64,000 nt of DNA, taken from assembly GCF_000172555.1 (NCBI RefSeq), contig NZ_ABOX02000015.1, positions 62,001 to 126,000 on the forward strand, given 5' to 3'. Below, piece after piece: positions 1 to 64,000 of the stretch; the first letter of the stretch is position 1; every line of letters starts with the position of its first letter. This DNA comes from Pedosphaera parvula Ellin514 (GTDB lineage: Bacteria; Verrucomicrobiota; Verrucomicrobiia; Limisphaerales; Pedosphaeraceae). Made by a program: the position numbers and the translations under genes. Below the pieces are notes generated by a model that was given only the letters and a program-made list of their open reading frames with translations, ran no database searches and was not told where the DNA came from.

Positions 1-1064
1 TGCTGGAAACAGACGGCGCACGGCAAACGCCGAGGTGGGAGCAAACGAAAACCGCGCGTTTCCTTGGAGTATTGGGCGTACTGCTCTGGCGACAAGAATT
101 GGTCACTCACTCGCGGCATAGGCAGTTGCGCCACCAGCTTCTTTTGGATTTCCGCGACCTTTTCGTCCGTTAGCTGAGTGGATGCACCAGTGTTGCCCAA
201 TACAACTTTTTCCGCCGCGACATAATCGGGCACCGTCCCGTCTTCGGCGGTGGCGAGAAGAGTGTCGAATGGTTCTGACAACTGCTTCCACAAGTCCAGC
301 AATATCGGGTCCTTATTCACCAACCGCGCCAACTCGACAGCCAACCGCGTTTCCCGCTTGTCTGCGAGGCGGAGAACAGCGCTCCCATACCATTGCCGCG
401 CGGCAAAGTAATCGCTCAGTTCCAGTGACTGCGTATAGAAACTCTGCGCACGGAATTGCTCTGCCTGCAGCGGAAATCCCACCGGCATTTCCACTGTTCC
501 CGAGCCACTCCGCAGACCATCCACGATTCGCTTTGCCGATGCCCCAAGAGATTTCCTGAATTCCTCGTCTTGCAAGCCGAGGCCAACGGATGCGTAAAGG
601 ACGAGGTCTGGGTTTCCATTGTTTGCATCGCCTGCCGCAGCCATCAACCGACGGGATAAGCGAAGCAGCCTTTGGCTTTGGACTTCCTCGAGTTGTTTGA
701 CGCTTTCTTCCACCAGCACATGATATGTGTGCCAGGCTGAATCGGTGGTGATGAACGACGGCAACACACTGCCCCTCCAGTCCTGACCCGTCGGCTCGGC
801 AGTCTGGGGGCTCTTGATGTAAGGTTCAAAAATCTGGTTGAAGGCCGGGTCGGCCACCACGAAACCATTCTTCGCGAGCAGTTCCTTCGCTGCTGCGGAA
901 CCTTGGAAGGCCTGGATGTCCTTCACTTTGTCCAGATTGTACGACTCGCACCGGGCTACTTGAGGCATCAAAGCGCACAAGCTCACCGCAAGCATCGTGG
1001 ATGCTAACCATCGCATGCTGACGACGACTGCTTTCAATCCATCAGCGACATTTTTCCATTCCAT
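1..1064 (-). CDS. DUF3160 family secreted protein (5' part, runs off left edge)
   Basis: An uninterrupted minus-strand reading frame starts at ATG 1064 and is still open at base 1, giving about 354 residues with the C-terminus outside the window. The start is supported by AAAGGAGC just upstream. The first 40 residues contain a basic stretch and a hydrophobic segment (LASTMLAVSLCALMPQVARC), consistent with an export signal, possibly a lipoprotein-like Cys. The stretch around residues 95-115 (SFITTDSAWHTYHVLVEES) is the typical N-terminal block of DUF3160 proteins, which have no established reaction. An in-frame ATG at 1016 is an alternative start nearer the hydrophobic segment. Family assignment is by recognition of this block. 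Confidence 0.75.
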   Translation of the reverse strand, partial: MEWKNVADGLKAVVVSMRWLASTMLAVSLCALMPQVARCESYNLDKVKDIQAFQGSAAAKELLAKNGFVVADPAFNQIFEPYIKSPQTAEPTGQDWRGSVLPSFITTDSAWHTYHVLVEESVKQLEEVQSQRLLRLSRRLMAAAGDANNGNPDLVLYASVGLGLQDEEFRKSLGASAKRIVDGLRSGSGTVEMPVGFPLQAEQFRAQSFYTQSLELSDYFAARQWYGSAVLRLADKRETRLAVELARLVNKDPILLDLWKQLSEPFDTLLATAEDGTVPDYVAAEKVVLGNTGASTQLTDEKVAEIQKKLVAQLPMPRVSDQFLSPEQYAQYSKETRGFRLLPPRRLPCAVCFQ

Positions 1065-2346
1065 GGTGCTCCTTTGCTTCATTGCCGCGATAATAGGACT
1101 CAGGAACCGCTTGGCAAGCCTTTCGCAGCGCGGGATCGAGTGTGACAAGGCGACCCGTGAAAAAACATTGAAGCTGTTGCCCGGCAGTGCGAGCGAACCT
1201 TATTTTCTGCAATTACTGCGTTCTGTTGTTGCGGAGAAATACGGTTGCCAGCAGTTGTAACATTTTGCGAAGCTCTGAGCAAAGGACAAGCGGCATGAAT
1301 GAGGCATCCGACCAGCCTGAGAAAAAAGAAAGTTTGGAGAGTGAAAATGGGGATGCTAGGCTGCCGGATTTTGCGCCTTTTTTACGGGCAAAGCTGTCGC
1401 CCAAAAGTCGGAACCATATCCACTCAACCCGACTCAATTCACCCACGGTGGCAGCCCCTTGGAAAGCGCAAAGAAGTTGATGTAGCTTCGCAGTGCTTTC
1501 CAAGTGTTGAACTATATTGGGAACAAAATTAGCAGCGCGCTGGCCTTTTGAGAACCCTTTATTAATAAAATCCAGACGAGCACAAATCCCGGTTCAACGC
1601 CGACCGGAGATTCGAGCAGGTTTTATCGGGCGATACTTACTCCGGTACCATCTGACCGCCAGAGCACAGCGGTTGCAAACCAATTCAGGCTAATTCGCAA
1701 TAGTTCTCGCCGGGCTGACGCCCATTGCGAAAGCAGCATCGCACCCGCCGAAAAAGGCCAAAAGCGCTGCACAAATCCCGCACAGAATAATGCCAATATT
1801 ATGTGCCGCACAATTACCGCACAATGTTCCATTACCGCACAAAAGCGCACGCAAAAAACATCACATGATTTCCCATAGACGCGAATAAGCTATTGTTTTG
1901 CAATGCTATCCATGCTTTACTGTGTATTGGTAGTCGCACCAAAGCGCAACTATGAGCAACACCGAAAACACCTCTCAATTAGGTTCAAGTCCTGTCGTGG
2001 GCACCATCTCAGTAAAAACCAAGGGCTTTGCCAACTTCAAGAGATCACTTCTGAACTCGCATAAGATGCAACACCCCTTGCAGTCCGGGAAAGTGTTTTT
2101 CAGTTTTTTGTTTAAAAGTTTTCATCGGCATTCCTCCCATTTCATTTCGTTACAAGAAGGTCATTGGATGTGAGTAATCTTCGGCCCATGCCCTGCGGCC
2201 AATTCATGCCACATGATGATTGGCCGGTTATTTCTATATAGTCGGATCATGCCCACAACTCAGAGAGTCAGGTTTGTCGCCTCATGGCGTCATGCAGAGG
2301 CCTGTCCTTTGGCGTGGATAGGCAGGAATTAACCAAATAAAGCCGC
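1065..2346. other. intergenic region without a convincing gene
   Basis: Short ORFs occur here, but none has a recognisable product, codon pattern or ribosome site. The only identifiable item is a 26-base copy of a tRNA 3' end at 1981-2006. Around 1740-1860 the sequence repeats the word CCGCACA several times (for example 1777, 1805, 1817, 1833). It must also hold the promoter of the gene starting at 2347. Confidence 0.5.
1981..2006 (+). repeat. copy of tRNA-Leu 3' end (T arm, acceptor, CCA)
   Basis: The 26 bases are identical to positions 10994-11019, the T arm, 3' acceptor strand and CCA of the tRNA-Leu-like sequence at 10939-11019, in the same orientation. The bases upstream do not form the rest of a tRNA. 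Such 3'-end copies usually mark attachment sites of integrative elements; that role is inferred here. Confidence 0.7.
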
Positions 2347-5300
2347 TTGAAAACCATAATCAATCCGCAGCTGGGGCGCTTCCTCAGATTCAGTACTTTG
2401 ACCTTGGCCACGTTGGCCGTTTCACCAACCACCGTCACACAGGCTGCCGACTTTTTCTGGTCAGGCAACACGGGTACTTACAACAACGCCGCCAACTGGG
2501 GCGGTGCTATCCCTGGCGCGAGTGATAACGCCAACAATGACAACGGCGCCACCAACGTGGTGCAAATCAATCTTGGCGACCCCGATTGGACAATCTCGGA
2601 TTTGTCCCCGGGCAGCACTGATTCAACCAGCGGAGCTTTTCAGCAGAATGCCCAGACCGTAACCGCCAACGGTTGGTTTCACCTCGGCGCGGGACCCAAT
2701 TCCACCGGCTTCTACACTCTCAATGGCGGCACCTTGAACGTCTTGAATGGCCGCCTGTTTTTAGGCGAGGGCCCGGGCAGCACCAGCTATCTGACCATCA
2801 ATGGCGGCGTGCTTAACAAGGCTGGCGATGTCTTCGTTATCGCTGACGGTGGCTGGAACGGCTCCGGAGCGCGCGTCGGCACGGTGACTCAGAATGGCGG
2901 CACCGTCAATTCCAGCAGCGAAATCTGGATCGGCCAGGTCGCTCCGGGCGTCGGCTTCTACAATCTCCACGCGGGCGGCACGATCAATTCCACCAACTGG
3001 TTCGTCATTGGACGTTCCGGTGGTGAAGGCACGATGAACATGGACGGCGGTTCGATGCTGCAAGTCAGCGGTGGACAACCGGCCTTTATCGTCGCAGACG
3101 GAGGAACAGCCACGCTCAACCACAGCGGTGGCACGATCACCACAACCGCAGGCGAGTTCTGGATCGGCAATGGCGGCTCTGGGGTCGGAACCAACAACGT
3201 GAGCGGGACTGCAGTATTGAACGTAAACAACTGGCTCGCCATTGGCCGCGGCGGCACGGGCGTATTGAATCTCTCTGGCGGCTCCATCACCAAGACCGGC
3301 AACGGCAATATCGTCGTTCCTGGTTCTGGCCTCGGCATTATCAATCAGACTAACGGTTCATTCACCAGCACCAGCGGTGAAGTCTGGCTGCCTGAAAACG
3401 GCACCGGCATCTGGAACATGGAAGGCGGCACGGCCAGTATCGGAGTGCTCCGGATCTGTAACAATGGCGGCAGCGCTGGCACGCTCAACCTCGACGGCGG
3501 TTCCTTCAGCGCAGCCGAAGTCACGACCGGCAATACTGGTGGTTACAGCACCTTGAGCCTCAATGGCGGCGTATTGATCCCAACCTGGAGCAACCCAAGC
3601 TTTCTCCATGACTTGAGCCAGGTGTACGTCGGTGCGGGTGGCGCCATCTTTAATACTGCCGGCTTCGACATCATCGTCCCACAAGCTTTGATGGATAATG
3701 GCGGCGGGTTGACCAAGAACGGTGCCGGCACGCTGACGCTCACCGCTGGGAACAGTTACAGCGGTGCAACCATCGTCAACGGCGGCAAGTTGGTGACGAC
3801 CACCGCGTCCAGCACAGGTGGCGGTTACACTTTGGCGAACAACGCCGGACTCGGCGTGGTCCTTCAGTATGGCAATGCACAACTTAACGTTGCCAGCCTG
3901 ACGATGTCAGGTCCGACTGCCTCCTCGCTCGATTTCACCCTCAGCAACTTCGGCAATCCATCCGCGGCGCCAATTAATGTCTACGGTGCACTGGCTGTGA
4001 ACGGCACGGTCACCCTCAACATCGCGGATGACCTGCCTCAAGTGGGACAGTTCCCGTTGATCCAATACAGCAGCCGCACTGGCTCGGGCAACTTCGTCCT
4101 TGGTTCACTCCCGGTGGGCATTCAAGCGCACATTGCTACGAACACCTCCTCGATTGACCTCGTCATCACCAGCGCCGGCACTCCTCGTTGGGATGGCACA
4201 CTTGCAGGTGGCGTCTGGGACATTGACACTACTCTGAACTGGATTGATCAGGGAACACTGGCACCCACGACTTATCGCCAGGGAAATCCAGTGATGTTCA
4301 ACGATGCCGCCGCCGGCACAACAACGGTCACTCTCAATACCACGGTAAATCCAGGCAAAGTCACCTTCGCCAATAGTGGTCTCGCCTACACGCTCACAGG
4401 CACTGGCAAGATCAGCGGCAACACCGGCTTGATCAAGGACGGCACCGGCACGCTGACCATCGCCAATACCGGCGGCAACAACTACATCGGCTCGACCGTC
4501 ATCTCCAACGGCGTTTTGAGCGTCACCAACCTCGCCAACGGCGGCTCACCCAGTGCCATCGGCGCCTCCTCGGCAAGTCCAGCCAACTTGCTACTCGCCA
4601 ACGGCATGTTGAGTTACGCTGGACCATCCACCTCGATTAATCGTGGCTACACTATCTCAGGCATCGCCGGTGGGATTGACACTGAGAACAACCTCACATT
4701 AAGCGGTATTGCGATGGCAAATCCAGGCAGCGCGTTCATCAAGGCGGGTCCGGCTCAACTTACCTACGCTACTGTTGGCAGCAACGCACTTTCCGGGAGC
4801 TCTTCACCCGGGTATCTCGTGCAAAACGGCACAGTGTTCTTCGATGGTTCCAATGGTGGACAGACTAACACAATTCAAGGTGCGCTGGGCGTCGTCGGAC
4901 TGCCAGGAATTGATGCTGCAGTGGTCTTGACCAACAGCACCTTGATTGTTAACGGTGCCATTGAATTAGGCAACACCAACAGCGCCACAGGCACCCTGAC
5001 CATCAAGAACGGTGCCGTGCTGAGTGAGCAAGGAAGCCCCATGGCCCTTGGCGATGGTGGCGGAGCTCCGAGCACAGGGCTGGTCAACCAAACCGGTGGC
5101 ACACTTGAATCGGCCGGTGAACTTTGGCTCGGCCAAGGCGTGTCCGGGATTGGTGCCTACAACCTGAGTGGAGGTGTCATCAATCTCCACAACTGGCTTG
5201 CGATCGGTCGCCGCGGTGGGAACGGCACGTTTACCATGACGGGCGGAACTTTCAACAAGAATGCAAACGGCAACTTTATCATTGGTACAGGTGGCGCTGG

Positions 5301-6828
5301 CAGTTATGGCCTGCTGCAACAGAGCGGCGGCACAATCAACTCACAGAACGAATACTGGCTGGCTGAAAATAGTGGCACTGAAGCAACCAACAACATCAGC
5401 GGCAGTGCTGTGCTCAACTTGAGCAACTGGATGTCAATCGGTCGAGGTGGCCACGGCGTCATCAACTTCTCCGGAGGTACGATTAACAAGACTGGTGGTG
5501 GAAACTTTATCGTCGGTGACGGCGGTAATGGCTATTTCAACCAGACCGGCGGCACGCTCACGTCGGCCAACGACTTGTGGATTGGCCAGTCGGGAAGCGG
5601 CACCGGCCAATATGACTTAAGCGCCGGTTCGGTTACCATTAACGGCTGGTTGGCAGTGGGTCGCGAAGGTGGCACCGGAACATTGAACATCAGTGGCGGA
5701 TCGATGACCAAGGGTGGTAGTGGTGGCAACATCTCCATCGCCCACGGCGGAGGCACTGGCACCATCAACCAGACCGGTGGTGCGTTTGCGAGCACGGTCG
5801 GCGAGACATGGATTGGCGAAGATTCAAACACGGGTACGTGGAATCTGAGTGGTGGCACGGCGACCTTCGGCATGGTTCACCTGGCACAAAATGCCAGCGC
5901 ATCGGGTGTTGTTAACCTGAACGGTGGCACGTTCACTGCGACTGAGTTGACCACTGGTAATACCGGTGCCACCAGCACTCTGAACCTCAACGGCGGCACC
6001 CTGGCTGCAGGCGCCAATAACACAAACTTCCTGCATGACATCACTGCGGCAAATGTCCTGGCTGGCGGTGCCGTCATCGACAGCGGCACGAGTGTGATCG
6101 GCGTCAGTCAAGCCTTGCTCGATGGTGGTGCCAATGGCGGTCTGACGAAGAAGGGCACTGGCACACTGCGGTTGAACGGAGTCAACACTTACACCGGCCA
6201 AACTTTGGTGACGGCCGGTGCATTGGGTGGCTCGGGAACAATCGCCGGTCCGGTGAACGTTGCTTCCGGCGCGACACTTGCCCCGGGCGCTCCCATTGGA
6301 ACGCTGACCATTAACAACGCGCTGACCTTGTCAGCGGGCAGTTCGACACTGATGGAAATCAGCCTGGATGGAGGCGTGACCACGCAAGACCAGGTGGCAG
6401 GGTTGAGCGCAGTGACCTACGCTGGTTCGTTGGTAGTCACCAATGCTGGCACCAACGCATTCGTTAGCGGCAGCGTCTTCAAGCTGTTCAACTCCTCTAC
6501 TGCGGGCAGCGGCAACTTCACTTCGGTTACCATCCTGCCGGTCGGCACGGGCACGTTCAATCCCGCCACGGGTGAGTTGACTGTCACTTCATCCGCTCCT
6601 CCAGTGGTAAATCCGATCAAGGTTTCCGGTGGCAACCTGATCTTCACCGGCACTGGTGGCACTCCTGGCGGCAGTTATACATGGCTCACCTCCATCAACG
6701 TGGCGGCACCGTTGTCAACCTGGACGACGAACACCGTCGGTGTGTTTAGCGGCACCGGCACGTTCTCGAATGCCATCCCAATCGTGACATCCGAGGCCAC
6801 CCGGTTCTTCCAGTTGAAAACGCCGTAA
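2347..6828 (+). CDS. secreted autotransporter-type beta-strand repeat protein
   Basis: 1493 residues starting at TTG 2347. Residues 1-36 look like a signal peptide ending TVTQAADF. The rest is Gly/Asn/Thr-rich and built of short beta-helix-like units of the form LSGG-x-I-x-N-x-WLAIGRGG-x-G. At least three autotransporter-associated beta-strand repeats are visible: GGLTKNGAGTLTLTAGNSYS near 458, GLIKDGTGTLTIA near 695 and GGLTKKGTGTLRLNGVNTYT near 1260. Residues about 110-470 and 870-1290 resemble each other, suggesting an internal duplication. No C-terminal autotransporter barrel is seen; the end (SEATRFFQLKTP) resembles the tail of the gene ending at 44524. Likely a surface or secreted adhesin-like protein. 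The start is weak, as no good ribosome site is seen. Confidence 0.8.
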   Translation: MKTIINPQLGRFLRFSTLTLATLAVSPTTVTQAADFFWSGNTGTYNNAANWGGAIPGASDNANNDNGATNVVQINLGDPDWTISDLSPGSTDSTSGAFQQNAQTVTANGWFHLGAGPNSTGFYTLNGGTLNVLNGRLFLGEGPGSTSYLTINGGVLNKAGDVFVIADGGWNGSGARVGTVTQNGGTVNSSSEIWIGQVAPGVGFYNLHAGGTINSTNWFVIGRSGGEGTMNMDGGSMLQVSGGQPAFIVADGGTATLNHSGGTITTTAGEFWIGNGGSGVGTNNVSGTAVLNVNNWLAIGRGGTGVLNLSGGSITKTGNGNIVVPGSGLGIINQTNGSFTSTSGEVWLPENGTGIWNMEGGTASIGVLRICNNGGSAGTLNLDGGSFSAAEVTTGNTGGYSTLSLNGGVLIPTWSNPSFLHDLSQVYVGAGGAIFNTAGFDIIVPQALMDNGGGLTKNGAGTLTLTAGNSYSGATIVNGGKLVTTTASSTGGGYTLANNAGLGVVLQYGNAQLNVASLTMSGPTASSLDFTLSNFGNPSAAPINVYGALAVNGTVTLNIADDLPQVGQFPLIQYSSRTGSGNFVLGSLPVGIQAHIATNTSSIDLVITSAGTPRWDGTLAGGVWDIDTTLNWIDQGTLAPTTYRQGNPVMFNDAAAGTTTVTLNTTVNPGKVTFANSGLAYTLTGTGKISGNTGLIKDGTGTLTIANTGGNNYIGSTVISNGVLSVTNLANGGSPSAIGASSASPANLLLANGMLSYAGPSTSINRGYTISGIAGGIDTENNLTLSGIAMANPGSAFIKAGPAQLTYATVGSNALSGSSSPGYLVQNGTVFFDGSNGGQTNTIQGALGVVGLPGIDAAVVLTNSTLIVNGAIELGNTNSATGTLTIKNGAVLSEQGSPMALGDGGGAPSTGLVNQTGGTLESAGELWLGQGVSGIGAYNLSGGVINLHNWLAIGRRGGNGTFTMTGGTFNKNANGNFIIGTGGAGSYGLLQQSGGTINSQNEYWLAENSGTEATNNISGSAVLNLSNWMSIGRGGHGVINFSGGTINKTGGGNFIVGDGGNGYFNQTGGTLTSANDLWIGQSGSGTGQYDLSAGSVTINGWLAVGREGGTGTLNISGGSMTKGGSGGNISIAHGGGTGTINQTGGAFASTVGETWIGEDSNTGTWNLSGGTATFGMVHLAQNASASGVVNLNGGTFTATELTTGNTGATSTLNLNGGTLAAGANNTNFLHDITAANVLAGGAVIDSGTSVIGVSQALLDGGANGGLTKKGTGTLRLNGVNTYTGQTLVTAGALGGSGTIAGPVNVASGATLAPGAPIGTLTINNALTLSAGSSTLMEISLDGGVTTQDQVAGLSAVTYAGSLVVTNAGTNAFVSGSVFKLFNSSTAGSGNFTSVTILPVGTGTFNPATGELTVTSSAPPVVNPIKVSGGNLIFTGTGGTPGGSYTWLTSINVAAPLSTWTTNTVGVFSGTGTFSNAIPIVTSEATRFFQLKTP

Positions 6829-6846
6829 TTGGTTCCTGGTTTACTC

Positions 6847-6881
6847 AAGCCCTGAGCGTCGCGTGACGTTCAGGGCTTTTT
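6847..6881 (+). terminator. rho-independent terminator
   Basis: AAGCCCTGAGCGTC and GACGTTCAGGGCTT form a 14-bp stem with one mismatch around a 4-base loop, followed by a run of T. It lies 19 bases after the stop of the repeat protein gene. Confidence 0.8.
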
Positions 6882-6949
6882 GATTTCAGGGGATGATCCA
6901 TTTGGAGGTTCTTGTCAGCAAAATGCACCGTTGTCGGAACTACACAAGG

Positions 6950-7173
6950 AGGCATTAAACGCTTGATTCCGGGTATTGGCGGTGACATGGTTTTGAGCAA
7001 GCGCCGTGAGGAATCGTTCCCATTTGAGTTCGCTTGGGCAAGTGAGGCGGCAGTGTTTGAAGATAATTGCAGTATCACCTGAGCCAGCCGCAGTAAATCT
7101 GTTTGGTGTTCAATGCAGGATGCTTTCGCCGAATGACAGCTGACAATGTTTTCATTGCCTGAGCGGTAGTCAT
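6950..7173 (-). pseudogene. intI: integron integrase 5' fragment (head A)
   Basis: Reading leftward from ATG 7173, the frame gives MTTAQAMKTLSAVIRRKH followed by PALNTKQIYCGWL, matching the N-terminal SAM-like DNA-binding domain of integron integrases (compare the LRTEQAYVHW region of IntI1). A frameshift after the Trp moves the remaining match into another frame, where LAQNHVTANTRNQAFNA can be read. Homology stops near 6950, about residue 75 of a family of roughly 320, so no catalytic residue is left. It lies on the opposite strand to the following cassette, as intI normally does. Confidence 0.75.
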
Positions 7174-7248
7174 GGGGTGATATTGCACTCGAAAAATGGT
7201 TCATATTTTGGAATGATTGCGACACGTGTCGCATATTGATTGTTGGGC
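7174..7248 (+). other. attI-like site of head A
   Basis: The block between the intI start and the core box GTTGGGC (7242-7248) contains a degenerate CGAA-N6-TTCA element (7190-7203) and the perfect palindrome TGCGACACGTGTCGCA (7218-7233). The same arrangement follows three other intI fragments in this window. Its position next to the intI 5' end and before the first cassette is that of attI. Confidence 0.65.
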
Positions 7249-7274
7249 TCTAAGAAACCTCCGAAATTAAAAAC

Positions 7275-7664
7275 ATGAGAAACTACCTCGTAACGGTAGC
7301 CAGCCTTACGGCCTGCTTGGCTCTCTGCGTCTCTTGCCGGACGAACGCGCCAAAGCTAGCTCCCCACTCCGATGGCCAGGTGGTCCACTCGAGCAAGTCC
7401 GGTGAGACCTCCATTACAACCCTGCTCGATACGCTCAACGCGACGAACCGCACCGAGTTGCCGGGCGGGACACAGCTCTTCTACTTCACCTTCGAGGGCC
7501 ATCAGGGCGGCAAAGATTTCTATACCGTCGGCATTCGCTATCCGCTCGGCCGGCCTGATGAGGTTGCTGTGACGCGACGGGTTGCGTATGACGGCAAGCG
7601 CGTCGAGGTATCGCTGGGAGAGGACGACACAGTAGTCATAGAGCCTCGGAAAGGCGCAAAATAA
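7275..7664 (+). CDS. cassette gene: small putative lipoprotein
   Basis: 129 residues. The N-terminus (MRNYLVTVASLTACLALCVSC) is a lipoprotein signal with a lipobox-like LCVSC, so Cys21 is the likely lipidated residue. The rest is a soluble periplasmic-type domain with no family I recognise; residues about 70-125 alternate beta-like segments (LFYFTFEGHQGG, FYTVGIRYPLG). It is the first cassette after head A, starts 26 bases after the core box and ends 1 base before an attC-like R box (GCCCAAC). No function proposed. Confidence 0.7.
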   Translation: MRNYLVTVASLTACLALCVSCRTNAPKLAPHSDGQVVHSSKSGETSITTLLDTLNATNRTELPGGTQLFYFTFEGHQGGKDFYTVGIRYPLGRPDEVAVTRRVAYDGKRVEVSLGEDDTVVIEPRKGAK

Positions 7665-7665
7665 A

Positions 7666-7832
7666 GCCCAACCACCGCGTGCAGGCGACGCCGGATTGCG
7701 CCTTGCTGTTTATCGTTGCTCAGGTATTCGGTGGAGGCTAGTGGCAGGACATTTGGCATTGATCCTTGGTTTGAAACCCAACGAGCCTCTGGGTGAGACA
7801 GCATTGGGGCCAGCCATCACACATAAAGCAGG
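7666..7832 (+). other. truncated attC left half and junk DNA
   Basis: GCCCAAC at 7666-7672 follows the preceding stop and begins an attC-like sequence (CCACCGCGTGCAGGCGACGCC) that is lost after about 40 bases. The next 120 bases match nothing else recognised, then the intI fragment of head B begins. Confidence 0.45.
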
Positions 7833-8022
7833 TGGTGGTGACATGGTTTTGAGCAAGCGCCGTGAGGAATTGTTCCCGTTTGAGTTCGCCGGGTATGTGA
7901 GGCGGCAGTGTTTGAAAATCACTGCAGTGTCGCTGGAGGCAGTCGCAGTAAATCTGTCCGGTGTTCAATGCGAGATGCTTTCGCCGAATGACAGCTGAAG
8001 ATGTTTTCAGCGCGGTAGTCAT
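7833..8022 (-). pseudogene. intI: integron integrase 5' fragment (head B)
   Basis: Leftward from ATG 8022 the frame stays open through MTTALKTSSAVIRRKHLALN, TGQIYCDCLQRHCSDFQTLP and PHIPGELKREQFLTALAQNH, the best preserved N-terminal integrase sequence in the window. It covers about 65 residues of the DNA-binding domain; after VTTT it runs into unrelated sequence. A conserved Trp at the end of the YxxW motif is Cys here. The catalytic domain is absent, so the product cannot be an active recombinase. Confidence 0.8.
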
Positions 8023-8097
8023 GGGGCGATACAGTACTCGAAATATTGTTCGTATATTGGAATTATTGCGACACGCGTCGCCTATTGTTTGTTAGGC
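8023..8097 (+). other. attI-like site of head B
   Basis: Contains CGAAATATTGTTCG (8039-8052), the interrupted palindrome TGCGACACGCGTCGC (8067-8081) and the core box GTTAGGC (8091-8097), in the same order and spacing as in heads A, C and F. Confidence 0.7.
8039..8052. promoter_or_regulatory. candidate LexA-type operator before intI
   Basis: CGAAATATTGTTCG reads CGAA-N6-TTCG and starts 17 bases upstream of the intI start codon at 8022. It resembles the CGAAC-N4-GTTCG LexA box known from Gram-positive bacteria, and LexA control of intI is established in other integrons. LexA binding in this lineage is an inference. Confidence 0.4.
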
Positions 8098-8166
8098 GTT
8101 ATCACCACTCGCGAATGATCTTAAAGTATGCAAGTATGATGAAACCAAAGATCAAAGGAGACAAAT

Positions 8167-8847
8167 ATGCCAAAGACAAAAAAGAGTATCGTATTCTGCC
8201 ATGGGCTCTGGGCCGATGGCTCGTGCTTCAGTAAGCTGATCGTTCCCCTGCAGGCGGAGGGCTATGAATGTATTGCGGCGCAGTACGGCTTGAACACAAC
8301 GGCGGAGGATGTTGCCGCAGCGAAAGAAACGATAGGCCGGGTAAGTGGTCCCGTTATCCTCGTCGGCCACTCCTACGGCGGAAGTGTCATTACCGGCGCC
8401 GGAACCGACGATCGTGTTGTCGGACTGGTTTACATCGCCGCGCTCGCGCCGGATGCCGATGAAACATCTCAGACGCAGCAGGCTAAGTTTCCGGGGACCG
8501 ACGTCTTTTCCCAAATAGAAGTCGTGGATGGACGTATCTGGCTGCGGCCGGAGGGCACAAAGTACTTCTGCGGCGACCTCTCGGAGGAAGAGCAGAAGCT
8601 CGTTTGGGCGACCCAGGGCGCGCCGAAACCCGACCTATTCGAGGCGAAAGTCGGGGGTACTGCCTGGAAGTCGAAGCCGAGCTGGTACATCGTCGCCAAG
8701 AAGGACCATACGGTGCATCCCGATCTAGAGCGAGCCATGGCAGAGCGCATGGGCGCGACTACCTATGAGGTTGCCAGCAGCCACGTGCCAATGCTTTCCC
8801 AGCCAGGCTTCGTGCTCGACGTGATCCGGAAGGCCGCAGGCGCCTAA
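8167..8847 (+). CDS. cassette gene: alpha/beta hydrolase
   Basis: 226 residues of the AB hydrolase (esterase/salicylate-binding-protein-like) type. The oxyanion region is FCHGLWADGS near residue 12, the nucleophile elbow is GHSYGG (Ser near residue 65), and a C-terminal SSHVPMLSQP carries the likely catalytic His, with Asp in KKDHTVHPD. No signal peptide, so probably cytoplasmic. Substrate unknown. ATG 8167 is preceded by AAAGGAG at good spacing, so the cassette carries its own ribosome site. It is the first cassette after head B; its stop overlaps the R box of the next attC. Confidence 0.85.
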   Translation: MPKTKKSIVFCHGLWADGSCFSKLIVPLQAEGYECIAAQYGLNTTAEDVAAAKETIGRVSGPVILVGHSYGGSVITGAGTDDRVVGLVYIAALAPDADETSQTQQAKFPGTDVFSQIEVVDGRIWLRPEGTKYFCGDLSEEEQKLVWATQGAPKPDLFEAKVGGTAWKSKPSWYIVAKKDHTVHPDLERAMAERMGATTYEVASSHVPMLSQPGFVLDVIRKAAGA

Positions 8848-9047
8848 CCAAGCGCGAGCCTGTGTGAAAACTCAGGAAAACAGCAGTAGCCGGATCCATT
8901 TGCAATGAGTTACAAGATTGTATCAACGACTTACAAAAGCGGTTTGGAGTTTTCACACGGGCTCGCGCTGCAGCGAACGGCGGCATCGCATCACTGTTGC
9001 AATCGGCGAGCCTTGTGGCCGCCGTCGCTGAGCTTGGGTCGTTAGGC
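8842..9047 (+). other. attC site interrupted by a small inverted-repeat element
   Basis: GCCTAAC (8842-8848) and GTTAGGC (9041-9047) bound the site. Removing 8854-8966 restores a 93-base attC of the main type in this array: CAGCGAACGGCGGC pairs with GCCGCCGTCGCTG with one unpaired A, the extrahelical base expected in attC. Confidence 0.85.
8854..8966. mobile_element. 113-bp MITE-like insertion inside attC
   Basis: The ends GCGAGCCTGTGTGAAAACTC and GAGTTTTCACACGGGCTCGC are inverted repeats with 19 of 20 positions matching. The interior codes for nothing. A related end (GAGGCTGTGTGAAAACTC) occurs at 53626 at the equivalent place in another attC. Non-autonomous; no transposase for it is in the window. 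Confidence 0.75.
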
Positions 9048-9061
9048 GTTTCTCGTGCACC

Positions 9062-9613
9062 TTGAAGTCACGCATTCACATCATCGGAGGTCCGGGCAGT
9101 GGCAAGTCATACGTTGCCGCGAAGTTGGCAGAGCGGTTCGGTGTTCTTGCTTGCAACCTTGACGACCTTTTTTGGGATAGCACGGCTTCCCACTACGGAG
9201 TTCGCGCCGACGCCTCGGAGCGCGACCGGAAGTTGGCGGCCATTGTTTCCCGCGACGGCTGGATTGTTGAGGGTGTTTATTATCAGTGGCTCGCTCCGAG
9301 TTTTGATGCAGCCGATGTCATCGTTGCTTTGACGCCTTCGATTTGGGTTCGCCATTGGCGGGTAGTCAGGCGATTTGTGCTGCGCAAGCTTGGTCGGATT
9401 CCATCCAAGCGCGAGTCATTGGCAGGCCTTTGGCATTTGCTTCGTTGGAGTCACGCCTACGACAGAGATAATCTCGTGCGAGCGCACAGGTTCATAGTGG
9501 AGCATGGCCGCGAGTTGATTACTTGCCGGACATTGGACGAAGTTCTCAGAGCGACCGAAGCGCCTAACACGGCGCTGGAGCCAGCGGCCACTGTCCCTCC
9601 AGTTTTCGGTTGA
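9062..9613 (+). CDS. cassette gene: P-loop kinase, topology-modulation/adenylate-kinase-like
   Basis: 183 residues from TTG 9062, 14 bases after the core box; no in-frame ATG gives an equally complete protein. Residues 5-16 are a P-loop (IIGGPGSGKSYV), followed by NLDDLFWD, which resembles the acceptor region of adenylate-kinase-like small NTPases once called DNA topology modulation proteins. The Arg-rich stretch VRHWRVVRRFVLRKLGRIPSK is the lid-like region of that family. The last 15 residues or so are encoded by the attC. Substrate unknown; cytoplasmic. Confidence 0.75.
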   Translation: MKSRIHIIGGPGSGKSYVAAKLAERFGVLACNLDDLFWDSTASHYGVRADASERDRKLAAIVSRDGWIVEGVYYQWLAPSFDAADVIVALTPSIWVRHWRVVRRFVLRKLGRIPSKRESLAGLWHLLRWSHAYDRDNLVRAHRFIVEHGRELITCRTLDEVLRATEAPNTALEPAATVPPVFG

Positions 9614-9690
9614 GCTATGAAATTTGAGAGTCCAGATTGCATTCGGAGCTTGGCCGCCAGTGGCCGTGGCTCAGCTTCGGATCGTTGGGC
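9562..9690 (+). other. attC site, second type
   Basis: GCCTAAC (9562-9568) to GTTGGGC (9684-9690), 129 bases. The inner arms GGAGCCAGCGGCCACTG and CAGTGGCCGTGGCTC belong to the GAGCC...GGCTC type, distinct from the CAGCGAACGGCGGC type at 8842. Confidence 0.75.
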
Positions 9691-9701
9691 GGAGCAACAT
9701 C

Positions 9702-10103
9702 ATGACACGGAACATCCCAGCTGAGTTAGAGACGAGCATCAATCGGCAGGTGCTCAGTCATCTAGACGGCCTGTCTGCGCATTCTGATGTCGCTGGCGCC
9801 CTGAGTGCGGCGTTGAAGCCGCTGGGAGATGTCCAGATGTTTTGTCCCGATTGGCAACAGTATCGCTACGTGGTTGCTTCCACCAAGGGTATCATCATGG
9901 CGTTTGCCGTCGGGATGGACACGACCGCATTCCGATTGGATGAGCGCATGAAGGCTCGTGCCCTTGCCAGCGGAGGCATGCCGTATCCCGAATGCGGCGA
10001 TCACTGGGTATCGTTTACGCTTTTCCGAGCTGATTGGCCCAAGATTGATCTTGAGTTCTGGGCACGGAAAGCTTACGTCGCCGCACGAGAACTCGAACGA
10101 TGA
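9702..10103 (+). CDS. cassette gene: conserved 133-residue protein, copy 1
   Basis: 133 residues from ATG 9702, 11 bases after the core box. It differs at only 6 positions from the cassette protein at 19804-20205. No signal peptide or membrane segment; MFCPDWQQYRYVVASTKG and PECGDHWVSFTLFRADWPKI look like a compact alpha/beta fold. I do not recognise the family. Small soluble proteins of this shape are common in integron cassettes, but no role is proposed. Confidence 0.8.
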   Translation: MTRNIPAELETSINRQVLSHLDGLSAHSDVAGALSAALKPLGDVQMFCPDWQQYRYVVASTKGIIMAFAVGMDTTAFRLDERMKARALASGGMPYPECGDHWVSFTLFRADWPKIDLEFWARKAYVAARELER

Positions 10104-10107
10104 GAAC

Positions 10108-10230
10108 TCCCAACAAGGGCGCTGCAGCGAACGGCGGCGGGCCGTCGCGGTTGCCATCGGCGCGAGCTCTTCAACCGGCCCGCGCGCAGACCATGAATAA
10201 CTTCGGATTACCTATATCTAGTCGTTAGGC
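10108..10230 (+). other. attC site with long central part
   Basis: TCCCAAC (10108-10114) to GTTAGGC (10224-10230). The left arm is the CAGCGAACGGCGGC type, but the right half carries CATGAATAACTTCGGATTAC in place of the matching arm. The same unusual right half occurs at 19673-19792. Confidence 0.65.
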
Positions 10231-10233
10231 CGC

Positions 10234-10722
10234 ATGACCATTATGCACGCAGAACCAAGGCTAAAAACCTATCGCGTAATCAGTCCCGGAGTCCAGATAT
10301 TTGGATTGGCGCTTTGCGTGGCACTGACGGCTGTTGCCATTCGCATTCCGGACTGGATTCCACGCATTTGCGGCTTCTTCACAGGCTTTGTTGCTCTGTT
10401 GCTGCTTTTCTTTCGCGAAACCCGGATTGATATTCAGCGCGGCGTGGTTGTCGAGGTTTGCCGGATTCTGGGCGTGATTCCGTTCTCCCGACGGGAGCGC
10501 AGGATGCAGGAGTATGCAGGTATTTCGTGTCACTGTTCGTCCGGAGTTACTAACGATATTTCAGATACATGGACGGTGGCGCTGCATCCGCGTTCTGGAC
10601 GAGCGGTGGCGCTGTGTCAATTTTCCGTAACGACCGGCAGTAAGGACTGCCCTAAAGCACGAGCTTTTGCGTGCGAGCTTTCCAGAGAGACGGGATTGGA
10701 GTTGATTGATTATGTGGCCTAA
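10234..10722 (+). CDS. cassette gene: small membrane protein
   Basis: 162 residues, starting at ATG 10234, 3 bases after the core box; ATG 10243 is an alternative. Two hydrophobic segments (about 22-39 VQIFGLALCVALTAVAIR and 45-62 ICGFFTGFVALLLLFF) are followed by a cytoplasmic or periplasmic domain of about 95 residues. The pattern resembles small PH-domain-like membrane proteins, but no family is certain. The stop lies inside the following attC. Confidence 0.7.
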   Translation: MTIMHAEPRLKTYRVISPGVQIFGLALCVALTAVAIRIPDWIPRICGFFTGFVALLLLFFRETRIDIQRGVVVEVCRILGVIPFSRRERRMQEYAGISCHCSSGVTNDISDTWTVALHPRSGRAVALCQFSVTTGSKDCPKARAFACELSRETGLELIDYVA

Positions 10723-10811
10723 CCATGCGCTGCAGCGACCGGCGGCATCGGGCTGTGGTTGCAATCGCCGCGTCTCTCGTGGCCGCCGTCGTTGAGCCTG
10801 GGTCGTTAGGC
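10717..10811 (+). other. attC site, main type
   Basis: GCCTAAC (10717-10723) to GTTAGGC (10805-10811), 95 bases, with the CAGCGACCGGCGGC / GCCGCCGTCGTTG arms. Confidence 0.85.
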
Positions 10812-10850
10812 CGCTATCACATCGCACAACCATCAATCACATCAGACTAT

Positions 10851-10938
10851 AAAGTTTCATGCCGATGTGGGAGGGGGTGAAGCCGAGTGCCTGGTAGAAG
10901 TCCTGGGCTTCGGAGCGGGCGGCGTTGGTGGTGAGTTG
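10851..10938 (-). pseudogene. GNAT acetyltransferase C-terminal fragment
   Basis: Minus-strand reading gives VQLTTNAARSEAQDFYQALG followed by FTPSHIGMKLY, the last two strands and helix of GNAT N-acetyltransferases (FYxxLGF ... GMKLY). About 30 residues remain of a family of roughly 150. It ends where the tRNA-Leu-like sequence begins. A second, longer copy lies at 13802-13959. Confidence 0.7.
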
Positions 10939-11019
10939 GACCATGTGGCGGGATTGGCAGACGCGCCAGATTCAGGTTCTAGTAACATCGTACAGGTTCA
11001 AGTCCTGTCGTGGGCACCA
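10939..11019 (+). tRNA. tRNA-Leu (CAG), possibly defective
   Basis: The order is GACCATG, a D arm with TTGGCAGACGCGC, an anticodon stem-loop CCAGATTCAGGTTCTAG with anticodon CAG, a short variable region, the T arm ACAGGTTCAAGTCCTGT, then CGTGGGC, A and CCA. The acceptor pairs 6 of 7 positions (one G-T, one A.G mismatch) and the anticodon stem has one C.A mismatch. The 5' strand abuts the GNAT fragment, so the gene may have been rebuilt or damaged by a junction here. Confidence 0.6.
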
Positions 11020-11065
11020 CCACTCCTTCAACTCGGAGATTACCTGGCTCGCAGCAGTTCTTTTT

Positions 11066-13279
11066 TCAACCGGTGGAAAGGTTCTGTTCATTGTCAGAAT
11101 CATTGGCTTTTTTAAGGGTAAACCAAAACCGGCTTCCTTGATCGGGTTGTGATTCAACTCCAATCTCTCCCCCCATTCGTTCAACCGCCTTTTTAACAAT
11201 TGTCAGTCCGATGCCAGTGCCTTCAAACTTTTTGTCTGCATGCACCCCACCGAACATCTCGAAAATTCGATGGTAATGCGCGGAGTCGATGCCGATGCCA
11301 TTATCCTCAAACCATATACGAACGAATCCTTCTGTTTGGTCGGCATGTATGTTTATTTCAGGCGTTACGCCCGGCACAACAAACTTAACGGCATTGCTGA
11401 GCAGATTGGAAATGACCTGGCTTAGGAACACTTCGTGCCCAAGCACCCTGGGCAGGGAACCTTTAATGGTGATAATTGCTTTGGGTGTTTGCAGAGCCGG
11501 GTAAGTATGACGGACGTCAGCGATCAATGTTTCCATATCCACCGGATGAAGGATCAAAGGTTCCTTGGCGACTTTGCTGTAAGTAAGCACTGCCTGAATG
11601 AGCAAATCCATTCTGGTCGCAGATTTATAAATTCGATCCAGGTATTGCTGAGCTGCTTCTGGAAGATCCTGTTTGTGGTCTTCGAGTAAAGTGGTGGCAT
11701 AGCCCTGCATCGCCCGAAGGGGGGCTCGCATATCATGGGAAACACTGTAGGAAAACGCTTCAAGTTCGCCTATTTTTTCGCGCAATTCTGCAGTGCGTTC
11801 CTCCACCGTGGCCTCCAGAGTGGAGGCATGGTGTTGCAACTCCTGCTGTGCTTTCCGCAGGGCTTCCTCGACCCGCTTGCGCCGAACCCATTGCGCCAGG
11901 CCATCCGCAATGGGGGCCAGTTCGGTCATCACATTTTCGCTCAATGGGTGGCGCGCAAACATCGCCATTACTCCCAGCGCCTTTCCCTCCAAGACCAGCG
12001 GGTATCCCGCAAAAGCGACCATGCCTTCTCTCCGTGCCCAGACTGGGTCGCTGATGTTTGGATCGTGAAGAACGTCATTTGTCAGAAGTGGTTGATGGTT
12101 TTGCGCGATACGCCCAATTTTGTATTCTCCGATTTTTACCCGTCCGTGTGGCCCGTTCAGATGGGTGTAAATGCCCGCGCTTGCCTGCAGTTCCAAAACG
12201 CTTTCTGCTTCATTCACCGTCCAGATCCGGGCAAAGGCCGCGTCAAGCTGTGTAACCAAAGCCTGGGAACAACGTTGTAGAACACTCTGCGAGTTTTCGC
12301 TCCCGGCCAGTGCGATGCCGATGTCTGCCCGCAATGCCGCGAGCCGCGCCCGTTCGACCAATGCCTTTTCCTCCTGCTTGCGTTCAGTGATGTCGCGCAA
12401 CGTGGCAGTGAAGATGGGCGGCTCGCTGTGTGCGATACGGCAGATGGATAATTCCACGGGGAATTCCTGTCCGTCGGCGCGTAACGCAGGCATTTCAATG
12501 CGTTTGCCGAGAACCGGTCCTTCGCCAGTGGCAAGATAGCGGGATAAGCCTTCGTAGTGGCGCTGGCGAAGCCGCTCAGGGATTATCAGTTCGGCGATAG
12601 GTCTGCCAAGAATGTCGTCGCGACGATAGCCGAAAATTCTTTCCGCCGCCGGATTGAAGTCTGAAACCTTTCCTTTGTGATCCATCGTAATGATGGCATC
12701 GAGCGCGACATTGAGAATGGCGGAGAACTGATCACGACTTCGGCGCAAGGCCGCTTCCACGCTGCGTCGCCCGGTCACATCATGAAAAACCATGACTGCA
12801 CCTGAACATCCTCCAGTGGCGTCCCGAATTGGCGCGGCGCTATCTTCAATGGCTGTTTCCCTGCCATCCCGGGCAATCAAGGTGGCATGATCGGCCGGGC
12901 CGACAATGACTCCTATCTTCAGAACTTTGTGAACGGGATTCGTGACCGGCTGGCGAGTCTGCTCATTAATGATGTTGAAAACTTTTTCCACGAGCTGACC
13001 AGTTGCCTCGCTGGATTTCCAGCCGGTCATCGTTTCCGCCACGGGATTAAGAAAGGTGACCTTGCCTTCGGTATCAGCCGTGATGACAGCGTCGCCGATG
13101 CTGGAGAGGGCGACTTGAAAGCATTCGCGTTGTTGGGCGAGTTCCTTCGTTCTCTCTTCCAGACTTGCCCTGGCCTGGAGAAGTTCGGCCTCGGCACGGT
13201 CACGTGCGAGCGTGGTGCTTCCGGCGTTCTGTAAAGCAACCGAACGCAGCATCTTTTCTTCGTTTTCTGGTGTGTCCAC
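11066..13279 (-). CDS. PAS-PAS-GAF sensor histidine kinase
   Basis: 737 residues, no membrane segment, so a cytoplasmic sensor. Order: coiled coil (25-50), PAS (about 52-175), PAS (about 185-300, ending TATLRDITERK), GAF (about 320-465), coiled coil (470-500), HisKA with phospho-acceptor His515 in SVSHDMRAPL, and HATPase_c with N box NLLSNAVKF (625), DNGIGI (659) and GTGIGL (687). It should autophosphorylate His515 and pass phosphate to a response regulator; none is adjacent. It is not a cassette: no attC on either side, and it is far longer than the cassette genes. A MITE lies 17 bases before its start and may carry or disrupt its promoter. Confidence 0.9.
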   Translation of the reverse strand: MDTPENEEKMLRSVALQNAGSTTLARDRAEAELLQARASLEERTKELAQQRECFQVALSSIGDAVITADTEGKVTFLNPVAETMTGWKSSEATGQLVEKVFNIINEQTRQPVTNPVHKVLKIGVIVGPADHATLIARDGRETAIEDSAAPIRDATGGCSGAVMVFHDVTGRRSVEAALRRSRDQFSAILNVALDAIITMDHKGKVSDFNPAAERIFGYRRDDILGRPIAELIIPERLRQRHYEGLSRYLATGEGPVLGKRIEMPALRADGQEFPVELSICRIAHSEPPIFTATLRDITERKQEEKALVERARLAALRADIGIALAGSENSQSVLQRCSQALVTQLDAAFARIWTVNEAESVLELQASAGIYTHLNGPHGRVKIGEYKIGRIAQNHQPLLTNDVLHDPNISDPVWARREGMVAFAGYPLVLEGKALGVMAMFARHPLSENVMTELAPIADGLAQWVRRKRVEEALRKAQQELQHHASTLEATVEERTAELREKIGELEAFSYSVSHDMRAPLRAMQGYATTLLEDHKQDLPEAAQQYLDRIYKSATRMDLLIQAVLTYSKVAKEPLILHPVDMETLIADVRHTYPALQTPKAIITIKGSLPRVLGHEVFLSQVISNLLSNAVKFVVPGVTPEINIHADQTEGFVRIWFEDNGIGIDSAHYHRIFEMFGGVHADKKFEGTGIGLTIVKKAVERMGGEIGVESQPDQGSRFWFTLKKANDSDNEQNLSTG

Positions 13280-13296
13280 TCAGCTCGCCTTGATTA

Positions 13297-13553
13297 TACC
13301 GAATGCCAAAATTAATTTCCGAAATGGGAAAAAGAACCGGAATGAAAGCAGACAATAAGCCTGATGAAAGTAGAGACTCAAAAAGTCATGATCCTGGAGG
13401 CGAGGAAATTCGTTAGTCGTTGGGAGCAGGGTGCTTTTGATTTGAGGCGGCGTTGTCGGCCTGGTCGCTATCAAAGGATAGCGCCTGCGGCCTCCGCCTT
13501 GCCTCAAACCAAAATCCCTCCTGCCATTCGGAAATTTCTTTCGGCATTCGGTA
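13297..13553. mobile_element. MITE copy 1 (TA-flanked)
   Basis: The ends TACCGAATGCCAAAATTAAT and the complement of the right end (TACCGAATGCCGAAAGAAAT) are near-identical inverted repeats, flanked by TA on both sides (13295-13296, 13554-13555). The interior holds GGATAGCGCCTGCGGCCTCC and no gene. Copies lie at 36598, 55556 and (partial) 60297. Size, ends and TA target suggest an IS630/Tc1-type non-autonomous element. Confidence 0.85.
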
Positions 13554-13555
13554 TA

Positions 13556-13714
13556 ATTCCTCCGCCAGCGTGGTGCTGACCGCTTCACGGTATTCTGGAT
13601 TGCCTCGTTAAGTAGTGGGTCCAAGCCCGCGTCCTCGCGGTTTCCATTCCTTACTGCCTCAATCAGTGTGAGATGTCTGGGAATGCTGTCGATTGGCTCG
13701 GTCGGGATGGTCAT
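13556..13714 (-). pseudogene. 5' fragment of a MetE-like methyltransferase gene
   Basis: From ATG 13714 the frame reads MTIPTEPIDSIPRHLTLIEA then a helix ending LLNEAIQNTVKRS, which resembles the N-terminus of the cobalamin-independent methionine synthase / CoM-methyltransferase superfamily (TEPIGSIPRP ... EAxxDTVxRFE). It is cut after about 50 residues where the MITE lies. The assignment rests on this short match. Confidence 0.5.
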
Positions 13715-13801
13715 AGACTAAACGCTATTTTGCGCATGTTAAATTTAGCAGCGGTTTGATGCCAATTCCAGAAGCTTTGTGGGTTGGTTCTCAGGTGGCT
13801 A

Positions 13802-13959
13802 TTAAATTGAGTCGGGGAAGCTTCGATAAATCATAGGTGTCTGGGGATAGGCCGTTTCTGGTGTGGAGATTTTCGGAAGCCACTTGAGATAAAGTTTCAT
13901 GCCGGTGTGGGAGGGGGTGAAGCCAAGGGCTTTGTAGAAGTCCTTGGCTCCGGAGCGGG
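13802..13959 (-). pseudogene. GNAT acetyltransferase C-terminal fragment, longer copy
   Basis: Minus-strand reading gives RSGAKDFYKALGFTPSHTGM then KLYLKWLPKI and a stop at 13802. It closely matches the fragment at 10851-10938 and extends about 25 residues further. Its upstream end is fused to the truncated intI at 13960. Confidence 0.65.
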
Positions 13960-14376
13960 ACGCGCAGGCCGCAACCATACAGCAGGCGGACCACCAGACT
14001 CGTGGCAAAATCGCCTCCGGCCTGCACGGTTTTTATGAGCAACAAAGTGTCTTCATGGTTCGGGGCGCGTCGGAGCTGACTCGGACGCCTTGCCCGCAAC
14101 GCCTGAATGTTCTTCAATTGCACCTCCATCGCCTCCTTGTAGAAGAAAAGGATGGCGTTAAGCGCTTGATTCCGGATGCTGGCGGTGACAGGGTTTTGAG
14201 CAAGCGCCGTGAGGAATCGTTCCCGTTTGAGTTCGCCGGGCAAATGAGGCGGCAATGTTTGAAGGTCGTTGCAGCATCGCTTGATGCCAGCCGCAGTAAA
14301 TCTGTTCGGTATTCAATGCAAGATGCTTTCGCCGCATGACGGCTGACAATGGTTTCAGTGCCTGAGCGGTAGTCAT
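13960..14376 (-). pseudogene. intI: longest integron integrase remnant (head C)
   Basis: From ATG 14376 the sequence reads MTTAQALKPLSAVMRRKHLA and LNTEQIYCGW, then shifts frame and continues as HLPGELKRERFLTALAQNPV, RNQALNAILFFYKEAMEV and finally SLVVRLLYGCGLRV. The last piece is the LLYGxGxR box with the first catalytic Arg of tyrosine recombinases. The gene is cut directly after it by the GNAT fragment, so the His-x-x-Arg box and the Tyr nucleophile are missing. About 145 of 320 residues remain. It is divergent from the cassette starting at 14467, the normal intI orientation. Confidence 0.8.
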
Positions 14377-14452
14377 GGGGCGATATCAGCACTCGAAATA
14401 TTGTTCGTATTTTGGAATGATTGCGACACGTGTCGCATATTGATTGTTAGGC
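14377..14452 (+). other. attI-like site of head C
   Basis: Holds CGAAATATTGTTCG (14394-14407), TGCGACACGTGTCGCA (14422-14437) and the core box GTTAGGC (14446-14452). The best preserved of the attI-like blocks. Confidence 0.7.
14394..14407. promoter_or_regulatory. candidate LexA-type operator before intI
   Basis: CGAAATATTGTTCG, identical to 8039-8052 and at the same 17-base distance from the intI start codon (14376). Protein binding is inferred. Confidence 0.4.
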
Positions 14453-14466
14453 GACAGCACACGCGT

Positions 14467-14673
14467 ATGGACCAAACCAGTTTCTCACTTCTTGTCGGAC
14501 TACTTTTTGGTTCTCATGTTGGGGCGTTTGGTTTGCACAGGCTCACAGGATGGAGCTTGTGGATTACATATCCGACAGGTGGTTTGGTGGGTTTGATTCT
14601 TTTTGCGGTAGCCACGTTTCTTTTCATAGAGTGTATAGGCCGCTTGATAGCTGCCCGACGGCGGAAGGAGTAA
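14467..14673 (+). CDS. cassette gene: 68-residue membrane protein
   Basis: Starts at ATG 14467, 14 bases after the core box of head C. Two hydrophobic segments (about 7-22 and 33-56, GGLVGLILFAVATFLFIEC) and a basic tail (RLIAARRRKE) suggest a small inner-membrane protein with the tail in the cytoplasm. No family recognised. Confidence 0.65.
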   Translation: MDQTSFSLLVGLLFGSHVGAFGLHRLTGWSLWITYPTGGLVGLILFAVATFLFIECIGRLIAARRRKE

Positions 14674-14695
14674 TGGAGATGACGAGAAGACCGCA

Positions 14696-14789
14696 GCCAA
14701 ACCATGCGCTGCAGCGAACGGCGGCGGGCCGTCGCCGTTGCAATCGGCGCGTCTCATGGCCGCCGTCGCTGAAGTTCGGTCGTTAGGCA
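14696..14789 (+). other. attC site, main type
   Basis: GCCAAAC (14696-14702, one mismatch to the R box) to GTTAGGC (14783-14789), with CAGCGAACGGCGGC / GCCGCCGTCGCTG arms and one unpaired A. Confidence 0.85.
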
Positions 14790-14792
14790 TTT

Positions 14793-15050
14793 ATGAGGCA
14801 TCGAAACGATTTCTTAAATGACTTAGGACGGCTCATTTGTTTAGTCGTTGGCACATTTTGTAGTCTTTATGCGATCCGCTCCGTTCACGATAGAAAGCTC
14901 AATGTAACATTTGGCCACAATACTAAGGATGCCGTTGTTACTCAGGTGACCGATCCTGTCGTGTTTTGGGGGATAGTGATCTTCATGTCGCTGATAGCAG
15001 CAGCTCTGTTTTATTGTGCTTTTTTTGCGAAAGACGGACCAAATGCCTGA
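14793..15050 (+). CDS. cassette gene: 85-residue membrane protein
   Basis: Starts at ATG 14793, 3 bases after the core box. Two hydrophobic segments (about 13-27 LICLVVGTFCSLYAI and 58-78 FWGIVIFMSLIAAALFYCAF). No family recognised. The stop overlaps the next attC. Confidence 0.65.
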   Translation: MRHRNDFLNDLGRLICLVVGTFCSLYAIRSVHDRKLNVTFGHNTKDAVVTQVTDPVVFWGIVIFMSLIAAALFYCAFFAKDGPNA

Positions 15051-15143
15051 CAAGTCGCCGGAGCCAACCGCCGTTGGCGCTGGCCGTTCCGCTGTCGCGG
15101 TTCACGCCACGAGCCGGCAGTGGCTCAGCTTTTTTCGTTAGAC
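15045..15143 (+). other. attC site, second type
   Basis: GCCTGAC (15045-15051) to GTTAGAC (15137-15143). Arms GGAGCCAACCGCC and CGGCAGTGGCTC place it in the GAGCC type. A closely similar, longer copy is at 55016-55177. Confidence 0.75.
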
Positions 15144-15146
15144 ATC

Positions 15147-15722
15147 ATGAGCACGCAACTTCATGGCACGTGGCGCTGGGTCAAGCAGATTGACCGCGCT
15201 GGCAAGGAAGACACTACTCCGATGCCCGCGCCGCCAAATTATACCTTCAATCCCGACGGCTCGGCGTCCTGGAACGCTCCCGGTGGCGCGAAGCTGCCAA
15301 TGCGCTGGAAGATAGTAGATGGACGACTTCAGATCGGAGGAGCGCGCGGTGAGAAGGGACAGAGCACCCAACGGTTCGAGCTGCCAGACCCTAACACTTT
15401 GGTTCTTTTCGACAAGCATGACCGCCGTGGTGTATTCGAGAGAGTCCCAGACGCAGAGCTGAAGGAGAGTTGGGTTGTGAAGATTGCGCGCGGCGGCAAG
15501 CAAGTTGATTACGAGGATGGCAAGCAGACGTGTCGTTTCGATGTTGAGTTACGGGCGGGAGGTCGGTGGCTTATTCATGCTTATCGCTGGACCGGCGCAG
15601 ACGGGCGAGTGCATGTGAGCACTGGTGAGACTCAGTCTGTGATCATTCCAAGAGTTGTGGATTATTTACACATGGGCGGCTGGAAAGGTCGGGTGGAGGT
15701 GCTTTCTGAGCCACGAGTATGA
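15147..15722 (+). CDS. cassette gene: lipocalin-like soluble protein
   Basis: 191 residues from ATG 15147, 3 bases after the core box. The opening STQLHGTWRWVKQIDRAGKE, with later beta-rich segments (NYTFNPDGSASWN, MRWKIVDGRLQIGG, RWLIHAYRWTGADGRVHVS), has the G-x-W start and strand pattern of lipocalin-like domains. No signal peptide. Ligand and role unknown. It is followed 10 bases later by GTCTAAC and a repeat, not by a complete attC. Confidence 0.65.
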   Translation: MSTQLHGTWRWVKQIDRAGKEDTTPMPAPPNYTFNPDGSASWNAPGGAKLPMRWKIVDGRLQIGGARGEKGQSTQRFELPDPNTLVLFDKHDRRGVFERVPDAELKESWVVKIARGGKQVDYEDGKQTCRFDVELRAGGRWLIHAYRWTGADGRVHVSTGETQSVIIPRVVDYLHMGGWKGRVEVLSEPRV

Positions 15723-15732
15723 TTCGCATGAT

Positions 15733-15967
15733 GTCTAACAAGAAAAGGAATGTAGATAACCCGGAGCGAAGCGGAGGGTTGTCTGCATTCCCGGGTTGAA
15801 CGAAGCTGCGGGAGAGTTTTAGCGGGTCGTACGAAGCGAGGAGTTGCTTTGCGGAAAGTATTTGCGGGCAGGATTTCCAGGCGACCTGGGTGGCAGGTTG
15901 AGTGCGGCGGCAAGTCCAGAGCAGGCGCAGGAAGTTAAGCGCCGGATGCGCGACCAGTCCATTTCTA
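15733..15967 (+). repeat. R233 dispersed repeat, copy 1, starting in an R box
   Basis: Begins with GTCTAAC and continues almost identically to 18518-18751. Its first 55 bases form a hairpin: GGAATGTAGATAACCC pairs with GGGTTGTCTGCATTCC (two mismatches). The remaining 180 bases are not clearly coding. It is fused at its right end to intI fragment D. Confidence 0.8.
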
Positions 15968-15968
15968 A

Positions 15969-16099
15969 AGGCTTGATTTTGGGTGCTGGCGGAGACATGG
16001 TTTTGAGCAAGCGCCGTGAGGAATTGTTCCAGTTTGAGTTCGCTGGGCAAGTGAGGCGGCAGTGTTTGAAGATAATTTCAGTATCGCTTGAGCCAGCCG
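15969..16099 (-). pseudogene. intI: integron integrase fragment (head D, no attI)
   Basis: Minus-strand reading includes MPSELKLEQFLTALAQNHVS and STQNQAF, equivalent to residues about 50-75 of the other copies. The start codon, operator-like palindrome and attI block are missing; the next cassette gene begins about 20 bases to the right. Confidence 0.7.
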
Positions 16100-16119
16100 G
16101 AAAATTACTGATCTTAACT

Positions 16120-16635
16120 ATGAAAAGGATGATTCTGATCTCTGCTGTTTTGATCTGGTGCAGTATCGTTGCAGCAAAATTGGGAGAGACTGTCGCTCAA
16201 GTCGAAACCCGCTATGGTAAGCCAACCAACATTTTCAAAGACCCATACTCCGAGTGGCGAACGTACGAATATCAGGGTTACGGAGTCATGGTGGATTATA
16301 TCGAGGGAAAAGATCTGTCCGAACAGTTTTTTTTCGAAGAAAAGCACAAAATAACCGACGCTGAATGCATAGCTTTGGCAAAGGAAATTACAGGAGTTAC
16401 GAACGTAGAATGGAAGCTCAAGATAAATGCATCTGAACCTCGTCGGAAAGTATGGGAAGCAGAGACCAGCAGCGCATATTTTGACAGGTTCAGTGATGGC
16501 ACTGCTCAATTAACAATAAACGGAAAGGCGTTTAAAGATTGGCTACTCGCTACCAATATCAAGAAGGACGAGGAGAAGAAGAAAGCAAGGTTAAAGAGGA
16601 TCGAGGAGGATTTAAAGAAACCGGTCAAATATTAA
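16120..16635 (+). CDS. cassette-region gene: secreted 171-residue protein
   Basis: ATG 16120 begins a signal peptide (MKRMILISAVLIWCSIVAA), followed by KLGETVAQVETRYGKP, a start seen in many small secreted proteins of this phylum that otherwise share little. The C-terminus is a Lys/Glu-rich helix (KKDEEKKKARLKRIEEDLKK). Probably periplasmic; no function proposed. It replaces the attI part of head D and has no attC after it. Confidence 0.7.
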   Translation: MKRMILISAVLIWCSIVAAKLGETVAQVETRYGKPTNIFKDPYSEWRTYEYQGYGVMVDYIEGKDLSEQFFFEEKHKITDAECIALAKEITGVTNVEWKLKINASEPRRKVWEAETSSAYFDRFSDGTAQLTINGKAFKDWLLATNIKKDEEKKKARLKRIEEDLKKPVKY

Positions 16636-16760
16636 GCCATGACCGGGTTGTGTACTTCCTATTACCTCACTCGATAGAAAAGGGGGCAAACCAAAAAAGG
16701 GGTCAGTGAGGTCCAAAGTATTGACACAAGTCGCACCCTTCGCATTCTCTGCTTCATGAT

Positions 16761-17000
16761 GCCTGCACCTCCTATAGAAGAAAAGGATGGCATTAAACGC
16801 TTGATTCTGGGTGCTGGCGAAGACATGGTTTTGAGCAAGCGCCGTGAGGAATCGTTCCAGTTTGAGTTCGCTGCGCAAGTGAGGCGGCAGTGTTTGAAGA
16901 TAATTTCAGTATCGCTTGAGCCGTAGTAAATCTGTGCGGTGTTCAATGCAAGATGCTTTCGCCAAATGACAGCTGACAATGTTTTCAGCGCGGTAGTCCT
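16761..17000 (-). pseudogene. intI: integron integrase fragment (head E)
   Basis: Frames include SAVIWRKHLALNTAQIYYGS and, shifted, LKLERFLTALAQNHVFASTQ and NQAFNAILFFYR, covering residues about 10-85. The first codons and most of the operator-like palindrome are deleted, joining GTAGTC directly to TTGTTCG. The 125 bases to its left (16636-16760) hold no gene. Confidence 0.7.
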
Positions 17001-17051
17001 TGTTCGTATATCGGAATTATTGCGACACGCGTCGCATATTGATTGTTAGGT
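17001..17051 (+). other. attI-like site of head E, shortened
   Basis: Keeps TGCGACACGCGTCGCA (17021-17036) and the core box GTTAGGT (17045-17051); the upstream palindrome is half deleted (only TTGTTCG). Confidence 0.6.
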
Positions 17052-17106
17052 GTTCAGCGTGGCCAAGGAGTCACGCGTGGATAGCTGTTGGAATCGAGAG
17101 AACATC

Positions 17107-17607
17107 ATGAGAAAAATCTGCATATTTGCATCCTTGGCGTTGATGGCCGCTGTGCTTAGCGTGAATGTCTACAACTCGATCGTCGACGCGAGGAGCTGGA
17201 GCGCCAACATTCCAGATTCGATTCTCACAGCGAGAATCTACTTCAAGACCGTCAACCCAGGAACATTTTTCCGGACGGCTTCGCCGTTCAATCAGCTTCT
17301 GGCGTTAGCCGCTCTGGTTGCTTGTTGGAAGTTCGGAAGGAAGGTAAGGCTGTATTTCGGACTGGCGTTCCTGCTCGCGGTGCTGACGGACGCCCTGACC
17401 TTTGCCTATTTCTATCCCCGGAATGAAATTTTGTTCCTCGCCGCCCAGTCGAACGCTGATGTGTTCACTAAAATCTGTTCCGAGTGGAGCACCATGAACT
17501 GGGTAAGAAGCATCATACTCGCATTCGGGCTTGTCTGTTCGATGAAGGGTCTCGACGCATATTACGTAAAGGCACAACCCCGCACCAAGTCAATGGATGG
17601 AACGTGA
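17107..17607 (+). CDS. cassette gene: four-helix membrane protein
   Basis: 166 residues from ATG 17107. Hydrophobic segments at about 4-22, 63-77, 81-101 and 135-147, with Asn/Asp-Ala-Arg loops between, resemble the DUF1772/anthrone-oxygenase-like layout (TVNPGTFFRTASPFNQLLAL before helix 2). That family link is tentative. Followed by an intact attC, so a complete cassette. Confidence 0.65.
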   Translation: MRKICIFASLALMAAVLSVNVYNSIVDARSWSANIPDSILTARIYFKTVNPGTFFRTASPFNQLLALAALVACWKFGRKVRLYFGLAFLLAVLTDALTFAYFYPRNEILFLAAQSNADVFTKICSEWSTMNWVRSIILAFGLVCSMKGLDAYYVKAQPRTKSMDGT

Positions 17608-17632
17608 ACCTTATGTCAATCGTGGCCTGGAC

Positions 17633-17725
17633 ACCTAACCATGCGCTGCAGCGAACGGCGGCGGGCCGTCGCGCTTGCAATCGGCGCGCCTCGTGGCCGC
17701 CGTCGCTGAGCTTGGGGCGTTAGGC
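17633..17725 (+). other. attC site, main type
   Basis: ACCTAAC (17633-17639) to GTTAGGC (17719-17725), 93 bases, with the CAGCGAACGGCGGC / GCCGCCGTCGCTG arms and unpaired A. Confidence 0.9.
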
Positions 17726-17759
17726 CGCAACCTTGTCACAAAGCCGTAATTCAACGATC

Positions 17760-18513
17760 ATGGAGCCGACAACGTGTATGCAAATGCAAAGAGGTGGTCG
17801 CGACGGGTTCACGCTCGTTGAACTTTTGGTCGTAATCGCAATCATCGGAATTCTGGCCGCGCTACTGCTGCCAACGGTTTCTAAAGGCAAGGCCAGAGCG
17901 CAACAAATTTACTGCGTCAACAATTTACGTCAAATCGGGGTGGGCTTGCACACGTTCCTCGCAAACGACCACGGTTATCCCGTGAGGTTTGCAAGCACAA
18001 ATGAGAACTACAATAGCAGGTTTTGGTGTGGCCAATTAGCACGGGATGGGTTTGGTGACTCTCACCTTGAAACAAATTATTTTCTAAGAGGAGTATGGGT
18101 ATGCCCGTCAGCCACTTGGCTGCTTCCCCCAGGACCAAGATTGTCCTACGGGTACAACTCAGACGAATACTCAGAGAACTTGTTGCGGAGGAACCCAACC
18201 AACCAATTCGGCCTTCAGGGCCATCCGGGTTGAGGGTGCACCGGATAGTTACAAACCAATAGCTGAGTCAGAAGTGTTTGCTCCAAGCGAAATGATGGCA
18301 GTCGGAGATTTCATTCAAGGAGATTTCATGCGAAAGAGTTTGGTCGAGTTAGAAAAGTACGGAAACATGAGCACGCGTCATCATGGCAAAGCCAACGTGG
18401 TGTTTTGCGACGGCCACGTTGAATCGCCGACGCTGAAATTTCTTTTTGAAGATACCAGCGACGCAGCTTTGGTGCGTTGGAACCGCGACCATCAGCCCCA
18501 TCGTGAAAAATAA
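17760..18513 (+). pseudogene. cassette gene: DUF1559-type pseudopilin, frameshifted
   Basis: From ATG 17760 the protein has a prepilin site and N-terminal helix ([20 protein letters not shown]), then a head ending [13 protein letters not shown] and a stop at 18233. The same protein continues one frame over as [20 protein letters not shown] and ends RHHGKANVVFCDGHVESP ... HREK at 18513; the HGxxxVxFxDGH block is the usual C-terminus of Verrucomicrobia/Planctomycetes pseudopilins. Removing one C in GGCCATCC (about 18218-18225) would restore one frame, so this is a recent mutation or a sequencing error. If intact it would be a secreted or pilus-like subunit of about 250 residues. Confidence 0.8.
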
Positions 18514-18517
18514 TGTG

Positions 18518-18751
18518 GCCTAACAAGAAAAGGAATGTAGATAACGCGGAGCGAAGCGGAGGGTTGTCTGCATTCCCGGGTTGAACGAAGCTGCGGGAGA
18601 GTTTTAGCGGGTCTTGCGAAGCGAGGAGTTGCTTTGCGGAAAGTATTTGCGGGCAGGATTTCCAGGCGGCCTGGGTGGCAGGATGAGTGCGGCGGCAAGT
18701 CCAGAGCGGGCGCAGGAAGTTAAGCGCCGGATGCGCGACCAGTCCATTTCT
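18518..18751 (+). repeat. R233 dispersed repeat, copy 2, starting in an R box
   Basis: GCCTAAC (18518-18524) follows the pseudopilin stop and runs into the same hairpin and 180-base tail as 15733-15967, with few differences. It is again fused to an intI fragment. Confidence 0.8.
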
Positions 18752-18843
18752 AAACGCTTGATTCCGGGTGCTGGCGGTGACAGGGTTTGAGCAAGCGCCG
18801 TGAGGAATCGTTCCAGTTTGAGTTCGCTGGGCAAGTGAGGCGG
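18752..18843 (-). pseudogene. intI: integron integrase fragment (head F)
   Basis: About 90 bases matching residues 45-75 of the other copies, with a one-base loss in the GTTTTGAG stretch. The region up to the operator-like palindrome has been deleted, so GAGGCGG is joined directly to CTCGAAATATT. Confidence 0.65.
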
Positions 18844-18904
18844 CTCGAAATATTATTCGTATATTGGAATGATTGCGACACGTGTCGCATGATAATTGTT
18901 AGCC
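18844..18904 (+). other. attI-like site of head F
   Basis: CGAAATATTATTCG (18846-18859), TGCGACACGTGTCGCA (18874-18889) and an imperfect core box GTTAGCC (18898-18904). Confidence 0.6.
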
Positions 18905-18922
18905 GACTATGCCACACCACAC

Positions 18923-19669
18923 ATGAACGCAACATCACAAGAACCCCAAACCGTCATCGTCACGACGAAAAATACGGCATCGCTGACACTCGGCATCATT
19001 GCGCTCGTAGTCGGAGTGTTGTCGTTGCTCGTGGGCTGGATTCCATTTCTCGGACTCCTTGCCATTCCGGTGGCGATCATCGGTTTGTTGCTTGCGGGCA
19101 TTGGTTTTGTGATTGCGCTGTTCAAGAGTGGCAAGGGCATCGGAATGCCGTTGCTCGGCGGGGTTATCTGCGTTGGCGCTTTAGTCCTTCCGATTCTTTC
19201 CACGGGCGGCACTTCGGCGGCGATTACGAGGGCCGTGGAGGAGTCATCCAGGAAGTCCAGATCTTCCACATCTCAGAAGAAGGTCCAAGAAGATGAGGAG
19301 ACGAAGGCGAAGACCGCATACATTCAGGAGCACCTCTCTCTCTACGATGTGCAGGCGCGTTACATGGATTCGATTCTCGACGGGAAAGTTCCAGGCGTGC
19401 TTTTCAAGCTGCGCAACACTGGAGACAGAGATTTGGAGATGGTGAAGGTCACAGTTCTTTTCAAGGACGCCACTGGAGCAGTGATTCACGAGGAGGACTA
19501 CACTCCAGTTCTCGTATCTAAGTATTCACTCCGAGACAATAAGCCGCTCAAGGCTGGTTACGTTTGGCAGATGGAGAGTGGGAAGTTTTACTCTGCTAAG
19601 TCAGTTCCCACCGAGTGGAAGGAGGGAGCAGTAGATGCGAAGATTTCAGATGTCAGATTTACCAAATAA
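18923..19669 (+). CDS. cassette gene: membrane-anchored FxLYD-like protein
   Basis: 248 residues from ATG 18923, 18 bases after the core box. Three hydrophobic segments near the N-terminus (about 19-40, 44-66, 74-96) resemble DUF4190-type membrane domains. A charged linker (ESSRKSRSSTSQKKVQEDEE) follows, then a beta-rich C-terminal domain (GVLFKLRNTGDRDLEMVKVT) with the FxLYD-like pattern of extracytoplasmic domains. Role unknown. Followed by a complete attC. Confidence 0.7.
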   Translation: MNATSQEPQTVIVTTKNTASLTLGIIALVVGVLSLLVGWIPFLGLLAIPVAIIGLLLAGIGFVIALFKSGKGIGMPLLGGVICVGALVLPILSTGGTSAAITRAVEESSRKSRSSTSQKKVQEDEETKAKTAYIQEHLSLYDVQARYMDSILDGKVPGVLFKLRNTGDRDLEMVKVTVLFKDATGAVIHEEDYTPVLVSKYSLRDNKPLKAGYVWQMESGKFYSAKSVPTEWKEGAVDAKISDVRFTK

Positions 19670-19672
19670 GTC

Positions 19673-19792
19673 GCCTAACCATGCGCTGCAGCGAACGGCG
19701 GCGGGCCGTCGCGGTTGCCATCGGCGCGAGCTCTTCAACCGCCCGCTCGCAGACCATGAATAACTTCGGATTACCTATATCTGGCGTTGGGC
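19673..19792 (+). other. attC site with long central part
   Basis: GCCTAAC (19673-19679) to GTTGGGC (19786-19792). Its right half is nearly the same unusual sequence as in the attC at 10108-10230. Confidence 0.75.
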
Positions 19793-19803
19793 GGAGTAAC
19801 ACC

Positions 19804-20205
19804 ATGACACGGAGCATCCCATCCGAACTAGAGACGAGCATCAATCGGCAGGTGCTCAGTCATCTAGACGGCCTGTCTGCGCATTCTGATGTCGCTGGCG
19901 CCCTGAGTGCGGCGTTGAAGCCGCTGGGAGATGTCCAGATGTTTTGTCCCGATTGGCAACAGTATCGCTACGTGGTTGCTTCCACCAAGGGTATCATCAT
20001 GGCGTTTGCCGTCGGGATGGACACGACCGCATTCCGATTGGATGAGCGCATGAAGGCTCGTGCCCTTGCCAGTGGAGGCGTGCCGTATCCCGAATGCGGC
20101 GATCAGTGGGTATCGTTTACGCTTTTCCGAAATGATTGGCCCAAGATTGATATTGAGTTCTGGGCCCGGAAAGCTTACGTCGCCGCGCGAGAACTCGAAC
20201 GATGA
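19804..20205 (+). CDS. cassette gene: conserved 133-residue protein, copy 2
   Basis: 127 of 133 residues match the protein at 9702-10103 (differences include N4S, A7S, M93V, H99Q). Start ATG 19804 lies 11 bases after the core box, as in copy 1. Function unknown. The changes are scattered and conservative and both frames are intact, which suggests both copies remained under selection or duplicated recently. Confidence 0.8.
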   Translation: MTRSIPSELETSINRQVLSHLDGLSAHSDVAGALSAALKPLGDVQMFCPDWQQYRYVVASTKGIIMAFAVGMDTTAFRLDERMKARALASGGVPYPECGDQWVSFTLFRNDWPKIDIEFWARKAYVAARELER

Positions 20206-20209
20206 GAAT

Positions 20210-20302
20210 GCCCAACAAACCGGATGCAGTGAACCCCGCGATTGCGTCCCGGTTGCATTTCGAATATCACTGGCGCGGGGTCACTGATCCGGAACGTTAG
20301 GC
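20210..20302 (+). other. attC site, divergent arms
   Basis: GCCCAAC (20210-20216) to GTTAGGC (20296-20302), 93 bases. Inner arms GTGAACCCCGCG and CGCGGGGTCAC pair with one unpaired A, a third arm sequence in this array. Confidence 0.8.
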
Positions 20303-20321
20303 TGCCTACACTTTTAGGATT

Positions 20322-20735
20322 ATGACTATCGCCGAAGCCAAAGAGTTGTTGCTGATGCACAGCTTCGCCTATTCCGATGTTGACCATCCCAAAATGAAGT
20401 CAGGATTCCTAGGTTCGTTGCGTCCGTTTTCTGGTCATTTGAATGAGCAGAATTATCACGAGGTTATGGCGGCATTGCTTGTGCTTGCTCCTTCGCTGGA
20501 GCAGCCAGTCGTTGACCGAGAGGTTGTCAGGTCACTTTGGGGTATCTGTCATTTAGCCAGAGCATGGGGGGTGTATCCAGACGGCATGCTTAGAAGCAAT
20601 GGATTGATTCAGCCAGCGGATGTTGAGCGGCTGGATGGTTGGATAGAGCACATTTCTTACGCGACGATGGTTTTGCTTGATGGAGGCGGCATTGATGTAG
20701 CATTTGAGTTTTATGACAATCCGACGGCAGCCTAA
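20322..20735 (+). CDS. cassette gene: 137-residue soluble protein
   Basis: ATG 20322, 19 bases after the core box. Mostly helical by pattern, no signal peptide or membrane segment; REVVRSLWGICHLARAWGVY is its most striking stretch. I do not recognise a family. Size and character resemble immunity-type or other small accessory proteins, which is only a guess. The stop lies in the attC. Confidence 0.65.
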   Translation: MTIAEAKELLLMHSFAYSDVDHPKMKSGFLGSLRPFSGHLNEQNYHEVMAALLVLAPSLEQPVVDREVVRSLWGICHLARAWGVYPDGMLRSNGLIQPADVERLDGWIEHISYATMVLLDGGGIDVAFEFYDNPTAA

Positions 20736-20816
20736 CACATCACTGGAGCCAACGCCGCTAACGCTTTGCGCGTTGACAACACTGCTTTGGCGTGGCTCAG
20801 TTCCTGAACGTGAGGC
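20730..20816 (+). other. attC site, second type
   Basis: GCCTAAC (20730-20736) to GTGAGGC (20810-20816, degraded core box). Arms GGAGCCAACGCC and GGCGTGGCTC pair with one unpaired A. Confidence 0.7.
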
Positions 20817-20833
20817 CAGATCGAGCGTGGGAC

Positions 20834-21067
20834 ATGATTTTGTATCCAGATGGCACAGAGATTCGAGTCGGCGATGCTGTTTTATTGCATCATCGCGCTT
20901 ACGCCGGCGTGGTTCAGCACATCATTGATTTGCCAGAAGATGTCGAGCGGTGGAATTTGGAAGCGCCTGGTTTGATGATTGACACATCCTATGGTGGGCT
21001 TGTGTTTCTTCCAAAAGATTCACTGGACGAAGATGAGATTATATTTGTCTCACGAGCCGTGGCTTAA
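20834..21067 (+). CDS. cassette gene: 77-residue soluble protein
   Basis: ATG 20834; the frame is also open upstream through the attC (to 20792), but that part is site sequence. Beta-rich (EIRVGDAVLLHHRAYAGVVQ, MIDTSYGGLVFLPKDSLDED), resembling small SH3-like or immunity-associated proteins without a secure match. The stop overlaps the next R box. Confidence 0.6.
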   Translation: MILYPDGTEIRVGDAVLLHHRAYAGVVQHIIDLPEDVERWNLEAPGLMIDTSYGGLVFLPKDSLDEDEIIFVSRAVA

Positions 21068-21130
21068 CACATCACTGGAACCAACCGGCGTTGGCGCGGT
21101 CAGTTCCGCTTCGGATGGCGTGTCTTGAGC
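21062..21130 (+). other. attC left half, truncated
   Basis: GCTTAAC (21062-21068) and the GGAACCAACCGGCG arm are present, but no GTTAGGC follows. From about 21105 the sequence (GTTCCGCTTCGGATGGCG ...) resembles the stretch before repeat R260 at 33070-33105. Confidence 0.6.
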
Positions 21131-21244
21131 TGTTTAAAATCCTGGGCCGAAGCGGGGATAGTTTTTGGGATTGGTCCCTATAAACATTTCGGTCCGCTGG
21201 ACCTTGGGGCGGGCTGCAAAGTGCGGGAAATATCGAGCATTCAA

Positions 21245-21275
21245 AACGGAACGTTCGAAGTTGAGCGCATGGTTA
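21245..21275 (-). other. attC left half on the minus strand, truncated
   Basis: Read on the minus strand, ACCTAACCATGCGCTCAACT begins as a main-type attC directly after the gene at 21318-21509, then is lost. It marks the left end of an inverted cassette block. The 115 bases to its left (21131-21245) hold no gene. Confidence 0.55.
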
Positions 21276-21317
21276 GGTGGCAATGTTCAAAACTCAAAAA
21301 CATAATCGCTAAAAATA

Positions 21318-21509
21318 TCACCGGCCTCTCGTCCGCTGTCGGATAATCTTCTCGGCCTTTTCCCTCAATGCGGCCAAATTATAAACCTCAACCTTCCCGC
21401 AAGCAGGGCAAGGAAACTCATGCGTCTCTTCGCTAGTCAGCACTGCATCATACACCTTTCCGCACTGGTAGCAGCGAATTGTCATCGGCATTGGAAAGGG
21501 TAATTCCAT
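21318..21509 (-). CDS. inverted cassette gene: 63-residue zinc-ribbon protein
   Basis: Start at ATG 21509, 17 bases after the minus-strand core box (in-frame ATGs at 21491 and 21485 are possible). Two Cys pairs (CYQCGK and CPACGK, 22 residues apart) form a zinc ribbon, followed by a basic helix (LREKAEKIIRQRTRGR). Probably cytoplasmic and nucleic-acid or protein binding. It lies on the opposite strand to the other cassettes. Confidence 0.7.
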   Translation of the reverse strand: MELPFPMPMTIRCYQCGKVYDAVLTSEETHEFPCPACGKVEVYNLAALREKAEKIIRQRTRGR

Positions 21510-21526
21510 AAATATGTGCTCTTGCC

Positions 21527-21625
21527 GCCTAACGACCAAGAACTGAGCCACCGGCGACGCGGGACGTGAACCGCGCAGCGGAATTGCCGGCGCCAACGCC
21601 AGTTGGCTCCAGTGATGTGTTAGGT
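21527..21625 (-). other. attC site on the minus strand, second type
   Basis: On the minus strand it runs from ACCTAAC (21625-21619) to GTTAGGC (21533-21527), with arms GGAGCCAACTGGCG and CGCCGGTGGCTC. Intact and inverted relative to the rest of the array. Confidence 0.8.
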
Positions 21626-21635
21626 GGCAATATAG

Positions 21636-21884
21636 TCATGGCTTTGGCGTCAACTGCATGAAAAGCGGTCCCTGTCCGCCACGTATCACTGTCTCGGCAA
21701 CGGTAAGCCAATCCTCAAGTGCCGCGGGGTCTGCCGTGCCTCCATCCTGCAGCATCTGAACGTCACTGAGTAACGAACCAATTTCACCACCTCGTCCGGT
21801 GTGCTCCCAATAAAACTCCAGGTATCGCTGCATGATCACAAATGCTGTCCGAAGTGGAACCGTCTCGTCCAATGAGGGCTTCAT
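21636..21884 (-). CDS. inverted cassette gene: 82-residue soluble protein
   Basis: Starts at ATG 21884, 13 bases after a minus-strand GTTAGGC (21904-21898), and is followed by the attC at 21527-21625, so a complete cassette. The stretch FVIMQRYLEFYWEHTGRGGE, then SLLSDVQMLQDG and DPAALEDWL, resembles small CdiI-type/contact-inhibition immunity proteins found in cassettes. That is from memory of the pattern and is weak. Confidence 0.65.
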   Translation of the reverse strand: MKPSLDETVPLRTAFVIMQRYLEFYWEHTGRGGEIGSLLSDVQMLQDGGTADPAALEDWLTVAETVIRGGQGPLFMQLTPKP

Positions 21885-21897
21885 AAAGTGCGATGCC

Positions 21898-22381
21898 GCC
21901 TAACAGTTATTACCTATTAGATTCTGTGGCCTATCCTTTCCATGGATTGAATGCTGTGCTGGACGTAAATCGCTGTCCAGCATATTTCCTGGCGAATAAT
22001 GAGTGGGGTAGACCTTCCATGGAAAGGCTGCAACAAAGGCGGCAAACGGACCCCGCCAAGGATTTCTATCGAATCCCAAGGGCAAGCTGAAGGACGAGTT
22101 CCACGAGGCGGCGCGGGATTGGGTGATGGCCCATTTGAAGAGTTGGCGGCCAAGGTCTTGACTGCGATATTTATTGTCAATGCGCGCACGGTTTCGATCA
22201 ACGCGCGTTTGCCGCCTTGATAGGTGAGGTGGGGAATGAGGGTCAGTTGTAGGGTGCCGATTACTTCTAAAGGAATTATATTGTGTTTCGGCAGGTTGGT
22301 TGTTTACTCAGGCGCACCGGTTTGCCCGGTGCGACAAATGGTGGCATTATTTCCCAGCCGATTCGGTTGTGTTCAGAAATT
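21898..22381. other. right border of the first cassette region
   Basis: GCCTAAC at 21898-21904 is the last core box (minus orientation). Beyond it lies what may be the 3' end of a broken gene: plus-strand KLKDEFHEAARDWVMAHLKS and a stop near 22160. The rest up to the putA start holds no gene. CGCACCGG/CCGGTGCG (22313-22333) is a strong hairpin about 50 bases before the putA ATG. Confidence 0.45.
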
Positions 22382-25300
22382 ATGAATCTTCAATCTGAGA
22401 TGCAAGTTCCGCTGCTCGATCAGTTAATGGATGGCTTCGATTCTGACAAGCCAGCGAAGTATCCACTCACGGTCAGGAAGGCGTTGTTCCTGGCGCGTCG
22501 ATTGCAGGAACGGGCCACGGAATTGCAGACACCGTCGGAAAAGCGTCAGCAGGCGGAACTGGACCGGATGCTGCAGACGCCGTCGGACAAGGCGACTCTC
22601 GCCCAGATTACCGATCAGGCCTTTCGCACGAACGATCCGCATCGGGCGGTGGAGCATTTGATTCACATTCTCGACGTGCAGGGCGTGCCGCGATTTTTCA
22701 GTTCGTGGGACCGCACGTTGATGAGGGGTTTTCAATCGTTTGGCGGGTATCTGCCGGGCGTGGCTTTGCCCCTGGTCAAGGAGCACATGCAGAAGGAGAC
22801 GGCGAATGTTATCCTGCCCGGGGAGAAGGAGATGTTGACGCGGCATCTGAGCGAACGCACTCACGAAGGGGTGCGGATGAATGTGAACTTTTTGGGTGAA
22901 GCGATCCTGAGTGAAGCCGAGGCGGAGCGGCGATTGCAGCAATATTTGATCAGTCTTCAATGGCCGGAAATTGAGGTGGTATCGATCAAGATATCGACGC
23001 TGTATTCGCAAATTTCGCCACTGGCGCGGGAGTTGACTGTGGCGCGGCTATGCGACCGGCTTGAGCGACTTTTCCTGACGGCGCAACGTGCGCGATTCAT
23101 GCGGCTGGATGGCGAGCAGGTGCCGAAGTTTGTTTATTTGGACATGGAGGAATACCGGGACAAGGAGCTGACGGCGGAGGCGTTCATGCGCACGCTGGAT
23201 CGGCCGGGGCTGAAGCAGGTCCGCGCCGGGATTGCGTTGCAGAGTTACGTCCCAGATTCCTTTCGCACGCTGCAGCATATTCAGGAGTGGGCGCGGCGGA
23301 GAGTGGCGGCAGGAGGCGGGCGTGTGACGGTCCGTCTCGTCAAAGGTGCGAACATGGAGAGCGAGCGGGCGGAGGCTTCGCAGCGCGGCTGGCCGCAGGC
23401 GCCGTATAAGAGCAAGGTCGAGACCGATGCCAATTACAAACGGATGCTGCACGAAATGATGAAGCCCGAGAATCTCGCGGCGATGAATGTCGGGGTGGCA
23501 TCGCACAACTTGTTTGATCTGGCGTATGCGCTGGTGTTGACGCAGGAAAACAATGCGTTTGACCGGGTGCAATTCGAGATGTTGGAAGGCATGGCGAACC
23601 AGCAGCGTCGTGCGTTGTTCGAGCTGACTTCGAAGCTGCTGCTCTATGCTCCGGCCTGCAAGAAGGAGAATTTCATCAACGCCATTGGTTATCTCATTCG
23701 CCGCCTGGATGAAAACACCGGGCCGGAGAATTTTCTGCGTCACGCTTTCAAAATCAAAGTGGGGAGTCCGGAATGGCAGAAGTTGGAGCAAGGTTTCCTG
23801 GCTTCCTTTGACGCGATGGCGGCGACCAGCGAGGCGCCGCGTCGTACGCAGAATCGGAATTTGCCTCCACTGGAACCTTCCGCGGCCGTGGCGCGAGGCT
23901 GGCAGTTGCTTCAGAATGAACCGGACACTGATTTTGTGTTGCCGGAAAATGGTAAGTGGGGAGAAGCAATTATTGCGAAATGGCAGCCACTGTTTGGGGA
24001 GAAGGCCACGCGGATTCCGCTGGTTGTGGCGGGTGAAGAATTGTTTGAAGGGCGTCCCATGCGCGAGTGTTTGGATCCGTCGCGGCCGGGAATTATCGTG
24101 GGCCGTTACCTGCAGGCCACGGATGCGGATGTGGCTCGGGCGGTTGAGAGCGCGGCGGCTGATCCGGATGGTTGGCGGAAGTTAAGCGCCGAGGCGCGAT
24201 TTGAAATACTGGGTAGAGTGGCGCAGGAGTTGCGTAGAGGTCGGGCAGACTTGATGGGCGTGGCGCTGGCCAATGGCGGCAAGACGTTGGCTGAATCCGA
24301 TCCTGAAGTTTCCGAAGCGGTGGATTTTCTGGAGTTTTATCGCAGCACCGCGCGTTGGTGGCAGGAGATGCCGACGACGCGGGCACGAGGCAAGGGCGTG
24401 GTGGTGGTGGTTTCGCCGTGGAACTTTCCCATCGCGATTCCGTGCGGTGGAGTCGCTGCGGCGTTGGCGGCGGGTAATACTGTGATTCTCAAGCCTGCTT
24501 CCGACACTGTGCTGGTAGCGTGGGAACTGTGCCAGTGTTTCTGGCGCGCGGGTGTTTCGAAGAATGCGTTGCAATTCGTGCCGTGTTCCGGCGGCAAGGA
24601 AGGGCGCAAGCTGGTGAATCATCCGCAGGTCAATGCCGTGATTCTCACAGGTGGAACGGCCACGGCGCTTGGCATGCTGCGTGATAACCCACGATTGACA
24701 TTGTTTGCGGAGACTGGTGGCAAGGACGCGACGATTGTGACGGCGGTTTCCGACCGTGACCAGGCCATCAAGCATATCCTGCATTCGGCGTTTAGTCATG
24801 CCGGGCAAAAGTGTTCCGCCACGTCGCTGCTGTTGCTTCAGGACGAAGTTTATGATGATCCGGCTTTTCGTCGTGGTTTGTGCGAAGCGGTGGAGAGCAT
24901 GAAGGTCGGTTCGGCGTGGGAGCTGGACACCAAAATGGGACCGCTGATTCGGCCACCCAGCGGTGACCTTGAAACCGCGCTGAAGGTGCTGGAACCGGGC
25001 GAAGAATGGGCATTGATGCCGCAGCCGATTGAAGGCAATCCGAATCTTTGGACACCCGGCATCAAGTATGGCGTGAGCCCGGGCAGCTTCACACATATGA
25101 CCGAGTTTTTCGGGCCGGTGCTGGCGGTGATGCGCTTCAAGACGTTAAGCGAAGCGGTGGCATTGGTGAACCAGACCGGTTACGGGCTGACCAGCGGGTT
25201 GGAAAGTCTGGATGAGCGCGAGTGGGATTATTGGAAGGAACATATTCACGCGGGCAATCTCTACATTAATCGCGTGACCACGGGAGCGATTGTGCTGCGG

Positions 25301-26041
25301 CAGCCGTTTGGCGGCATGGGCAAATCGGTTTTTGGTCCCGGCATGAAAGCCGGGGGGCCGAACTACGTGGCGCAACTGATGAATTTCAGCGATGCGGGTG
25401 GTGGGGAAACTGAGGCTGCTCCGAGTCGCTCAACGTTGGCTGGGATTTGCGAAGGGCTCCGGACTTCGAAGGCGAGCGGGGCTGATGAAATTATTGCGAC
25501 AGTGATGAGCTATGACCGGAGTTACCGTGAGGAGTTCGGAAAAGCGCATGATCATTTCAAGCTCGTTGGGCAGGATAATTTTCGCCGGTACCTGCCGGTG
25601 CGGAACACACGCATTCGGGTGCATCCGGCGGATACGATGTTTGAGTTGTTCGCCCGGGCTTGTGCGGCGCATGCGGCGGGGAGTCAGGTCACGGTGAGCG
25701 TGCCGCCGGGGCTGGATTCCGCCGACGTTTCATTGCTTGAAGAACTGACCGAGTTGTGGGCGGGAGCCATTGAATTCGTTGAGGAATCGGATGAGGAGTT
25801 GGTGCAGGCCATTCGCGAACGACAGGCGGAGCGGCTTCGTTACGCCGCGCCGGAGCGTGTGCCCGTCGCGGTGCTTGAGGCTGCGCGGGAGACGGGAAGT
25901 TGCGTGGTCAGTGTGCCCGTGTCGAGTGAGGGGCGGTTGGAATTGCTTTGGTATCTGCACGAGCAGAGTCTCAGCATCGACTATCATCGTTACGGGAATC
26001 TGGGGAGTCGCGTGAACGAGCCTCGTGCGGAGGTGCTTTAA
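22382..26041 (+). CDS. putA: bifunctional proline dehydrogenase / glutamate-semialdehyde dehydrogenase
   Basis: 1219 residues. The N-terminal part (about 50-490) is the FAD-binding proline dehydrogenase barrel, with VSIKISTLYSQISPLA, VRLVKGANMESERAEA and QFEMLEGMAN blocks. The C-terminal part is the aldehyde dehydrogenase (about 560-1050), with VVSPWNFPIAIPCGGVAAAL, FAETGGKDATIV and catalytic Cys811 in GQKCSATS. About 170 further residues form the ALDH-like tail of long PutAs. It oxidises proline to glutamate in two steps at the inner face of the membrane. No N-terminal ribbon-helix-helix is present, so it is not the self-repressing type. ATG 22382 was chosen because homology begins there; GTG 22283 has a better ribosome site but adds unrelated residues. 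Confidence 0.93.
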   Translation: MNLQSEMQVPLLDQLMDGFDSDKPAKYPLTVRKALFLARRLQERATELQTPSEKRQQAELDRMLQTPSDKATLAQITDQAFRTNDPHRAVEHLIHILDVQGVPRFFSSWDRTLMRGFQSFGGYLPGVALPLVKEHMQKETANVILPGEKEMLTRHLSERTHEGVRMNVNFLGEAILSEAEAERRLQQYLISLQWPEIEVVSIKISTLYSQISPLARELTVARLCDRLERLFLTAQRARFMRLDGEQVPKFVYLDMEEYRDKELTAEAFMRTLDRPGLKQVRAGIALQSYVPDSFRTLQHIQEWARRRVAAGGGRVTVRLVKGANMESERAEASQRGWPQAPYKSKVETDANYKRMLHEMMKPENLAAMNVGVASHNLFDLAYALVLTQENNAFDRVQFEMLEGMANQQRRALFELTSKLLLYAPACKKENFINAIGYLIRRLDENTGPENFLRHAFKIKVGSPEWQKLEQGFLASFDAMAATSEAPRRTQNRNLPPLEPSAAVARGWQLLQNEPDTDFVLPENGKWGEAIIAKWQPLFGEKATRIPLVVAGEELFEGRPMRECLDPSRPGIIVGRYLQATDADVARAVESAAADPDGWRKLSAEARFEILGRVAQELRRGRADLMGVALANGGKTLAESDPEVSEAVDFLEFYRSTARWWQEMPTTRARGKGVVVVVSPWNFPIAIPCGGVAAALAAGNTVILKPASDTVLVAWELCQCFWRAGVSKNALQFVPCSGGKEGRKLVNHPQVNAVILTGGTATALGMLRDNPRLTLFAETGGKDATIVTAVSDRDQAIKHILHSAFSHAGQKCSATSLLLLQDEVYDDPAFRRGLCEAVESMKVGSAWELDTKMGPLIRPPSGDLETALKVLEPGEEWALMPQPIEGNPNLWTPGIKYGVSPGSFTHMTEFFGPVLAVMRFKTLSEAVALVNQTGYGLTSGLESLDEREWDYWKEHIHAGNLYINRVTTGAIVLRQPFGGMGKSVFGPGMKAGGPNYVAQLMNFSDAGGGETEAAPSRSTLAGICEGLRTSKASGADEIIATVMSYDRSYREEFGKAHDHFKLVGQDNFRRYLPVRNTRIRVHPADTMFELFARACAAHAAGSQVTVSVPPGLDSADVSLLEELTELWAGAIEFVEESDEELVQAIRERQAERLRYAAPERVPVAVLEAARETGSCVVSVPVSSEGRLELLWYLHEQSLSIDYHRYGNLGSRVNEPRAEVL

Positions 26042-26223
26042 GCCGGAGAAATGCAGTTCAACCACTAATGGACACGATCCGTAAACCCGATTCAGAATAC
26101 TCATAAAGTAGCAAAAAGCACTGTAAAATAAAGATAAATGCGTTACTACTCGCCGGAATTTTTCATTCCTTTTCGGCACTTGCGCTGACACTTTCACTGA
26201 CAGTAGAAGTCCTATCAGCAAAC

Positions 26224-27204
26224 TCAGGAACCCCAAGGCTCACAGGACAGCCCTGTTCCCTGAATGGGTGTAGATTGGTCAATCTGCTTGGTTAAACGGT
26301 ATTTGCCGGGTGAAATTCCCATGACACGCCGAAAGACTTTTCCAAATGAACTCTCCGATTCATATCCGACGGCTGATGCAATGGCGGCCATTTTCATTGG
26401 ACGATTGGAGCACATCATATTCGCCGCCCTGACCATTCGCCATTGAGTGAGATGACCCAGTGGCGTCTCTCCAACCAATTCACGGAAACGATCAGCGAAG
26501 GACGAGCGGGACATTGACACGGTTCGCGCCAGGTCACTCACAGTCCATGGCCGTCCTGGCTCGGCGTGCATTTGTCTAAGTGCTTCGCCAATCTGTGGGT
26601 CGGTAAGTGCGCGCAGCCAGCTTGGATTGGCCGATGAAAAGGAATCCGTGCGGGTTCTCATTGCCAGGACGAAAAGCACCTCCGCCAGACGATCAACAAT
26701 GGCGGTTCCGCCCGGCAGATTTTGCGCCGCCTCCGCCGCAATAAATTGAAGGGTGGAATGAAACCACGGCGTTGCACGATTTCCCGAGGCTTGAAGGTGA
26801 ATGATCGGCGGAAGATGTTTTACCAGCAATTCGCTCTCCGGTGAGGAGAATGTGAAACATCCAGCAACCAGTGTGGTGGGTGGCCCTTCTCCGCCATCGA
26901 ACGAGATAAGCCGTGTTCGGTGAAATTCCTTTTCAGACGTTATTTGCTCGACGGGGCGCAGTGGTAGTTTGGGACTGCTGCGAAGCGAGTAGAATTTGGG
27001 GGCTGGAAGTAATACAAAGTCGCCGCCTACTAGCGGGACGAGTGATTCCTTGTCCACGCCGAGAAAGCACGAGCCTCTAAGGACAATAATACAGATGCCT
27101 TTCTCGCCGGGAAATTTGAAACCAAAGGGAGCGGACAGATCCAGCTTGCCATACAAGTGAGTGCTGGTCCTGAGAAGCGACATGATGTCGGCAAGAACAT
27201 CCAT
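26224..27204 (-). CDS. AraC-family transcriptional regulator
   Basis: 326 residues. The N-terminal 190 form a cupin-type sensor of the AraC/CFA type (GICIIVLRGSCFLGVD, GGDFVLLPAP). The C-terminal 100 are the two AraC helix-turn-helices (WTVSDLARTVSMSRSSFADR, MKMAAIASAVGYESESSFGK, then MGISPGKYR). Divergent from the operon starting at 27421 across 216 bases, so it probably controls that operon. The repeat-rich DNA to its left (26042-26223) holds no gene; its 26068-26118 part matches 29189-29238. Confidence 0.9.
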   Translation of the reverse strand: MDVLADIMSLLRTSTHLYGKLDLSAPFGFKFPGEKGICIIVLRGSCFLGVDKESLVPLVGGDFVLLPAPKFYSLRSSPKLPLRPVEQITSEKEFHRTRLISFDGGEGPPTTLVAGCFTFSSPESELLVKHLPPIIHLQASGNRATPWFHSTLQFIAAEAAQNLPGGTAIVDRLAEVLFVLAMRTRTDSFSSANPSWLRALTDPQIGEALRQMHAEPGRPWTVSDLARTVSMSRSSFADRFRELVGETPLGHLTQWRMVRAANMMCSNRPMKMAAIASAVGYESESSFGKVFRRVMGISPGKYRLTKQIDQSTPIQGTGLSCEPWGS

Positions 27205-27420
27205 AGGTCTTGAACTTTCAAAAAGTTGAACGGCGGCGCGGTTAAATTCGTCTCACATAGGCTGTTCCAATTTTCGCAAAATAACAATACTTTTGACCCC
27301 TTGTTGGCGTTTTAGACTAAAAACACGGATTCCAAGCCATTGCAAGTCCACTTTTGGCGGCGTATTGTGGCAATACTGATTATGGGTGAAAAGTGAAACT
27401 ATTGAAGCAGGAGTAATGAC

Positions 27421-28218
27421 ATGAATGCGGCAAAAAACACTCCTTACGAAAGTGAATTTGATGGCAAGCGCGTTTTAGTGACTGGCGGCACAAAAGGCGC
27501 GGGCAAGGCAATTGCCGACCGCTTCCAACGGGGAGGAGCAACCGTCATCATAACAGCACGGTCTGCGCCGGAGGAAAAAACGGACAACCATTTTATTCAG
27601 ACAGATGTCTCAAACCCTGAAGGCACGTCGAAAGTAATCAATGAGATTCTGAACCGCTTTCATGGAATTGACATAATCGTCCATAATGTTGGGGGATCAT
27701 CGGCACCCAGCGGCGGATTTATTACAGTCACCGACGAAATCTGGCAGCAAAACATCAATGAGAACTTATATCCTGCCGTCCGCCTGGATCGCGGGCTCCT
27801 GCCTTCCATGATTGAGCGAGGCTCCGGTGTAATAATTCACATTTCGTCCATTCAAAGAGCACTCCCGCTTTATGATTCAACCATCGCTTATGCCGCCGCG
27901 AAAGCGGCTCTGAGCAATTACAGCAAAGCATTGTCGAATGAAGTCAGTCCAAAAGGGATACGGGTCGTCACGGTTTCGCCCGGCTTCATTGAAACTGATG
28001 CTGCAACCAGGATGATTGACCGCATGGCGGAAAAAGACAAAAGCGACTACGCCACGGCCCGGCAAAAATTGATGGACATGCTCGGCGGCATTCCCCTGGG
28101 CCGTCCTAACAGTCCGCATGAAGTCGCAGAACTGGTGGCATTTGTGGCTTCGGACAGGGCTTCATCTATCACGGGAACCGAATTTGTAATTGACGGCGGC
28201 ACGATTCCGACGGTCTGA
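27421..28218 (+). CDS. short-chain dehydrogenase/reductase
   Basis: 265 residues with the classical SDR layout: TGGTKGAGKAI cofactor loop (20-30), VHNVGGSS (near 90), catalytic Ser in HISSIQRALP and YAAAKAALS (Tyr and Lys near 160), and a C-terminal SSITGTEFVIDGGTIPT. An oxidoreductase using NAD(P)H on an unknown alcohol or ketone; cytoplasmic. AGGAG lies just before the ATG. First gene of an operon with 28245 and 28604, divergent from the AraC regulator. Confidence 0.9.
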   Translation: MNAAKNTPYESEFDGKRVLVTGGTKGAGKAIADRFQRGGATVIITARSAPEEKTDNHFIQTDVSNPEGTSKVINEILNRFHGIDIIVHNVGGSSAPSGGFITVTDEIWQQNINENLYPAVRLDRGLLPSMIERGSGVIIHISSIQRALPLYDSTIAYAAAKAALSNYSKALSNEVSPKGIRVVTVSPGFIETDAATRMIDRMAEKDKSDYATARQKLMDMLGGIPLGRPNSPHEVAELVAFVASDRASSITGTEFVIDGGTIPTV

Positions 28219-28244
28219 CTTTCAAACAGGAAAGGAAACTAGAT

Positions 28245-28586
28245 ATGAAACCCGCAACAAAATCCCTAAAATTGCCCAAGCCCATCGCCGCTTATTTCGA
28301 TGCCGATAAACTTAACAGCGAAACGATCTCGCATTGCTTCACCGAAAATGCGGTCGTGAAAGACGAAGAGCATACCTACAAGGGTCGAGCTGCGATCAAG
28401 CAATGGAAGACTGACACGTCGGCGAAGTATGAATACACGAGCGAGCCTTTCGCGTGTCAACAAGAAGGCGGTAGGACTTTCGTCACCAGCCGACTGACCG
28501 GAAACTTTCCCGGTAGTCCGGTTGATCTTCGATACATCTTCAATTGCGAAGGTGACAAAATTGCATCACTGGAAATCGTCCCCTGA
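28245..28586 (+). CDS. SnoaL-like (NTF2-fold) protein
   Basis: 113 residues, 26 bases after the SDR stop with an AGGAAAGGA ribosome site. PIAAYFDADKLNSETISHCF and AVVKDEEHTYKGRAAIKQWK, then GDKIASLEIVP, are the standard blocks of SnoaL-like polyketide-cyclase-fold proteins. Members bind or convert small hydrophobic substrates; this one probably works with the SDR next to it. Cytoplasmic. Confidence 0.85.
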   Translation: MKPATKSLKLPKPIAAYFDADKLNSETISHCFTENAVVKDEEHTYKGRAAIKQWKTDTSAKYEYTSEPFACQQEGGRTFVTSRLTGNFPGSPVDLRYIFNCEGDKIASLEIVP

Positions 28587-28603
28587 AGGACTACCAAAAT
28601 CTT

Positions 28604-28903
28604 ATGCCTGCCTATATCATATTCATTCGCAAGCACACACATACACCTGCGGAACTTGAAACTTATGCTCAAAAGGCACCGGCTTCGCTGGCCGGTCAGC
28701 CAATCACGATTCATGCCCTGTATGGACGACACGAAGTAATTGAAGGGGCGCAAATCGAGGGTGCAGCTATTCTTGAATTCCCTTCTTTCGATGAAGCAAA
28801 ACGGTGGTATGACAGCCCCGCTTACCGTGAGGCACGTCAACACCGTTTGCGAGGGGCGGATTACAGCGGAATTATTGTTGAAGGGCTAAACCATGCTTCG
28901 TAA
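28604..28903 (+). CDS. DUF1330 family protein
   Basis: 99 residues, third gene of the operon, 17 bases after the previous stop with GAAGGA before the ATG. MPAYIIFIRKHTHTPAELET, VIEGAQIEGAAILEFPSFDE and AKRWYDSPAYREARQHRL are the hallmark blocks of DUF1330, a ferredoxin-like-fold family without a fixed reaction. The last codons overlap an attC-like sequence. Confidence 0.9.
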   Translation: MPAYIIFIRKHTHTPAELETYAQKAPASLAGQPITIHALYGRHEVIEGAQIEGAAILEFPSFDEAKRWYDSPAYREARQHRLRGADYSGIIVEGLNHAS

Positions 28904-28974
28904 CGAAACGGCGGATGGACGCAGCTTTTTCCACGCACTTCTCTTTCCGCCGTGCGGAAAGCTGCGCGTTAGCG
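28885..28974 (+). other. possible degenerate attC site
   Basis: GCTAAAC (28885-28891) followed by CATGC, an ACGGCGG arm paired with CCGCCGT, and GTTAGCG (28968-28974) give a 90-base attC-like outline with CGCAGCTTT/AAAGCTGCG inside. Both R boxes are imperfect. It lies 6.9 kb away from the nearest clear attC. Confidence 0.3.
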
Positions 28975-29045
28975 ATCAGGCCAGCGCGAGCGGGTATCTG
29001 TTTCGATATTCCGGTCCAGTATCCACAGCGTTTATGAACGCCAGT

Positions 29046-29195
29046 GATGGCAAGGTTTCAGCAAGTTCTGGCCAGTTTTGGCGAATTGTTTTATCGTCGG
29101 CCCCGTGACTGACACTTTTGCTGACAGTGGCCGTCCGTCCTGCGAGAAAACCCTGATAAATAAAGGGTTTCGTCAAATTCACCACAGAGGGACAC
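29046..29195. repeat. dispersed repeat, copy 1 of a pair
   Basis: About three quarters identical to 29985-30140, in the same orientation: both contain TTTCAGC-AGTT, CCAGTTTTGGCGA, a GACTGAC-like TGACAG motif and a CCACAGA end. The bases beyond it (29189-29238) match 26068-26118 near the AraC gene. Noncoding. Confidence 0.6.
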
Positions 29196-29225
29196 GATCT
29201 GTAAACCCGATTCAGAACCTCATTA

Positions 29226-29343
29226 AAATAGCAAAACCCTTGATATATTTGCCCGGTGACATCCCAATGATGGCTCTGAAATCTCGAATGAAATGGGCTT
29301 GATCAAATATCCTGGCAGCGTAATTTAAAGCTCTGCATGGGTT
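29226..29343 (-). pseudogene. AraC-family regulator C-terminal fragment
   Basis: Minus-strand reading gives LNYAARIFDQAHFIRDFRAI followed by IGMSPGKYIKGF, the second helix-turn-helix and end of an AraC-type regulator (FxQxHFxRxFRxxxGxSPxxY). Only about 35 residues remain, with no start. Confidence 0.7.
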
Positions 29344-29358
29344 GGCTCAAAGGAATGC

Positions 29359-29919
29359 ATGAACACTTTAAGCTTCAAATCGCCTCTCGACTTCCGAAAC
29401 TGGCTTGAGAAAAACAATGCTACCTCGGATGGCATTTGGCTCCGTATCTTCAAGAAAGACTCAGGCGAAAAATCCATTACTTACGCCGAAGCTTTGGACC
29501 AATCGCTTTGCTATGGCTGGGTAGATGGTCAAAAGCAAGCGCATGACGAACATTCCTGGCTCCAGAAATTCACGCCGCGCCGTGCCAAAAGCGGATGGTC
29601 AAAAGTAAACACACAACACGCCGAAAGGCTCGTCAAGACCGGCCAAATGACCTCCGCCGGGCTCAAAGTAATTGAGTTTGCCCGGGCCGATGGCCGATGG
29701 CACGCCGCTTATGATTCGCCCCGCAATGCCACTCCGCCCGAAGATTTTTTGAGAGCATTGGATAACGATAGGAAGGCAAAGGCATTTTTTGAAACGCTAA
29801 ACAAAGCCAACATTTATTCCATAGTCTATCGCCTTCAAACGGCAAAGAAGCCGGAGACCCGCGAGAAACGGATGAAGTTGATCTTGGAAATGTTGGCGCG
29901 AGGTGAAACATTCCACTAA
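29359..29919 (+). CDS. YdeI/OmpD-associated family protein
   Basis: 186 residues. SDGIWLRIFKKDSGEKSITY, EALDQSLCYGWVDGQKQAHD and QKFTPRRAKSGWSKVNTQHA match the conserved N-terminal half of the YdeI family, linked in enterobacteria to resistance against antimicrobial peptides; the C-terminus (YSIVYRLQTAKKPETREKRM) is also typical. Biochemical activity is not established. Cytoplasmic. Confidence 0.88.
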   Translation: MNTLSFKSPLDFRNWLEKNNATSDGIWLRIFKKDSGEKSITYAEALDQSLCYGWVDGQKQAHDEHSWLQKFTPRRAKSGWSKVNTQHAERLVKTGQMTSAGLKVIEFARADGRWHAAYDSPRNATPPEDFLRALDNDRKAKAFFETLNKANIYSIVYRLQTAKKPETREKRMKLILEMLARGETFH

Positions 29920-29984
29920 AAAACCGGAGTAATCAGGCAAAACGGCGATCAGTGACTTTGCCCTTACTTGCGTTCAAGAACACG

Positions 29985-30140
29985 GTGGTGGCAAAGTTTC
30001 AGCGAGTTCCAGCCAGTTTTGGCGAGTTGTTTCAGCACTCGCCGGGTTACTGACAGTTCCGCTGACTGTGGTCGCCCATCCATATAAGAAATCCTGCATT
30101 TGCAAGGGTTTTAACAACTTGACCACAGATGAACACGAAG
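29985..30140. repeat. dispersed repeat, copy 2 of a pair
   Basis: See 29046-29195. Lies between the YdeI-family gene and the end of the CE15-type gene; no gene of its own. Confidence 0.6.
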
Positions 30141-30162
30141 CAACACGAATAAGAAGGTGCGG

Positions 30163-31473
30163 TTACCGCATTTGCTTGTCGGCGTAATCGAGGAAAAATT
30201 TCCAGTCGTCTTTGGTCATGGAATGTTTGCCGGGGCGGATGTAGTAGCCGAGTTGGCTGCTGATGAGATGATTGGTTTCCGGCATTTGTTTGGCGGCGAG
30301 GCCTTCGCCACCGGTGAAGAAAAAGACGGGGCTGGCGGCGCGCAGGACTTCAAACTGGCCGGCGGGATTGGCCCAGGTGTCCTCGGCGGCGGCGGCAAAG
30401 AGGACAGGGCGAGGGGCGCACATGGCGACCAGGCAATTTTGATCAAAAGGAAGCGCTTCCGGTTGGTCGGCATATTTTTTGAATTCATCATTGAACCAGT
30501 GGGGAAATTCTTTGGTGATGGCTTTCACGGATTCTCCAATGGTGCCACGGCTGGGAGCAGACCCGCCGCAACCGGCTTGCAAGGGAATGGTTAAAGCGAT
30601 GCGGTCATCAAAGGCCCCGGCGAGCAGGGCGGCCTTGCCCAGACGTGAATGACCGACGACCGCGATGCGTTTGGGGTCGATATTCCGGTCGGTCACGAGG
30701 TAATCGACCGCGCGGGAAACTCCCCAGGCCCAGGCGGCAAGTGCGCCGGTTTCATTTTTAAGATTGAGCCAGGTGCGAATGCCGGTGGTGGCATTCGGAT
30801 CATCGGGTTCCACATCACCGCAATAAAAGGAAGCGAAGGCGTAGCCACGATCGATTGTTTGCTCGATGGCCCACATATCCACTTGTGAACCACGGCCTTT
30901 TTCGTTGGCTTCATGGTTCACGCTGCCACGACGATTTTTGGAGACCCAACCGTTGGGCAGGGCGGTGGTGGTATCGGTCAAGAGCGTATCGTTGCCATTA
31001 AAATTAATGCCAAGGAAGATGGGGTAGCGGGCGTCATGTGGGGCACGAGCAATCAATTGCTCACTGCCGGTGCCGATATTGCCGCTCAGGCGTTGGCTGG
31101 CTTTTTTAGGAGGATGGTTGGGAGTGATGACCAACAAGGTAATTTTTGGGGAATTGGTATCAGAACTGAACGAGATGGTGACTTCCTTTTTGGTCGCTTT
31201 GCCGTCGAAGAAGTTCTTATACACGCGTTCGACCACGAAGTTGGTCTGGCCCGGATTGGGCGGCATGCTGCCATACATGAAGAACTGGAACATGGATTTC
31301 AGTTCAGGGCGACGGTCGTGGAACCATTGTTCCTTGCTGGTGACCGGGGTGCCGTTACGCATTGTGAGTGGATTGGGCAGGGGGGCGGAGATGGGGGAAT
31401 TGGTTTCGGCAGCAAAGCAACAGCTGCCGAGTAAAACGAGCCAGCAGAGGAGAGTGTATTTGAAAACCTTCAT
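30163..31473 (-). CDS. secreted CE15-type glucuronoyl esterase-like protein
   Basis: 436 residues from ATG 31473, with signal peptide MKVFKYTLLCWLVLLGSCCFAA. The nucleophile elbow VVGHSRLGKAALLAG, followed by PLQAGCGGSAPSRG and a late RPGKHSMTKDDW with the catalytic His, match bacterial CE15 carbohydrate esterases. These cleave the ester between lignin alcohols and glucuronic acid on xylan; some act on related esters. The frame upstream to 31587 is open but its N-terminus is not signal-like. Divergent from the gene at 31623. Confidence 0.82.
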   Translation of the reverse strand: MKVFKYTLLCWLVLLGSCCFAAETNSPISAPLPNPLTMRNGTPVTSKEQWFHDRRPELKSMFQFFMYGSMPPNPGQTNFVVERVYKNFFDGKATKKEVTISFSSDTNSPKITLLVITPNHPPKKASQRLSGNIGTGSEQLIARAPHDARYPIFLGINFNGNDTLLTDTTTALPNGWVSKNRRGSVNHEANEKGRGSQVDMWAIEQTIDRGYAFASFYCGDVEPDDPNATTGIRTWLNLKNETGALAAWAWGVSRAVDYLVTDRNIDPKRIAVVGHSRLGKAALLAGAFDDRIALTIPLQAGCGGSAPSRGTIGESVKAITKEFPHWFNDEFKKYADQPEALPFDQNCLVAMCAPRPVLFAAAAEDTWANPAGQFEVLRAASPVFFFTGGEGLAAKQMPETNHLISSQLGYYIRPGKHSMTKDDWKFFLDYADKQMR

Positions 31474-31622
31474 AAATTGATGGTATAGTTTATGATGGTT
31501 GACAGAGAATAACAATTCAAAGGAACGGCGGTGTTTCAGACAAAGAAGTTGCTTTGAAGAAACGAACGGTAATTGCCTTATGGACAAAGGGCAGGGAGTT
31601 ATGGAAGCATCCCGAAACTTTT

Positions 31623-33014
31623 ATGAGCGATTCATTCCTTGAATATGCGAACAAAATGCGCGGAGCCGATCTCAATGAGGCGGCCATCCGGGCGTTTAAA
31701 CATAGTTACGACAATTTGGTGGCTGGTCAGTCAGGAATGATTCCCGAGAGCAGCATTCAACCCGTGGTTCAATTGCCGCGGTTCGAAGAGATGTCGAAAG
31801 GTTCGGGGCAGGGGGAGTTGCTGTCGCAGGCGGTGGTGGTGAAGCTCAATGGCGGGTTGGGGACCAGCATGGGGTTGGAGAAGGCCAAGTCGCTGCTGCA
31901 ATTGAAGGATGGCCTTACGTTCCTGGATTTCATCGCGAAACAGATTTTGTATTTGCGCCAGCAGCATGGGTCGCAGTTGCGCTTCCTGCTGATGGACAGT
32001 TTCAGCACGAGCAAGGATACGCTGGACTTTCTGAAGAAATATCCAGAGTTGGGCGAGGCGCAAAAACTGGAGTTGATGCAGAGCGCGGTGCCAAAGGTCG
32101 ATGCGAAGACATTGAGGCCGGTGGAGTGGCCGGCGAATCGGGAGCTGGAATGGTGTCCGCCGGGACATGGTGATTTGTATCCTTCGCTGCTGGGATCGGG
32201 TTGGCTGGAGCGGTTGCTTGCCGGTGGGGTTAAATACATGTTTGTATCCAACTCGGATAACCTGGGGGCGAGCCTGGATTTGGATTTGCTGAGTTACTTT
32301 GCCAAAAGCAACCAGCCTTTCCTCATGGAAGTCTGCGAGCGGACGGCGTCGGACAAGAAGGGCGGTCACCTGGCACAGCGAAATGGAAAGTTGCTGCTGC
32401 GGGAATCCGCTCAATGTCCGGAGGAAGACATGGCGGCATTCCAGGACATTTCCAAGCACCGTTTTTTCAATACGAATAATCTTTGGGTGCGGCTGGATAA
32501 ATTGAAGGAACTGCTGGATGCGACCGGGGGTTTCATCAAGCTGCCGATCATCAAGAATTCCAAGACGGTGGACCCGCGCGACAAGAATTCCACGAAGGTG
32601 TTTCAGCTCGAAACGGCGATGGGCGCGGCAATTGAATGTTTCGATGGGGCCGGGGCGATTGTGGTGCCGCGGACGCGGTTTGCACCAGTCAAGACAACGG
32701 CTGATTTGTTGGCGTTGCGATCGGATGCGTATGAGGTGACGAAGGATTGGCGATTGGAATTGGCGGCAAGTCGTCAGGGTGTGCCGCCAGCGATTGATCT
32801 GGATTCAGATTATTACAAACTGGTGGATCAATTGGATTCCAAGCTCAGGGGCGGTGTGCCGTCACTGGCGCAGTGCAGGGAGTTGAAAGTCCAAGGGCCG
32901 GTGGCATTCAATGCAAAGAATGTCTTTAGCGGCAAAGTGGCGGTGAGCAATAAATCTGTGGAAACGAAGGCGTTGCCGCCGGGAGAATACCAGGATACGA
33001 CCAGGGAACTCTAA
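31623..33014 (+). CDS. UTP-glucose-1-phosphate uridylyltransferase (eukaryote-type UDPGP family)
   Basis: 463 residues from ATG 31623. AVVVKLNGGLGTSMGLEKAK (near 75) is the nucleotide-binding loop of the UDPGP family; WCPPGHGDLYPSL and FVSNSDNLGASLDLDLL bind the sugar and UDP; a late FNAKNVFSGKVAV begins the C-terminal beta helix. It makes UDP-glucose from UTP and glucose 1-phosphate in the cytoplasm. This is the long eukaryote-like enzyme and not the GalU type. Upstream TTG 31554 is a possible but less likely start. Confidence 0.88.
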   Translation: MSDSFLEYANKMRGADLNEAAIRAFKHSYDNLVAGQSGMIPESSIQPVVQLPRFEEMSKGSGQGELLSQAVVVKLNGGLGTSMGLEKAKSLLQLKDGLTFLDFIAKQILYLRQQHGSQLRFLLMDSFSTSKDTLDFLKKYPELGEAQKLELMQSAVPKVDAKTLRPVEWPANRELEWCPPGHGDLYPSLLGSGWLERLLAGGVKYMFVSNSDNLGASLDLDLLSYFAKSNQPFLMEVCERTASDKKGGHLAQRNGKLLLRESAQCPEEDMAAFQDISKHRFFNTNNLWVRLDKLKELLDATGGFIKLPIIKNSKTVDPRDKNSTKVFQLETAMGAAIECFDGAGAIVVPRTRFAPVKTTADLLALRSDAYEVTKDWRLELAASRQGVPPAIDLDSDYYKLVDQLDSKLRGGVPSLAQCRELKVQGPVAFNAKNVFSGKVAVSNKSVETKALPPGEYQDTTREL

Positions 33015-33101
33015 GTAAGGTGAGTAAAGTATTGGCAAGAATAACGAGGGATGCGCTGGATTGCGCTGGTGGTTCCGCTTCGGATTGCGGGTCTTGAGCT
33101 G

Positions 33102-33367
33102 TTTATAACATTTCTCAAAATGAATGTCGGAAATGGAGCGAGCTATTGGCCGCCTCATCGGTTGGGGGGCGTGGGAGTCCCCCGAGGCGGCGCGGATTCC
33201 GAGCGCATCTTCCCTCACCCCGCCCTCTCCCATGCGCAAAGGGAGAGGGTGACTACGTCTGGCAGCGCATGGTTGATTGGGCATGATGGCGCGGATGGCC
33301 ATCACGGGTTGTTTTCCCATCAGAGCACAACCTCTTTTTTGACATTCTTTTTGGAGTACGGTCTAGT
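33102..33367. repeat. R260 dispersed repeat, copy 1
   Basis: 266 bases nearly identical to 36825-37089, direct orientation. Contains TTGGGGGGCGTGGGAGTCCC, a CCTCACCCCGCCCTCTCCC stretch whose complement (GGGAGAGGGTGA) follows to form a hairpin, and the end TTGGAGTACGGTCTAGT. No gene. The preceding AAAGTATTGGCA word also occurs after copy 2. Confidence 0.85.
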
Positions 33368-33389
33368 TCCTGTGGGGCAAGCTAGTGAT

Positions 33390-34211
33390 CTATTTAACTT
33401 CGGCTTTGACTCTGCTCACTTTCGCTCCGGATTTGGCATCGATGGTTTTGATTCCTGTGATGGATTTGCTTTCGCCGGGCTGAAGAGTCACATTCATTTC
33501 CATGGTCTCAGCGAGCGCAAAGCCGTCCTCATCCACAAATTGGATGAGAATGATTTTTCCTTTGCAACCGGCCACACTGCTGGCGTCCAGCTTGTAGGAA
33601 AAGCGCCAGCCGAGGTCTGACTGTTCAGCCAGTTTACCTTTGACAGAAGTAACCTTGAGGTCGTCGGCGCTGCTGGTGGCAGCGGCGGGTTGTTTGCTTT
33701 TAACCGCAGATGCTTCATGAGTAATCAAGTCGGCAAATTCAGCACGTCCGCGATCTGCTTTTGCCGTATCCACATGATAAATGGAAGAGCCTTTGTCGCC
33801 ATCGAGGTGAAGGTCCACCTGTTTCGCCTGGCAGACCTTGAGGAACGTTTTTTCGTCCGAATCAAAGCCCTCCAGTTCCTTTCTGGTGTTTCCGACAGTT
33901 GACCTCATGGCAGACAGATCACTGGTATTGACGCAATGTATCGTTTGGCCATCGGCGACGAGGCTTAAGCTTTTCGGGTTAAAGAAAAGATAATTGCTGC
34001 CAAAGCGAGAAATGAGGAAGTTATAGACCGGAGCCTCATCGACATCAAAGACTGTCCTGGAAAAAGTGACCTCAGCGAGCGAGTTGTCCTGGGCGTTGGT
34101 AAGAGAAAACTTCAGGTCGGCCACTGAGAAGCCGGTATCCTTCTTTAAAACGATTTCACCTGCCTGGGCTGACACGCCGAGCAGGAGCGCAATAGCAAAA
34201 ATAAATTTCAT
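33390..34211 (-). CDS. secreted protein of unknown function
   Basis: 273 residues with a clear signal peptide (MKFIFAIALLLGVSAQAGEI). The rest is beta-rich, in two parts separated by a Lys/Ala linker (KSKQPAAATSSADDLKVTSV) near residue 170; the second part (YKLDASSVAGCKGKIILIQF ... VTLQPGESKSITG) looks like an immunoglobulin-like fold of the FxLYD/DUF4352 kind. Probably periplasmic. No function proposed. Confidence 0.75.
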   Translation of the reverse strand: MKFIFAIALLLGVSAQAGEIVLKKDTGFSVADLKFSLTNAQDNSLAEVTFSRTVFDVDEAPVYNFLISRFGSNYLFFNPKSLSLVADGQTIHCVNTSDLSAMRSTVGNTRKELEGFDSDEKTFLKVCQAKQVDLHLDGDKGSSIYHVDTAKADRGRAEFADLITHEASAVKSKQPAAATSSADDLKVTSVKGKLAEQSDLGWRFSYKLDASSVAGCKGKIILIQFVDEDGFALAETMEMNVTLQPGESKSITGIKTIDAKSGAKVSRVKAEVK

Positions 34212-34314
34212 GGCCGCCCTTATCTTTTTGGTTTAGACCGGCGTATTAAGGGAAGGTGGGGGAGAATTAGCAATCAAATTATTGCAGGTCAAAAGCAGTC
34301 CAGGTTGCCACCAA

Positions 34315-34848
34315 TTACCACTTTACCGCAACCGTGAGTTTTTTGCCGAAGCGGTTGTGGTAGTGGAGTTCCTTGTAGTTTACTCCATGCTCATAAACCA
34401 TTTTCGTGAGCTTGACGTCAAAGCAGCAGTACTCGGCGATTTCCATGAGTTTGCCCTGGCGGAACCATTCGATGGCCTGAAGGCCTTCGGCAGTTTTTTC
34501 GAGGCCAAAGGTGGCGGTGGCAATGGAATCGAGAGAAAGGCGATGCTGAAGAGTGTTCTGCAGTTCCACGAGCATATCTAGCGTAGGTAACTGGCGGAGG
34601 TCCATGGAGGTGTAACCATGGAGCACCTCGTAATCGAAGCGGAGGTGGTTGAAACCGACTACGAGATCGGCACGCTGGAGTTCGGTGAGGAGATCGTCGA
34701 CCTGTTTTTCGCCGTAGATTTTGTAATCGCCACGGGCGGTGGAGTAGGTAACGCCGATGCTCATGCGCATGGCGCTGATCTTGTCCCAGCCGCCGACTTC
34801 CTCGGCGGACTTCTGTGTTTCCAGGTCGAAATAAACGATGTTCTTCAT
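34315..34848 (-). CDS. predicted 3'-5' exonuclease, RNase H-like fold
   Basis: 177 residues. Exo I is FDLETQ (Asp8, Glu10), Exo II is VGFNHLRFDYEVL, and a late CCFDVKLTKMVY supplies a further Asp, the DEDD pattern of DnaQ-like nucleases. The helix-rich middle (MLVELQNTLQHRLSLDSIAT) resembles the YprB/ribonuclease-H-like family of helicase-associated domains. Predicted to act on DNA or RNA in the cytoplasm; no partner gene nearby. Confidence 0.75.
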   Translation of the reverse strand: MKNIVYFDLETQKSAEEVGGWDKISAMRMSIGVTYSTARGDYKIYGEKQVDDLLTELQRADLVVGFNHLRFDYEVLHGYTSMDLRQLPTLDMLVELQNTLQHRLSLDSIATATFGLEKTAEGLQAIEWFRQGKLMEIAEYCCFDVKLTKMVYEHGVNYKELHYHNRFGKKLTVAVKW

Positions 34849-34971
34849 CGGCTGAACTTTAGGATGAAGCGGGAGGGTATAAAAGTAAAGGGCCGGCGGT
34901 GGCGGGAGGCCGGAAAGTTCGAGAGGGTCAGGTAATTATTGAGGATTGGAAGAGCAGGATTAGATTGGATT

Positions 34972-36642
34972 ATGAAGGCTGGCTTTGCAATACCGCGCGA
35001 GGGGGTGCAGTGGTCGGCTCGTTTTTGGTCCTTGTGGGAGGCACTGCGTCCTTATGTTGTTGCGGTGCTCAGTGTTGTGTTAATAACGGCGCTTCGAGTC
35101 GCCCTGGCGCCAATTTTGGGAGACAGGTTTGTATACATTGCCTATTTTGCCGGGATAGCAGCTACGGCGTGGTTTGGTGGTTGGGGAGCTTCATTATTTT
35201 GCACTATTTTAAGTTTTCTGGCGGCAGATTGGTTTTTCATCCCTCCGACGTACCATTTAAATCTGTTGGAATTTCATAGTGTTGATTGGATCGGGTTATT
35301 GGAGTTTTCTGTTGTAGGGATGGTCATTACTGCCTTCAGCCAGACGGCCAAGAGGGGACGGCGACGCGCGGAGGCGAGCACGAGAATAGCCGAAGAAAAA
35401 GGAAAGGCATTAGAGGCGGAGATTGGGCAGCGCAAACGGGCGGAGGAGGCATTGGTGCAGAGTGAAAAGCGACTGCAATTGGCATTGGAATCCGCGCACA
35501 TGGTGGGCTGGGATTGGGATCTGGCGAGGGATGAAATAACATTATCTCCCAATGCCAAAAGGGTATTTGGCATTCGTGCGCCGTCAGTGATCAAAGGGGT
35601 TAACAGCGCTTTCACCTGGATACATTCCGAAGATCTGGAGGGATATCGGCGGCAACTGCTGGAGGCGCTGGAAAAGCGTAAAAAATATGTGACCCGGTTT
35701 CGCATTGTACGCTCCGACAACGGGAAGGTGATTTGGCTGGAAGACCATGGGGGTGTGGTTTGCGAGGCTGAAGGGAAGCCAGTGCGGGTAGGCGGTGTGG
35801 TGGTGGACGTTACGGAACGGAAACGGGCGGAGGAAATGACTGAATTCAGCACCAAGGAATTGGAACAACAGGTGGAGGAGCGGACGGCGCGTTATGTAGC
35901 AATCAACCGCGAGTTGGATTCGTTTAATTATTCGGTCTCACATGATTTGCGCGCTCCATTGCGGGCGATTTTTTCCTTCACGCAACTATTGTCCGAAGAG
36001 TATGGCAAAGACCTGGATGCACAGGGCAGGGAGTATTTGCAATTTGTGATCCAGGGAGCGGCACGGATGAACCAGACGGTGGAGGATCTTTTGGCGCTGG
36101 CGCGATTAACGCAAAGAGAACTGCAACTTAAACATGTGGATTTGAGTGCGCTGGCTTGGACGGTTGTAGAGGAGATGCGGTGTCGCGAGCCGGCGCGCGA
36201 GGTGCATTTTGAGATCCTGCCAACGCCAGCGGCGTATGGAGATCCGAGATTGATGCGGGTGGTTCTGGAACATCTGTTTAGCAATGCCTGGAAATTTACG
36301 GCAAAGCGCCCGGGAGCGAGGATTGAGTTTGGAGCGATGCTGCAGGAGGATGAGTGTGTGTATTTCGTAAAGGATAATGGAGTAGGGTTCGACATGGAAA
36401 GTTCCAAGCTGCTATTCGGACCGTTCCAACGATTGCACGCAGCCGAAGAATTCCCTGGAACCGGAATAGGACTGGCGACGGTGAATCGAATTATCACGCG
36501 TCATGGCGGAAGGATTTGGGCGCAAGGTGAGAAGGGCAAGGGAGCAGTTTTTTACTTTGCATTGCCCTGTGAGGACGCTGCCCCGGGGCAGCAGTTATAC
36601 CAAATGCCAAAATTTACGAAATGGATAAAAGGACCGGAATGA
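34972..36642 (+). CDS. membrane sensor histidine kinase with DUF4118 domain
   Basis: 556 residues from ATG 34972 (the frame is open to 34939). Residues about 22-112 carry four hydrophobic segments of the KdpD-like DUF4118 type (YVVAVLSVVLITALRVAL, TAWFGGWGASLFCTILSFLA). Then come a coiled coil, a PAS domain ending VVVDVTERKRA, HisKA with His324 in SVSHDLRAPL, and HATPase_c with FSNAWKF, DNGVGF and GTGIGLATV. Its last 15 residues or so (QLYQMPKFTKWIKGPE) are encoded by the left end of a MITE, so the original C-terminus was altered by the insertion, beyond the kinase fold. Confidence 0.9.
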   Translation: MKAGFAIPREGVQWSARFWSLWEALRPYVVAVLSVVLITALRVALAPILGDRFVYIAYFAGIAATAWFGGWGASLFCTILSFLAADWFFIPPTYHLNLLEFHSVDWIGLLEFSVVGMVITAFSQTAKRGRRRAEASTRIAEEKGKALEAEIGQRKRAEEALVQSEKRLQLALESAHMVGWDWDLARDEITLSPNAKRVFGIRAPSVIKGVNSAFTWIHSEDLEGYRRQLLEALEKRKKYVTRFRIVRSDNGKVIWLEDHGGVVCEAEGKPVRVGGVVVDVTERKRAEEMTEFSTKELEQQVEERTARYVAINRELDSFNYSVSHDLRAPLRAIFSFTQLLSEEYGKDLDAQGREYLQFVIQGAARMNQTVEDLLALARLTQRELQLKHVDLSALAWTVVEEMRCREPAREVHFEILPTPAAYGDPRLMRVVLEHLFSNAWKFTAKRPGARIEFGAMLQEDECVYFVKDNGVGFDMESSKLLFGPFQRLHAAEEFPGTGIGLATVNRIITRHGGRIWAQGEKGKGAVFYFALPCEDAAPGQQLYQMPKFTKWIKGPE

Positions 36643-36811
36643 AAACAGGCGATAAGTCTGATGAAAGTGGAGACTGAAAAGCCATGGTCTGGGTGCGGTC
36701 AGGGTGATTCGTTATTGGGTGCACGGAGCTTTTGATTTGAAGCGACGTTGTCGGTCTTGCCGCAAGCCAAAATTCCTCCTGCGATTCGGAAATTTCTTTT
36801 CGCATTCGGTA
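36598..36811. mobile_element. MITE copy 2
   Basis: TACCAAATGCCAAAATTTAC to GCGATTCGGAAATTTC ... GCATTCGGTA, about 214 bases, flanked by TA on the left and TG on the right. It matches 13297-13553 in its ends and in the GGAGCTTTTGATTTGAAGCG interior. The stop codon of the preceding kinase gene lies inside it. Confidence 0.8.
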
Positions 36812-36824
36812 TGGACTGAACACA

Positions 36825-37089
36825 TTTATAACATTTCTCAAAATGAATGTCGGAAACGGAGCGAGCTCTTGGCCGCCACATCGGTTGGGGGGCGTGGGAG
36901 TCACCCGAGGCGGCGCGGAGTCCGGGCGCATCTTCCCTCACCCCGCCCTCTCCCATGCGCAAAGGGAGAGGGTGACTACGTCTGGCAGCGCATGGTTGAT
37001 TGGGCATGATGGCGCGGATTGCCATCACGGGTTGTTTTCCCATCAGAGCACAACCCTTTTTTGACATTCTTTTTGGAGTACGGTCTAGT
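36825..37089. repeat. R260 dispersed repeat, copy 2
   Basis: Near-identical to 33102-33367, starting 13 bases after MITE copy 2. No gene. Confidence 0.85.
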
Positions 37090-37179
37090 CCAAGTGAGGT
37101 GAATAAAGTATTGGCAGGAATGATGGTTTGGTGAAAGCCACTTGAATGGCCTTTCCTGTCAAAACGTTCCCAACTTTAC

Positions 37180-37803
37180 TTAGAATAGAGGGGCGGCAAG
37201 GACGTCGGGTTCCAGCAGGGCTGATTCGGCAATGCGCCGCATTTCCTGGCGGACGCGTGAGAGGGGGTGTAGCGGGAACCGTGAATCATAGGATGCATCG
37301 TCGGCGGTCCAGTCGTTCGTGATGAGCCTGTCACCCACTGTTTGTATCCGTCCTGTGCGGAGAGCTTCATCCATGAGCACGGCCTCACGCAAGCCGGTGC
37401 TTTCCTGCTCGGAGATTTGCACCTTGATGACAAAGCTGAAATTCCGAAAGGGGATGGTGAGCGAGCCCAGGAAGGAATTGCCAATCGGGTTCGCGGGGGA
37501 CTTGATGATGAGCCAGACTGCGGGATAGCCGCCAGCAGTGGTGACATCGCACTCAATGATGCGCGCAGCAGTCAGGGCGAGAGGAGTCTCGTAGAACTGC
37601 CGCAGCAATCCGGGAGTCCAGGGGACGGGGGGCAGGTCCGGGCGTTGATCAAAAAAATGAAGCGTGATGGCAACATCATCTTCCGTGCACCAGTCACGCC
37701 GGTTGGGCTGAAAGGCGCGCGAATGGTAACCGGTTGTGTTGAAGCGAATGGAATCCAGCGATACTGCCGGACGTCGATTGAACCAATTGCCAAAAATACT
37801 CAT
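37180..37803 (-). CDS. unknown 207-residue protein
   Basis: Start ATG 37803 (the frame is open to 37938, but the added part is hydrophobic shadow sequence). The protein begins MSIFGNWFNRRPAVSLDSIR and contains TEDDVAITLHFFDQRPDLPP and FLGSLTIPFRNFSFVIKVQI. No signal or membrane segment. I recognise no family; the pattern suggests a compact alpha/beta protein. It stands alone between a repeat and the gene at 37975. Confidence 0.7.
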   Translation of the reverse strand: MSIFGNWFNRRPAVSLDSIRFNTTGYHSRAFQPNRRDWCTEDDVAITLHFFDQRPDLPPVPWTPGLLRQFYETPLALTAARIIECDVTTAGGYPAVWLIIKSPANPIGNSFLGSLTIPFRNFSFVIKVQISEQESTGLREAVLMDEALRTGRIQTVGDRLITNDWTADDASYDSRFPLHPLSRVRQEMRRIAESALLEPDVLAAPLF

Positions 37804-37974
37804 ACCATCTCGAGGCAAAGCAAAAGATAAACAGATTTGGCAGGAATACAAGAAAAGGAGTCCTGAGGGCGGGGCTAATACGCGAAAGGGGAATAGCCAC
37901 GAAAAATACACAGGGGCATGGAGGATGGAGGATGGCAACCACGAAGATCCTTCCGGGTGGAGCGGATTTAGAGA

Positions 37975-38859
37975 TTATGCGCTGGAGGCGTCCAGTGAAG
38001 CGATGCGGCGTAGTTCGAGATCGTTGTATTGTTTTTGAAACGTGCGGAGGCGGTAAGGGCAGATGCCCCTGAGCAGCAGGGCTCCAAGGGTGAGTGGGAA
38101 CCAAACGGCATACGGTTGGTGTTGAATCAAGGCGAGGCAGGCCAGGGTAGCGAGCACACCGCCGAATCCCGAGAGAACGAGCAGCACGGAGGTTACGAAG
38201 GCACGGGCCTTGCCTTTATAGGCAAGCAGAGCACAAATGCTGCAAAGAATCCCAATGAAACCGCCGCCATAACCGCCCACCAAACCGGCGGTGCGATCGG
38301 ACCACCAGGCGTTTGAGGGAGTCAGGGCGGCCGTGAGATTGGAGTTTGAATATTGCGCCAGTTTTACCGGGCCAAGATAAACAGTGCCGCGACCGGGAAG
38401 ATAAAGATTGAACTGGAGGCGAGTGGGAGGATTGCTGGTTCCAGTGCTATTGAAAGGAAGGCTAAATTCGCGCCAGGAAGAGGTGCCGCTGATTTTTTTC
38501 ATCGGACCGTCGTCGCCGAGTGTGCGTGAGAAATAGCGGGCTTCAGGCTGTCCGGGGGAGGAAAAATAATTCCACAATTCGAGAAAGCCATCGCCTTTGA
38601 CATTGTCGTAGCGGATTTCACCGGGGAGACTGTAAATTTTTTGAGTGATGGGTGGATGCTCGATGTTGAGCAGCGTGAGTTGGAGGGGGGCGTCGTTTGT
38701 GTTTTCAATTTTGAGCGCCTGGCGGCCATCGATTGTGACGACAGCTGCGCCGTGGATCTGGCTGGCGAGCTTCGCCCAATCGTACTCGGCGAGGGTTTGC
38801 TGGCTGCGGGCATTTAGGGCACAGAGAAGCGCGGTGGCGAGTGTCAGGAACAGTTTCAT
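37975..38859 (-). CDS. secreted/membrane protein, partner of a DUF2089 gene
   Basis: 294 residues. Signal peptide MKLFLTLATALLCALNARSQ, then a beta-sandwich-like extracytoplasmic part (to about 180, with GEIRYDNVKGDGFLELWNYF and RLQFNLYLPGRGTVYLG), then three hydrophobic segments (about 198-218, 225-243, 250-270) and a short basic tail. Its ATG overlaps the stop of the upstream DUF2089 gene by 4 bases, so the two are translated as one unit. No reaction proposed. Confidence 0.75.
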   Translation of the reverse strand: MKLFLTLATALLCALNARSQQTLAEYDWAKLASQIHGAAVVTIDGRQALKIENTNDAPLQLTLLNIEHPPITQKIYSLPGEIRYDNVKGDGFLELWNYFSSPGQPEARYFSRTLGDDGPMKKISGTSSWREFSLPFNSTGTSNPPTRLQFNLYLPGRGTVYLGPVKLAQYSNSNLTAALTPSNAWWSDRTAGLVGGYGGGFIGILCSICALLAYKGKARAFVTSVLLVLSGFGGVLATLACLALIQHQPYAVWFPLTLGALLLRGICPYRLRTFQKQYNDLELRRIASLDASSA

Positions 38860-39161
38860 GAAGCACCTTTCTTTTGTTGCTGATATGTGTGAAGCAGTTT
38901 TTTGAACGTAACCGAATCGAGCTTGCCTTCGGCGAACAAGGCGCGGAGCAGGCGCTCGTGGTCGTCTTCAATTTTCTGGTTGTCGAGGACAGTGAGCTTG
39001 GCAATCAAACGATCGAGACGCAGCCGGAGCGTGGGGTAAGTCACGTTGTAGGCCGTGGCGAGGTCCTTGAGCGAGCCGGAAGAAAGGATGAAGCGCTTGA
39101 TAAAGGCCAGGTCCTCCTCTTCCAAAAGGTCAATCCAACGGCTGTGGTTCGGTTGATGCAT
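38856..39161 (-). CDS. DUF2089 family regulator-like protein
   Basis: 101 residues. WIDLLEEEDLAFIKRFILSS then GSLKDLATAYNVTYPTLRLR is the C-terminal helix-turn-helix-like region of DUF2089; the zinc-ribbon half of longer members is missing. Likely a DNA-binding regulator; LKDLATAYNVTYPTLRLRLD is the recognition part. First gene of a two-gene operon with 37975-38859, which it may control or sense through. Family known by name, role inferred. Confidence 0.8.
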   Translation of the reverse strand: MHQPNHSRWIDLLEEEDLAFIKRFILSSGSLKDLATAYNVTYPTLRLRLDRLIAKLTVLDNQKIEDDHERLLRALFAEGKLDSVTFKKLLHTYQQQKKGAS

Positions 39162-39319
39162 TGTTTAATAATGTGAAACTATGATTTAACATTATGTTGA
39201 ATAAAATGAAAGTCAACTTTAATAAAACGAAAATATTGTGCGAGATGGACTTGGGGTCTTGATTTTAAGGAAACCAGCTATTGCGGAGAGGATTGGAGAT
39301 GTCTGATTGCCGAATCAGT

Positions 39320-39616
39320 TTATGACGGTTGGGGGTGCAGTATAATTTGCAAAACGATGGCGAGAATTGCGAGGATCACCGAAGCGAGGAATAGAATCCA
39401 GAAGGCAAGAAAGAAGCGCGAGCCAATGGTATGTGTATAGAACTCTGATTGGCAATTGCCGCAACGGAAACGTCGCTTCCGGCTTAATTCAAAGATGAGC
39501 GCGATGAGCGGGCCGCCGGCCAAAGGCAGAGCGGAAGAAGGATATCTTTTGTGACCAAGGAGTTGATGTTTTCCCTGCGACTGGCAGGTGGGGCAAGTAT
39601 TTGGGGAAAGTCTCAT
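39320..39616 (-). CDS. small zinc-ribbon membrane protein
   Basis: 98 residues from ATG 39616. Two Cys pairs (CPTCQS near 8 and CGNCQS near 53), the second just before two hydrophobic stretches totalling about 28 residues (FFLAFWILFLASVILAILAI). A membrane-anchored zinc ribbon; no function proposed. Convergent or unrelated to the neighbours; 158 bases separate it from the DUF2089 operon. Confidence 0.65.
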   Translation of the reverse strand: MRLSPNTCPTCQSQGKHQLLGHKRYPSSALPLAGGPLIALIFELSRKRRFRCGNCQSEFYTHTIGSRFFLAFWILFLASVILAILAIVLQIILHPQPS

Positions 39617-39636
39617 GAGGGGTGGGCCAAGCTGGT

Positions 39637-40350
39637 TTAGGTATCGGTGGAGACATCGTCCCAATCCTCGTCCTCGTCGCCGATCAGCCAGTGCAGGGCA
39701 TAGTGGTGCTCGTAGGCGACATCATCATTCAGGTTGGAGGGGTTTTTTCTGCCATTTACCCGGGAATCAACGGTGGCCCAATGATAACGGTAAATAAGGT
39801 CAGCGTGATCCAGCAGCTCGTTCAGGTCACGCAGAGTTGCGCCGTCGATGAATTGCTCGGTCGTGCGGTTTTTAAGGATTGCGACCGCTGCAAGCACGTC
39901 GCATTGGTGGTCGGGTTTATGCAGGCTCTCGATATAGCCCAGAGACCAAAGAAGCACCCAGTAAGATTCATAGCGCCATGAAAAACGGTTCAGCATTTTT
40001 TTGGGAGGGTGGGGATCTTTTATGAAAACCATTTCCTTGGGGGTGAAGAACGTATCAGCATGGTATTTCTTAATGAGGTCGTTAGTTTCCTCCGGTCCGG
40101 CCCCGTCGGCTTTCTCAGCGACAATGCAGAGAGCAATAGCTCGTTGCGCCACCTCTTTCCTGGACCGGCGGACGGCGGTTTTGGAATCCTCAATGACAGG
40201 AAGGTTTTCCATAACCGGCACGCCATCCTTTTTAAGCAAGGCAATGGACCGGGCTTTTCGAGCGAGAGCTTCCGGTTGACTTCTGGAGCAGGCAGTAAGC
40301 AAACAGAGTGCTACGACAACGTAGGCGTAAAGTATGCGCGTCCTCAGCAT
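39637..40350 (-). CDS. DUF4272 lipoprotein
   Basis: 237 residues. Signal peptide MLRTRILYAYVVVALCLLTACSR with lipobox LTAC, so Cys21 is the likely lipid anchor. RRSRKEVAQRAIALCIVAEK, then FSWRYESYWVLLWSLGYIES and DLIYRYHWATVDSRVNGRKN, are DUF4272 blocks. Members are otherwise soluble; this one is exported. Same strand as 40420 but 69 bases apart. Confidence 0.85.
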   Translation of the reverse strand: MLRTRILYAYVVVALCLLTACSRSQPEALARKARSIALLKKDGVPVMENLPVIEDSKTAVRRSRKEVAQRAIALCIVAEKADGAGPEETNDLIKKYHADTFFTPKEMVFIKDPHPPKKMLNRFSWRYESYWVLLWSLGYIESLHKPDHQCDVLAAVAILKNRTTEQFIDGATLRDLNELLDHADLIYRYHWATVDSRVNGRKNPSNLNDDVAYEHHYALHWLIGDEDEDWDDVSTDT

Positions 40351-40419
40351 GATGAAGAGATTTATCGAAAAGGAGTTGGTTGTGCAAGGGGCGAATACCG
40401 CGACGAGCCGTCGGAAATG

Positions 40420-41571
40420 TCACTGCGGCGCAATGACACGAAAGAAGGCGTTGGGGTATTGGTTGGAGATGGTGAAGGATTGGTTGGTGGAGGGAGTGCC
40501 GAGGTCTTGCCACGGATCGGTAAGGTTCGTTTTGAACTGGGGTTGATATGGGCCAACGCCGCCATTCCAACGCAGGGTCCAGCCGTTGGGTTGCAGAAGG
40601 AACGGGTGGAAGGCGATGGGGACGCGAGCAGCGAAGAGGTGTTGCGAGGAATGACCGTAATAAAACGCAGATCCATCAGGGGCAAAGGTGATGGCACGGG
40701 ATTCATTTGCGGAAATCCCATCGGTAAAGGATGCAATGAGGGCGCCGCTTTGGACGCTGCGCAAAACAAGGTTGGTGCCCGCCGAAAGCGTGGTCAGGCC
40801 ATCGGGAGAGAAGGCGACGGAGTTGGCGTTCTCGGGATAGGTGCGGAGCAGAGCGCCATCAGTGACGCGGAAGAGTTGCACGGAGCTGGAGAAATTGAGG
40901 AGCGAGTTGGCGGTGGCGATGCGGGTGCCATCCGGTGAGAAAGCGAGTGAGCCGATGGAATAGGTTTGAGCGGTTGGCACGGCCCAGAGGAGATTGCCGG
41001 TGGCGACATCCCACATTTTGAGGCGGGTATCCTGGCCGCGAAAATCGGCGCTGGAGGCAAGTCGGGTGCCATCAGGGGAAAAGGCAACGGCGGGAATTTC
41101 ATTTGTGCCAGCGGTCCAACTGCGGATCAGGCCGAACTTGGGGAGGGAGCGGAGTTCGACATTGGCTTGGGAGCTGAGCGCGATCATGGAGGAGTCGGGT
41201 GAGAAGGCGATGGCGGGGCCTTGCTGATGGGTGACAAAGCCGGAGACAAGCGTCCAATTCGTGGTTTCCCAGAGGGTGACCGTACGGTCACCCGAGCCGG
41301 CGGCGAGGTAGCCACCGTTGGGAGAAAAAGCGAGTTGGCCGATCCAGGATGTGGGGCCGGAGAGGGAATGCGCCAGGGAGCCGTTGGTGGCATTCCATAC
41401 TTGCACTGGAGCGTTGGTGCCGGCAGTGGCCACCAGTCTGCCATCGGGTGAGACGGCGATGCCGTTGAATGGGGTGCCCGGCGTGGACTTTTGCCAAAGG
41501 ATGTCCGGCGTGCCCTGGGAAAAGGCGCTTATCGCGATAAGCAGAAAAATGGATAAGATTCCAACTTTCAT
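40420..41571 (-). CDS. secreted WD40 repeat protein
   Basis: 383 residues from ATG 41571 with signal peptide MKVGILSIFLLIAISAFSQG. Seven or so WD40-type blades, each with AFSPDGTRLAS-like turns (IAVSPDGRLVATAG, LAFSPNGGYLAAGS, IAFSPDSSMIALSS, VAFSPDGTRLASSA and others), cover residues about 30-320. The C-terminal 60 residues (GWTLRWNGGVGPYQPQFKTN ... FFRVIAPQ) form the tail domain shared with the proteins ending at 6828 and 44524. A scaffold-type protein outside the cytoplasm. Confidence 0.85.
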   Translation of the reverse strand: MKVGILSIFLLIAISAFSQGTPDILWQKSTPGTPFNGIAVSPDGRLVATAGTNAPVQVWNATNGSLAHSLSGPTSWIGQLAFSPNGGYLAAGSGDRTVTLWETTNWTLVSGFVTHQQGPAIAFSPDSSMIALSSQANVELRSLPKFGLIRSWTAGTNEIPAVAFSPDGTRLASSADFRGQDTRLKMWDVATGNLLWAVPTAQTYSIGSLAFSPDGTRIATANSLLNFSSSVQLFRVTDGALLRTYPENANSVAFSPDGLTTLSAGTNLVLRSVQSGALIASFTDGISANESRAITFAPDGSAFYYGHSSQHLFAARVPIAFHPFLLQPNGWTLRWNGGVGPYQPQFKTNLTDPWQDLGTPSTNQSFTISNQYPNAFFRVIAPQ

Positions 41572-41782
41572 GAGATTCGACTTCGCAAACGGCAATGATT
41601 GCAGCGATAAAACGGGACTGCGATCTTGAATGGCTTCTGAAGGAGGATAGCACGTTTGGGAGGAAAGGAAATGTGTGTTTGAAGGCACAGGGAGGAGTTG
41701 CCAGAGGCAACGATTTCCACGTATGCGAAATGAATGGATGGAAAGCAGGGACTTGGCACCGGGGTTGCTTTTGCAGGACTGA

Positions 41783-44524
41783 ATGAAGGTATCTCTAGGG
41801 TTGTTACTGGGTGTTAAACAATTTGTGGGCGTGAGGCGCTCAAATTTATTGATCATGGGCTGCTTGTTGGCGGGGCTTTGGTGTGGTGGAAGGCCTTCGG
41901 TGGCAACCGCAAGCACGGGGCCAACGGGGTTGGCGGGGCTCACGAACCCGGTGGTGTTTGTCACCCAGGTGCCGATTCCGAGAGAGCTTAACAGCACGGT
42001 GTCGAACACGTTTCTTTCCGTTGTATCATTATTTGGCAATCAGTGCTCGGACACCGCGCGAGCGGGACGCGGCGGGGATTTGTGGCTGTTGTATACGAAT
42101 GGCACGTTGCTGAATCTCACGCATGCGGCGGGTCTTGGGATGAGCGGGGTGCAACATACTAATGGCATTGCGGTGCGTGATCCTCAGATTCATTGGGGCG
42201 GAGGCAAGGTGCTCTTCAGTATGGTGGTGGGTGCGCCACGATTCTCGGGCGATACTAATATTTTCTTCTGGCAGCTCTATGAACTTACGAACCTGACCGC
42301 GGTGGTGGCGAACTCGAATGTGGTTCCCGCGATTGTGAAAGTTCTCAACCAGCCGACGAATTACAACAACGTCAGTCCTTGCTATGCGACGGATGGGCGG
42401 ATCATTTTCATGAGTGACCGGCCGTTCAATGGGCTGACACATCTTTATCCGCAGCGCGAGGAGTATAAGGGTGCGGCGTCCATAACCGGCGTCTATAGCA
42501 TCGATCCCACCACGAACGATTTGCGTGTGCTGGAGCATACGCCGAGCGGCGCGTTCAATCCGTTTATAGACAGTTTCGGCCGGCTCATTATGACGCGGTG
42601 GGACCATTTGGTGGTGGACAGTAATTCGACGGATGATCGGCTGGGTCGCGCAACGAATGGGTCATTGAACTTTTCATCGGAATTGCCGAATGCAACCATC
42701 CTGACAAATCTGGTGGAGTCCTTTCCCGAGCCGCGAAATTTTGATACGAACGCATTGAATGCGCTGAACATCAATGGGAATACATTCAACCAGTTCTTTC
42801 CCTGGATGCTTTCGCAAGATGGTGGCAATGAGGAATTGCTGAATCATGTCGGCCGGCATGAGTTAAACAAAACCATCCCCACCACGTTTCGGGCGGATTT
42901 GGATTTGGTGCCGCTGACGAATAATACTGCAGCCGCGCGTGCGGGAGCGGGAATCGTGAGCGCGAATACAAACTATCTGGATAACTTTTTTCAAATCGCC
43001 GAGGACCCGCGCCAACCGGGAACGTATTTCGGCGTCGATGCGCCGGATTTCAGTCCGTTTGGTGGCACCCATACAGCGGGGCAAATCATCACGCTTACGG
43101 GCGGGATTTCGCTGAATCCGACGGGCATGGTGGTTTCGTATATCACGCCCAAGATTTCCAATCTGGCAGCGACGCCGGGAGTGTATCGTAATCCGCTGCC
43201 GATGTCTGATAAGTCCCTGGTCGCGGCTTACACTGGCGCAAATGCAGTGGATACGAACTCTGGAACCGCAAACTTGATTATTCCGGCATACCATTTTCGT
43301 TTGATGACAATGACGCCCAACGGCGCGACGTGGACGACGAACAAACTGCTGACCAGCGGCATTGCGGGCAGTGCCGTTTATTGGGACGACACCACGTTGG
43401 TGACGAATACGAGTACTTTGTGGGAATTGCAGCCGGTGGAGGTGACATCGCGCTCCGTGCCGCAGCCGTGGAATCCGGGAGTGGCGAGCGTGGAGGCGCA
43501 GGTTTTCAGCGAGGAGAATGTGGATCTAAATACTTTCCAGGCGGATCTCAAGGCTCGTGGGCTGGCATTGGTGATCAGCCGCAATGTGACGGCGCGGGAT
43601 GCGGCGGACAAGCAGCAGCCGTTCAACCTGCGGGTGCCGGGCGGGGCCAGTTCGATTGTGCCGGGCGGTCATACCAATTATGACATCACGCATTTGCAGT
43701 TTCTGCAGGCGGATTATCTGCGCGGATATAATTACAATACGACAAACATTCAGCCGGGCCGGCGCATTCTGGCCACGCCGATGCATGATACGGCCAATTT
43801 TAACCCGCCGAGCAGCCGGCCCAATGCGCCGTTCGGTGGCAGTGAATTGATGCCGGATGGGTCGCAGGCAACGATCGTGCCGGCGGGACGCGCGGTAACG
43901 TGGCAACTGACGGGCACCAACAATAATTTGAGCATTGTGAAGGAGCGTTTCTGGCTAACTTTCCGCCCCGGTGAAATTCGCACCTGTGCGAATTGCCACG
44001 GCATCAACGACAAGGATCAGCTTGGACGGCCATCACCAACGAATCCGCCGCAGGCATTGCGTGAATTGCTGCGTTATTGGAGAACGAATGGGGCAAGCAC
44101 GTATCAGTTGACTGTCAGCCAAGGGAGTGGGAGCGGTGCGTACGGAGCCGGTTCCATTCTCAGCCTGACAGTGCAGGCGGCACCTTCCGGTCAGAAATTT
44201 GATCATTGGGCAGGGGCGGGCGTGAGCAGCCCAGGTGCAATGACCACGTCGTTCATCATGCCGGGCAGCAATGCGGTGGTGAGTGCCACGTATACGAATC
44301 TGCCAGCGCCGCAGATTACTGCAATACAGCCAGCGGCGAATAATCAGTTGCAGCTTTCTGTGCAAGGGGTTGCATCGCAGGTTTATGTGATTCAAATATC
44401 TGATGATTTGGTGACGTGGTCGAACGTGAGCACGAATGCAGCGGATGTTAATGGGGCTTTGCACTGGTCTACGCCGGTCAATTCGGCGGTGCCTAAGCGG
44501 TTCTTCCGGGTGACGTTTCCCTGA
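41783..44524 (+). CDS. HzsA-like secreted c-type cytochrome with InlB-type repeat
   Basis: 913 residues, signal peptide around 18-43 (LLIMGCLLAGLWCGGRPSVA region). Beta-propeller-like blocks (VSPCYATDGRIIFMSDRPFN, VYSIDPTTNDLRVLEHTPSG, SFGRLIMTRWDHLVVDSNST) match the family containing the alpha subunit of hydrazine synthase and many uncharacterised relatives. CANCH near 735 is a single haem c site. A divergent InlB B-repeat (FDHWAGAGVSSPGAMTTSFI) follows at about 770-840, and the end FFRVTFP is the shared tail. Hydrazine synthesis is not implied: the beta and gamma subunits are absent. Confidence 0.75.
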   Translation: MKVSLGLLLGVKQFVGVRRSNLLIMGCLLAGLWCGGRPSVATASTGPTGLAGLTNPVVFVTQVPIPRELNSTVSNTFLSVVSLFGNQCSDTARAGRGGDLWLLYTNGTLLNLTHAAGLGMSGVQHTNGIAVRDPQIHWGGGKVLFSMVVGAPRFSGDTNIFFWQLYELTNLTAVVANSNVVPAIVKVLNQPTNYNNVSPCYATDGRIIFMSDRPFNGLTHLYPQREEYKGAASITGVYSIDPTTNDLRVLEHTPSGAFNPFIDSFGRLIMTRWDHLVVDSNSTDDRLGRATNGSLNFSSELPNATILTNLVESFPEPRNFDTNALNALNINGNTFNQFFPWMLSQDGGNEELLNHVGRHELNKTIPTTFRADLDLVPLTNNTAAARAGAGIVSANTNYLDNFFQIAEDPRQPGTYFGVDAPDFSPFGGTHTAGQIITLTGGISLNPTGMVVSYITPKISNLAATPGVYRNPLPMSDKSLVAAYTGANAVDTNSGTANLIIPAYHFRLMTMTPNGATWTTNKLLTSGIAGSAVYWDDTTLVTNTSTLWELQPVEVTSRSVPQPWNPGVASVEAQVFSEENVDLNTFQADLKARGLALVISRNVTARDAADKQQPFNLRVPGGASSIVPGGHTNYDITHLQFLQADYLRGYNYNTTNIQPGRRILATPMHDTANFNPPSSRPNAPFGGSELMPDGSQATIVPAGRAVTWQLTGTNNNLSIVKERFWLTFRPGEIRTCANCHGINDKDQLGRPSPTNPPQALRELLRYWRTNGASTYQLTVSQGSGSGAYGAGSILSLTVQAAPSGQKFDHWAGAGVSSPGAMTTSFIMPGSNAVVSATYTNLPAPQITAIQPAANNQLQLSVQGVASQVYVIQISDDLVTWSNVSTNAADVNGALHWSTPVNSAVPKRFFRVTFP

Positions 44525-44703
44525 GGAGCAACCACGAATAAAGACAAAGGCCTCGGGCCTCATGAGCGTTGAGCACAAAGGCTGCAAATTGCTGATAGCG
44601 AAATAGCTGCAGATTATAGTGATATTTGAGGACATGCGGATTGAACGTGGGTGCATTGGAGGCGTCAAACCTATTCAATGATTTGTTCTCATTGAAAGTG
44701 TGT

Positions 44704-44742
44704 GGGCCGGTCTCAGCAATGGGGTCGGCCCTTTGGTTTTTT
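44704..44742 (+). terminator. possible terminator
   Basis: GGGCCG and CGGCCC form a short stem followed by TTTGGTTTTTTG, about 180 bases after the stop of the HzsA-like gene. Confidence 0.35.
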
Positions 44743-44807
44743 GTAGGACAAAGGAGGAGGGTAGAAACGTCGCCCGTCTGACTGCGAGGTCGTGCTAGAG
44801 GTATTGC

Positions 44808-45203
44808 GTGAAAGTTTTGATCCAAAATATTAAGACCGGAAAGTACCTGGCTAAGAACAACAAATGGGTGACGTCTGAGGCCCAGGCCGTGGATTTGTGC
44901 AAGTTGCCAGTCGAAGTGGTGCGCAGCATCAAGGGCAATGAATTTCGCGCGGTGCTTTACGTTGCGGGGGAGAAGGGGAAGCCGGGGTTTACTTTTGGAG
45001 CCGGGAATTTTCTGAAGAGTTTGTGTGAGTTGAAGCCGCTGGAAGCGCCGGATACGCATTACCTGCGCGCGGCGCAGGGTTGGAATGAGCTGGGAAATCC
45101 GGTGGAGGCCTGCAAGGAGTTGGGGCAGATCACGCCGACGCAGTGGGCGCATCCAGAGGTGATGGAGGTGCGGGCGAAGATTGGGCTGAGTGCGGGGATG
45201 TGA
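44808..45203 (+). CDS. small protein with TPR-like C-terminus
   Basis: 131 residues from GTG 44808. Residues 1-70 are beta-rich (MKVLIQNIKTGKYLAKNNKW), consistent with an agglutinin- or fascin-like strand pattern but unassigned. Residues 82-131 (HYLRAAQGWNELGNPVEACK, then THPxxVMEVRAKIG-like helix) look like one TPR unit. Soluble and cytoplasmic. No function proposed. Confidence 0.65.
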   Translation: MKVLIQNIKTGKYLAKNNKWVTSEAQAVDLCKLPVEVVRSIKGNEFRAVLYVAGEKGKPGFTFGAGNFLKSLCELKPLEAPDTHYLRAAQGWNELGNPVEACKELGQITPTQWAHPEVMEVRAKIGLSAGM

Positions 45204-45380
45204 GGGTGGGCCTGGGACCATGTGGGCTTTGGTGCAATAAAATTTTTGCACAATGAACATGTTCCGGAGAGAAATGGGGTGCGGGCTCTGTCTGATGCAA
45301 AAAGTGTTTGAAGAGAGGGCGTTGCCAAGGGATGATTCATTCATGAACACGATCTTCCTGGCCTCTACTGGCGGCGCGAT

Positions 45381-47447
45381 ATGAGATTTTTTCTGGTCCT
45401 GTTGTTGTTGCCGTTTTGTTCGTTGGCAAAGGACATTTATCAGATCCACCCGCTTTCGGAGCGGGAGGTCTTGAAAACTTATACCCTGGTTCTGCGCGAT
45501 GCCTGCCGTCATGCCGACCAGGACTGGAAGAGTTCGGCGTCAGATCCGGCGGTGGGCTACTGGGGCGACGGGGTTAGCAGCGGGAATCAAGGCATCCGGA
45601 CCATCGCCAACATGGTGCTGGCTAGTGGAACATTGCTCAAGTATGACGATGGGCTCAGTGAGGGAGAACGACGGGAGTTGTTGGCCAAAGCCACGGCAGC
45701 GCTACGTTACGCCACGGCCACGCATGTCACCGGCACACAAAAATGCACGAATGGCAAACAGTGGGGTGCGACGGAGAAGTTTGGTTCCGAGAGTTGGCAG
45801 TCGGGCATGTGGACGGGGACGCTCCTCTTTGGCGCGTGGTTGATGTGGGACAAATTGGAGCCCGGGTTGCAGGAAGGCATCCAGCGCGTGGTGGCTTCGG
45901 AGGATGATATTTTGGCCAAGCGGACGCCACCGACCGGACTTTGGTTGGATACCAAGGCCGAGGAAAACGGGTGGGAAGTGCCGTGCCTGGTCCTGGGTGA
46001 ATTGATGTTTCCCTCGCATCCGCACGCCGCTGCCTGGCATGAAACGGCGCAGAAGTACATGATGAACACGCTTTGCACCGCGGCTGATCTGGAGGACACC
46101 AGCCTGGTGGACGGGCGGGCCGTGAACCAGTGGGTGCAGGGCGCGAATCTGCAACCGGATTTTACGCTCGAAAACCACAACAAATTTCATCCCGCGTATG
46201 TCGGGTGCAGTTCCTATTTTTTGACGCAGGCGGCGATGTATTACACTTATGCCGGCCGGCCTATTCCGCAGGCGGCGGCCCACCATCTCATGGACACTTG
46301 GCGGATGTTTCAGACAGTCCTTTTGCCGTGGGGCGAGGCGGCTTATCCTCAGGGGATGGACTGGGAATTGCACGCCCTGCCTTACCTCAACCTGTTTGCC
46401 ACGCTGGCCACGCATGGGAAGGATCCGCTCGCCGCACACTTCGAGCAGAGGAGTCTGCAATATCTTCGTGCCTGGCAGGTGATGAAGCAGGGGGATTTGG
46501 CCGTTCCTGGCTCGAAGCTCGGAATCACGCGCCACTCGGTCAACGCCGAGCAGGCGGCCTATGGCTTCATTGCGCATAAAGTGTTCAGACCGGCGACGAA
46601 GGAATTGAGTGACCGGGCTGCCACGACCTGCGACCAGGGCGTGTGGGAGTATCGTTATGTGGACTTTGTTGTTCATCGCACGGGGAAGAAGTTTGTGACT
46701 TTTTCCTGGAAGAACCAAATCATGGGCCAGCTCATTCCGATTGGAGAAGGTCACGAGGGGAATCCCGAGTTCACGGTTCCGATCCTGAACGGATTGGTTG
46801 GATCGTTTGAACTGGCTCCGGCTGGTGATGCCAAAATGACGGTTCAGGAACATTCGTGGAAAAAGACGCTGGACGGTTTTGAGACGACCGGGACGTTGTT
46901 GATTAATGGCGGACGGTTGAAGCAGACCGTGAAAGTGACTTCGATCGGGGAGCAGGCGGTGGTTTATCAAGACCAGGTCACGGCGGTGAAGGATGTCACG
47001 GTGAAGAAAGCGCTGGGAGTTCCGGTGGGTATCGAAAACGACCAGATCAGCGGTGGCATGCGGGTGGTGTCCGATCAGGATGGCCAGATAATCTTTGATG
47101 CGCAGAAGCCCCGGCAGCTTGCGGCTATTCCCGGAGCTTGGGTCAACGTGGATGGCAGGTTGGGCGTCGTGATGATGGCGGGAGAGGGAATGGCTTATGC
47201 GCAGGCTTCCGGGTATTCGCCGGGGATTTCGGTATGTGCGGATTCGCTTTATGGCTCCTATTCTGATCAGCCGAAAAAGTTCAAGGCGGGTGAGGAAGCG
47301 GCGCATCGCGTGGTGATCTTTTTTGTGGAGGCCACGGCGAAGGAGACATCGGCGCTGGCGAAATTGTGCAGGATTGAGGAGAAGTCCGGGGGCAAGGTGC
47401 TGCGGTTTAAGCAGGGGAAGAAGGTGGTGGAGGTGCCGTTGTTTTAG
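45381..47447 (+). CDS. secreted polysaccharide-lyase-like protein
   Basis: 688 residues, signal peptide MRFFLVLLLLPFCSLAK. Residues about 20-400 are helix-rich with Trp/Tyr/His repeats (WQSGMWTGTLLFGAWLMWDK, EVPCLVLGELMFPSHPHAAA, LENHNKFHPAYVGCSSYFLT), an (alpha/alpha)-toroid pattern. Residues 410-680 are beta-rich. This two-part layout with Asn-His and Tyr in the middle is that of PL8/PL-type or heparinase-like lyases. The substrate cannot be told. It may act together with the CE15-type esterase in polysaccharide use. Confidence 0.6.
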   Translation: MRFFLVLLLLPFCSLAKDIYQIHPLSEREVLKTYTLVLRDACRHADQDWKSSASDPAVGYWGDGVSSGNQGIRTIANMVLASGTLLKYDDGLSEGERRELLAKATAALRYATATHVTGTQKCTNGKQWGATEKFGSESWQSGMWTGTLLFGAWLMWDKLEPGLQEGIQRVVASEDDILAKRTPPTGLWLDTKAEENGWEVPCLVLGELMFPSHPHAAAWHETAQKYMMNTLCTAADLEDTSLVDGRAVNQWVQGANLQPDFTLENHNKFHPAYVGCSSYFLTQAAMYYTYAGRPIPQAAAHHLMDTWRMFQTVLLPWGEAAYPQGMDWELHALPYLNLFATLATHGKDPLAAHFEQRSLQYLRAWQVMKQGDLAVPGSKLGITRHSVNAEQAAYGFIAHKVFRPATKELSDRAATTCDQGVWEYRYVDFVVHRTGKKFVTFSWKNQIMGQLIPIGEGHEGNPEFTVPILNGLVGSFELAPAGDAKMTVQEHSWKKTLDGFETTGTLLINGGRLKQTVKVTSIGEQAVVYQDQVTAVKDVTVKKALGVPVGIENDQISGGMRVVSDQDGQIIFDAQKPRQLAAIPGAWVNVDGRLGVVMMAGEGMAYAQASGYSPGISVCADSLYGSYSDQPKKFKAGEEAAHRVVIFFVEATAKETSALAKLCRIEEKSGGKVLRFKQGKKVVEVPLF

Positions 47448-47553
47448 AAACTGCCCGGCTGTCTCTTCGCGTCCGAAGTTTGGTGAAGAGGTTGCAGAGT
47501 CATTGACGAAATGGAAAACAGTTGAAACGGTTGGGAGTGCGCAGAGGGCGAAT

Positions 47554-47577
47554 AACCCCCAGTTGAAACAGGGGGTT
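47554..47577. terminator. possible bidirectional terminator
   Basis: AACCCCC and GGGGGTT form a 7-bp stem around a 10-base loop between two convergent genes (ending 47447 and 47616). There is no T run, so activity is uncertain. Confidence 0.35.
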
Positions 47578-47615
47578 AATGAGAAGAGGCGGGGACTGAT
47601 GAGCTTTGCCAGCGC

Positions 47616-49763
47616 TTATTCTTTATTTTGATCGACCGTTTGTTTCGGGCGAAACGATGACTTGTTTGCCTTCCACCAAGCTTGCCATTTGGCAGGGTCA
47701 TTTTCGGACACATCGCCACCGGTGATTTCCCGCAGAACAAAGAAAGCGCGGTTCCGCACGAGTTTGTTGGTATCGGTGAGCAGCGGAAGGATCAATTCCA
47801 CCGCTTCGGCATCACCGGTGCTCTGCAGGTTTTTTAGTCCCATGAGACGGGCCATTGTTACGGGATTTTTTAGGAGGCCTAAAGTTTCGCTGGAGGGAAG
47901 GGCCGCCCATGGGTTGCCGGGCACCTGAGGACCGTCGCGTAGGAGGGCATAGGCCATGCCACGGACTTCGGGGTCCCGGCTGCTCAGGAATGGCAGAATT
48001 TCCACTCGTGGTACCTCCTGGGAAGAGATCCTGGCGCGCATCTGGAGGAGCGCATGCAAAGCGCCGGTCCGGACGTCTTCGTTCGGATCTTTTAACAGCC
48101 GCAGTGTCTCTTGGAAAACTTTATCCGAAGGGGCATACCTGTTTATCCAGGTGGCAATGCCGATTGAGGACATCCGAACGTTTGGGTCAGGATCCCGTGT
48201 CAGCGCCAGATAGAAGGGAGTTCTATCCACAGACTCGTTATCAAGGAGTCCGCAGGCTTCCTGCCGAATCTCGCGGTTGGGATCTCGTAGGAGCGCTATA
48301 ATTGTATCAACAACCCGGCTCACCGTATTGGCATCGAGGGCGCGCAACGTGTGAAGGCGGATCGCGGGCGTTGGATCCTTCAGAAGTACTGCCAGGGTGT
48401 CGCCAAAACCTGGTGTACGACTTGTCTCAATTCCGATGACCGCGTTGAGACGTTCGACGGAGTTTGTGCTGCTGCAAGCCTGAGTCAAATAGACCTGCGC
48501 CTTTGGACCAAGTTGGCCCAGGATTTGTGCGGGGATTTGCCCCACGGGTTGGCTCAACGTGCGAGCGAGCGCGGGGAACGCCGGCTCGAATTCGAGATCG
48601 CGCATATCGGCCGAAGCGAACGTGTGAACCAGCTTGGTGAGATACCAGTCTCCATTTTTCAAGCGCGAAAAACTTTTGCGGCAAGCAGGAAGTTCTTTGT
48701 CATTCACTCGCAGACATTGAAGCAACTCTCCCGGTGGCGCATAATAGATTTCGCTGAGTTCATCTTTTTGCACAGTCCTCTCCCCTTCACTCGCCAGAGC
48801 CAGAAGCTCCTCCCGAGTGTAGTCGCGAAGGCGTTGCCGAATCGGATCTCTAGGATCTTTTGAGTAAAACGAATCCAAGAACATCTGAAGTCCGAGCGCA
48901 CTCATATTCTGATGCGACTTCTGACGACTTTCCTGCCGCGCCGACTTTTCCGCCTCCCATTGGTTATATTTTTGGCCGAGCCTCTCGACGGACTGTCCAT
49001 AAATAAACCGACTCAGCAAGGGTTCTGCCGCAATGACGTAAAGAGAGACCTCGGAAGGCTTGCCGCCAACCGCTGAAATTTTCAAAGGGAAAACAGCTTT
49101 TGGGGTGTCGAAGCTGATCAACAACGGGTGCAGTTCCCCGCTGGAAAGCTTGGATTGAAGTGTCGTGCGGGCGGTGGCCGCGCCTGGAGCTTCCTTCGGC
49201 GAGGTGGCAGGCACTTTCTTGAAACCAAGTCCCTTATTCAACTCGATCTTTGCGGCGATGAAATACCAGCCCAGTCGAATATATTCCTCCACTATTTCGG
49301 ATTTTCCTTCGGGGAAGGAATACGCGTGAGCCTTGAGCCACCGCTGCAGACTGCCGGCGTCCTTGGGAGAAAGAATGGACACTTCATACGCGCCGACGGT
49401 CTTGATTTGAATTACCTTAACGTCCTCAGCCGATCCGCCGTTTGAAAGCGTGTCAAGGCCGCGACCTCGCCCCCAGCCTTCACCAGACCCGAAGTGTCTC
49501 TGCGTCAATTTGCTTAGCTCATAGAATGGCCCCATGGTCCCTTCCCGGACGTCTGGCAGGTTTGGCGTTGGGATCAGCCAACCAAAATCTTCCAGCGGTC
49601 CCTCATACTTCACCTGGAGCAGAAGGTCCTCGCGACCGGCGTCGTGGAAGATAATCGCTTTCTGTGTAGGTTCGTTTATGTCAATGGCCTTGTTCCATTT
49701 GAAAACAAAACAACCGTCAGCCAAGGCGGAGGCCAGGCTCAAGGCAGCGAGAATGGCCATCAT
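47616..49763 (-). CDS. secreted DUF2330 protein with HEAT repeats
   Basis: 715 residues from ATG 49763; signal peptide MMAILAALSLASALADGCF. Residues about 15-260 match DUF2330 (TQKAIIFHDAGREDLLLQVK, EDFGWLIPTPNLPDVREGTM, VGAYEVSILSPKDAGSLQRW). From about 420 on, at least five HEAT/PBS-type repeats follow (LLKDPTPAIRLHTLRALDAN, LLRDPNREIRQEACGLLDNE, LLKDPNEDVRTGALHALLQM). Likely a periplasmic binding or scaffold protein. The frame is open to 49850 but the added residues are not signal-like. Confidence 0.82.
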   Translation of the reverse strand: MMAILAALSLASALADGCFVFKWNKAIDINEPTQKAIIFHDAGREDLLLQVKYEGPLEDFGWLIPTPNLPDVREGTMGPFYELSKLTQRHFGSGEGWGRGRGLDTLSNGGSAEDVKVIQIKTVGAYEVSILSPKDAGSLQRWLKAHAYSFPEGKSEIVEEYIRLGWYFIAAKIELNKGLGFKKVPATSPKEAPGAATARTTLQSKLSSGELHPLLISFDTPKAVFPLKISAVGGKPSEVSLYVIAAEPLLSRFIYGQSVERLGQKYNQWEAEKSARQESRQKSHQNMSALGLQMFLDSFYSKDPRDPIRQRLRDYTREELLALASEGERTVQKDELSEIYYAPPGELLQCLRVNDKELPACRKSFSRLKNGDWYLTKLVHTFASADMRDLEFEPAFPALARTLSQPVGQIPAQILGQLGPKAQVYLTQACSSTNSVERLNAVIGIETSRTPGFGDTLAVLLKDPTPAIRLHTLRALDANTVSRVVDTIIALLRDPNREIRQEACGLLDNESVDRTPFYLALTRDPDPNVRMSSIGIATWINRYAPSDKVFQETLRLLKDPNEDVRTGALHALLQMRARISSQEVPRVEILPFLSSRDPEVRGMAYALLRDGPQVPGNPWAALPSSETLGLLKNPVTMARLMGLKNLQSTGDAEAVELILPLLTDTNKLVRNRAFFVLREITGGDVSENDPAKWQAWWKANKSSFRPKQTVDQNKE

Positions 49764-50001
49764 GACAACGCATTTGATCAAAGAATGGCATTCTGCCGCG
49801 CAAGCAGATCGGTGAAATTTCCCAAGTGGTTCGTTATACCCCGCTCTCATGGGGCGAAGATTACGCTTGAAGGCGGAGAGTGAAAAGCAATAAAGGCTGC
49901 TTTGGCGACATGACGGATTGCCTAATTTGCCCAGCGGTGCCCCTTTAGGGATTCGAAACTATTCAACAGGAGGGCGCGGAGAGAACGGAGGTTTGGGGAT
50001 G

Positions 50002-50087
50002 GTTGCGTGTTGCGTGTTGCGTGTTGCGTGTTGCGTGTTGCGTGTTGCGTGTTGCGTGTTGCGGCGGGGCGTGTTGCGGCGGGGCGT
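50002..50087. repeat. 7-bp tandem repeat followed by a 15-bp tandem
   Basis: Eight perfect GTTGCGT units (50002-50057), then two copies of GTTGCGGCGGGGCGT (50058-50087). It ends 43 bases before the HEAT protein start at 50131. Noncoding. Confidence 0.9.
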
Positions 50088-50130
50088 GATTAATTCTCGA
50101 TTTGGGGAGGTGGTTTGGTAGGGTGGGGGC

Positions 50131-51345
50131 GTGGGGAAGAAACGGCTCACTTTGATTTTGACGCTGCTCGCTGGTGGCGGAGTTCTTTTATTCGTGATGA
50201 TGCTGGGGGCTCGGGAGCCGCAATATGAAGGGAAGGGGCTCAGCGCGTGGTTGGAAGATTTACGTCAGAATCCGCCGAGAGCTGGCGTATATAATCCTGC
50301 CGTTGATGCTTTGCGCGAGATGGGAACCAACGCGGTGCCCTACCTGGTCAACCTGCTGCAAGCGAAAGATTCCCGGATCAAAATTGCCGCTGCATACCTG
50401 CCTTGGTGGCAACGGTGGACAGGTTTTGATTTTCAATGGGCACATGAAAAGCGAAGTGCTGCACTCCGTGGGATACGAGTCCTTGGACCAAAAGCCAGAG
50501 GTGCAATCCCAATGCTGGCGGAACAGATGAGTGGAGATAGCATCGCTGCGGGACATAGAGCGCAGGAGGTTGCTTATACCTTGTCCGAGGTGGGGGAGGA
50601 AGCCATTCCGGTTTTGGAAGCGGCGCTGACCAACCCAAATCAATTGAGTCGGTGTGCAGCCATAATGGCCTTGGGCAGATTTACCTCCAGAGGGGATGTG
50701 GTGGTGCCAATATTAATACCGATGCTCAAGAGCGGGAGCGTAATGGAGCGAAGTGCAGCAGCCGATGCCTTGGAAGAATTTCCTGAACAAGCGGAGGTGA
50801 TTGTGCCCGCACTCATGGGATGTTTGGAGGATAGGAATGAAACCATGCGCCAAAATGCAGCTCGTGTGTTGGTGGGTTTTGGTGAGAAGGCGAAGCCTGC
50901 CTTCCCTCTACTACTAAAAAGAGCCGGGAGCGGAGGTTACAATGAAAGCATCACTATGACAGGAGCTTTGATGAAGATAGATTTAGAGGTGACGATTTCC
51001 TGCCTGGTTAAAGATCCAGAATCTCGGGGAACAAATGTTCGGAGAGGGCCTGCCTGGAGGTTAAAGGTGGCCGGGAAGGATGGAATTGTGGCCATGCTAG
51101 CTTTGATAAAATGCCTGGAGGATGAGAATGACACGGTCCGTCTGAATGCCTGGGTGGCGCTGCAGGAGATTGGGGGGCAGCCGGATATTGTGGTGCCAGC
51201 GTTGACGAAGAAATTGAAGGATTCCGATGCACAGGTCAGGAAGATTGCGGCAGTGGCCCTCGGTGCAATTGGGGAGCGATCGAAAGCGGCAATGCCAAAC
51301 TTCTTGAAACTGATAGAAGCGAATAAGGACAATAAGCTGAAGTAA
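50131..51345 (+). CDS. HEAT-repeat membrane-anchored protein, first of a pair
   Basis: 404 residues from GTG 50131. A basic start and one hydrophobic segment (LTLILTLLAGGGVLLFVMML) anchor it; AREPQYEGKGLSAWLEDL follows and is also seen in the next gene. From about 55 on it consists of HEAT repeats (LREMGTNAVPYLVNLLQAKD, LRGIRVLGPKARGAIPMLAE, ALGAIGERSKAAMPNFLKLI). Protein-protein interaction role likely; nothing more specific. Confidence 0.8.
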   Translation: MGKKRLTLILTLLAGGGVLLFVMMLGAREPQYEGKGLSAWLEDLRQNPPRAGVYNPAVDALREMGTNAVPYLVNLLQAKDSRIKIAAAYLPWWQRWTGFDFQWAHEKRSAALRGIRVLGPKARGAIPMLAEQMSGDSIAAGHRAQEVAYTLSEVGEEAIPVLEAALTNPNQLSRCAAIMALGRFTSRGDVVVPILIPMLKSGSVMERSAAADALEEFPEQAEVIVPALMGCLEDRNETMRQNAARVLVGFGEKAKPAFPLLLKRAGSGGYNESITMTGALMKIDLEVTISCLVKDPESRGTNVRRGPAWRLKVAGKDGIVAMLALIKCLEDENDTVRLNAWVALQEIGGQPDIVVPALTKKLKDSDAQVRKIAAVALGAIGERSKAAMPNFLKLIEANKDNKLK

Positions 51346-51425
51346 GTTGAGATAGTTGAAAGGAGAGAGATTACGGCGGACAAGAATTTTTGTTCGGAGG
51401 TGTTACAGCCAGGATACATATTTTA

Positions 51426-52298
51426 ATGAGCAGAAGAAGAATCATGGGGTTGATGGTTTCGCTGGTAGTGGTGCTGGCAGTGGCGGCGGCGGGGTGGATG
51501 GCGTACGCGGGACGAGAGCCACGTTCTGAGGGAAAGAGTTTAACGGAGTGGTGTCGGCTGTATTCGCAACACGAGACGTCGGGGTGGCAGCGGACGGGGA
51601 AATTTCATGTTCCGGGAGAAACGCCCGGTGAGGCGCAGCTGGCGATTCGGAAGATTGGGACGAATGCTTTGCCACATTTGGTGAGGATGGTGGGAGCAAA
51701 GGATTCGCCGCTGAAAGTGAAAATATGGATGTTGCTACGTAGACAATCGGTGGTGCGGATTCCCTTGATGGCCAGGGAAGAGCGGCCGTTGGCGACCTGG
51801 GGATTTGATGTTTTGGGAGCAGAAGCGAAACCGGCGGTGCCAGCCTTGATTCAATTGATGGATGATAAGGATATGATGGTGCGAAGGATGGTGATGATAT
51901 GTTTGGAGAAAATCGGGCCGTCGGCGAATGATGCTGTGCCGGTACTGAGCCGGGCTTTGGACGATCCTGGCCTAAAAATGCGTTCCACGGCATTGTATGC
52001 GTTGGTATCGGTGCATGTGCCGGGTGACGAGGTGGTGCCGAGGCTCATAAAGAAGGTGGAGTCGTTGCGGAAAGACGGGAGCGGTGATTACGTAGACATC
52101 ATTTATATGTTGGAGAAATTCGGGCCGGATGCCAGGGCGGCGGTGCCGACCTTGTTGAGCATCGCCCGGGAGGAAATCGGGGCGAGTCGGATGGCGGCGA
52201 CGAACGCGTTGATGCGGATTGAGCCTGATGTGGCGAAGGTTATGGTCCCACAAAAGGATTTTGAGGAGGAAATCAGCCCGTGGATTAAGAGGGATTGA
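51426..52298 (+). CDS. HEAT-repeat membrane-anchored protein, second of a pair
   Basis: 290 residues from ATG 51426. Hydrophobic anchor MGLMVSLVVVLAVAAAGWMA, then AGREPRSEGKSLTEWCRLYS, which parallels the motif of the gene at 50131, and HEAT repeats (IRKIGTNALPHLVRMVGAKD, GAEAKPAVPALIQLMDDKDM). The pair arose by duplication and divergence. 80 bases separate the genes. Confidence 0.8.
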   Translation: MSRRRIMGLMVSLVVVLAVAAAGWMAYAGREPRSEGKSLTEWCRLYSQHETSGWQRTGKFHVPGETPGEAQLAIRKIGTNALPHLVRMVGAKDSPLKVKIWMLLRRQSVVRIPLMAREERPLATWGFDVLGAEAKPAVPALIQLMDDKDMMVRRMVMICLEKIGPSANDAVPVLSRALDDPGLKMRSTALYALVSVHVPGDEVVPRLIKKVESLRKDGSGDYVDIIYMLEKFGPDARAAVPTLLSIAREEIGASRMAATNALMRIEPDVAKVMVPQKDFEEEISPWIKRD

Positions 52299-52344
52299 GG
52301 GGAAGGAGATCCATCCGGAGTCGGTGAGTGGCGAGCCTAGGTTG

Positions 52345-52475
52345 GTCGTCCGGCCTGTAAAGCCTGGATGTTTTTCGACTGCATGCCCAAGAGCGTCTTT
52401 GTAGAAAGAGATACTTGCGTGAAAGGCTTGATTTTGGGTGCTGGCTGCGGCATCGTTCTGAGCAGGAGCACTCAA
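52345..52475 (-). pseudogene. intI: integron integrase fragment (head G, no attI)
   Basis: Minus-strand reading gives LSAPAQNDAAASTQNQAFHA, SISFYKDALGHAVEKHPGFT and GRTT, equivalent to residues about 58-105 of the integrases (STQNQALNALLFLYRxVL). Start codon, operator and attI are missing. It opens the second cassette region. Confidence 0.7.
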
Positions 52476-52488
52476 ACAAAACCCGAAT

Positions 52489-53094
52489 ATGAACGCCAAT
52501 CGAAATTATTACTTCGCGGCACTAGCACTATTGGTCGCCATGGTTTTCGTCGCTTTTAGCACCGGCACCGCACAGGAAACCGCGCAGCCAAAAGCACCGC
52601 CACCGAATCCATACAGTTACGATCCATCGACAAACAAAGCCGATGTGGATGGCTGCAAACAGAACCTCGAAAAAATTGCCGCCGCGATTGTCGCCTACCG
52701 AAAGGATCACAAGGAGGTTCCCAACTGGCTCTCGGATTTAGTCCCGCAATATCTCCCAGCGGAAGCGTTGATTTGCCCGGTTACAAAGGAGACGGAGCGC
52801 CTCTCACCGTTTGGGGCTCTCGATCCGAAGCTGCGTTGCTCGTATCTCTACGAGTTTCCATCCACCCCAATCACGGACGTCGTCAAGAGTGCATTTCCCG
52901 GCCCGATGATGACTACGCGCCAATGGAAGCAACAGCAGATGGGGGTTGTTGGCTCTGAAGTGCCCATCACCCGCTGTCTCCTGCACGACCCGGTGCTCAA
53001 TCTCTCGTTTGGCGGTCGCATCTACGAGAGCCCGGTGATCTGGGAGAACAACTTTCTCGATGTGGCCCGCATGGAAGATTTCAGGCCTCACTGA
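52489..53094 (+). CDS. cassette-region gene: secreted 201-residue protein
   Basis: Start ATG 52489. Signal peptide YYFAALALLVAMVFVAFSTG, a Pro-rich linker (QPKAPPPNPYSYDP), then CKQNLEKIAAAIVAYRKDHK and VPNWLSDLVPQYLPAEALIC, a stretch resembling the type II secretion pseudopilin head without its N-terminal prepilin helix. The family is not certain. Followed by an attC-like site. Confidence 0.7.
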   Translation: MNANRNYYFAALALLVAMVFVAFSTGTAQETAQPKAPPPNPYSYDPSTNKADVDGCKQNLEKIAAAIVAYRKDHKEVPNWLSDLVPQYLPAEALICPVTKETERLSPFGALDPKLRCSYLYEFPSTPITDVVKSAFPGPMMTTRQWKQQQMGVVGSEVPITRCLLHDPVLNLSFGGRIYESPVIWENNFLDVARMEDFRPH

Positions 53095-53109
53095 CATGTG
53101 GCGAACGGG

Positions 53110-53214
53110 GGCTAACCATGCGCTGCAGCGAATGGAGGTGGGCGTCACCACTTTTTCGGTATTCATTCCACCATTTTCATTTACGAACCGCCGGTTGGAT
53201 ATTAATTGTTAGCC
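53110..53214 (+). other. attC-like site with attI-like right end
   Basis: GGCTAAC (53110-53116) and CATGCGCTGCAGCGAA of the main attC type on the left, GTTAGCC (53208-53214) preceded by ACGAACCGCCGGTTGGATATT on the right. The right half resembles the end of the composite at 53613-53873. A hybrid site. Confidence 0.6.
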
Positions 53215-53227
53215 GCACTACACGCAC

Positions 53228-53605
53228 ATGAAACACATCACCATTATCCTCCTGTTGTTGGCCGCGGCGTCGCTTGAAGCACTGGCTGATGGTATCCCGT
53301 TTCGATCTTTTCGCACGAGCCGAGTTTCCGTGCCAGCGACCGTGCTTGCGCTCACGAAGGAGCAGATGTCATCACTTACGACCTCGAACCGTTTCATCAC
53401 ACTAACGGCCGACCAGCGCACTCGCTTGCAGCGCGATGTGAGTTTCGTGCCGGAACGGTTGGAGGTTTACCCATTGGAGTGGGCACAGGACACTTGCACT
53501 TGTGAGATTCTCAACTTGGGCATCCGCTACACCAAGACCAAGATTGAAGTTCCACATGGCTTGCTTGGCCGGACACTTCAGGACAGAAAGTTTTGGCAAC
53601 GATGA
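53228..53605 (+). CDS. cassette gene: secreted 125-residue protein
   Basis: ATG 53228, 13 bases after the core box, signal peptide MKHITIILLLLAAASLEALA. Basic and beta-rich after that; CTCEILNLGIRYTKTKIEVP holds the only Cys pair. No family recognised. Confidence 0.65.
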   Translation: MKHITIILLLLAAASLEALADGIPFRSFRTSRVSVPATVLALTKEQMSSLTTSNRFITLTADQRTRLQRDVSFVPERLEVYPLEWAQDTCTCEILNLGIRYTKTKIEVPHGLLGRTLQDRKFWQR

Positions 53606-53612
53606 CCGCACC

Positions 53613-53873
53613 GCCTAACCATGTGAGAGGCTGTGTGAAAACTCCCTGCGCGATTGGGCGGTGAGTAATGGAACGGGAAAGTATTTTCCGGGATCAGAGT
53701 GGTCACAGCATCTTTATAGAAAAAGCTAACCGCGTTAAAGGCTTGATTCAGGGTGCTGGTCGCGACACTCTTCTGAGCCAGAGACGTCAGAAACTGTTTC
53801 AGTTTTTGCTTACTCGACAAATTAGAAGGAAGCCCTTTTATGCGAACCGCCGTTTGTATATTAATTATTAGGC
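53613..53873 (+). other. composite attC: R box, element end, intI fragment, attI-like end
   Basis: GCCTAAC (53613-53619) is followed 6 bases later by GAGGCTGTGTGAAAACTC, one end of the element complete at 8854-8966 and at the same place relative to the R box. Then 65 bases of other DNA, intI fragment H, and an end ATTAGGC (53867-53873). Confidence 0.55.
53709..53835 (-). pseudogene. intI: integron integrase fragment (head H)
   Basis: Minus-strand reading MSSKQKLKQFLTSLAQKSVA then TSTLNQAFNAVSFFYKDA matches residues about 50-85. More diverged than the heads in the first array. The core-box end to its right lacks the TGCGACACGTGTCGCA palindrome. Confidence 0.7.
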
Positions 53874-53880
53874 ATCACCC

Positions 53881-54534
53881 ATGCACCTCGCTAGAACCAT
53901 CGCGCGCATGATTGTTTTCCCGATGGGACTCTCCTACAGGAGGCCTGTTGAAATCGCTTGGCTGGTGTCAGCCGTTCTCACTTTGTTGTTTTGCGCCGCG
54001 TTATCGCTCCCCGGCGTCGTCGACAACGTCATATCAGAGAGGTTTCTTTCATCCCTCCACTTGGTTCTTCGACAGCATCAGCCTTGGTTAGGCCGATGGG
54101 AAGCATCGTTGCGACTGGTGTTTGAGGTGTTTACAGCTCTTTTCATCGGTGGGTCGGTCTTTGCCAAGTCGGCAGCGACCTCGATCGAAAAGCGCCTAGA
54201 GGCATATCAGACTCATCTACTTACCAAGTCGCGCACCCAGCGGAACGATATAGAGCGCAACGCTTATCGCGTGATGCGCAAGACGCATTATCTTGTTACC
54301 ACCTCCACGCTCAAAAACGTTTGGCGGCGTATTCCAAGATTGATGCAGCTGTCATTCGAATCCTATTCATTGTTCGCTCAGCAGACCTTCTGGTCATATG
54401 TTCGGTTCGTTATTGTCGCACTGCTTACAAGCTTCCCTGGCGGCATGTATGGTTTCCTTGCTTTCGTATTCTTGACCCTCGTATGTACCGTCAAGCTGAT
54501 TCAGATTTATCTTACCGCAATGTCTAAACTATGA
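53881..54534 (+). CDS. cassette gene: membrane protein
   Basis: 217 residues, ATG 53881, 7 bases after the core box. Hydrophobic segments at about 24-44, 78-92 and 180-208 with a long amphipathic middle (RLEAYQTHLLTKSRTQRNDI). No family recognised. The stop touches the next R box. Confidence 0.65.
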   Translation: MHLARTIARMIVFPMGLSYRRPVEIAWLVSAVLTLLFCAALSLPGVVDNVISERFLSSLHLVLRQHQPWLGRWEASLRLVFEVFTALFIGGSVFAKSAATSIEKRLEAYQTHLLTKSRTQRNDIERNAYRVMRKTHYLVTTSTLKNVWRRIPRLMQLSFESYSLFAQQTFWSYVRFVIVALLTSFPGGMYGFLAFVFLTLVCTVKLIQIYLTAMSKL

Positions 54535-54535
54535 G

Positions 54536-54627
54536 GCCTAATTATGCACTGCAGCGAGCCCGGCCATCGCGCTTCGGTTGCAAGCGGGCACCCTTGTGGG
54601 CCGGGTCGATGAGCTTGGAGCGTAGGC
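54536..54627 (+). other. degenerate attC site
   Basis: GCCTAAT (54536-54542), a TGCACTGCAGCGAGCCCGGCC left arm pairing with GGCCGGGTCGATGAG, and CGTAGGC (54621-54627) in place of GTTAGGC. Both boxes carry a mismatch, so it may be inactive. Confidence 0.6.
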
Positions 54628-54642
54628 AACAAGCGAGCGCGT

Positions 54643-55008
54643 ATGGAAGGCGATGATCAAAACAGCGATCCGGTGAGCGAGATACTTTCTTCGATTGAGG
54701 AGGCAGCTTTGGATTCTGACCCGTCATCAGATTCTGATTCGCCCAGAGATGTTTGGTGGTTGCGATGGCTGAAGTATGTTTCGATTATTGCCATGCCAGC
54801 CATTATTCTCGGCCTTGGTTTTCTGTTTGAGGATTATATTGGGCAGTATCACGCGGACACTCATTATCAGCGCGACATGGCACAGCGACACGTCGAGCAT
54901 GATACCATCGGTTCCATGAAGTTTAGGTTTTGGATGGGAGTTGGTGTTGGCGGGAGTTTGGGAATGATTTATGTCGTGCGTTGTATTGTTCGGAGAGTTG
55001 ATCCATGA
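54643..55008 (+). CDS. cassette gene: two-helix membrane protein
   Basis: 121 residues, ATG 54643. An acidic N-terminus (MEGDDQNSDPVSEILSSIEE, DSDPSSDSDSP), then hydrophobic segments at about 44-61 and 96-113. No family recognised. Confidence 0.65.
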   Translation: MEGDDQNSDPVSEILSSIEEAALDSDPSSDSDSPRDVWWLRWLKYVSIIAMPAIILGLGFLFEDYIGQYHADTHYQRDMAQRHVEHDTIGSMKFRFWMGVGVGGSLGMIYVVRCIVRRVDP

Positions 55009-55015
55009 AATTGCT

Positions 55016-55177
55016 GCCTGACAAGTCGCCGGAGCCAAACGCGGTTGGTGCTGACCGTTTGAGTTCCCAACGCGGCCACGAGTTAGTGGCTCCAAAAGGG
55101 TTGTTCGCTGCGCGAATTGTGGGTGCTGTCGCGGTTCATGTCACGAGTCGGCGGTGGCTCAGTTTTCTACGTTAACG
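55016..55177 (+). other. attC site, second type, enlarged
   Basis: GCCTGAC (55016-55022) to GTTAACG (55171-55177). The outer parts match the attC at 15045-15143 (AAGTCGCCGGAGCCAA, GCTGTCGCGGTTCA, GGTGGCTCAG); about 63 extra bases in the middle include a second GGCTCC arm. Confidence 0.55.
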
Positions 55178-55192
55178 GCAGCACAATTTCGT

Positions 55193-55546
55193 ATGAACGA
55201 CAGAATTATTGAATATCTCTGGAAGAAGCTGAGTAAATCAAAGTTCGGCCGATTTATGGCAGCCTCGTTAATTGGTGGTCTGTTCGGATTGTCGGCTGGA
55301 GCATCGCAGTCACATGAGTTGTTCACGATCGCTATGGCGACTGCAGGCGGGGCAGTCATCGCGCTCATTGCCGTTGCCATTCTCGAAGCACTGGACGCCG
55401 GACGGGCGAGCACACCTCATCAACGTGAGACTCAAAGGGAGCAGCTTCCACCGCACCTTACACCTCCAAAAATCGATGAAGTAAAGACAGCACCTGTGCC
55501 GCCGCGCCAAAGTTCACCCATTCCCCAATCACATTCTGATCCATGA
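55193..55546 (+). CDS. cassette gene: membrane protein with Pro-rich tail
   Basis: 117 residues from ATG 55193. Two hydrophobic segments (about 21-40 and 46-66), then an acidic to Pro-rich tail (PPHLTPPKIDEVKTAPVPPR). No family recognised. It is the last cassette; its attC is interrupted by MITE copy 3 at the R box. Confidence 0.65.
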   Translation: MNDRIIEYLWKKLSKSKFGRFMAASLIGGLFGLSAGASQSHELFTIAMATAGGAVIALIAVAILEALDAGRASTPHQRETQREQLPPHLTPPKIDEVKTAPVPPRQSSPIPQSHSDP

Positions 55547-55555
55547 TGCCGCCTA

Positions 55556-55808
55556 TACCGAATGCCAGAATTAATTTCCGAAATGGGGAAAAGAAACAGA
55601 ATGAACGAAGGAAATAAATTTGAGGAATGGAAACTGAAAAGTCATGGCTTTGGGGGCCAGGAAATTCATTAGTCGTTGGCTGTAGGGTGCTTTTGATTTG
55701 AGGCGGCGTTGTCGGCCTGGTCGCTATCTAAGGATAGCGCCTGCGGCCTCCGCCTTCCTCAAACCAAAATCCCTCCTGCCATTCGGAAATTTCTTTTGGC
55801 ATTCGGTA
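55556..55808. mobile_element. MITE copy 3, inserted in an attC R box
   Basis: TACCGAATGCCAGAATTAAT to GCATTCGGTA, 253 bases, flanked by TA (55554-55555, 55809-55810). Excising it with one TA restores GCCTAACAAGAAAAGGAATG, the start of repeat R233 as at 18518. A short R233 piece (55811-55849) and a second MITE end (to 55861) follow; the rest up to 56077 holds no gene. Confidence 0.9.
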
Positions 55809-56077
55809 TAACAAGAAAAGGAATGTAGATAACCCGGCGTGAAGCGGAGGCATTCGGTATAGTTCGAGAATGGGTTTTTGCGTGGGGGATAAGAAGGGCT
55901 AATTGATCCGTTGGTTGGGAGGATTTGCAAAAGGGAATCAAATGCTGAGCGAGATGCAGCGAAATGGAATGAGGATGAGTGTTTTTGGTTGGCGGATATG
56001 AGGTAGGTTTTACCCTGCTTGCAGTGGTGGGGCAAAGCACATACTCTGGCAGCGTGGAAAAGGGCAATGTCAGCGGG

Positions 56078-56914
56078 ATGAATGTGCCGGAGCGGCACTA
56101 TTTGTTGTGGGCACCATTGCCCCGGGCTTATTCGAATTACTTCGGTCGCAAGGTGATTCGTTTTTTGCTGACGATTCAGGGATTGGGAGCTTTCTTTCTG
56201 ATCACGCTGGGGGTGATCTTCACGAAGTTTCGCAGGGCGCGGAGTGTGGTTTGGCCTTTGATCTGGCAGGAGTTGAATCGGTCGGGGGTGAAGTTGTTGC
56301 CTATGTTTTTGTTTTTGTCGCTGGCAATGGGTTTGGTGGTGATCGGGCAGGCGGTGTCGTGGTTGACGCGGGTGAATGCGGTTCAGTATTTGGGGACGAT
56401 CATGGTGCTGGTGGTGGTGCGGGAGATTGGGCCGATGTTGACGGCGTTGCTGGTGTTGGCGCGGGCGGGGACGTCGAATGTGATTGAATTGGGGACGGCG
56501 CGGGCATTGGGTGAGGTGGAAGCGCTGGAGGCGTTGGTGATTGATCCGATACATTACCTGGTGATGCCGCGGGTGATCGGGATGGCAATTGGGGTGTTTT
56601 CGTTGACGGTGTATTTCATCCTGGGTTCGTTGTTGAGCGGGTATATGTGGGCATTCCTGCAGGATGTGCCGTTGCGGCCGACCGATTATTTTGAGCAGCT
56701 GGCGGGGGCGTTGTCGTATACCGATTTTATCGTGCTGGGGACGAAGTCGATTTTGTTCGGAGTGATCATTTCGGTGATTACGTGTTATCACGGCCTGGCG
56801 CAGCCGTTGCAGTTGGAGGAGGTCTCGAATGCGACGGTGCGGGCGGTGGCGCAGAGTGTGATTGCCTGTGTGGCCCTGGATGCGCTGTTTATTGTCATTT
56901 ACCTGGTATTGTGA
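56078..56914 (+). CDS. mlaE: MlaE/YrbE-type ABC permease
   Basis: 278 residues from ATG 56078. Five or six hydrophobic segments, and the MlaE block FLSLAMGLVVIGQAVSWLTR ... MVLVVVREIGPMLTALLVLA, REIGPMLTAL and EVEALEALVIDPIHYLVMPR being nearly invariant. It forms the membrane core of a phospholipid transporter between inner and outer membrane. Its stop overlaps the start of 56914 (TGATG), and the MCE gene follows, so mlaE-F-D are one operon; the periplasmic MlaC and MlaB are not here. Confidence 0.92.
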   Translation: MNVPERHYLLWAPLPRAYSNYFGRKVIRFLLTIQGLGAFFLITLGVIFTKFRRARSVVWPLIWQELNRSGVKLLPMFLFLSLAMGLVVIGQAVSWLTRVNAVQYLGTIMVLVVVREIGPMLTALLVLARAGTSNVIELGTARALGEVEALEALVIDPIHYLVMPRVIGMAIGVFSLTVYFILGSLLSGYMWAFLQDVPLRPTDYFEQLAGALSYTDFIVLGTKSILFGVIISVITCYHGLAQPLQLEEVSNATVRAVAQSVIACVALDALFIVIYLVL

Positions 56915-57711
56915 TGCAAACCCCGCCTGATACAGCGCCTGAAGGAACCCCGGTGATTGAGATGCGGGGGGTGAACATCGGGTCGTTGATGAATCCAAAG
57001 GTGACGATGTTGGAAGGGGTGGATTGGACGGTGCAGGCGGGGGAGTTTTGGGTCATTGCGGGGATGCAGGGATCGGGGAAGAGCGATTTGCTCTCGACAG
57101 CGGCGGGTTTGATTTCACCGCAGGGCGGGGAGTACCGGTTGTTCGGGAATGAGATGCCGATTTTCGAAGGGCCGCTTTTGAAGGAGCGGTTAAGGATTGG
57201 ATTGGTGTTTGATGGGGGACAGTTGTTTCATCATTTGACGGTGGGGGAGAACGTGGCGTTGCCCTACCGATATCATAAGGGATTGTCGATCCAGGAGGCG
57301 GAGCCCCGGTTGAGAGAGGTTTTAAAGCTGACTGGCCTGGAGGATTGGGCGGGCAGTACGCCGGGGGCGATTGGGCGCAATTTGAAGAAGCGGACGGGTT
57401 TGGCCCGGGCGTTGATACTGGAGCCGGAGGTGTTGTTGCTGGACAATCCGTTAGGCGGGTTGGATCTCAGGCAAACGAGCTGGTGGCTGGGACTAATGGA
57501 TCAATTGGCCAAGGGGCATGAGTTCTTGAAGGGTCGGCCGACCACATTGGTGGTGACGACGGATGATTTAAGACATTGGCGAGGCAGGCCCAAGCAATTT
57601 GCAATTTTACAAGAAAAGAGATTTGTAGCGTTGGGGAACAAACCGGAAGAGGCGATGGCGGCGCATCCGATAGTAAAAGAGTTGTTGGCAGAGGAATTGC
57701 CGGATATTTAG
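56914..57711 (+). CDS. mlaF: MlaF-type ABC ATPase with altered active-site motifs
   Basis: 265 residues. Walker A is GMQGSGKSDLL (near 50), the Q loop lies around FDGGQLFHHLTV, and Walker B is VLLLDNPLGGLDLRQ. Two motifs deviate: the signature stretch reads PGAIGRNLKKRTGLARAL where LSGGMxKRVxLARAL is expected, and the catalytic Glu after the Walker B Asp is Asn (DN instead of DE). It may hydrolyse ATP slowly or work mainly by binding. Cytoplasmic partner of MlaE. Confidence 0.88.
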   Translation: MQTPPDTAPEGTPVIEMRGVNIGSLMNPKVTMLEGVDWTVQAGEFWVIAGMQGSGKSDLLSTAAGLISPQGGEYRLFGNEMPIFEGPLLKERLRIGLVFDGGQLFHHLTVGENVALPYRYHKGLSIQEAEPRLREVLKLTGLEDWAGSTPGAIGRNLKKRTGLARALILEPEVLLLDNPLGGLDLRQTSWWLGLMDQLAKGHEFLKGRPTTLVVTTDDLRHWRGRPKQFAILQEKRFVALGNKPEEAMAAHPIVKELLAEELPDI

Positions 57712-57728
57712 ACAAGACAACTAACATT

Positions 57729-59021
57729 ATGGCGTTGCAAGATCTGACCCCACAATTAAGAACCCGGCTCAGCCATATGGAACGGGCGGTAGGCTGGTTC
57801 GTGCTGCTGGCGACACTTTTATTGCTTGGTGGTTTTGCGTATTACCTTTACACAACCGCGAAAAACAAAGGGTGGTTTTTGATCAAGGTGCCTTATTACA
57901 CGTTCACGGACCGGGCTACGGGATTGAAGGTGGGCGACCCGGTTCAGTTGATGGGATTGTCGGTTGGCCACATCACTGACATACAACCTCAGCCACCATA
58001 TGATTTGGAACACAACATTTGCATCGATTTCGTCATCGTCCACCCGTACGACGGTTATCTTTGGACGGAGGGGTCGCATGCGAAGGTGACGGCTGCGGCC
58101 CTGGATTTGTTGGGCAAACGGGTGGTGGAAGTGACCAAGGGGACGAACGGGTATCCAACTTATATATTTAGCCCGCTCCATACGAACACAATGGCGGAAA
58201 TTGAGCGTTTGCCAAACCGCGAGGAATATGTTTTGGCACAGGAGGTATGGGCCGTGGTCAACTCGAATTCAACAATGGTGGCCAAAGCCCTGCTGCCCTT
58301 GACGAATGGCGTTCTGGAGAAGATTCGACCATACGTGACTGCAGGACTCACCATCACCCCCACAAATCAACAAAGGAACAAGCTCATGGCGGTTTGGGAC
58401 GATCACAACGCCTGGTACGTGGCTTTTAATGGGCGGAACCGTTATGGCTTGGTCCCTGACGAATCGCCCGCGCTAACGGATCGCGCAGAACGGTTGGTTG
58501 CTTCTGTCGAGGCGGCATTGCCTAATATCCTGGGACTGACGAACCAGCTATCGGCCACGCTCTCCAACAGCGCGAGCATGACCTCCAACCTGAATGTGGT
58601 GGCGCAAAGCATTCAACCGGTCATCACCAACATGACGTTCATTACGGCACAACTACAAGGCCAGGGAACGCTGGGCGATTGGCTGATTCCGACAAATATG
58701 CACCGGCAACTGGACGTGACGTTAACGAACGTGAATACAACGGTTTCAGATGCGGATTCCAATCTGGTGGTGCTGGCTGAAAGCTTGACGAAATCGCTCA
58801 ATAATCTGGCCGATGTGACGAGTAATTTGAATGGGCAGGTGCAGGCCAATACAAACATTTTGACCCATCTCTCGGATACAATTGTACATAGTGATCAGTT
58901 CATACAAGGATTGAAACATCATTGGCTGCTCCGATCGGCGTTCAAGACCAAGAAAACCAATTCGCCTCCCGCCAAGGTGCATCTCCAACTGGAATCGCCC
59001 AAGTCGGCCACCGAAAAATGA
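57729..59021 (+). CDS. mlaD: MlaD-type MCE domain protein
   Basis: 430 residues from ATG 57729, 17 bases after mlaF. One membrane segment (WFVLLATLLLLGGFAYYLYT), then the MCE domain at about 57-150 (YYTFTDRATGLKVGDPVQLM ... GLSVGHITDIQ), then a long helical part (about 200-430) with repeated LTNQLSATLSNSASMTSNLN and SLNNLADVTSNLNGQVQANT heptad-like stretches. It is longer than typical MlaD and like the MCE subunits whose coiled helices form a tube across the periplasm. Confidence 0.9.
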   Translation: MALQDLTPQLRTRLSHMERAVGWFVLLATLLLLGGFAYYLYTTAKNKGWFLIKVPYYTFTDRATGLKVGDPVQLMGLSVGHITDIQPQPPYDLEHNICIDFVIVHPYDGYLWTEGSHAKVTAAALDLLGKRVVEVTKGTNGYPTYIFSPLHTNTMAEIERLPNREEYVLAQEVWAVVNSNSTMVAKALLPLTNGVLEKIRPYVTAGLTITPTNQQRNKLMAVWDDHNAWYVAFNGRNRYGLVPDESPALTDRAERLVASVEAALPNILGLTNQLSATLSNSASMTSNLNVVAQSIQPVITNMTFITAQLQGQGTLGDWLIPTNMHRQLDVTLTNVNTTVSDADSNLVVLAESLTKSLNNLADVTSNLNGQVQANTNILTHLSDTIVHSDQFIQGLKHHWLLRSAFKTKKTNSPPAKVHLQLESPKSATEK

Positions 59022-59074
59022 CCCCTTATTTGGGCTTGTCATTTGCGATTTAACCCGTAAGCATCGATTTACTT

Positions 59075-60085
59075 ATGACGCACACCAAACGACGTGGCGG
59101 GCTCATTAAATCGGCAACCGGAATTCCGGGCTTCGATGAAATTACAGGCGGTGGTTTACCCGAGAACAGGACAACTCTAGTCATGGGTGGGCCAGGCAGT
59201 GGCAAGAGCGTGTTTGCGCTGCAAAGTTTGGTGGAAGAGGTTCGCAGGGGCGAGGCTGGCGTTTTGGTGAGCTTCCAGGAGAGCCCTCGTCAGATTGTGG
59301 AGAATGCCGCCACTTTTGGCTGGGATCTGGCGGAACTGGAAAAGGATAAGTTGGTAATTCTGGATGCGCGGATTCGCCCCAACACCTTCAATTCGATTGA
59401 ATTGTATTTGAGTGGCATGCTGGCTGGGATACGGGTGGTAGCCAACGAAATGCGTGCCAAACGGATTGTTTTTGATTCTTTTGATGCCTTTTTGGCGCTC
59501 CTGGGAGACCGAACAACCGAGCGGCATGAGATTGCCCGCCTTCGAGATTGGTTGCTGGAGAGCGGGTTAACGTCAGTAATCACCTCCCAGAGCGAAGTGG
59601 AGGATATGTTTCTGACTCCGCGACAGACTTCGATGCAGTTCATGGCCGACTGTGTGGTGCGTTTGGATTATCGGATTACAAATCATACTTCGTCCCGCAG
59701 TTTGCGAGTGCTGAAATATCGTGGGTCGGGTTTTATTGAAAACGAGTTTCCTGTGGTTATTGGGGACAAGGGAATGGAGCTAACCAGCACTGGGATCGTC
59801 GAGTCGGTTCGGCGCGTCCACAAAGAGCGTGTGAACGGGGGTATCCAGAAGGAGATAGAAGGTGCCCAGGGCAAGTTCAAAGCTCAAATCGAATCGTTGA
59901 GCAGGAAATTGGAAATCAAGCAGGCAGAATTGGATTTTCTTAAGACCAAGACAAGTTCCCAGGCACGGCCGGCAAGGCAGGGCAAGCAAACTTCGACGAA
60001 ATCTACCGTTCGTAACCGAAGTGGCAGAACCGTCCGGAAGTCGTTAGAAACCACTTCAGCTGCACTCTCGCCTCAAAAGCCTTAA
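59075..60085 (+). CDS. single-domain KaiC-like RecA ATPase
   Basis: 336 residues with one KaiC domain (about 10-240). Walker A is GGPGSGKSVFALQS, the second conserved piece is VSFQESPRQIVENA, and Walker B is RIVFDSFDAFLALLGDRTTE. Cyanobacterial KaiC has two such domains; this shorter type is widespread and usually accompanies signalling proteins. A coiled-coil tail (KEIEGAQGKFKAQIESLSRK) and a basic, low-complexity end follow. The next gene is a REC-histidine kinase, 425 bases away with a partial MITE between, so a signalling pair is likely. Confidence 0.88.
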   Translation: MTHTKRRGGLIKSATGIPGFDEITGGGLPENRTTLVMGGPGSGKSVFALQSLVEEVRRGEAGVLVSFQESPRQIVENAATFGWDLAELEKDKLVILDARIRPNTFNSIELYLSGMLAGIRVVANEMRAKRIVFDSFDAFLALLGDRTTERHEIARLRDWLLESGLTSVITSQSEVEDMFLTPRQTSMQFMADCVVRLDYRITNHTSSRSLRVLKYRGSGFIENEFPVVIGDKGMELTSTGIVESVRRVHKERVNGGIQKEIEGAQGKFKAQIESLSRKLEIKQAELDFLKTKTSSQARPARQGKQTSTKSTVRNRSGRTVRKSLETTSAALSPQKP

Positions 60086-60296
60086 CTAAAATTGTTCGGG
60101 CTCAACTCTTGTGATTGCGCACAAGCTAAACTGTGTGCAAGCTACTGTTGTGCAGGGGCATGCTTGAACGGGTTTTCACGTGGAATTCAACTTGCTGCAC
60201 AAATTACAACGAACGCATAGCTGCGCTGACCTTTTACTTTGATGGCCGGTAATTTCTTGGGCATGAGGGCGGATAGATATTTGGGCGCGGACTATA

Positions 60297-60441
60297 TCGA
60301 ATGCCAAAATTAATTTCCGAAATGGGGAAAAGAAACGGAATGAGAACGGGGAACAAGTTTGAGGAAGAAGAGATTCATTAGTTATTGGGAGCAGGGTGCT
60401 TTTGATTTGAGGCGGCGTTGTCGGCCATGGAAAGTCTTTGC
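60297..60441. mobile_element. MITE copy 4, right part missing
   Basis: Starts ATCGAATGCCAAAATTAATT, as in the other copies with one change (TATCG for TACCG), and follows their interior (GGTGCTTTTGATTTGAGGCG) until about 60441, where it ends without the right terminal repeat. Immobile. It lies about 70 bases before the kinase start at 60511; 60086-60296 holds no gene. Confidence 0.8.
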
Positions 60442-60510
60442 CTCAAGCACTAATGCATGCGGGTGGTCCCGAAGCTTTTGGCTGGGTGGAGAAGATTTCT
60501 GCATAAGCTC

Positions 60511-63500
60511 ATGAGCCAACCGTTGCGCATCTTAATTGTAGAGGATTCCATTCCCGACGTGGTGCTCCTTGAGGCTGAGCTGCGCCGACAAGAAATCGCC
60601 TTTCAATCCTGCCAGGTTCATGGTCGAAAAGCCTTTCAGGAGGCATTAAAGAGCTTCGGTCCCGACGTTGTGCTGGCGGATTATGCCCTGCCCGGATTCA
60701 ATGGCTTGGAGGCGCTTAAAATTTGGCGCGAGCATACTGCGGAACTGCCGTTCATCAGTGTTTCAGGCTCGATCGGAGATGAGAATGTGATGCAGCTCAT
60801 CCAGGCGGGAGCAACCGATTTCGTATCCAAAGAGCGCCTGTCGCGGTTGGGGCCGGCCATTCAGCGCGCTTTACGGGAGGCAGCGGAGAGGGCCGAGAAA
60901 CTGGAGACAGAAAAATTATTGCGCAACAGTGAGTCGCGTTTTCGGGCGATCTTTCATGGTGCAGGCACGGGAATAGCGGTTGAAGATTTGAATGGCCGGA
61001 TTGTGGAGGCCAACCGGGCGTTGCAACTTATGTTGGGCTATACAGCCGGGGAGTTGCAGCAGATTACCCGTAAGGATTTTACCCACGCCCGAGATCACAG
61101 GGAAGAGACACAACACATTAAACGCCTGATCTCCGGGGAGTCAGACTTTTACCAGGTGGAGAAGCGCTTTGTGCGCAAGGATGGCCGGATTATTTGGGGA
61201 CGATTGACTGTCTCCATGGTGCGGGATGCTTCCGGCCAGCCGCAGTTTCCGATCGCGATGATCGAGGACATCACCGAGCGGCAGAGAGCGGAAGAGGCTT
61301 TGCTTCAATATGCTGCGATTGTCGAGTCCTCCACGGATGCCATTATCAGCACGACTTTTGACGGGGTGATCTTCAGTTGGAACCCGGCGGCAGAGCGCCT
61401 GTACGGCTACAGCGCTGCTGAAGCCAACGGACGATCCATTTCGATGACTCTGCTACCAGAAAAAGAGGAGGAGTTTTTCGCCCGGCTGGAACAGGTGCGC
61501 CGGGGAGAGCGGATTGAGGCATTTGAAACGACCCGTTTGCGGCGGGATCAGAGTATGGTGGAGGTGTCCATTACCACTTCGCCGATCAAGGATGCCTCCG
61601 GGAAGGTGATTGGGGTATCCTCCATTGCGCGTGACATCACCGAGCGCAAGCGTGCGGAGCAGGCATTGCGTGAGAGTGAGGAGAATTACCGCCGGCTGGT
61701 TGAGTTGGCGCCGGATGCGATTTTGATTCAGGCAGATGACCGGTACGTTTACCTGAATAGCGCAGGGCTGGAGCTGTTTGGGACGACCGATCCGAGCCAG
61801 ATCATTGGCAAGAGTTCCTTCGATGTCACCCACCCGGATTATCATGAAGCCCTGCGGCAGAGGCTGGCCGAACTGAGTCAAGGAAATGGCGTGCCATTGT
61901 TGGAAGAAAAGCTGATCCGGCTGGATGGCAGCGTGGTCGATGTGGAGGTCACTGCGATTCCTTTTGCCTACCGAGGAAAGCCGGCGATCCAGGTCGTGGT
62001 GCGCAATATCACCGAGCGCAAGCGGGCCGAGGAGGCATTGCGGAAAAGCCAGGCAAGTCTGGCCCGGGCGCAACGCATTGCGCACTTGGGCAACTGGGAG
62101 CGCGATCTGGAAACCAACCATCTCACCTGGTCGGATGAGACTTATAGAATATTTGGATTTGAACCGCAGCAGGTTGAGGTTACTTACGAGGCATTTTTAG
62201 CGCGAGTTCATCCAGAGGATCGGGAACTGGTCAGGAGAGCGAGCGAAGAAACCCTGCGGTCATGCGCCTCGCACAGTATTGATCATCGCATCGTTTTGCC
62301 GAATGGCGAAATCAAGACCGTCAATGAGCAGGCGGAGGTGGTGAGCGATGAAAGTGGCAAGCCGATACGGTTTGTGGGAACGGTTCTGGACATTACGGTG
62401 CGGAAGCGGGCGGAGGTGAGAAGCGCGGCATTTGCCAGGTTGGGGGAGCGATTGAGTTCGGCGACCACGGATGTTGAGGCGGCGAGGATTATTGTTGAGG
62501 TGGCGAATAATTTGCTGGGATGGGACGCGTGCAGTCTGGATATTTGCCATGCGGGGCATAGAACAGTCACGTCGATTTTGGTGATGGATTTGATTGATGG
62601 CCGGAAGGTGGATGTGGCGCCGCGTTATAGAAACGAAGCGCCCGGTCCGCTATTGCGCCGGATTCTGGAATCCGGCGCAGAATTGATAATTCGCAAACCT
62701 CCTTTTAAAAGCTCCGCAGAATTTACTCAGTTTGGAGATAAATCGCGGCCTTCCGCCTCGCTTATTTTTGTGCCGGTGAGAAATGGCGCGAAGGTTATTG
62801 GGGTGTTGTCCATTCAAAGCTATACGCCCAACGCGTATACCGGGGAGGATTTGCAGACTTTGCAGGCATTGGCGGATCATTGCGGGGGTGCGCTGGAGCG
62901 AATCCGGGCAGAGGCGGAAAACCAGAAATTGGCAGCATTTCCGCAGTTCAATCCGAATCCCGTATTGGAACTCTCTGCGGAAGGAGAAGTGAATTATTTC
63001 AACGATGCGGCATTGCAGATGGCCAAGTCGCTTGGGAAACAGCATCCTTCGGAATTCCTGCCGCAAGAAACCCGGGAAATTGTCAGGCAATGTCTTGCGA
63101 CTGGAGAAAGCAGCCTGAGGCACGAAATCGTGATGGACAGCCGGACAATTTCTTCATCGTTCTTTCCGATTGGCGCAATTGGCGTCGTGCATTGTTATGT
63201 TGCTGATATTACGGACCGGCAAAACCTGGAGGCGCAGCTGCGTCAGTCACAGAAGATGGAATCAGTGGGACAGCTTGCGGGGGGTATCGCGCACGATTTT
63301 AACAATATCCTTACCGTTATTCAGGGGCACGGGTCATTGCTGGGCATGGTGGAGCATCTGCCGAAGGAAGCGCAGGATTCCGCGCAGCAGATCATTCTGG
63401 CAGCCGAGCGGGCGGCAAACCTGACGAAGCAATTACTGACGTTCAGCCGACGCCAGGTGATTCAGCCGAAGGAATTGGACCTGAATGAGGTCATCAGCAA

Positions 63501-64000
63501 CATGACCAAGATGTTGCGGCGCCTGCTTGGGGAAGACATCACGTTGCAGGTGAATTATGCGCCGAGCCTGCCGCAGGTGCATGCCGATCCGGGAATGATG
63601 GAGCAGATTTTGCTCAACCTCGCGGTGAATGCCCGCGACGCCATGCCCAAGGGTGGTCGGTTATTAATTTACAGTTCAGCGATGACACTGGATCAAGGGC
63701 AGGCACTCCGGCATCCAGGGGCGCGCGCGGGCGAGTATGTTTGCGTCACGGTAAAGGATACCGGCACGGGCATTGCGCCTGAGCATGTGCCGAAGATTTT
63801 TGATCCATTTTTTACCACGAAGGATGTGGGCAAAGGGACCGGGCTGGGGCTGGCAACAGTGTATGGCATTGTGCAACAACATAAGGGATGGATTACCGTG
63901 GATAGCACCGTGGGCAAGGAAACCATCTTCCAGATTTTCCTGCCCGGCAGCGTTTCCAAGGCAGCCAGTTCCCTGGCTGGTCCGGCCGTTGAGACTAGGG
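60511..64000 (+). CDS. REC-multi-PAS-GAF histidine kinase (3' end outside window)
   Basis: At least 1163 residues and still open at the right edge. Order: receiver domain (1-125) with LIVEDS and phospho-acceptor Asp57 in LADYALPGFNG; four PAS domains (about 140-260, 265-385, 390-510, 515-635; each ends in a DITER-like motif); GAF (about 640-800); a further short PAS-like part (820-910); HisKA with His928 in GGIAHDFNNIL (the NtrB-like subtype); and HATPase_c with NLAVNARDAMPKGG, DTGTGIAPEHVP and GTGLGLATVYGI. Cytoplasmic. A second receiver may follow outside the window. Probably works with the KaiC-like protein before it. Confidence 0.9.
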   Translation, partial: MSQPLRILIVEDSIPDVVLLEAELRRQEIAFQSCQVHGRKAFQEALKSFGPDVVLADYALPGFNGLEALKIWREHTAELPFISVSGSIGDENVMQLIQAGATDFVSKERLSRLGPAIQRALREAAERAEKLETEKLLRNSESRFRAIFHGAGTGIAVEDLNGRIVEANRALQLMLGYTAGELQQITRKDFTHARDHREETQHIKRLISGESDFYQVEKRFVRKDGRIIWGRLTVSMVRDASGQPQFPIAMIEDITERQRAEEALLQYAAIVESSTDAIISTTFDGVIFSWNPAAERLYGYSAAEANGRSISMTLLPEKEEEFFARLEQVRRGERIEAFETTRLRRDQSMVEVSITTSPIKDASGKVIGVSSIARDITERKRAEQALRESEENYRRLVELAPDAILIQADDRYVYLNSAGLELFGTTDPSQIIGKSSFDVTHPDYHEALRQRLAELSQGNGVPLLEEKLIRLDGSVVDVEVTAIPFAYRGKPAIQVVVRNITERKRAEEALRKSQASLARAQRIAHLGNWERDLETNHLTWSDETYRIFGFEPQQVEVTYEAFLARVHPEDRELVRRASEETLRSCASHSIDHRIVLPNGEIKTVNEQAEVVSDESGKPIRFVGTVLDITVRKRAEVRSAAFARLGERLSSATTDVEAARIIVEVANNLLGWDACSLDICHAGHRTVTSILVMDLIDGRKVDVAPRYRNEAPGPLLRRILESGAELIIRKPPFKSSAEFTQFGDKSRPSASLIFVPVRNGAKVIGVLSIQSYTPNAYTGEDLQTLQALADHCGGALERIRAEAENQKLAAFPQFNPNPVLELSAEGEVNYFNDAALQMAKSLGKQHPSEFLPQETREIVRQCLATGESSLRHEIVMDSRTISSSFFPIGAIGVVHCYVADITDRQNLEAQLRQSQKMESVGQLAGGIAHDFNNILTVIQGHGSLLGMVEHLPKEAQDSAQQIILAAERAANLTKQLLTFSRRQVIQPKELDLNEVISNMTKMLRRLLGEDITLQVNYAPSLPQVHADPGMMEQILLNLAVNARDAMPKGGRLLIYSSAMTLDQGQALRHPGARAGEYVCVTVKDTGTGIAPEHVPKIFDPFFTTKDVGKGTGLGLATVYGIVQQHKGWITVDSTVGKETIFQIFLPGSVSKAASSLAGPAVETR

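What the first reader, a model, noticed from the sequence alone, without database searches (positions are those of the whole stretch)
8854..8966. Small inverted-repeat element inserted inside an attC, with a second end at the same place in another attC
The 113-bp element splits the attC exactly between its R box and its inner arm. At 53626 the same terminal sequence sits about 6-7 bases after another R box. Two insertions at one structural position suggest that the attC hairpin attracts the element.
Basis: seen in the sequence. Interest (0 to 1): 0.6.

Follow-up and report, generated by a model that had tools for sequence, protein, structure and literature searches.

The report
Jumping element that homes to attC
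A 109-bp transposon remnant sits inside an integron cassette recombination site (attC), and it belongs to a family of IS1182-type insertion sequences and miniature derivatives in Verrucomicrobiota that repeatedly insert at exactly the same spot in attC sites, a target known for two other kinds of mobile element but apparently not reported for this one.

Summary
The element is 8856-8964 (109 bp, 18-bp terminal inverted repeats GAGCCTGTGTGAAAACTC), flanked by a 4-bp target duplication GCGC; it splits an attC exactly 7 nt after the R'' box. At 53627 the same terminus again lies 7 nt after an R'' box, but only one end is left. I collected copies across the order: of 89 distinct flanks in 21 genomes, 46 have an R'' motif at exactly 7 nt (0.3 expected by chance), about 25 more abut the matching L'' arm. 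In the window's own genome 9 of 10 insertions lie in attC. The parent was found: a ~1.68-kb IS1182-family insertion sequence with these ends, intact in a congener and inserted in an attC; the own genome keeps only remnants. Target duplication (NCGC), position and orientation (37 of 39) are consistent. Attraction to attC is therefore supported. Whether the transposase reads the folded hairpin or the double-stranded R''/L'' sequence is not settled. IS1111-attC elements and group IIC-attC introns are known attC targeters, and IS1182-family IS1272 is known to hit hairpins; an attC-directed IS1182 clade is a new variant of a known kind.

The parts
8842..8848 (+). R'' box (GCCTAAC) of the interrupted attC
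8852..8855 (+). target site duplication GCGC, left copy
   Evidence: same 4 bp single in intact attCs 10717 and 17633
8856..8964 (+). 109-bp non-coding miniature element (MITE) with 18-bp terminal inverted repeats (8856-8873 and 8947-8964, one mismatch)
   Evidence: only full-length copy in the genome
8965..8968 (+). target site duplication GCGC, right copy
8969..9047 (+). rest of the attC: L'', loop, L', R' (GTTAGGC at 9041-9047)
   Evidence: (covariance model hits C15:70960-71047 = window 8960-9047)
53613..53626 (+). R'' box GCCTAAC plus 7-nt spacer CATGTGA
53627..53700 (+). solo end of an IS1182-type element (terminus 53627-53644 plus IRR-like interior); other end lost; right limit approximate
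   Evidence: similar ends lie next to transposase C-terminal fragments in L168 and L169
53688..53823 (-). fragment of an integron integrase gene (N-terminal part), decayed
   Evidence: TIGR02249 E 9.7e-5 at C15:115689-115823
53856..53873 (+). attI-like junction GTATATTAATTATTAGGC preceding the next cassette
10717..10811 (+). intact attC, uninterrupted control
17633..17725 (+). intact attC, uninterrupted control

Best explanation
The 109-bp element is a non-autonomous miniature (MITE) of an IS1182-family insertion sequence whose transposase inserts into integron attC sites. Shown by sequence: the parent IS is about 1,670-1,680 bp with one DDE transposase gene; it and several MITE families share the termini GAG(G/C)CTGTGTGAAAACT(C); they insert between the spacer end NCGC and the L'' arm, exactly 7 nt after R'' (R''-N3-[NCGC]-YGSAGCSAAC, the midpoint between the R'' and L'' boxes), and duplicate those 4 bp; the IRR end faces R'' almost always. 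Inferred: an IS transposase once present in this genome (only C-terminal remnants remain) moved the MITE in trans, presumably by cut-and-paste; the transposase recognises the R''/L'' half of attC, by sequence or as folded DNA. Inferred from folding: because the element ends pair with each other, the MITE folds away as a side arm and the attC stem can still form, so the site may stay usable for cassette recombination. The solo end at 53627 is the IRR end of an IS copy whose rest was deleted and joined to a decayed intI/attI remnant.
For: Parent IS: 477-aa transposase scoring 405 bits against NCBIfam NF033551 IS1182 (cut-off 270) in a 1,680-bp element inside an attC in the congener Pedosphaera sp. 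RYN_629 (L119 3935-5614); a second full-length IS with a perfect GCGC duplication in an attC in G209 (L191). Own genome: transposase C-terminal remnants 95% identical, next to ends at C10:71492 and C22:35230, both 7 nt after R''. Position: 46 of 89 distinct flanks have R'' at offset 7; background 0.0035 per position, so 0.31 expected. Duplication: 4 bp identical in 10 of 16 pairs with both flanks readable (GCGC, TCGC), plus GCTC at C1:263362 read by eye. Intact attCs carry the same kind of 7-nt spacer with the 4 bp once. Orientation IRR on R'' / IRL on L'' in 37 of 39 classifiable ends. Transposases of attC-inserted IS fall in one supported clade, 99/98.
Against: Not all copies of the clade are in attC: the G229 IS (61% identical) sits in a non-attC site with duplication CCGC, the G255 IS is in attC in only some copies, the G004 MITE is in a REP-like palindrome, and one own-genome copy (C35:51043) has no R''. 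Three pairs have one mismatch in the duplication, and the full IS in L119 has different 4-mers on its two sides (GCGT/TCAC), so that copy may be a recombinant. The interior of the window MITE is not derived from the IS copies seen. No transposition was observed; all is inference from static sequence, mostly from fragmented genomes.
Confidence: 0.88

Rival explanations
1. One old insertion in one attC was spread by integron cassette shuffling and homologous recombination, so the shared position reflects common descent and not targeting.
For: IntI moves an attC together with its cassette; several copies share spacers (CATGCGC 11 times, AAATCGC 10 times); solo ends are repeated in G007.
Against: Different elements (a full IS, 109-, 119- and 149-bp MITEs) occupy the same position in attCs of different sequence, with 20 different spacers, both orientations for one MITE (L129 against L130), different cassette genes, and target duplications that match their own site.
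Confidence: 0.07
2. Mode of recognition A: the transposase reads the folded single-stranded attC hairpin (as IntI does), inserting at the edge of the unpaired central spacer.
For: IS1182-family IS1272/TnSha1 hits DNA hairpins with little sequence conservation (PMC5678879, PMC4923244). In this order an IS in G231 has its duplication TTCA as the loop of GCGGCA-TTCA-TGCCGC, and the G004 MITE lies in a REP-like palindrome. In attC the insertion point lies between the first two pairs of the L stem and a 2-nt bulge.
Against: Insertions use only the R''/L'' arm although the hairpin has two arms; NCRCYGSAGCSAAC is conserved at the site; proteobacterial relatives prefer a sequence dyad.
Confidence: 0.3
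3. Mode of recognition B: the transposase reads double-stranded R''-N3-NCRC-YGS-AGCSAAC, a sequence peculiar to attC, without any need for folding.
For: Fixed offset from both boxes; a single arm used; AGC lies at the same distance from the insertion as WGC in the dyad target of proteobacterial relatives.
Against: R'' sides and spacers vary a good deal; the L'' core alone (CGCYGSAGC) would occur about 1,500 times per genome by extrapolation, so R'' or more of the attC must be read too.
Confidence: 0.55
4. No insertion: the inverted repeat is a native part of a subclass of attC.
For: With the repeat in place the attC can still fold, with the repeat as a side arm.
Against: 4-bp duplications, intact attC counterparts with the 4 bp present once, and an IS with a transposase and the same ends.
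Confidence: 0.02

Closest known systems
IS1111-attC group (IS110/IS1111 family; e.g. ISKpn4, ISPst6)
   Same: insertion sequences that specifically target attC sites of gene cassettes at one defined position (PMC11187229, citing Tetu and Holmes 2008, Post and Hall 2009)
   Different: DEDD transposase guided by a seekRNA from a non-coding region, subterminal repeats; here an IS1182-family DDE transposase, true terminal repeats, 4-bp target duplication, and MITE derivatives
IS1272 / TnSha1 (IS1182 family, staphylococci)
   Same: same transposase family; targets hairpin-forming sequences (PMC5678879, PMC4923244)
   Different: IS1272 makes no duplication and replaces or partly deletes the hairpin, with little sequence preference; here a 4-bp duplication, attC kept, one fixed position
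Group IIC-attC introns
   Same: mobile elements that use attC as target at a fixed position, also in arrays without integrase (PMC7923331)
   Different: retrotransposing ribozyme inserting into TTGT/T at R'' on the bottom strand; here a DNA transposon between R'' and L''
Proteobacterial IS1182-family IS with about 44-48% identical transposases
   Same: similar length (about 1.6-1.7 kb) and termini (CGAGGCTGTGTGAAAAC)
   Different: targets are GGCC/GGTC-centred dyads with half-site RYCNNNWGCNGNCATT, not attC

Membership tests
IS1182 family (parent IS) | IS1182-type DDE transposase | tested here: met
   NF033551 405 bits against cut-off 270; Pfam DDE_Tnp_1_6 and DUF772
IS1182 family (parent IS) | single-gene IS of about 1.6-1.9 kb with terminal inverted repeats | tested here: met
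   1,680 bp L119, 1,672 bp L191, 1,671 bp L193
IS1182 family (parent IS) | palindromic or hairpin target preference reported for some members | tested here: inconclusive
   attC is hairpin-forming, but the insertion is not at a dyad centre and uses one arm only
MITE of that IS (109-bp window element) | short, non-coding, with the parent's terminal repeats and a target duplication of the same length | tested here: met
   109 bp, 18-bp ends matching the IS ends, GCGC duplication as in L191
MITE of that IS (109-bp window element) | interior derived from the parent by deletion (not required of every MITE) | tested here: not met
   no interior match to IS copies in the genome search; only the ends are shared
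MITE of that IS (109-bp window element) | mobilised in trans by the IS transposase | not testable with these tools
   needs a transposition assay
IS1111-attC group | IS110/IS1111 DEDD transposase and seekRNA | tested here: not met
   transposase is DDE, IS1182; seekRNA not looked for
attC site (8842-9047 after removal of the element) | R''/R' boxes, unpaired spacer, L''/L' stem in a foldable site | tested here: met

The most novel reading that the evidence does not exclude
A DDE transposase of the IS1182 family reads the folded attC strand, the same structural signal used by the integron integrase, and its MITEs insert so that the attC stays recombinable, making cassettes carriers for the element and the element a way to lengthen or rewire attC sites.
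Probability: 0.25. Interest if true: 0.75.

Novelty: new variant of a known kind. Interest (0 to 1): 0.58.

Why it matters
attC sites now have a third, independent class of specialised parasite. The family contains relatives with different targets (attC, REP-like hairpins, sequence dyads) and similar ends, which gives a direct way to ask how an IS1182 transposase chooses a target and whether it reads DNA structure. It also bears on how integron arrays in soil Verrucomicrobiota decay: many attCs are split or reduced to R'' plus one IS end, which would be expected to hinder or freeze cassette movement.

Tried and rejected
Native attC arm: rejected (duplications, full IS). IS1111-attC: rejected (transposase is DDE IS1182). 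I first read the repeated solo end 'CCCGGCGTGATTGGCGGGTG...' plus intI fragment plus attI as a mobile integron platform transposed into attC; rejected as the main reading because similar ends in other genomes abut IS1182 transposase C-termini (L168, L169) and no second terminus was found, so they are best read as truncated IS ends. Hairpin covariation in proteobacterial targets: left and right flanks pair slightly better with their own partner than across loci (columns 10-18, permutation p 0.001), but one locus with a perfect 25-bp inverted repeat (L230) contributes, so no conclusion. No paper on attC-targeting IS1182 or on Pedosphaera integrons turned up, within an open-licence library only.

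Full report
What is in the window. The window is C15:62001-126000 of a 7.41-Mb genome in 102 contigs. The region is a cassette array with intact attC sites at 10717-10811, 14697-14789, 15045-15143, 17633-17725 and 21527-21625, confirmed by a covariance model (about 28 hits in the genome at E up to 0.1, roughly 0.04% of its length).

The element. The attC at 8842-9047 is split by an inverted-repeat element. Comparison with intact sites fixes the limits: GCCTAAC-CAAGCGC-[8856 GAGCCTGTGTGAAAACTC ... GAGTTTTCACACGGGCTC 8964]-GCGCTGCAGCGAACGG. The intact sites read GCCTAAC-CATGCGC-TGCAGCGA, so GCGC was duplicated. The element is 109 bp, non-coding, and the only full copy in its genome. Removing it with one GCGC leaves a 93-nt attC that folds normally; with it in place, R'/R'' and L'/L'' still pair in the predicted fold and the element forms a side arm.

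The second site. At 53613-53644 an R'' box, seven bases and the same terminus follow each other. No partner terminus follows. The interior resembles ends found elsewhere next to IS1182 transposase C-termini, and it runs into a fragment of an integron integrase and an attI-like junction GTATATTAATTATTAGGC. It is best read as a truncated IS end joined to a decayed integrase/attI remnant; how the junction arose is not known.

All copies. The terminus occurs in 20 of 320 genomes of the order, 10 genera, and the control pattern is nearly absent. I extracted 99 ends and 18 pairs. After removal of near-identical flanks, 89 remain: 46 have an R''-like 7-mer exactly 7 nt outside the terminus (other offsets: at most 2), against 0.31 expected from the background rate of 0.0035. 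Of the 28 scored as L'' side, about 25 are convincing (NCRC-YGSAGCSAAC); three look like false calls (L133 GCGGTTAGG, L167 GCGCTGCCG, L200 GCGTTTAAA). Of the 15 others some are degenerate attCs or back-to-back elements, and a few are clearly elsewhere (G004, G218, parts of G255). In the own genome 9 of 10 insertions are in attC: window 8856 and 53627; C46:54158 and 55088; C1:203298, 203859 and 263362; C10:71492; C22:35230; the exception is C35:51043. C1:263362 was read by eye, because its altered terminus escaped the filter.

Target duplication and geometry. Of 16 pairs with both flanks readable, the 4 bp next to the ends are identical in 10 (GCGC, TCGC), differ by one base in three, and differ more in L119 and L133. 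The G004 element can be read with GGAA or TGGAAA. The insertion point is after attC column 14 of the alignment: the duplicated NCGC spans the end of the unpaired spacer and the first two pairs of the L stem, and a 2-nt bulge follows. It is the midpoint between R'' and the AGCSAAC of L''. Ends whose side of the transposase gene is known are oriented IRR towards R'' and IRL towards L'' in 37 of 39 cases (the end types were assigned by interior sequence).

The parent IS. L119 3935-5614 holds a 1,680-bp element with a 477-aa transposase, IS1182 family by NCBIfam. Full-length or nearly full relatives in attC: L191 (G209) with a GCGC duplication (its transposase gene carries a stop), L193 (G238), and an Opitutae contig (L261), whose two ends lie against two different L'' arms. 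The own genome has no intact transposase but 95% identical C-terminal remnants beside two of its attC insertions. A tree puts the attC-inserted transposases into one clade (99/98), which also holds one member outside attC (G229) and one with mixed sites (G255). Proteobacterial relatives of about 44-48% identity have similar ends but use GGCC/GGTC-centred dyads.

Mechanism. Targeting of attC is well supported. How attC is recognised is open. For sequence: one arm only, fixed distance to R'' and L'', a half-site AGC at the same distance as in the proteobacterial dyads. For structure: IS1272 of the same family hits hairpins (PMC5678879, PMC4923244), and in this order an IS in G231 has its duplication TTCA as the loop of GCGGCA-TTCA-TGCCGC. 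I give sequence about 0.55 and structure about 0.3; these two are modes within the best explanation, not competitors of it.

Known or new. Elements that use attC as a target are known: the IS1111-attC group (PMC11187229 and references there) and group IIC-attC introns (PMC7923331). The present elements fail the defining feature of both. They are IS1182-family members, and an attC-directed clade with a 4-bp duplication and MITEs was not found in the literature available here. I rate it a new variant of a known kind.

Noticed in passing
window about 7231, 8080, 14435, 17034 (+): Four near-identical attI-like junctions (..GCGACACGYGTCGCATATTGATTGTTAGGC or close variants), at least two directly downstream of integrase gene fragments on the - strand (13958-14242, 16764-16937); further copies on C10 and C22 and in another genus (L129, L130). 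Several decayed integron heads within one array is unusual.
   Followed up: partly
L119-L128 (G007), e.g. L119:3647, L124:8857, L127:3537: A second module of about 110 nt (GAAATCCTGCTGGACGAACC...GGTTGTATATTAATTGTTAGGC) stands in place of the right half of many attCs in the congener, after R'' plus IS end or after a truncated attC; its origin (attI or an unusual attC) is unexplained.
   Followed up: partly
L120:106-145 and L189:2546-2585: Two elements lie end to end with only 4 bp (GCGC, TCGC) between their termini, as if a second copy had inserted at an attC already occupied.
   Followed up: no
L136:3701-3828 (G004) and L286:1415-3134 (G231): Relatives outside attC sit in palindromes with the duplicated 4 bp at the loop (G231: GCGGCA-TTCA-TGCCGC; G004: REP-like CGCCTTCGCT-GGAA-AGCTACGGCG).
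   Followed up: partly
L230 (Paraburkholderia ginsengisoli NBRC 100965): An IS1182-family element is flanked by a perfect inverted repeat of at least 25 bp, as if inserted exactly at the centre of a long palindrome or flanked by an inverted duplication.
   Followed up: no
L170:2243 (G075) and L133:5944 (G005): Termini that lie directly at, or 2 nt after, an R'' box in place of 7 nt; possibly deletions or a second insertion mode.
   Followed up: no
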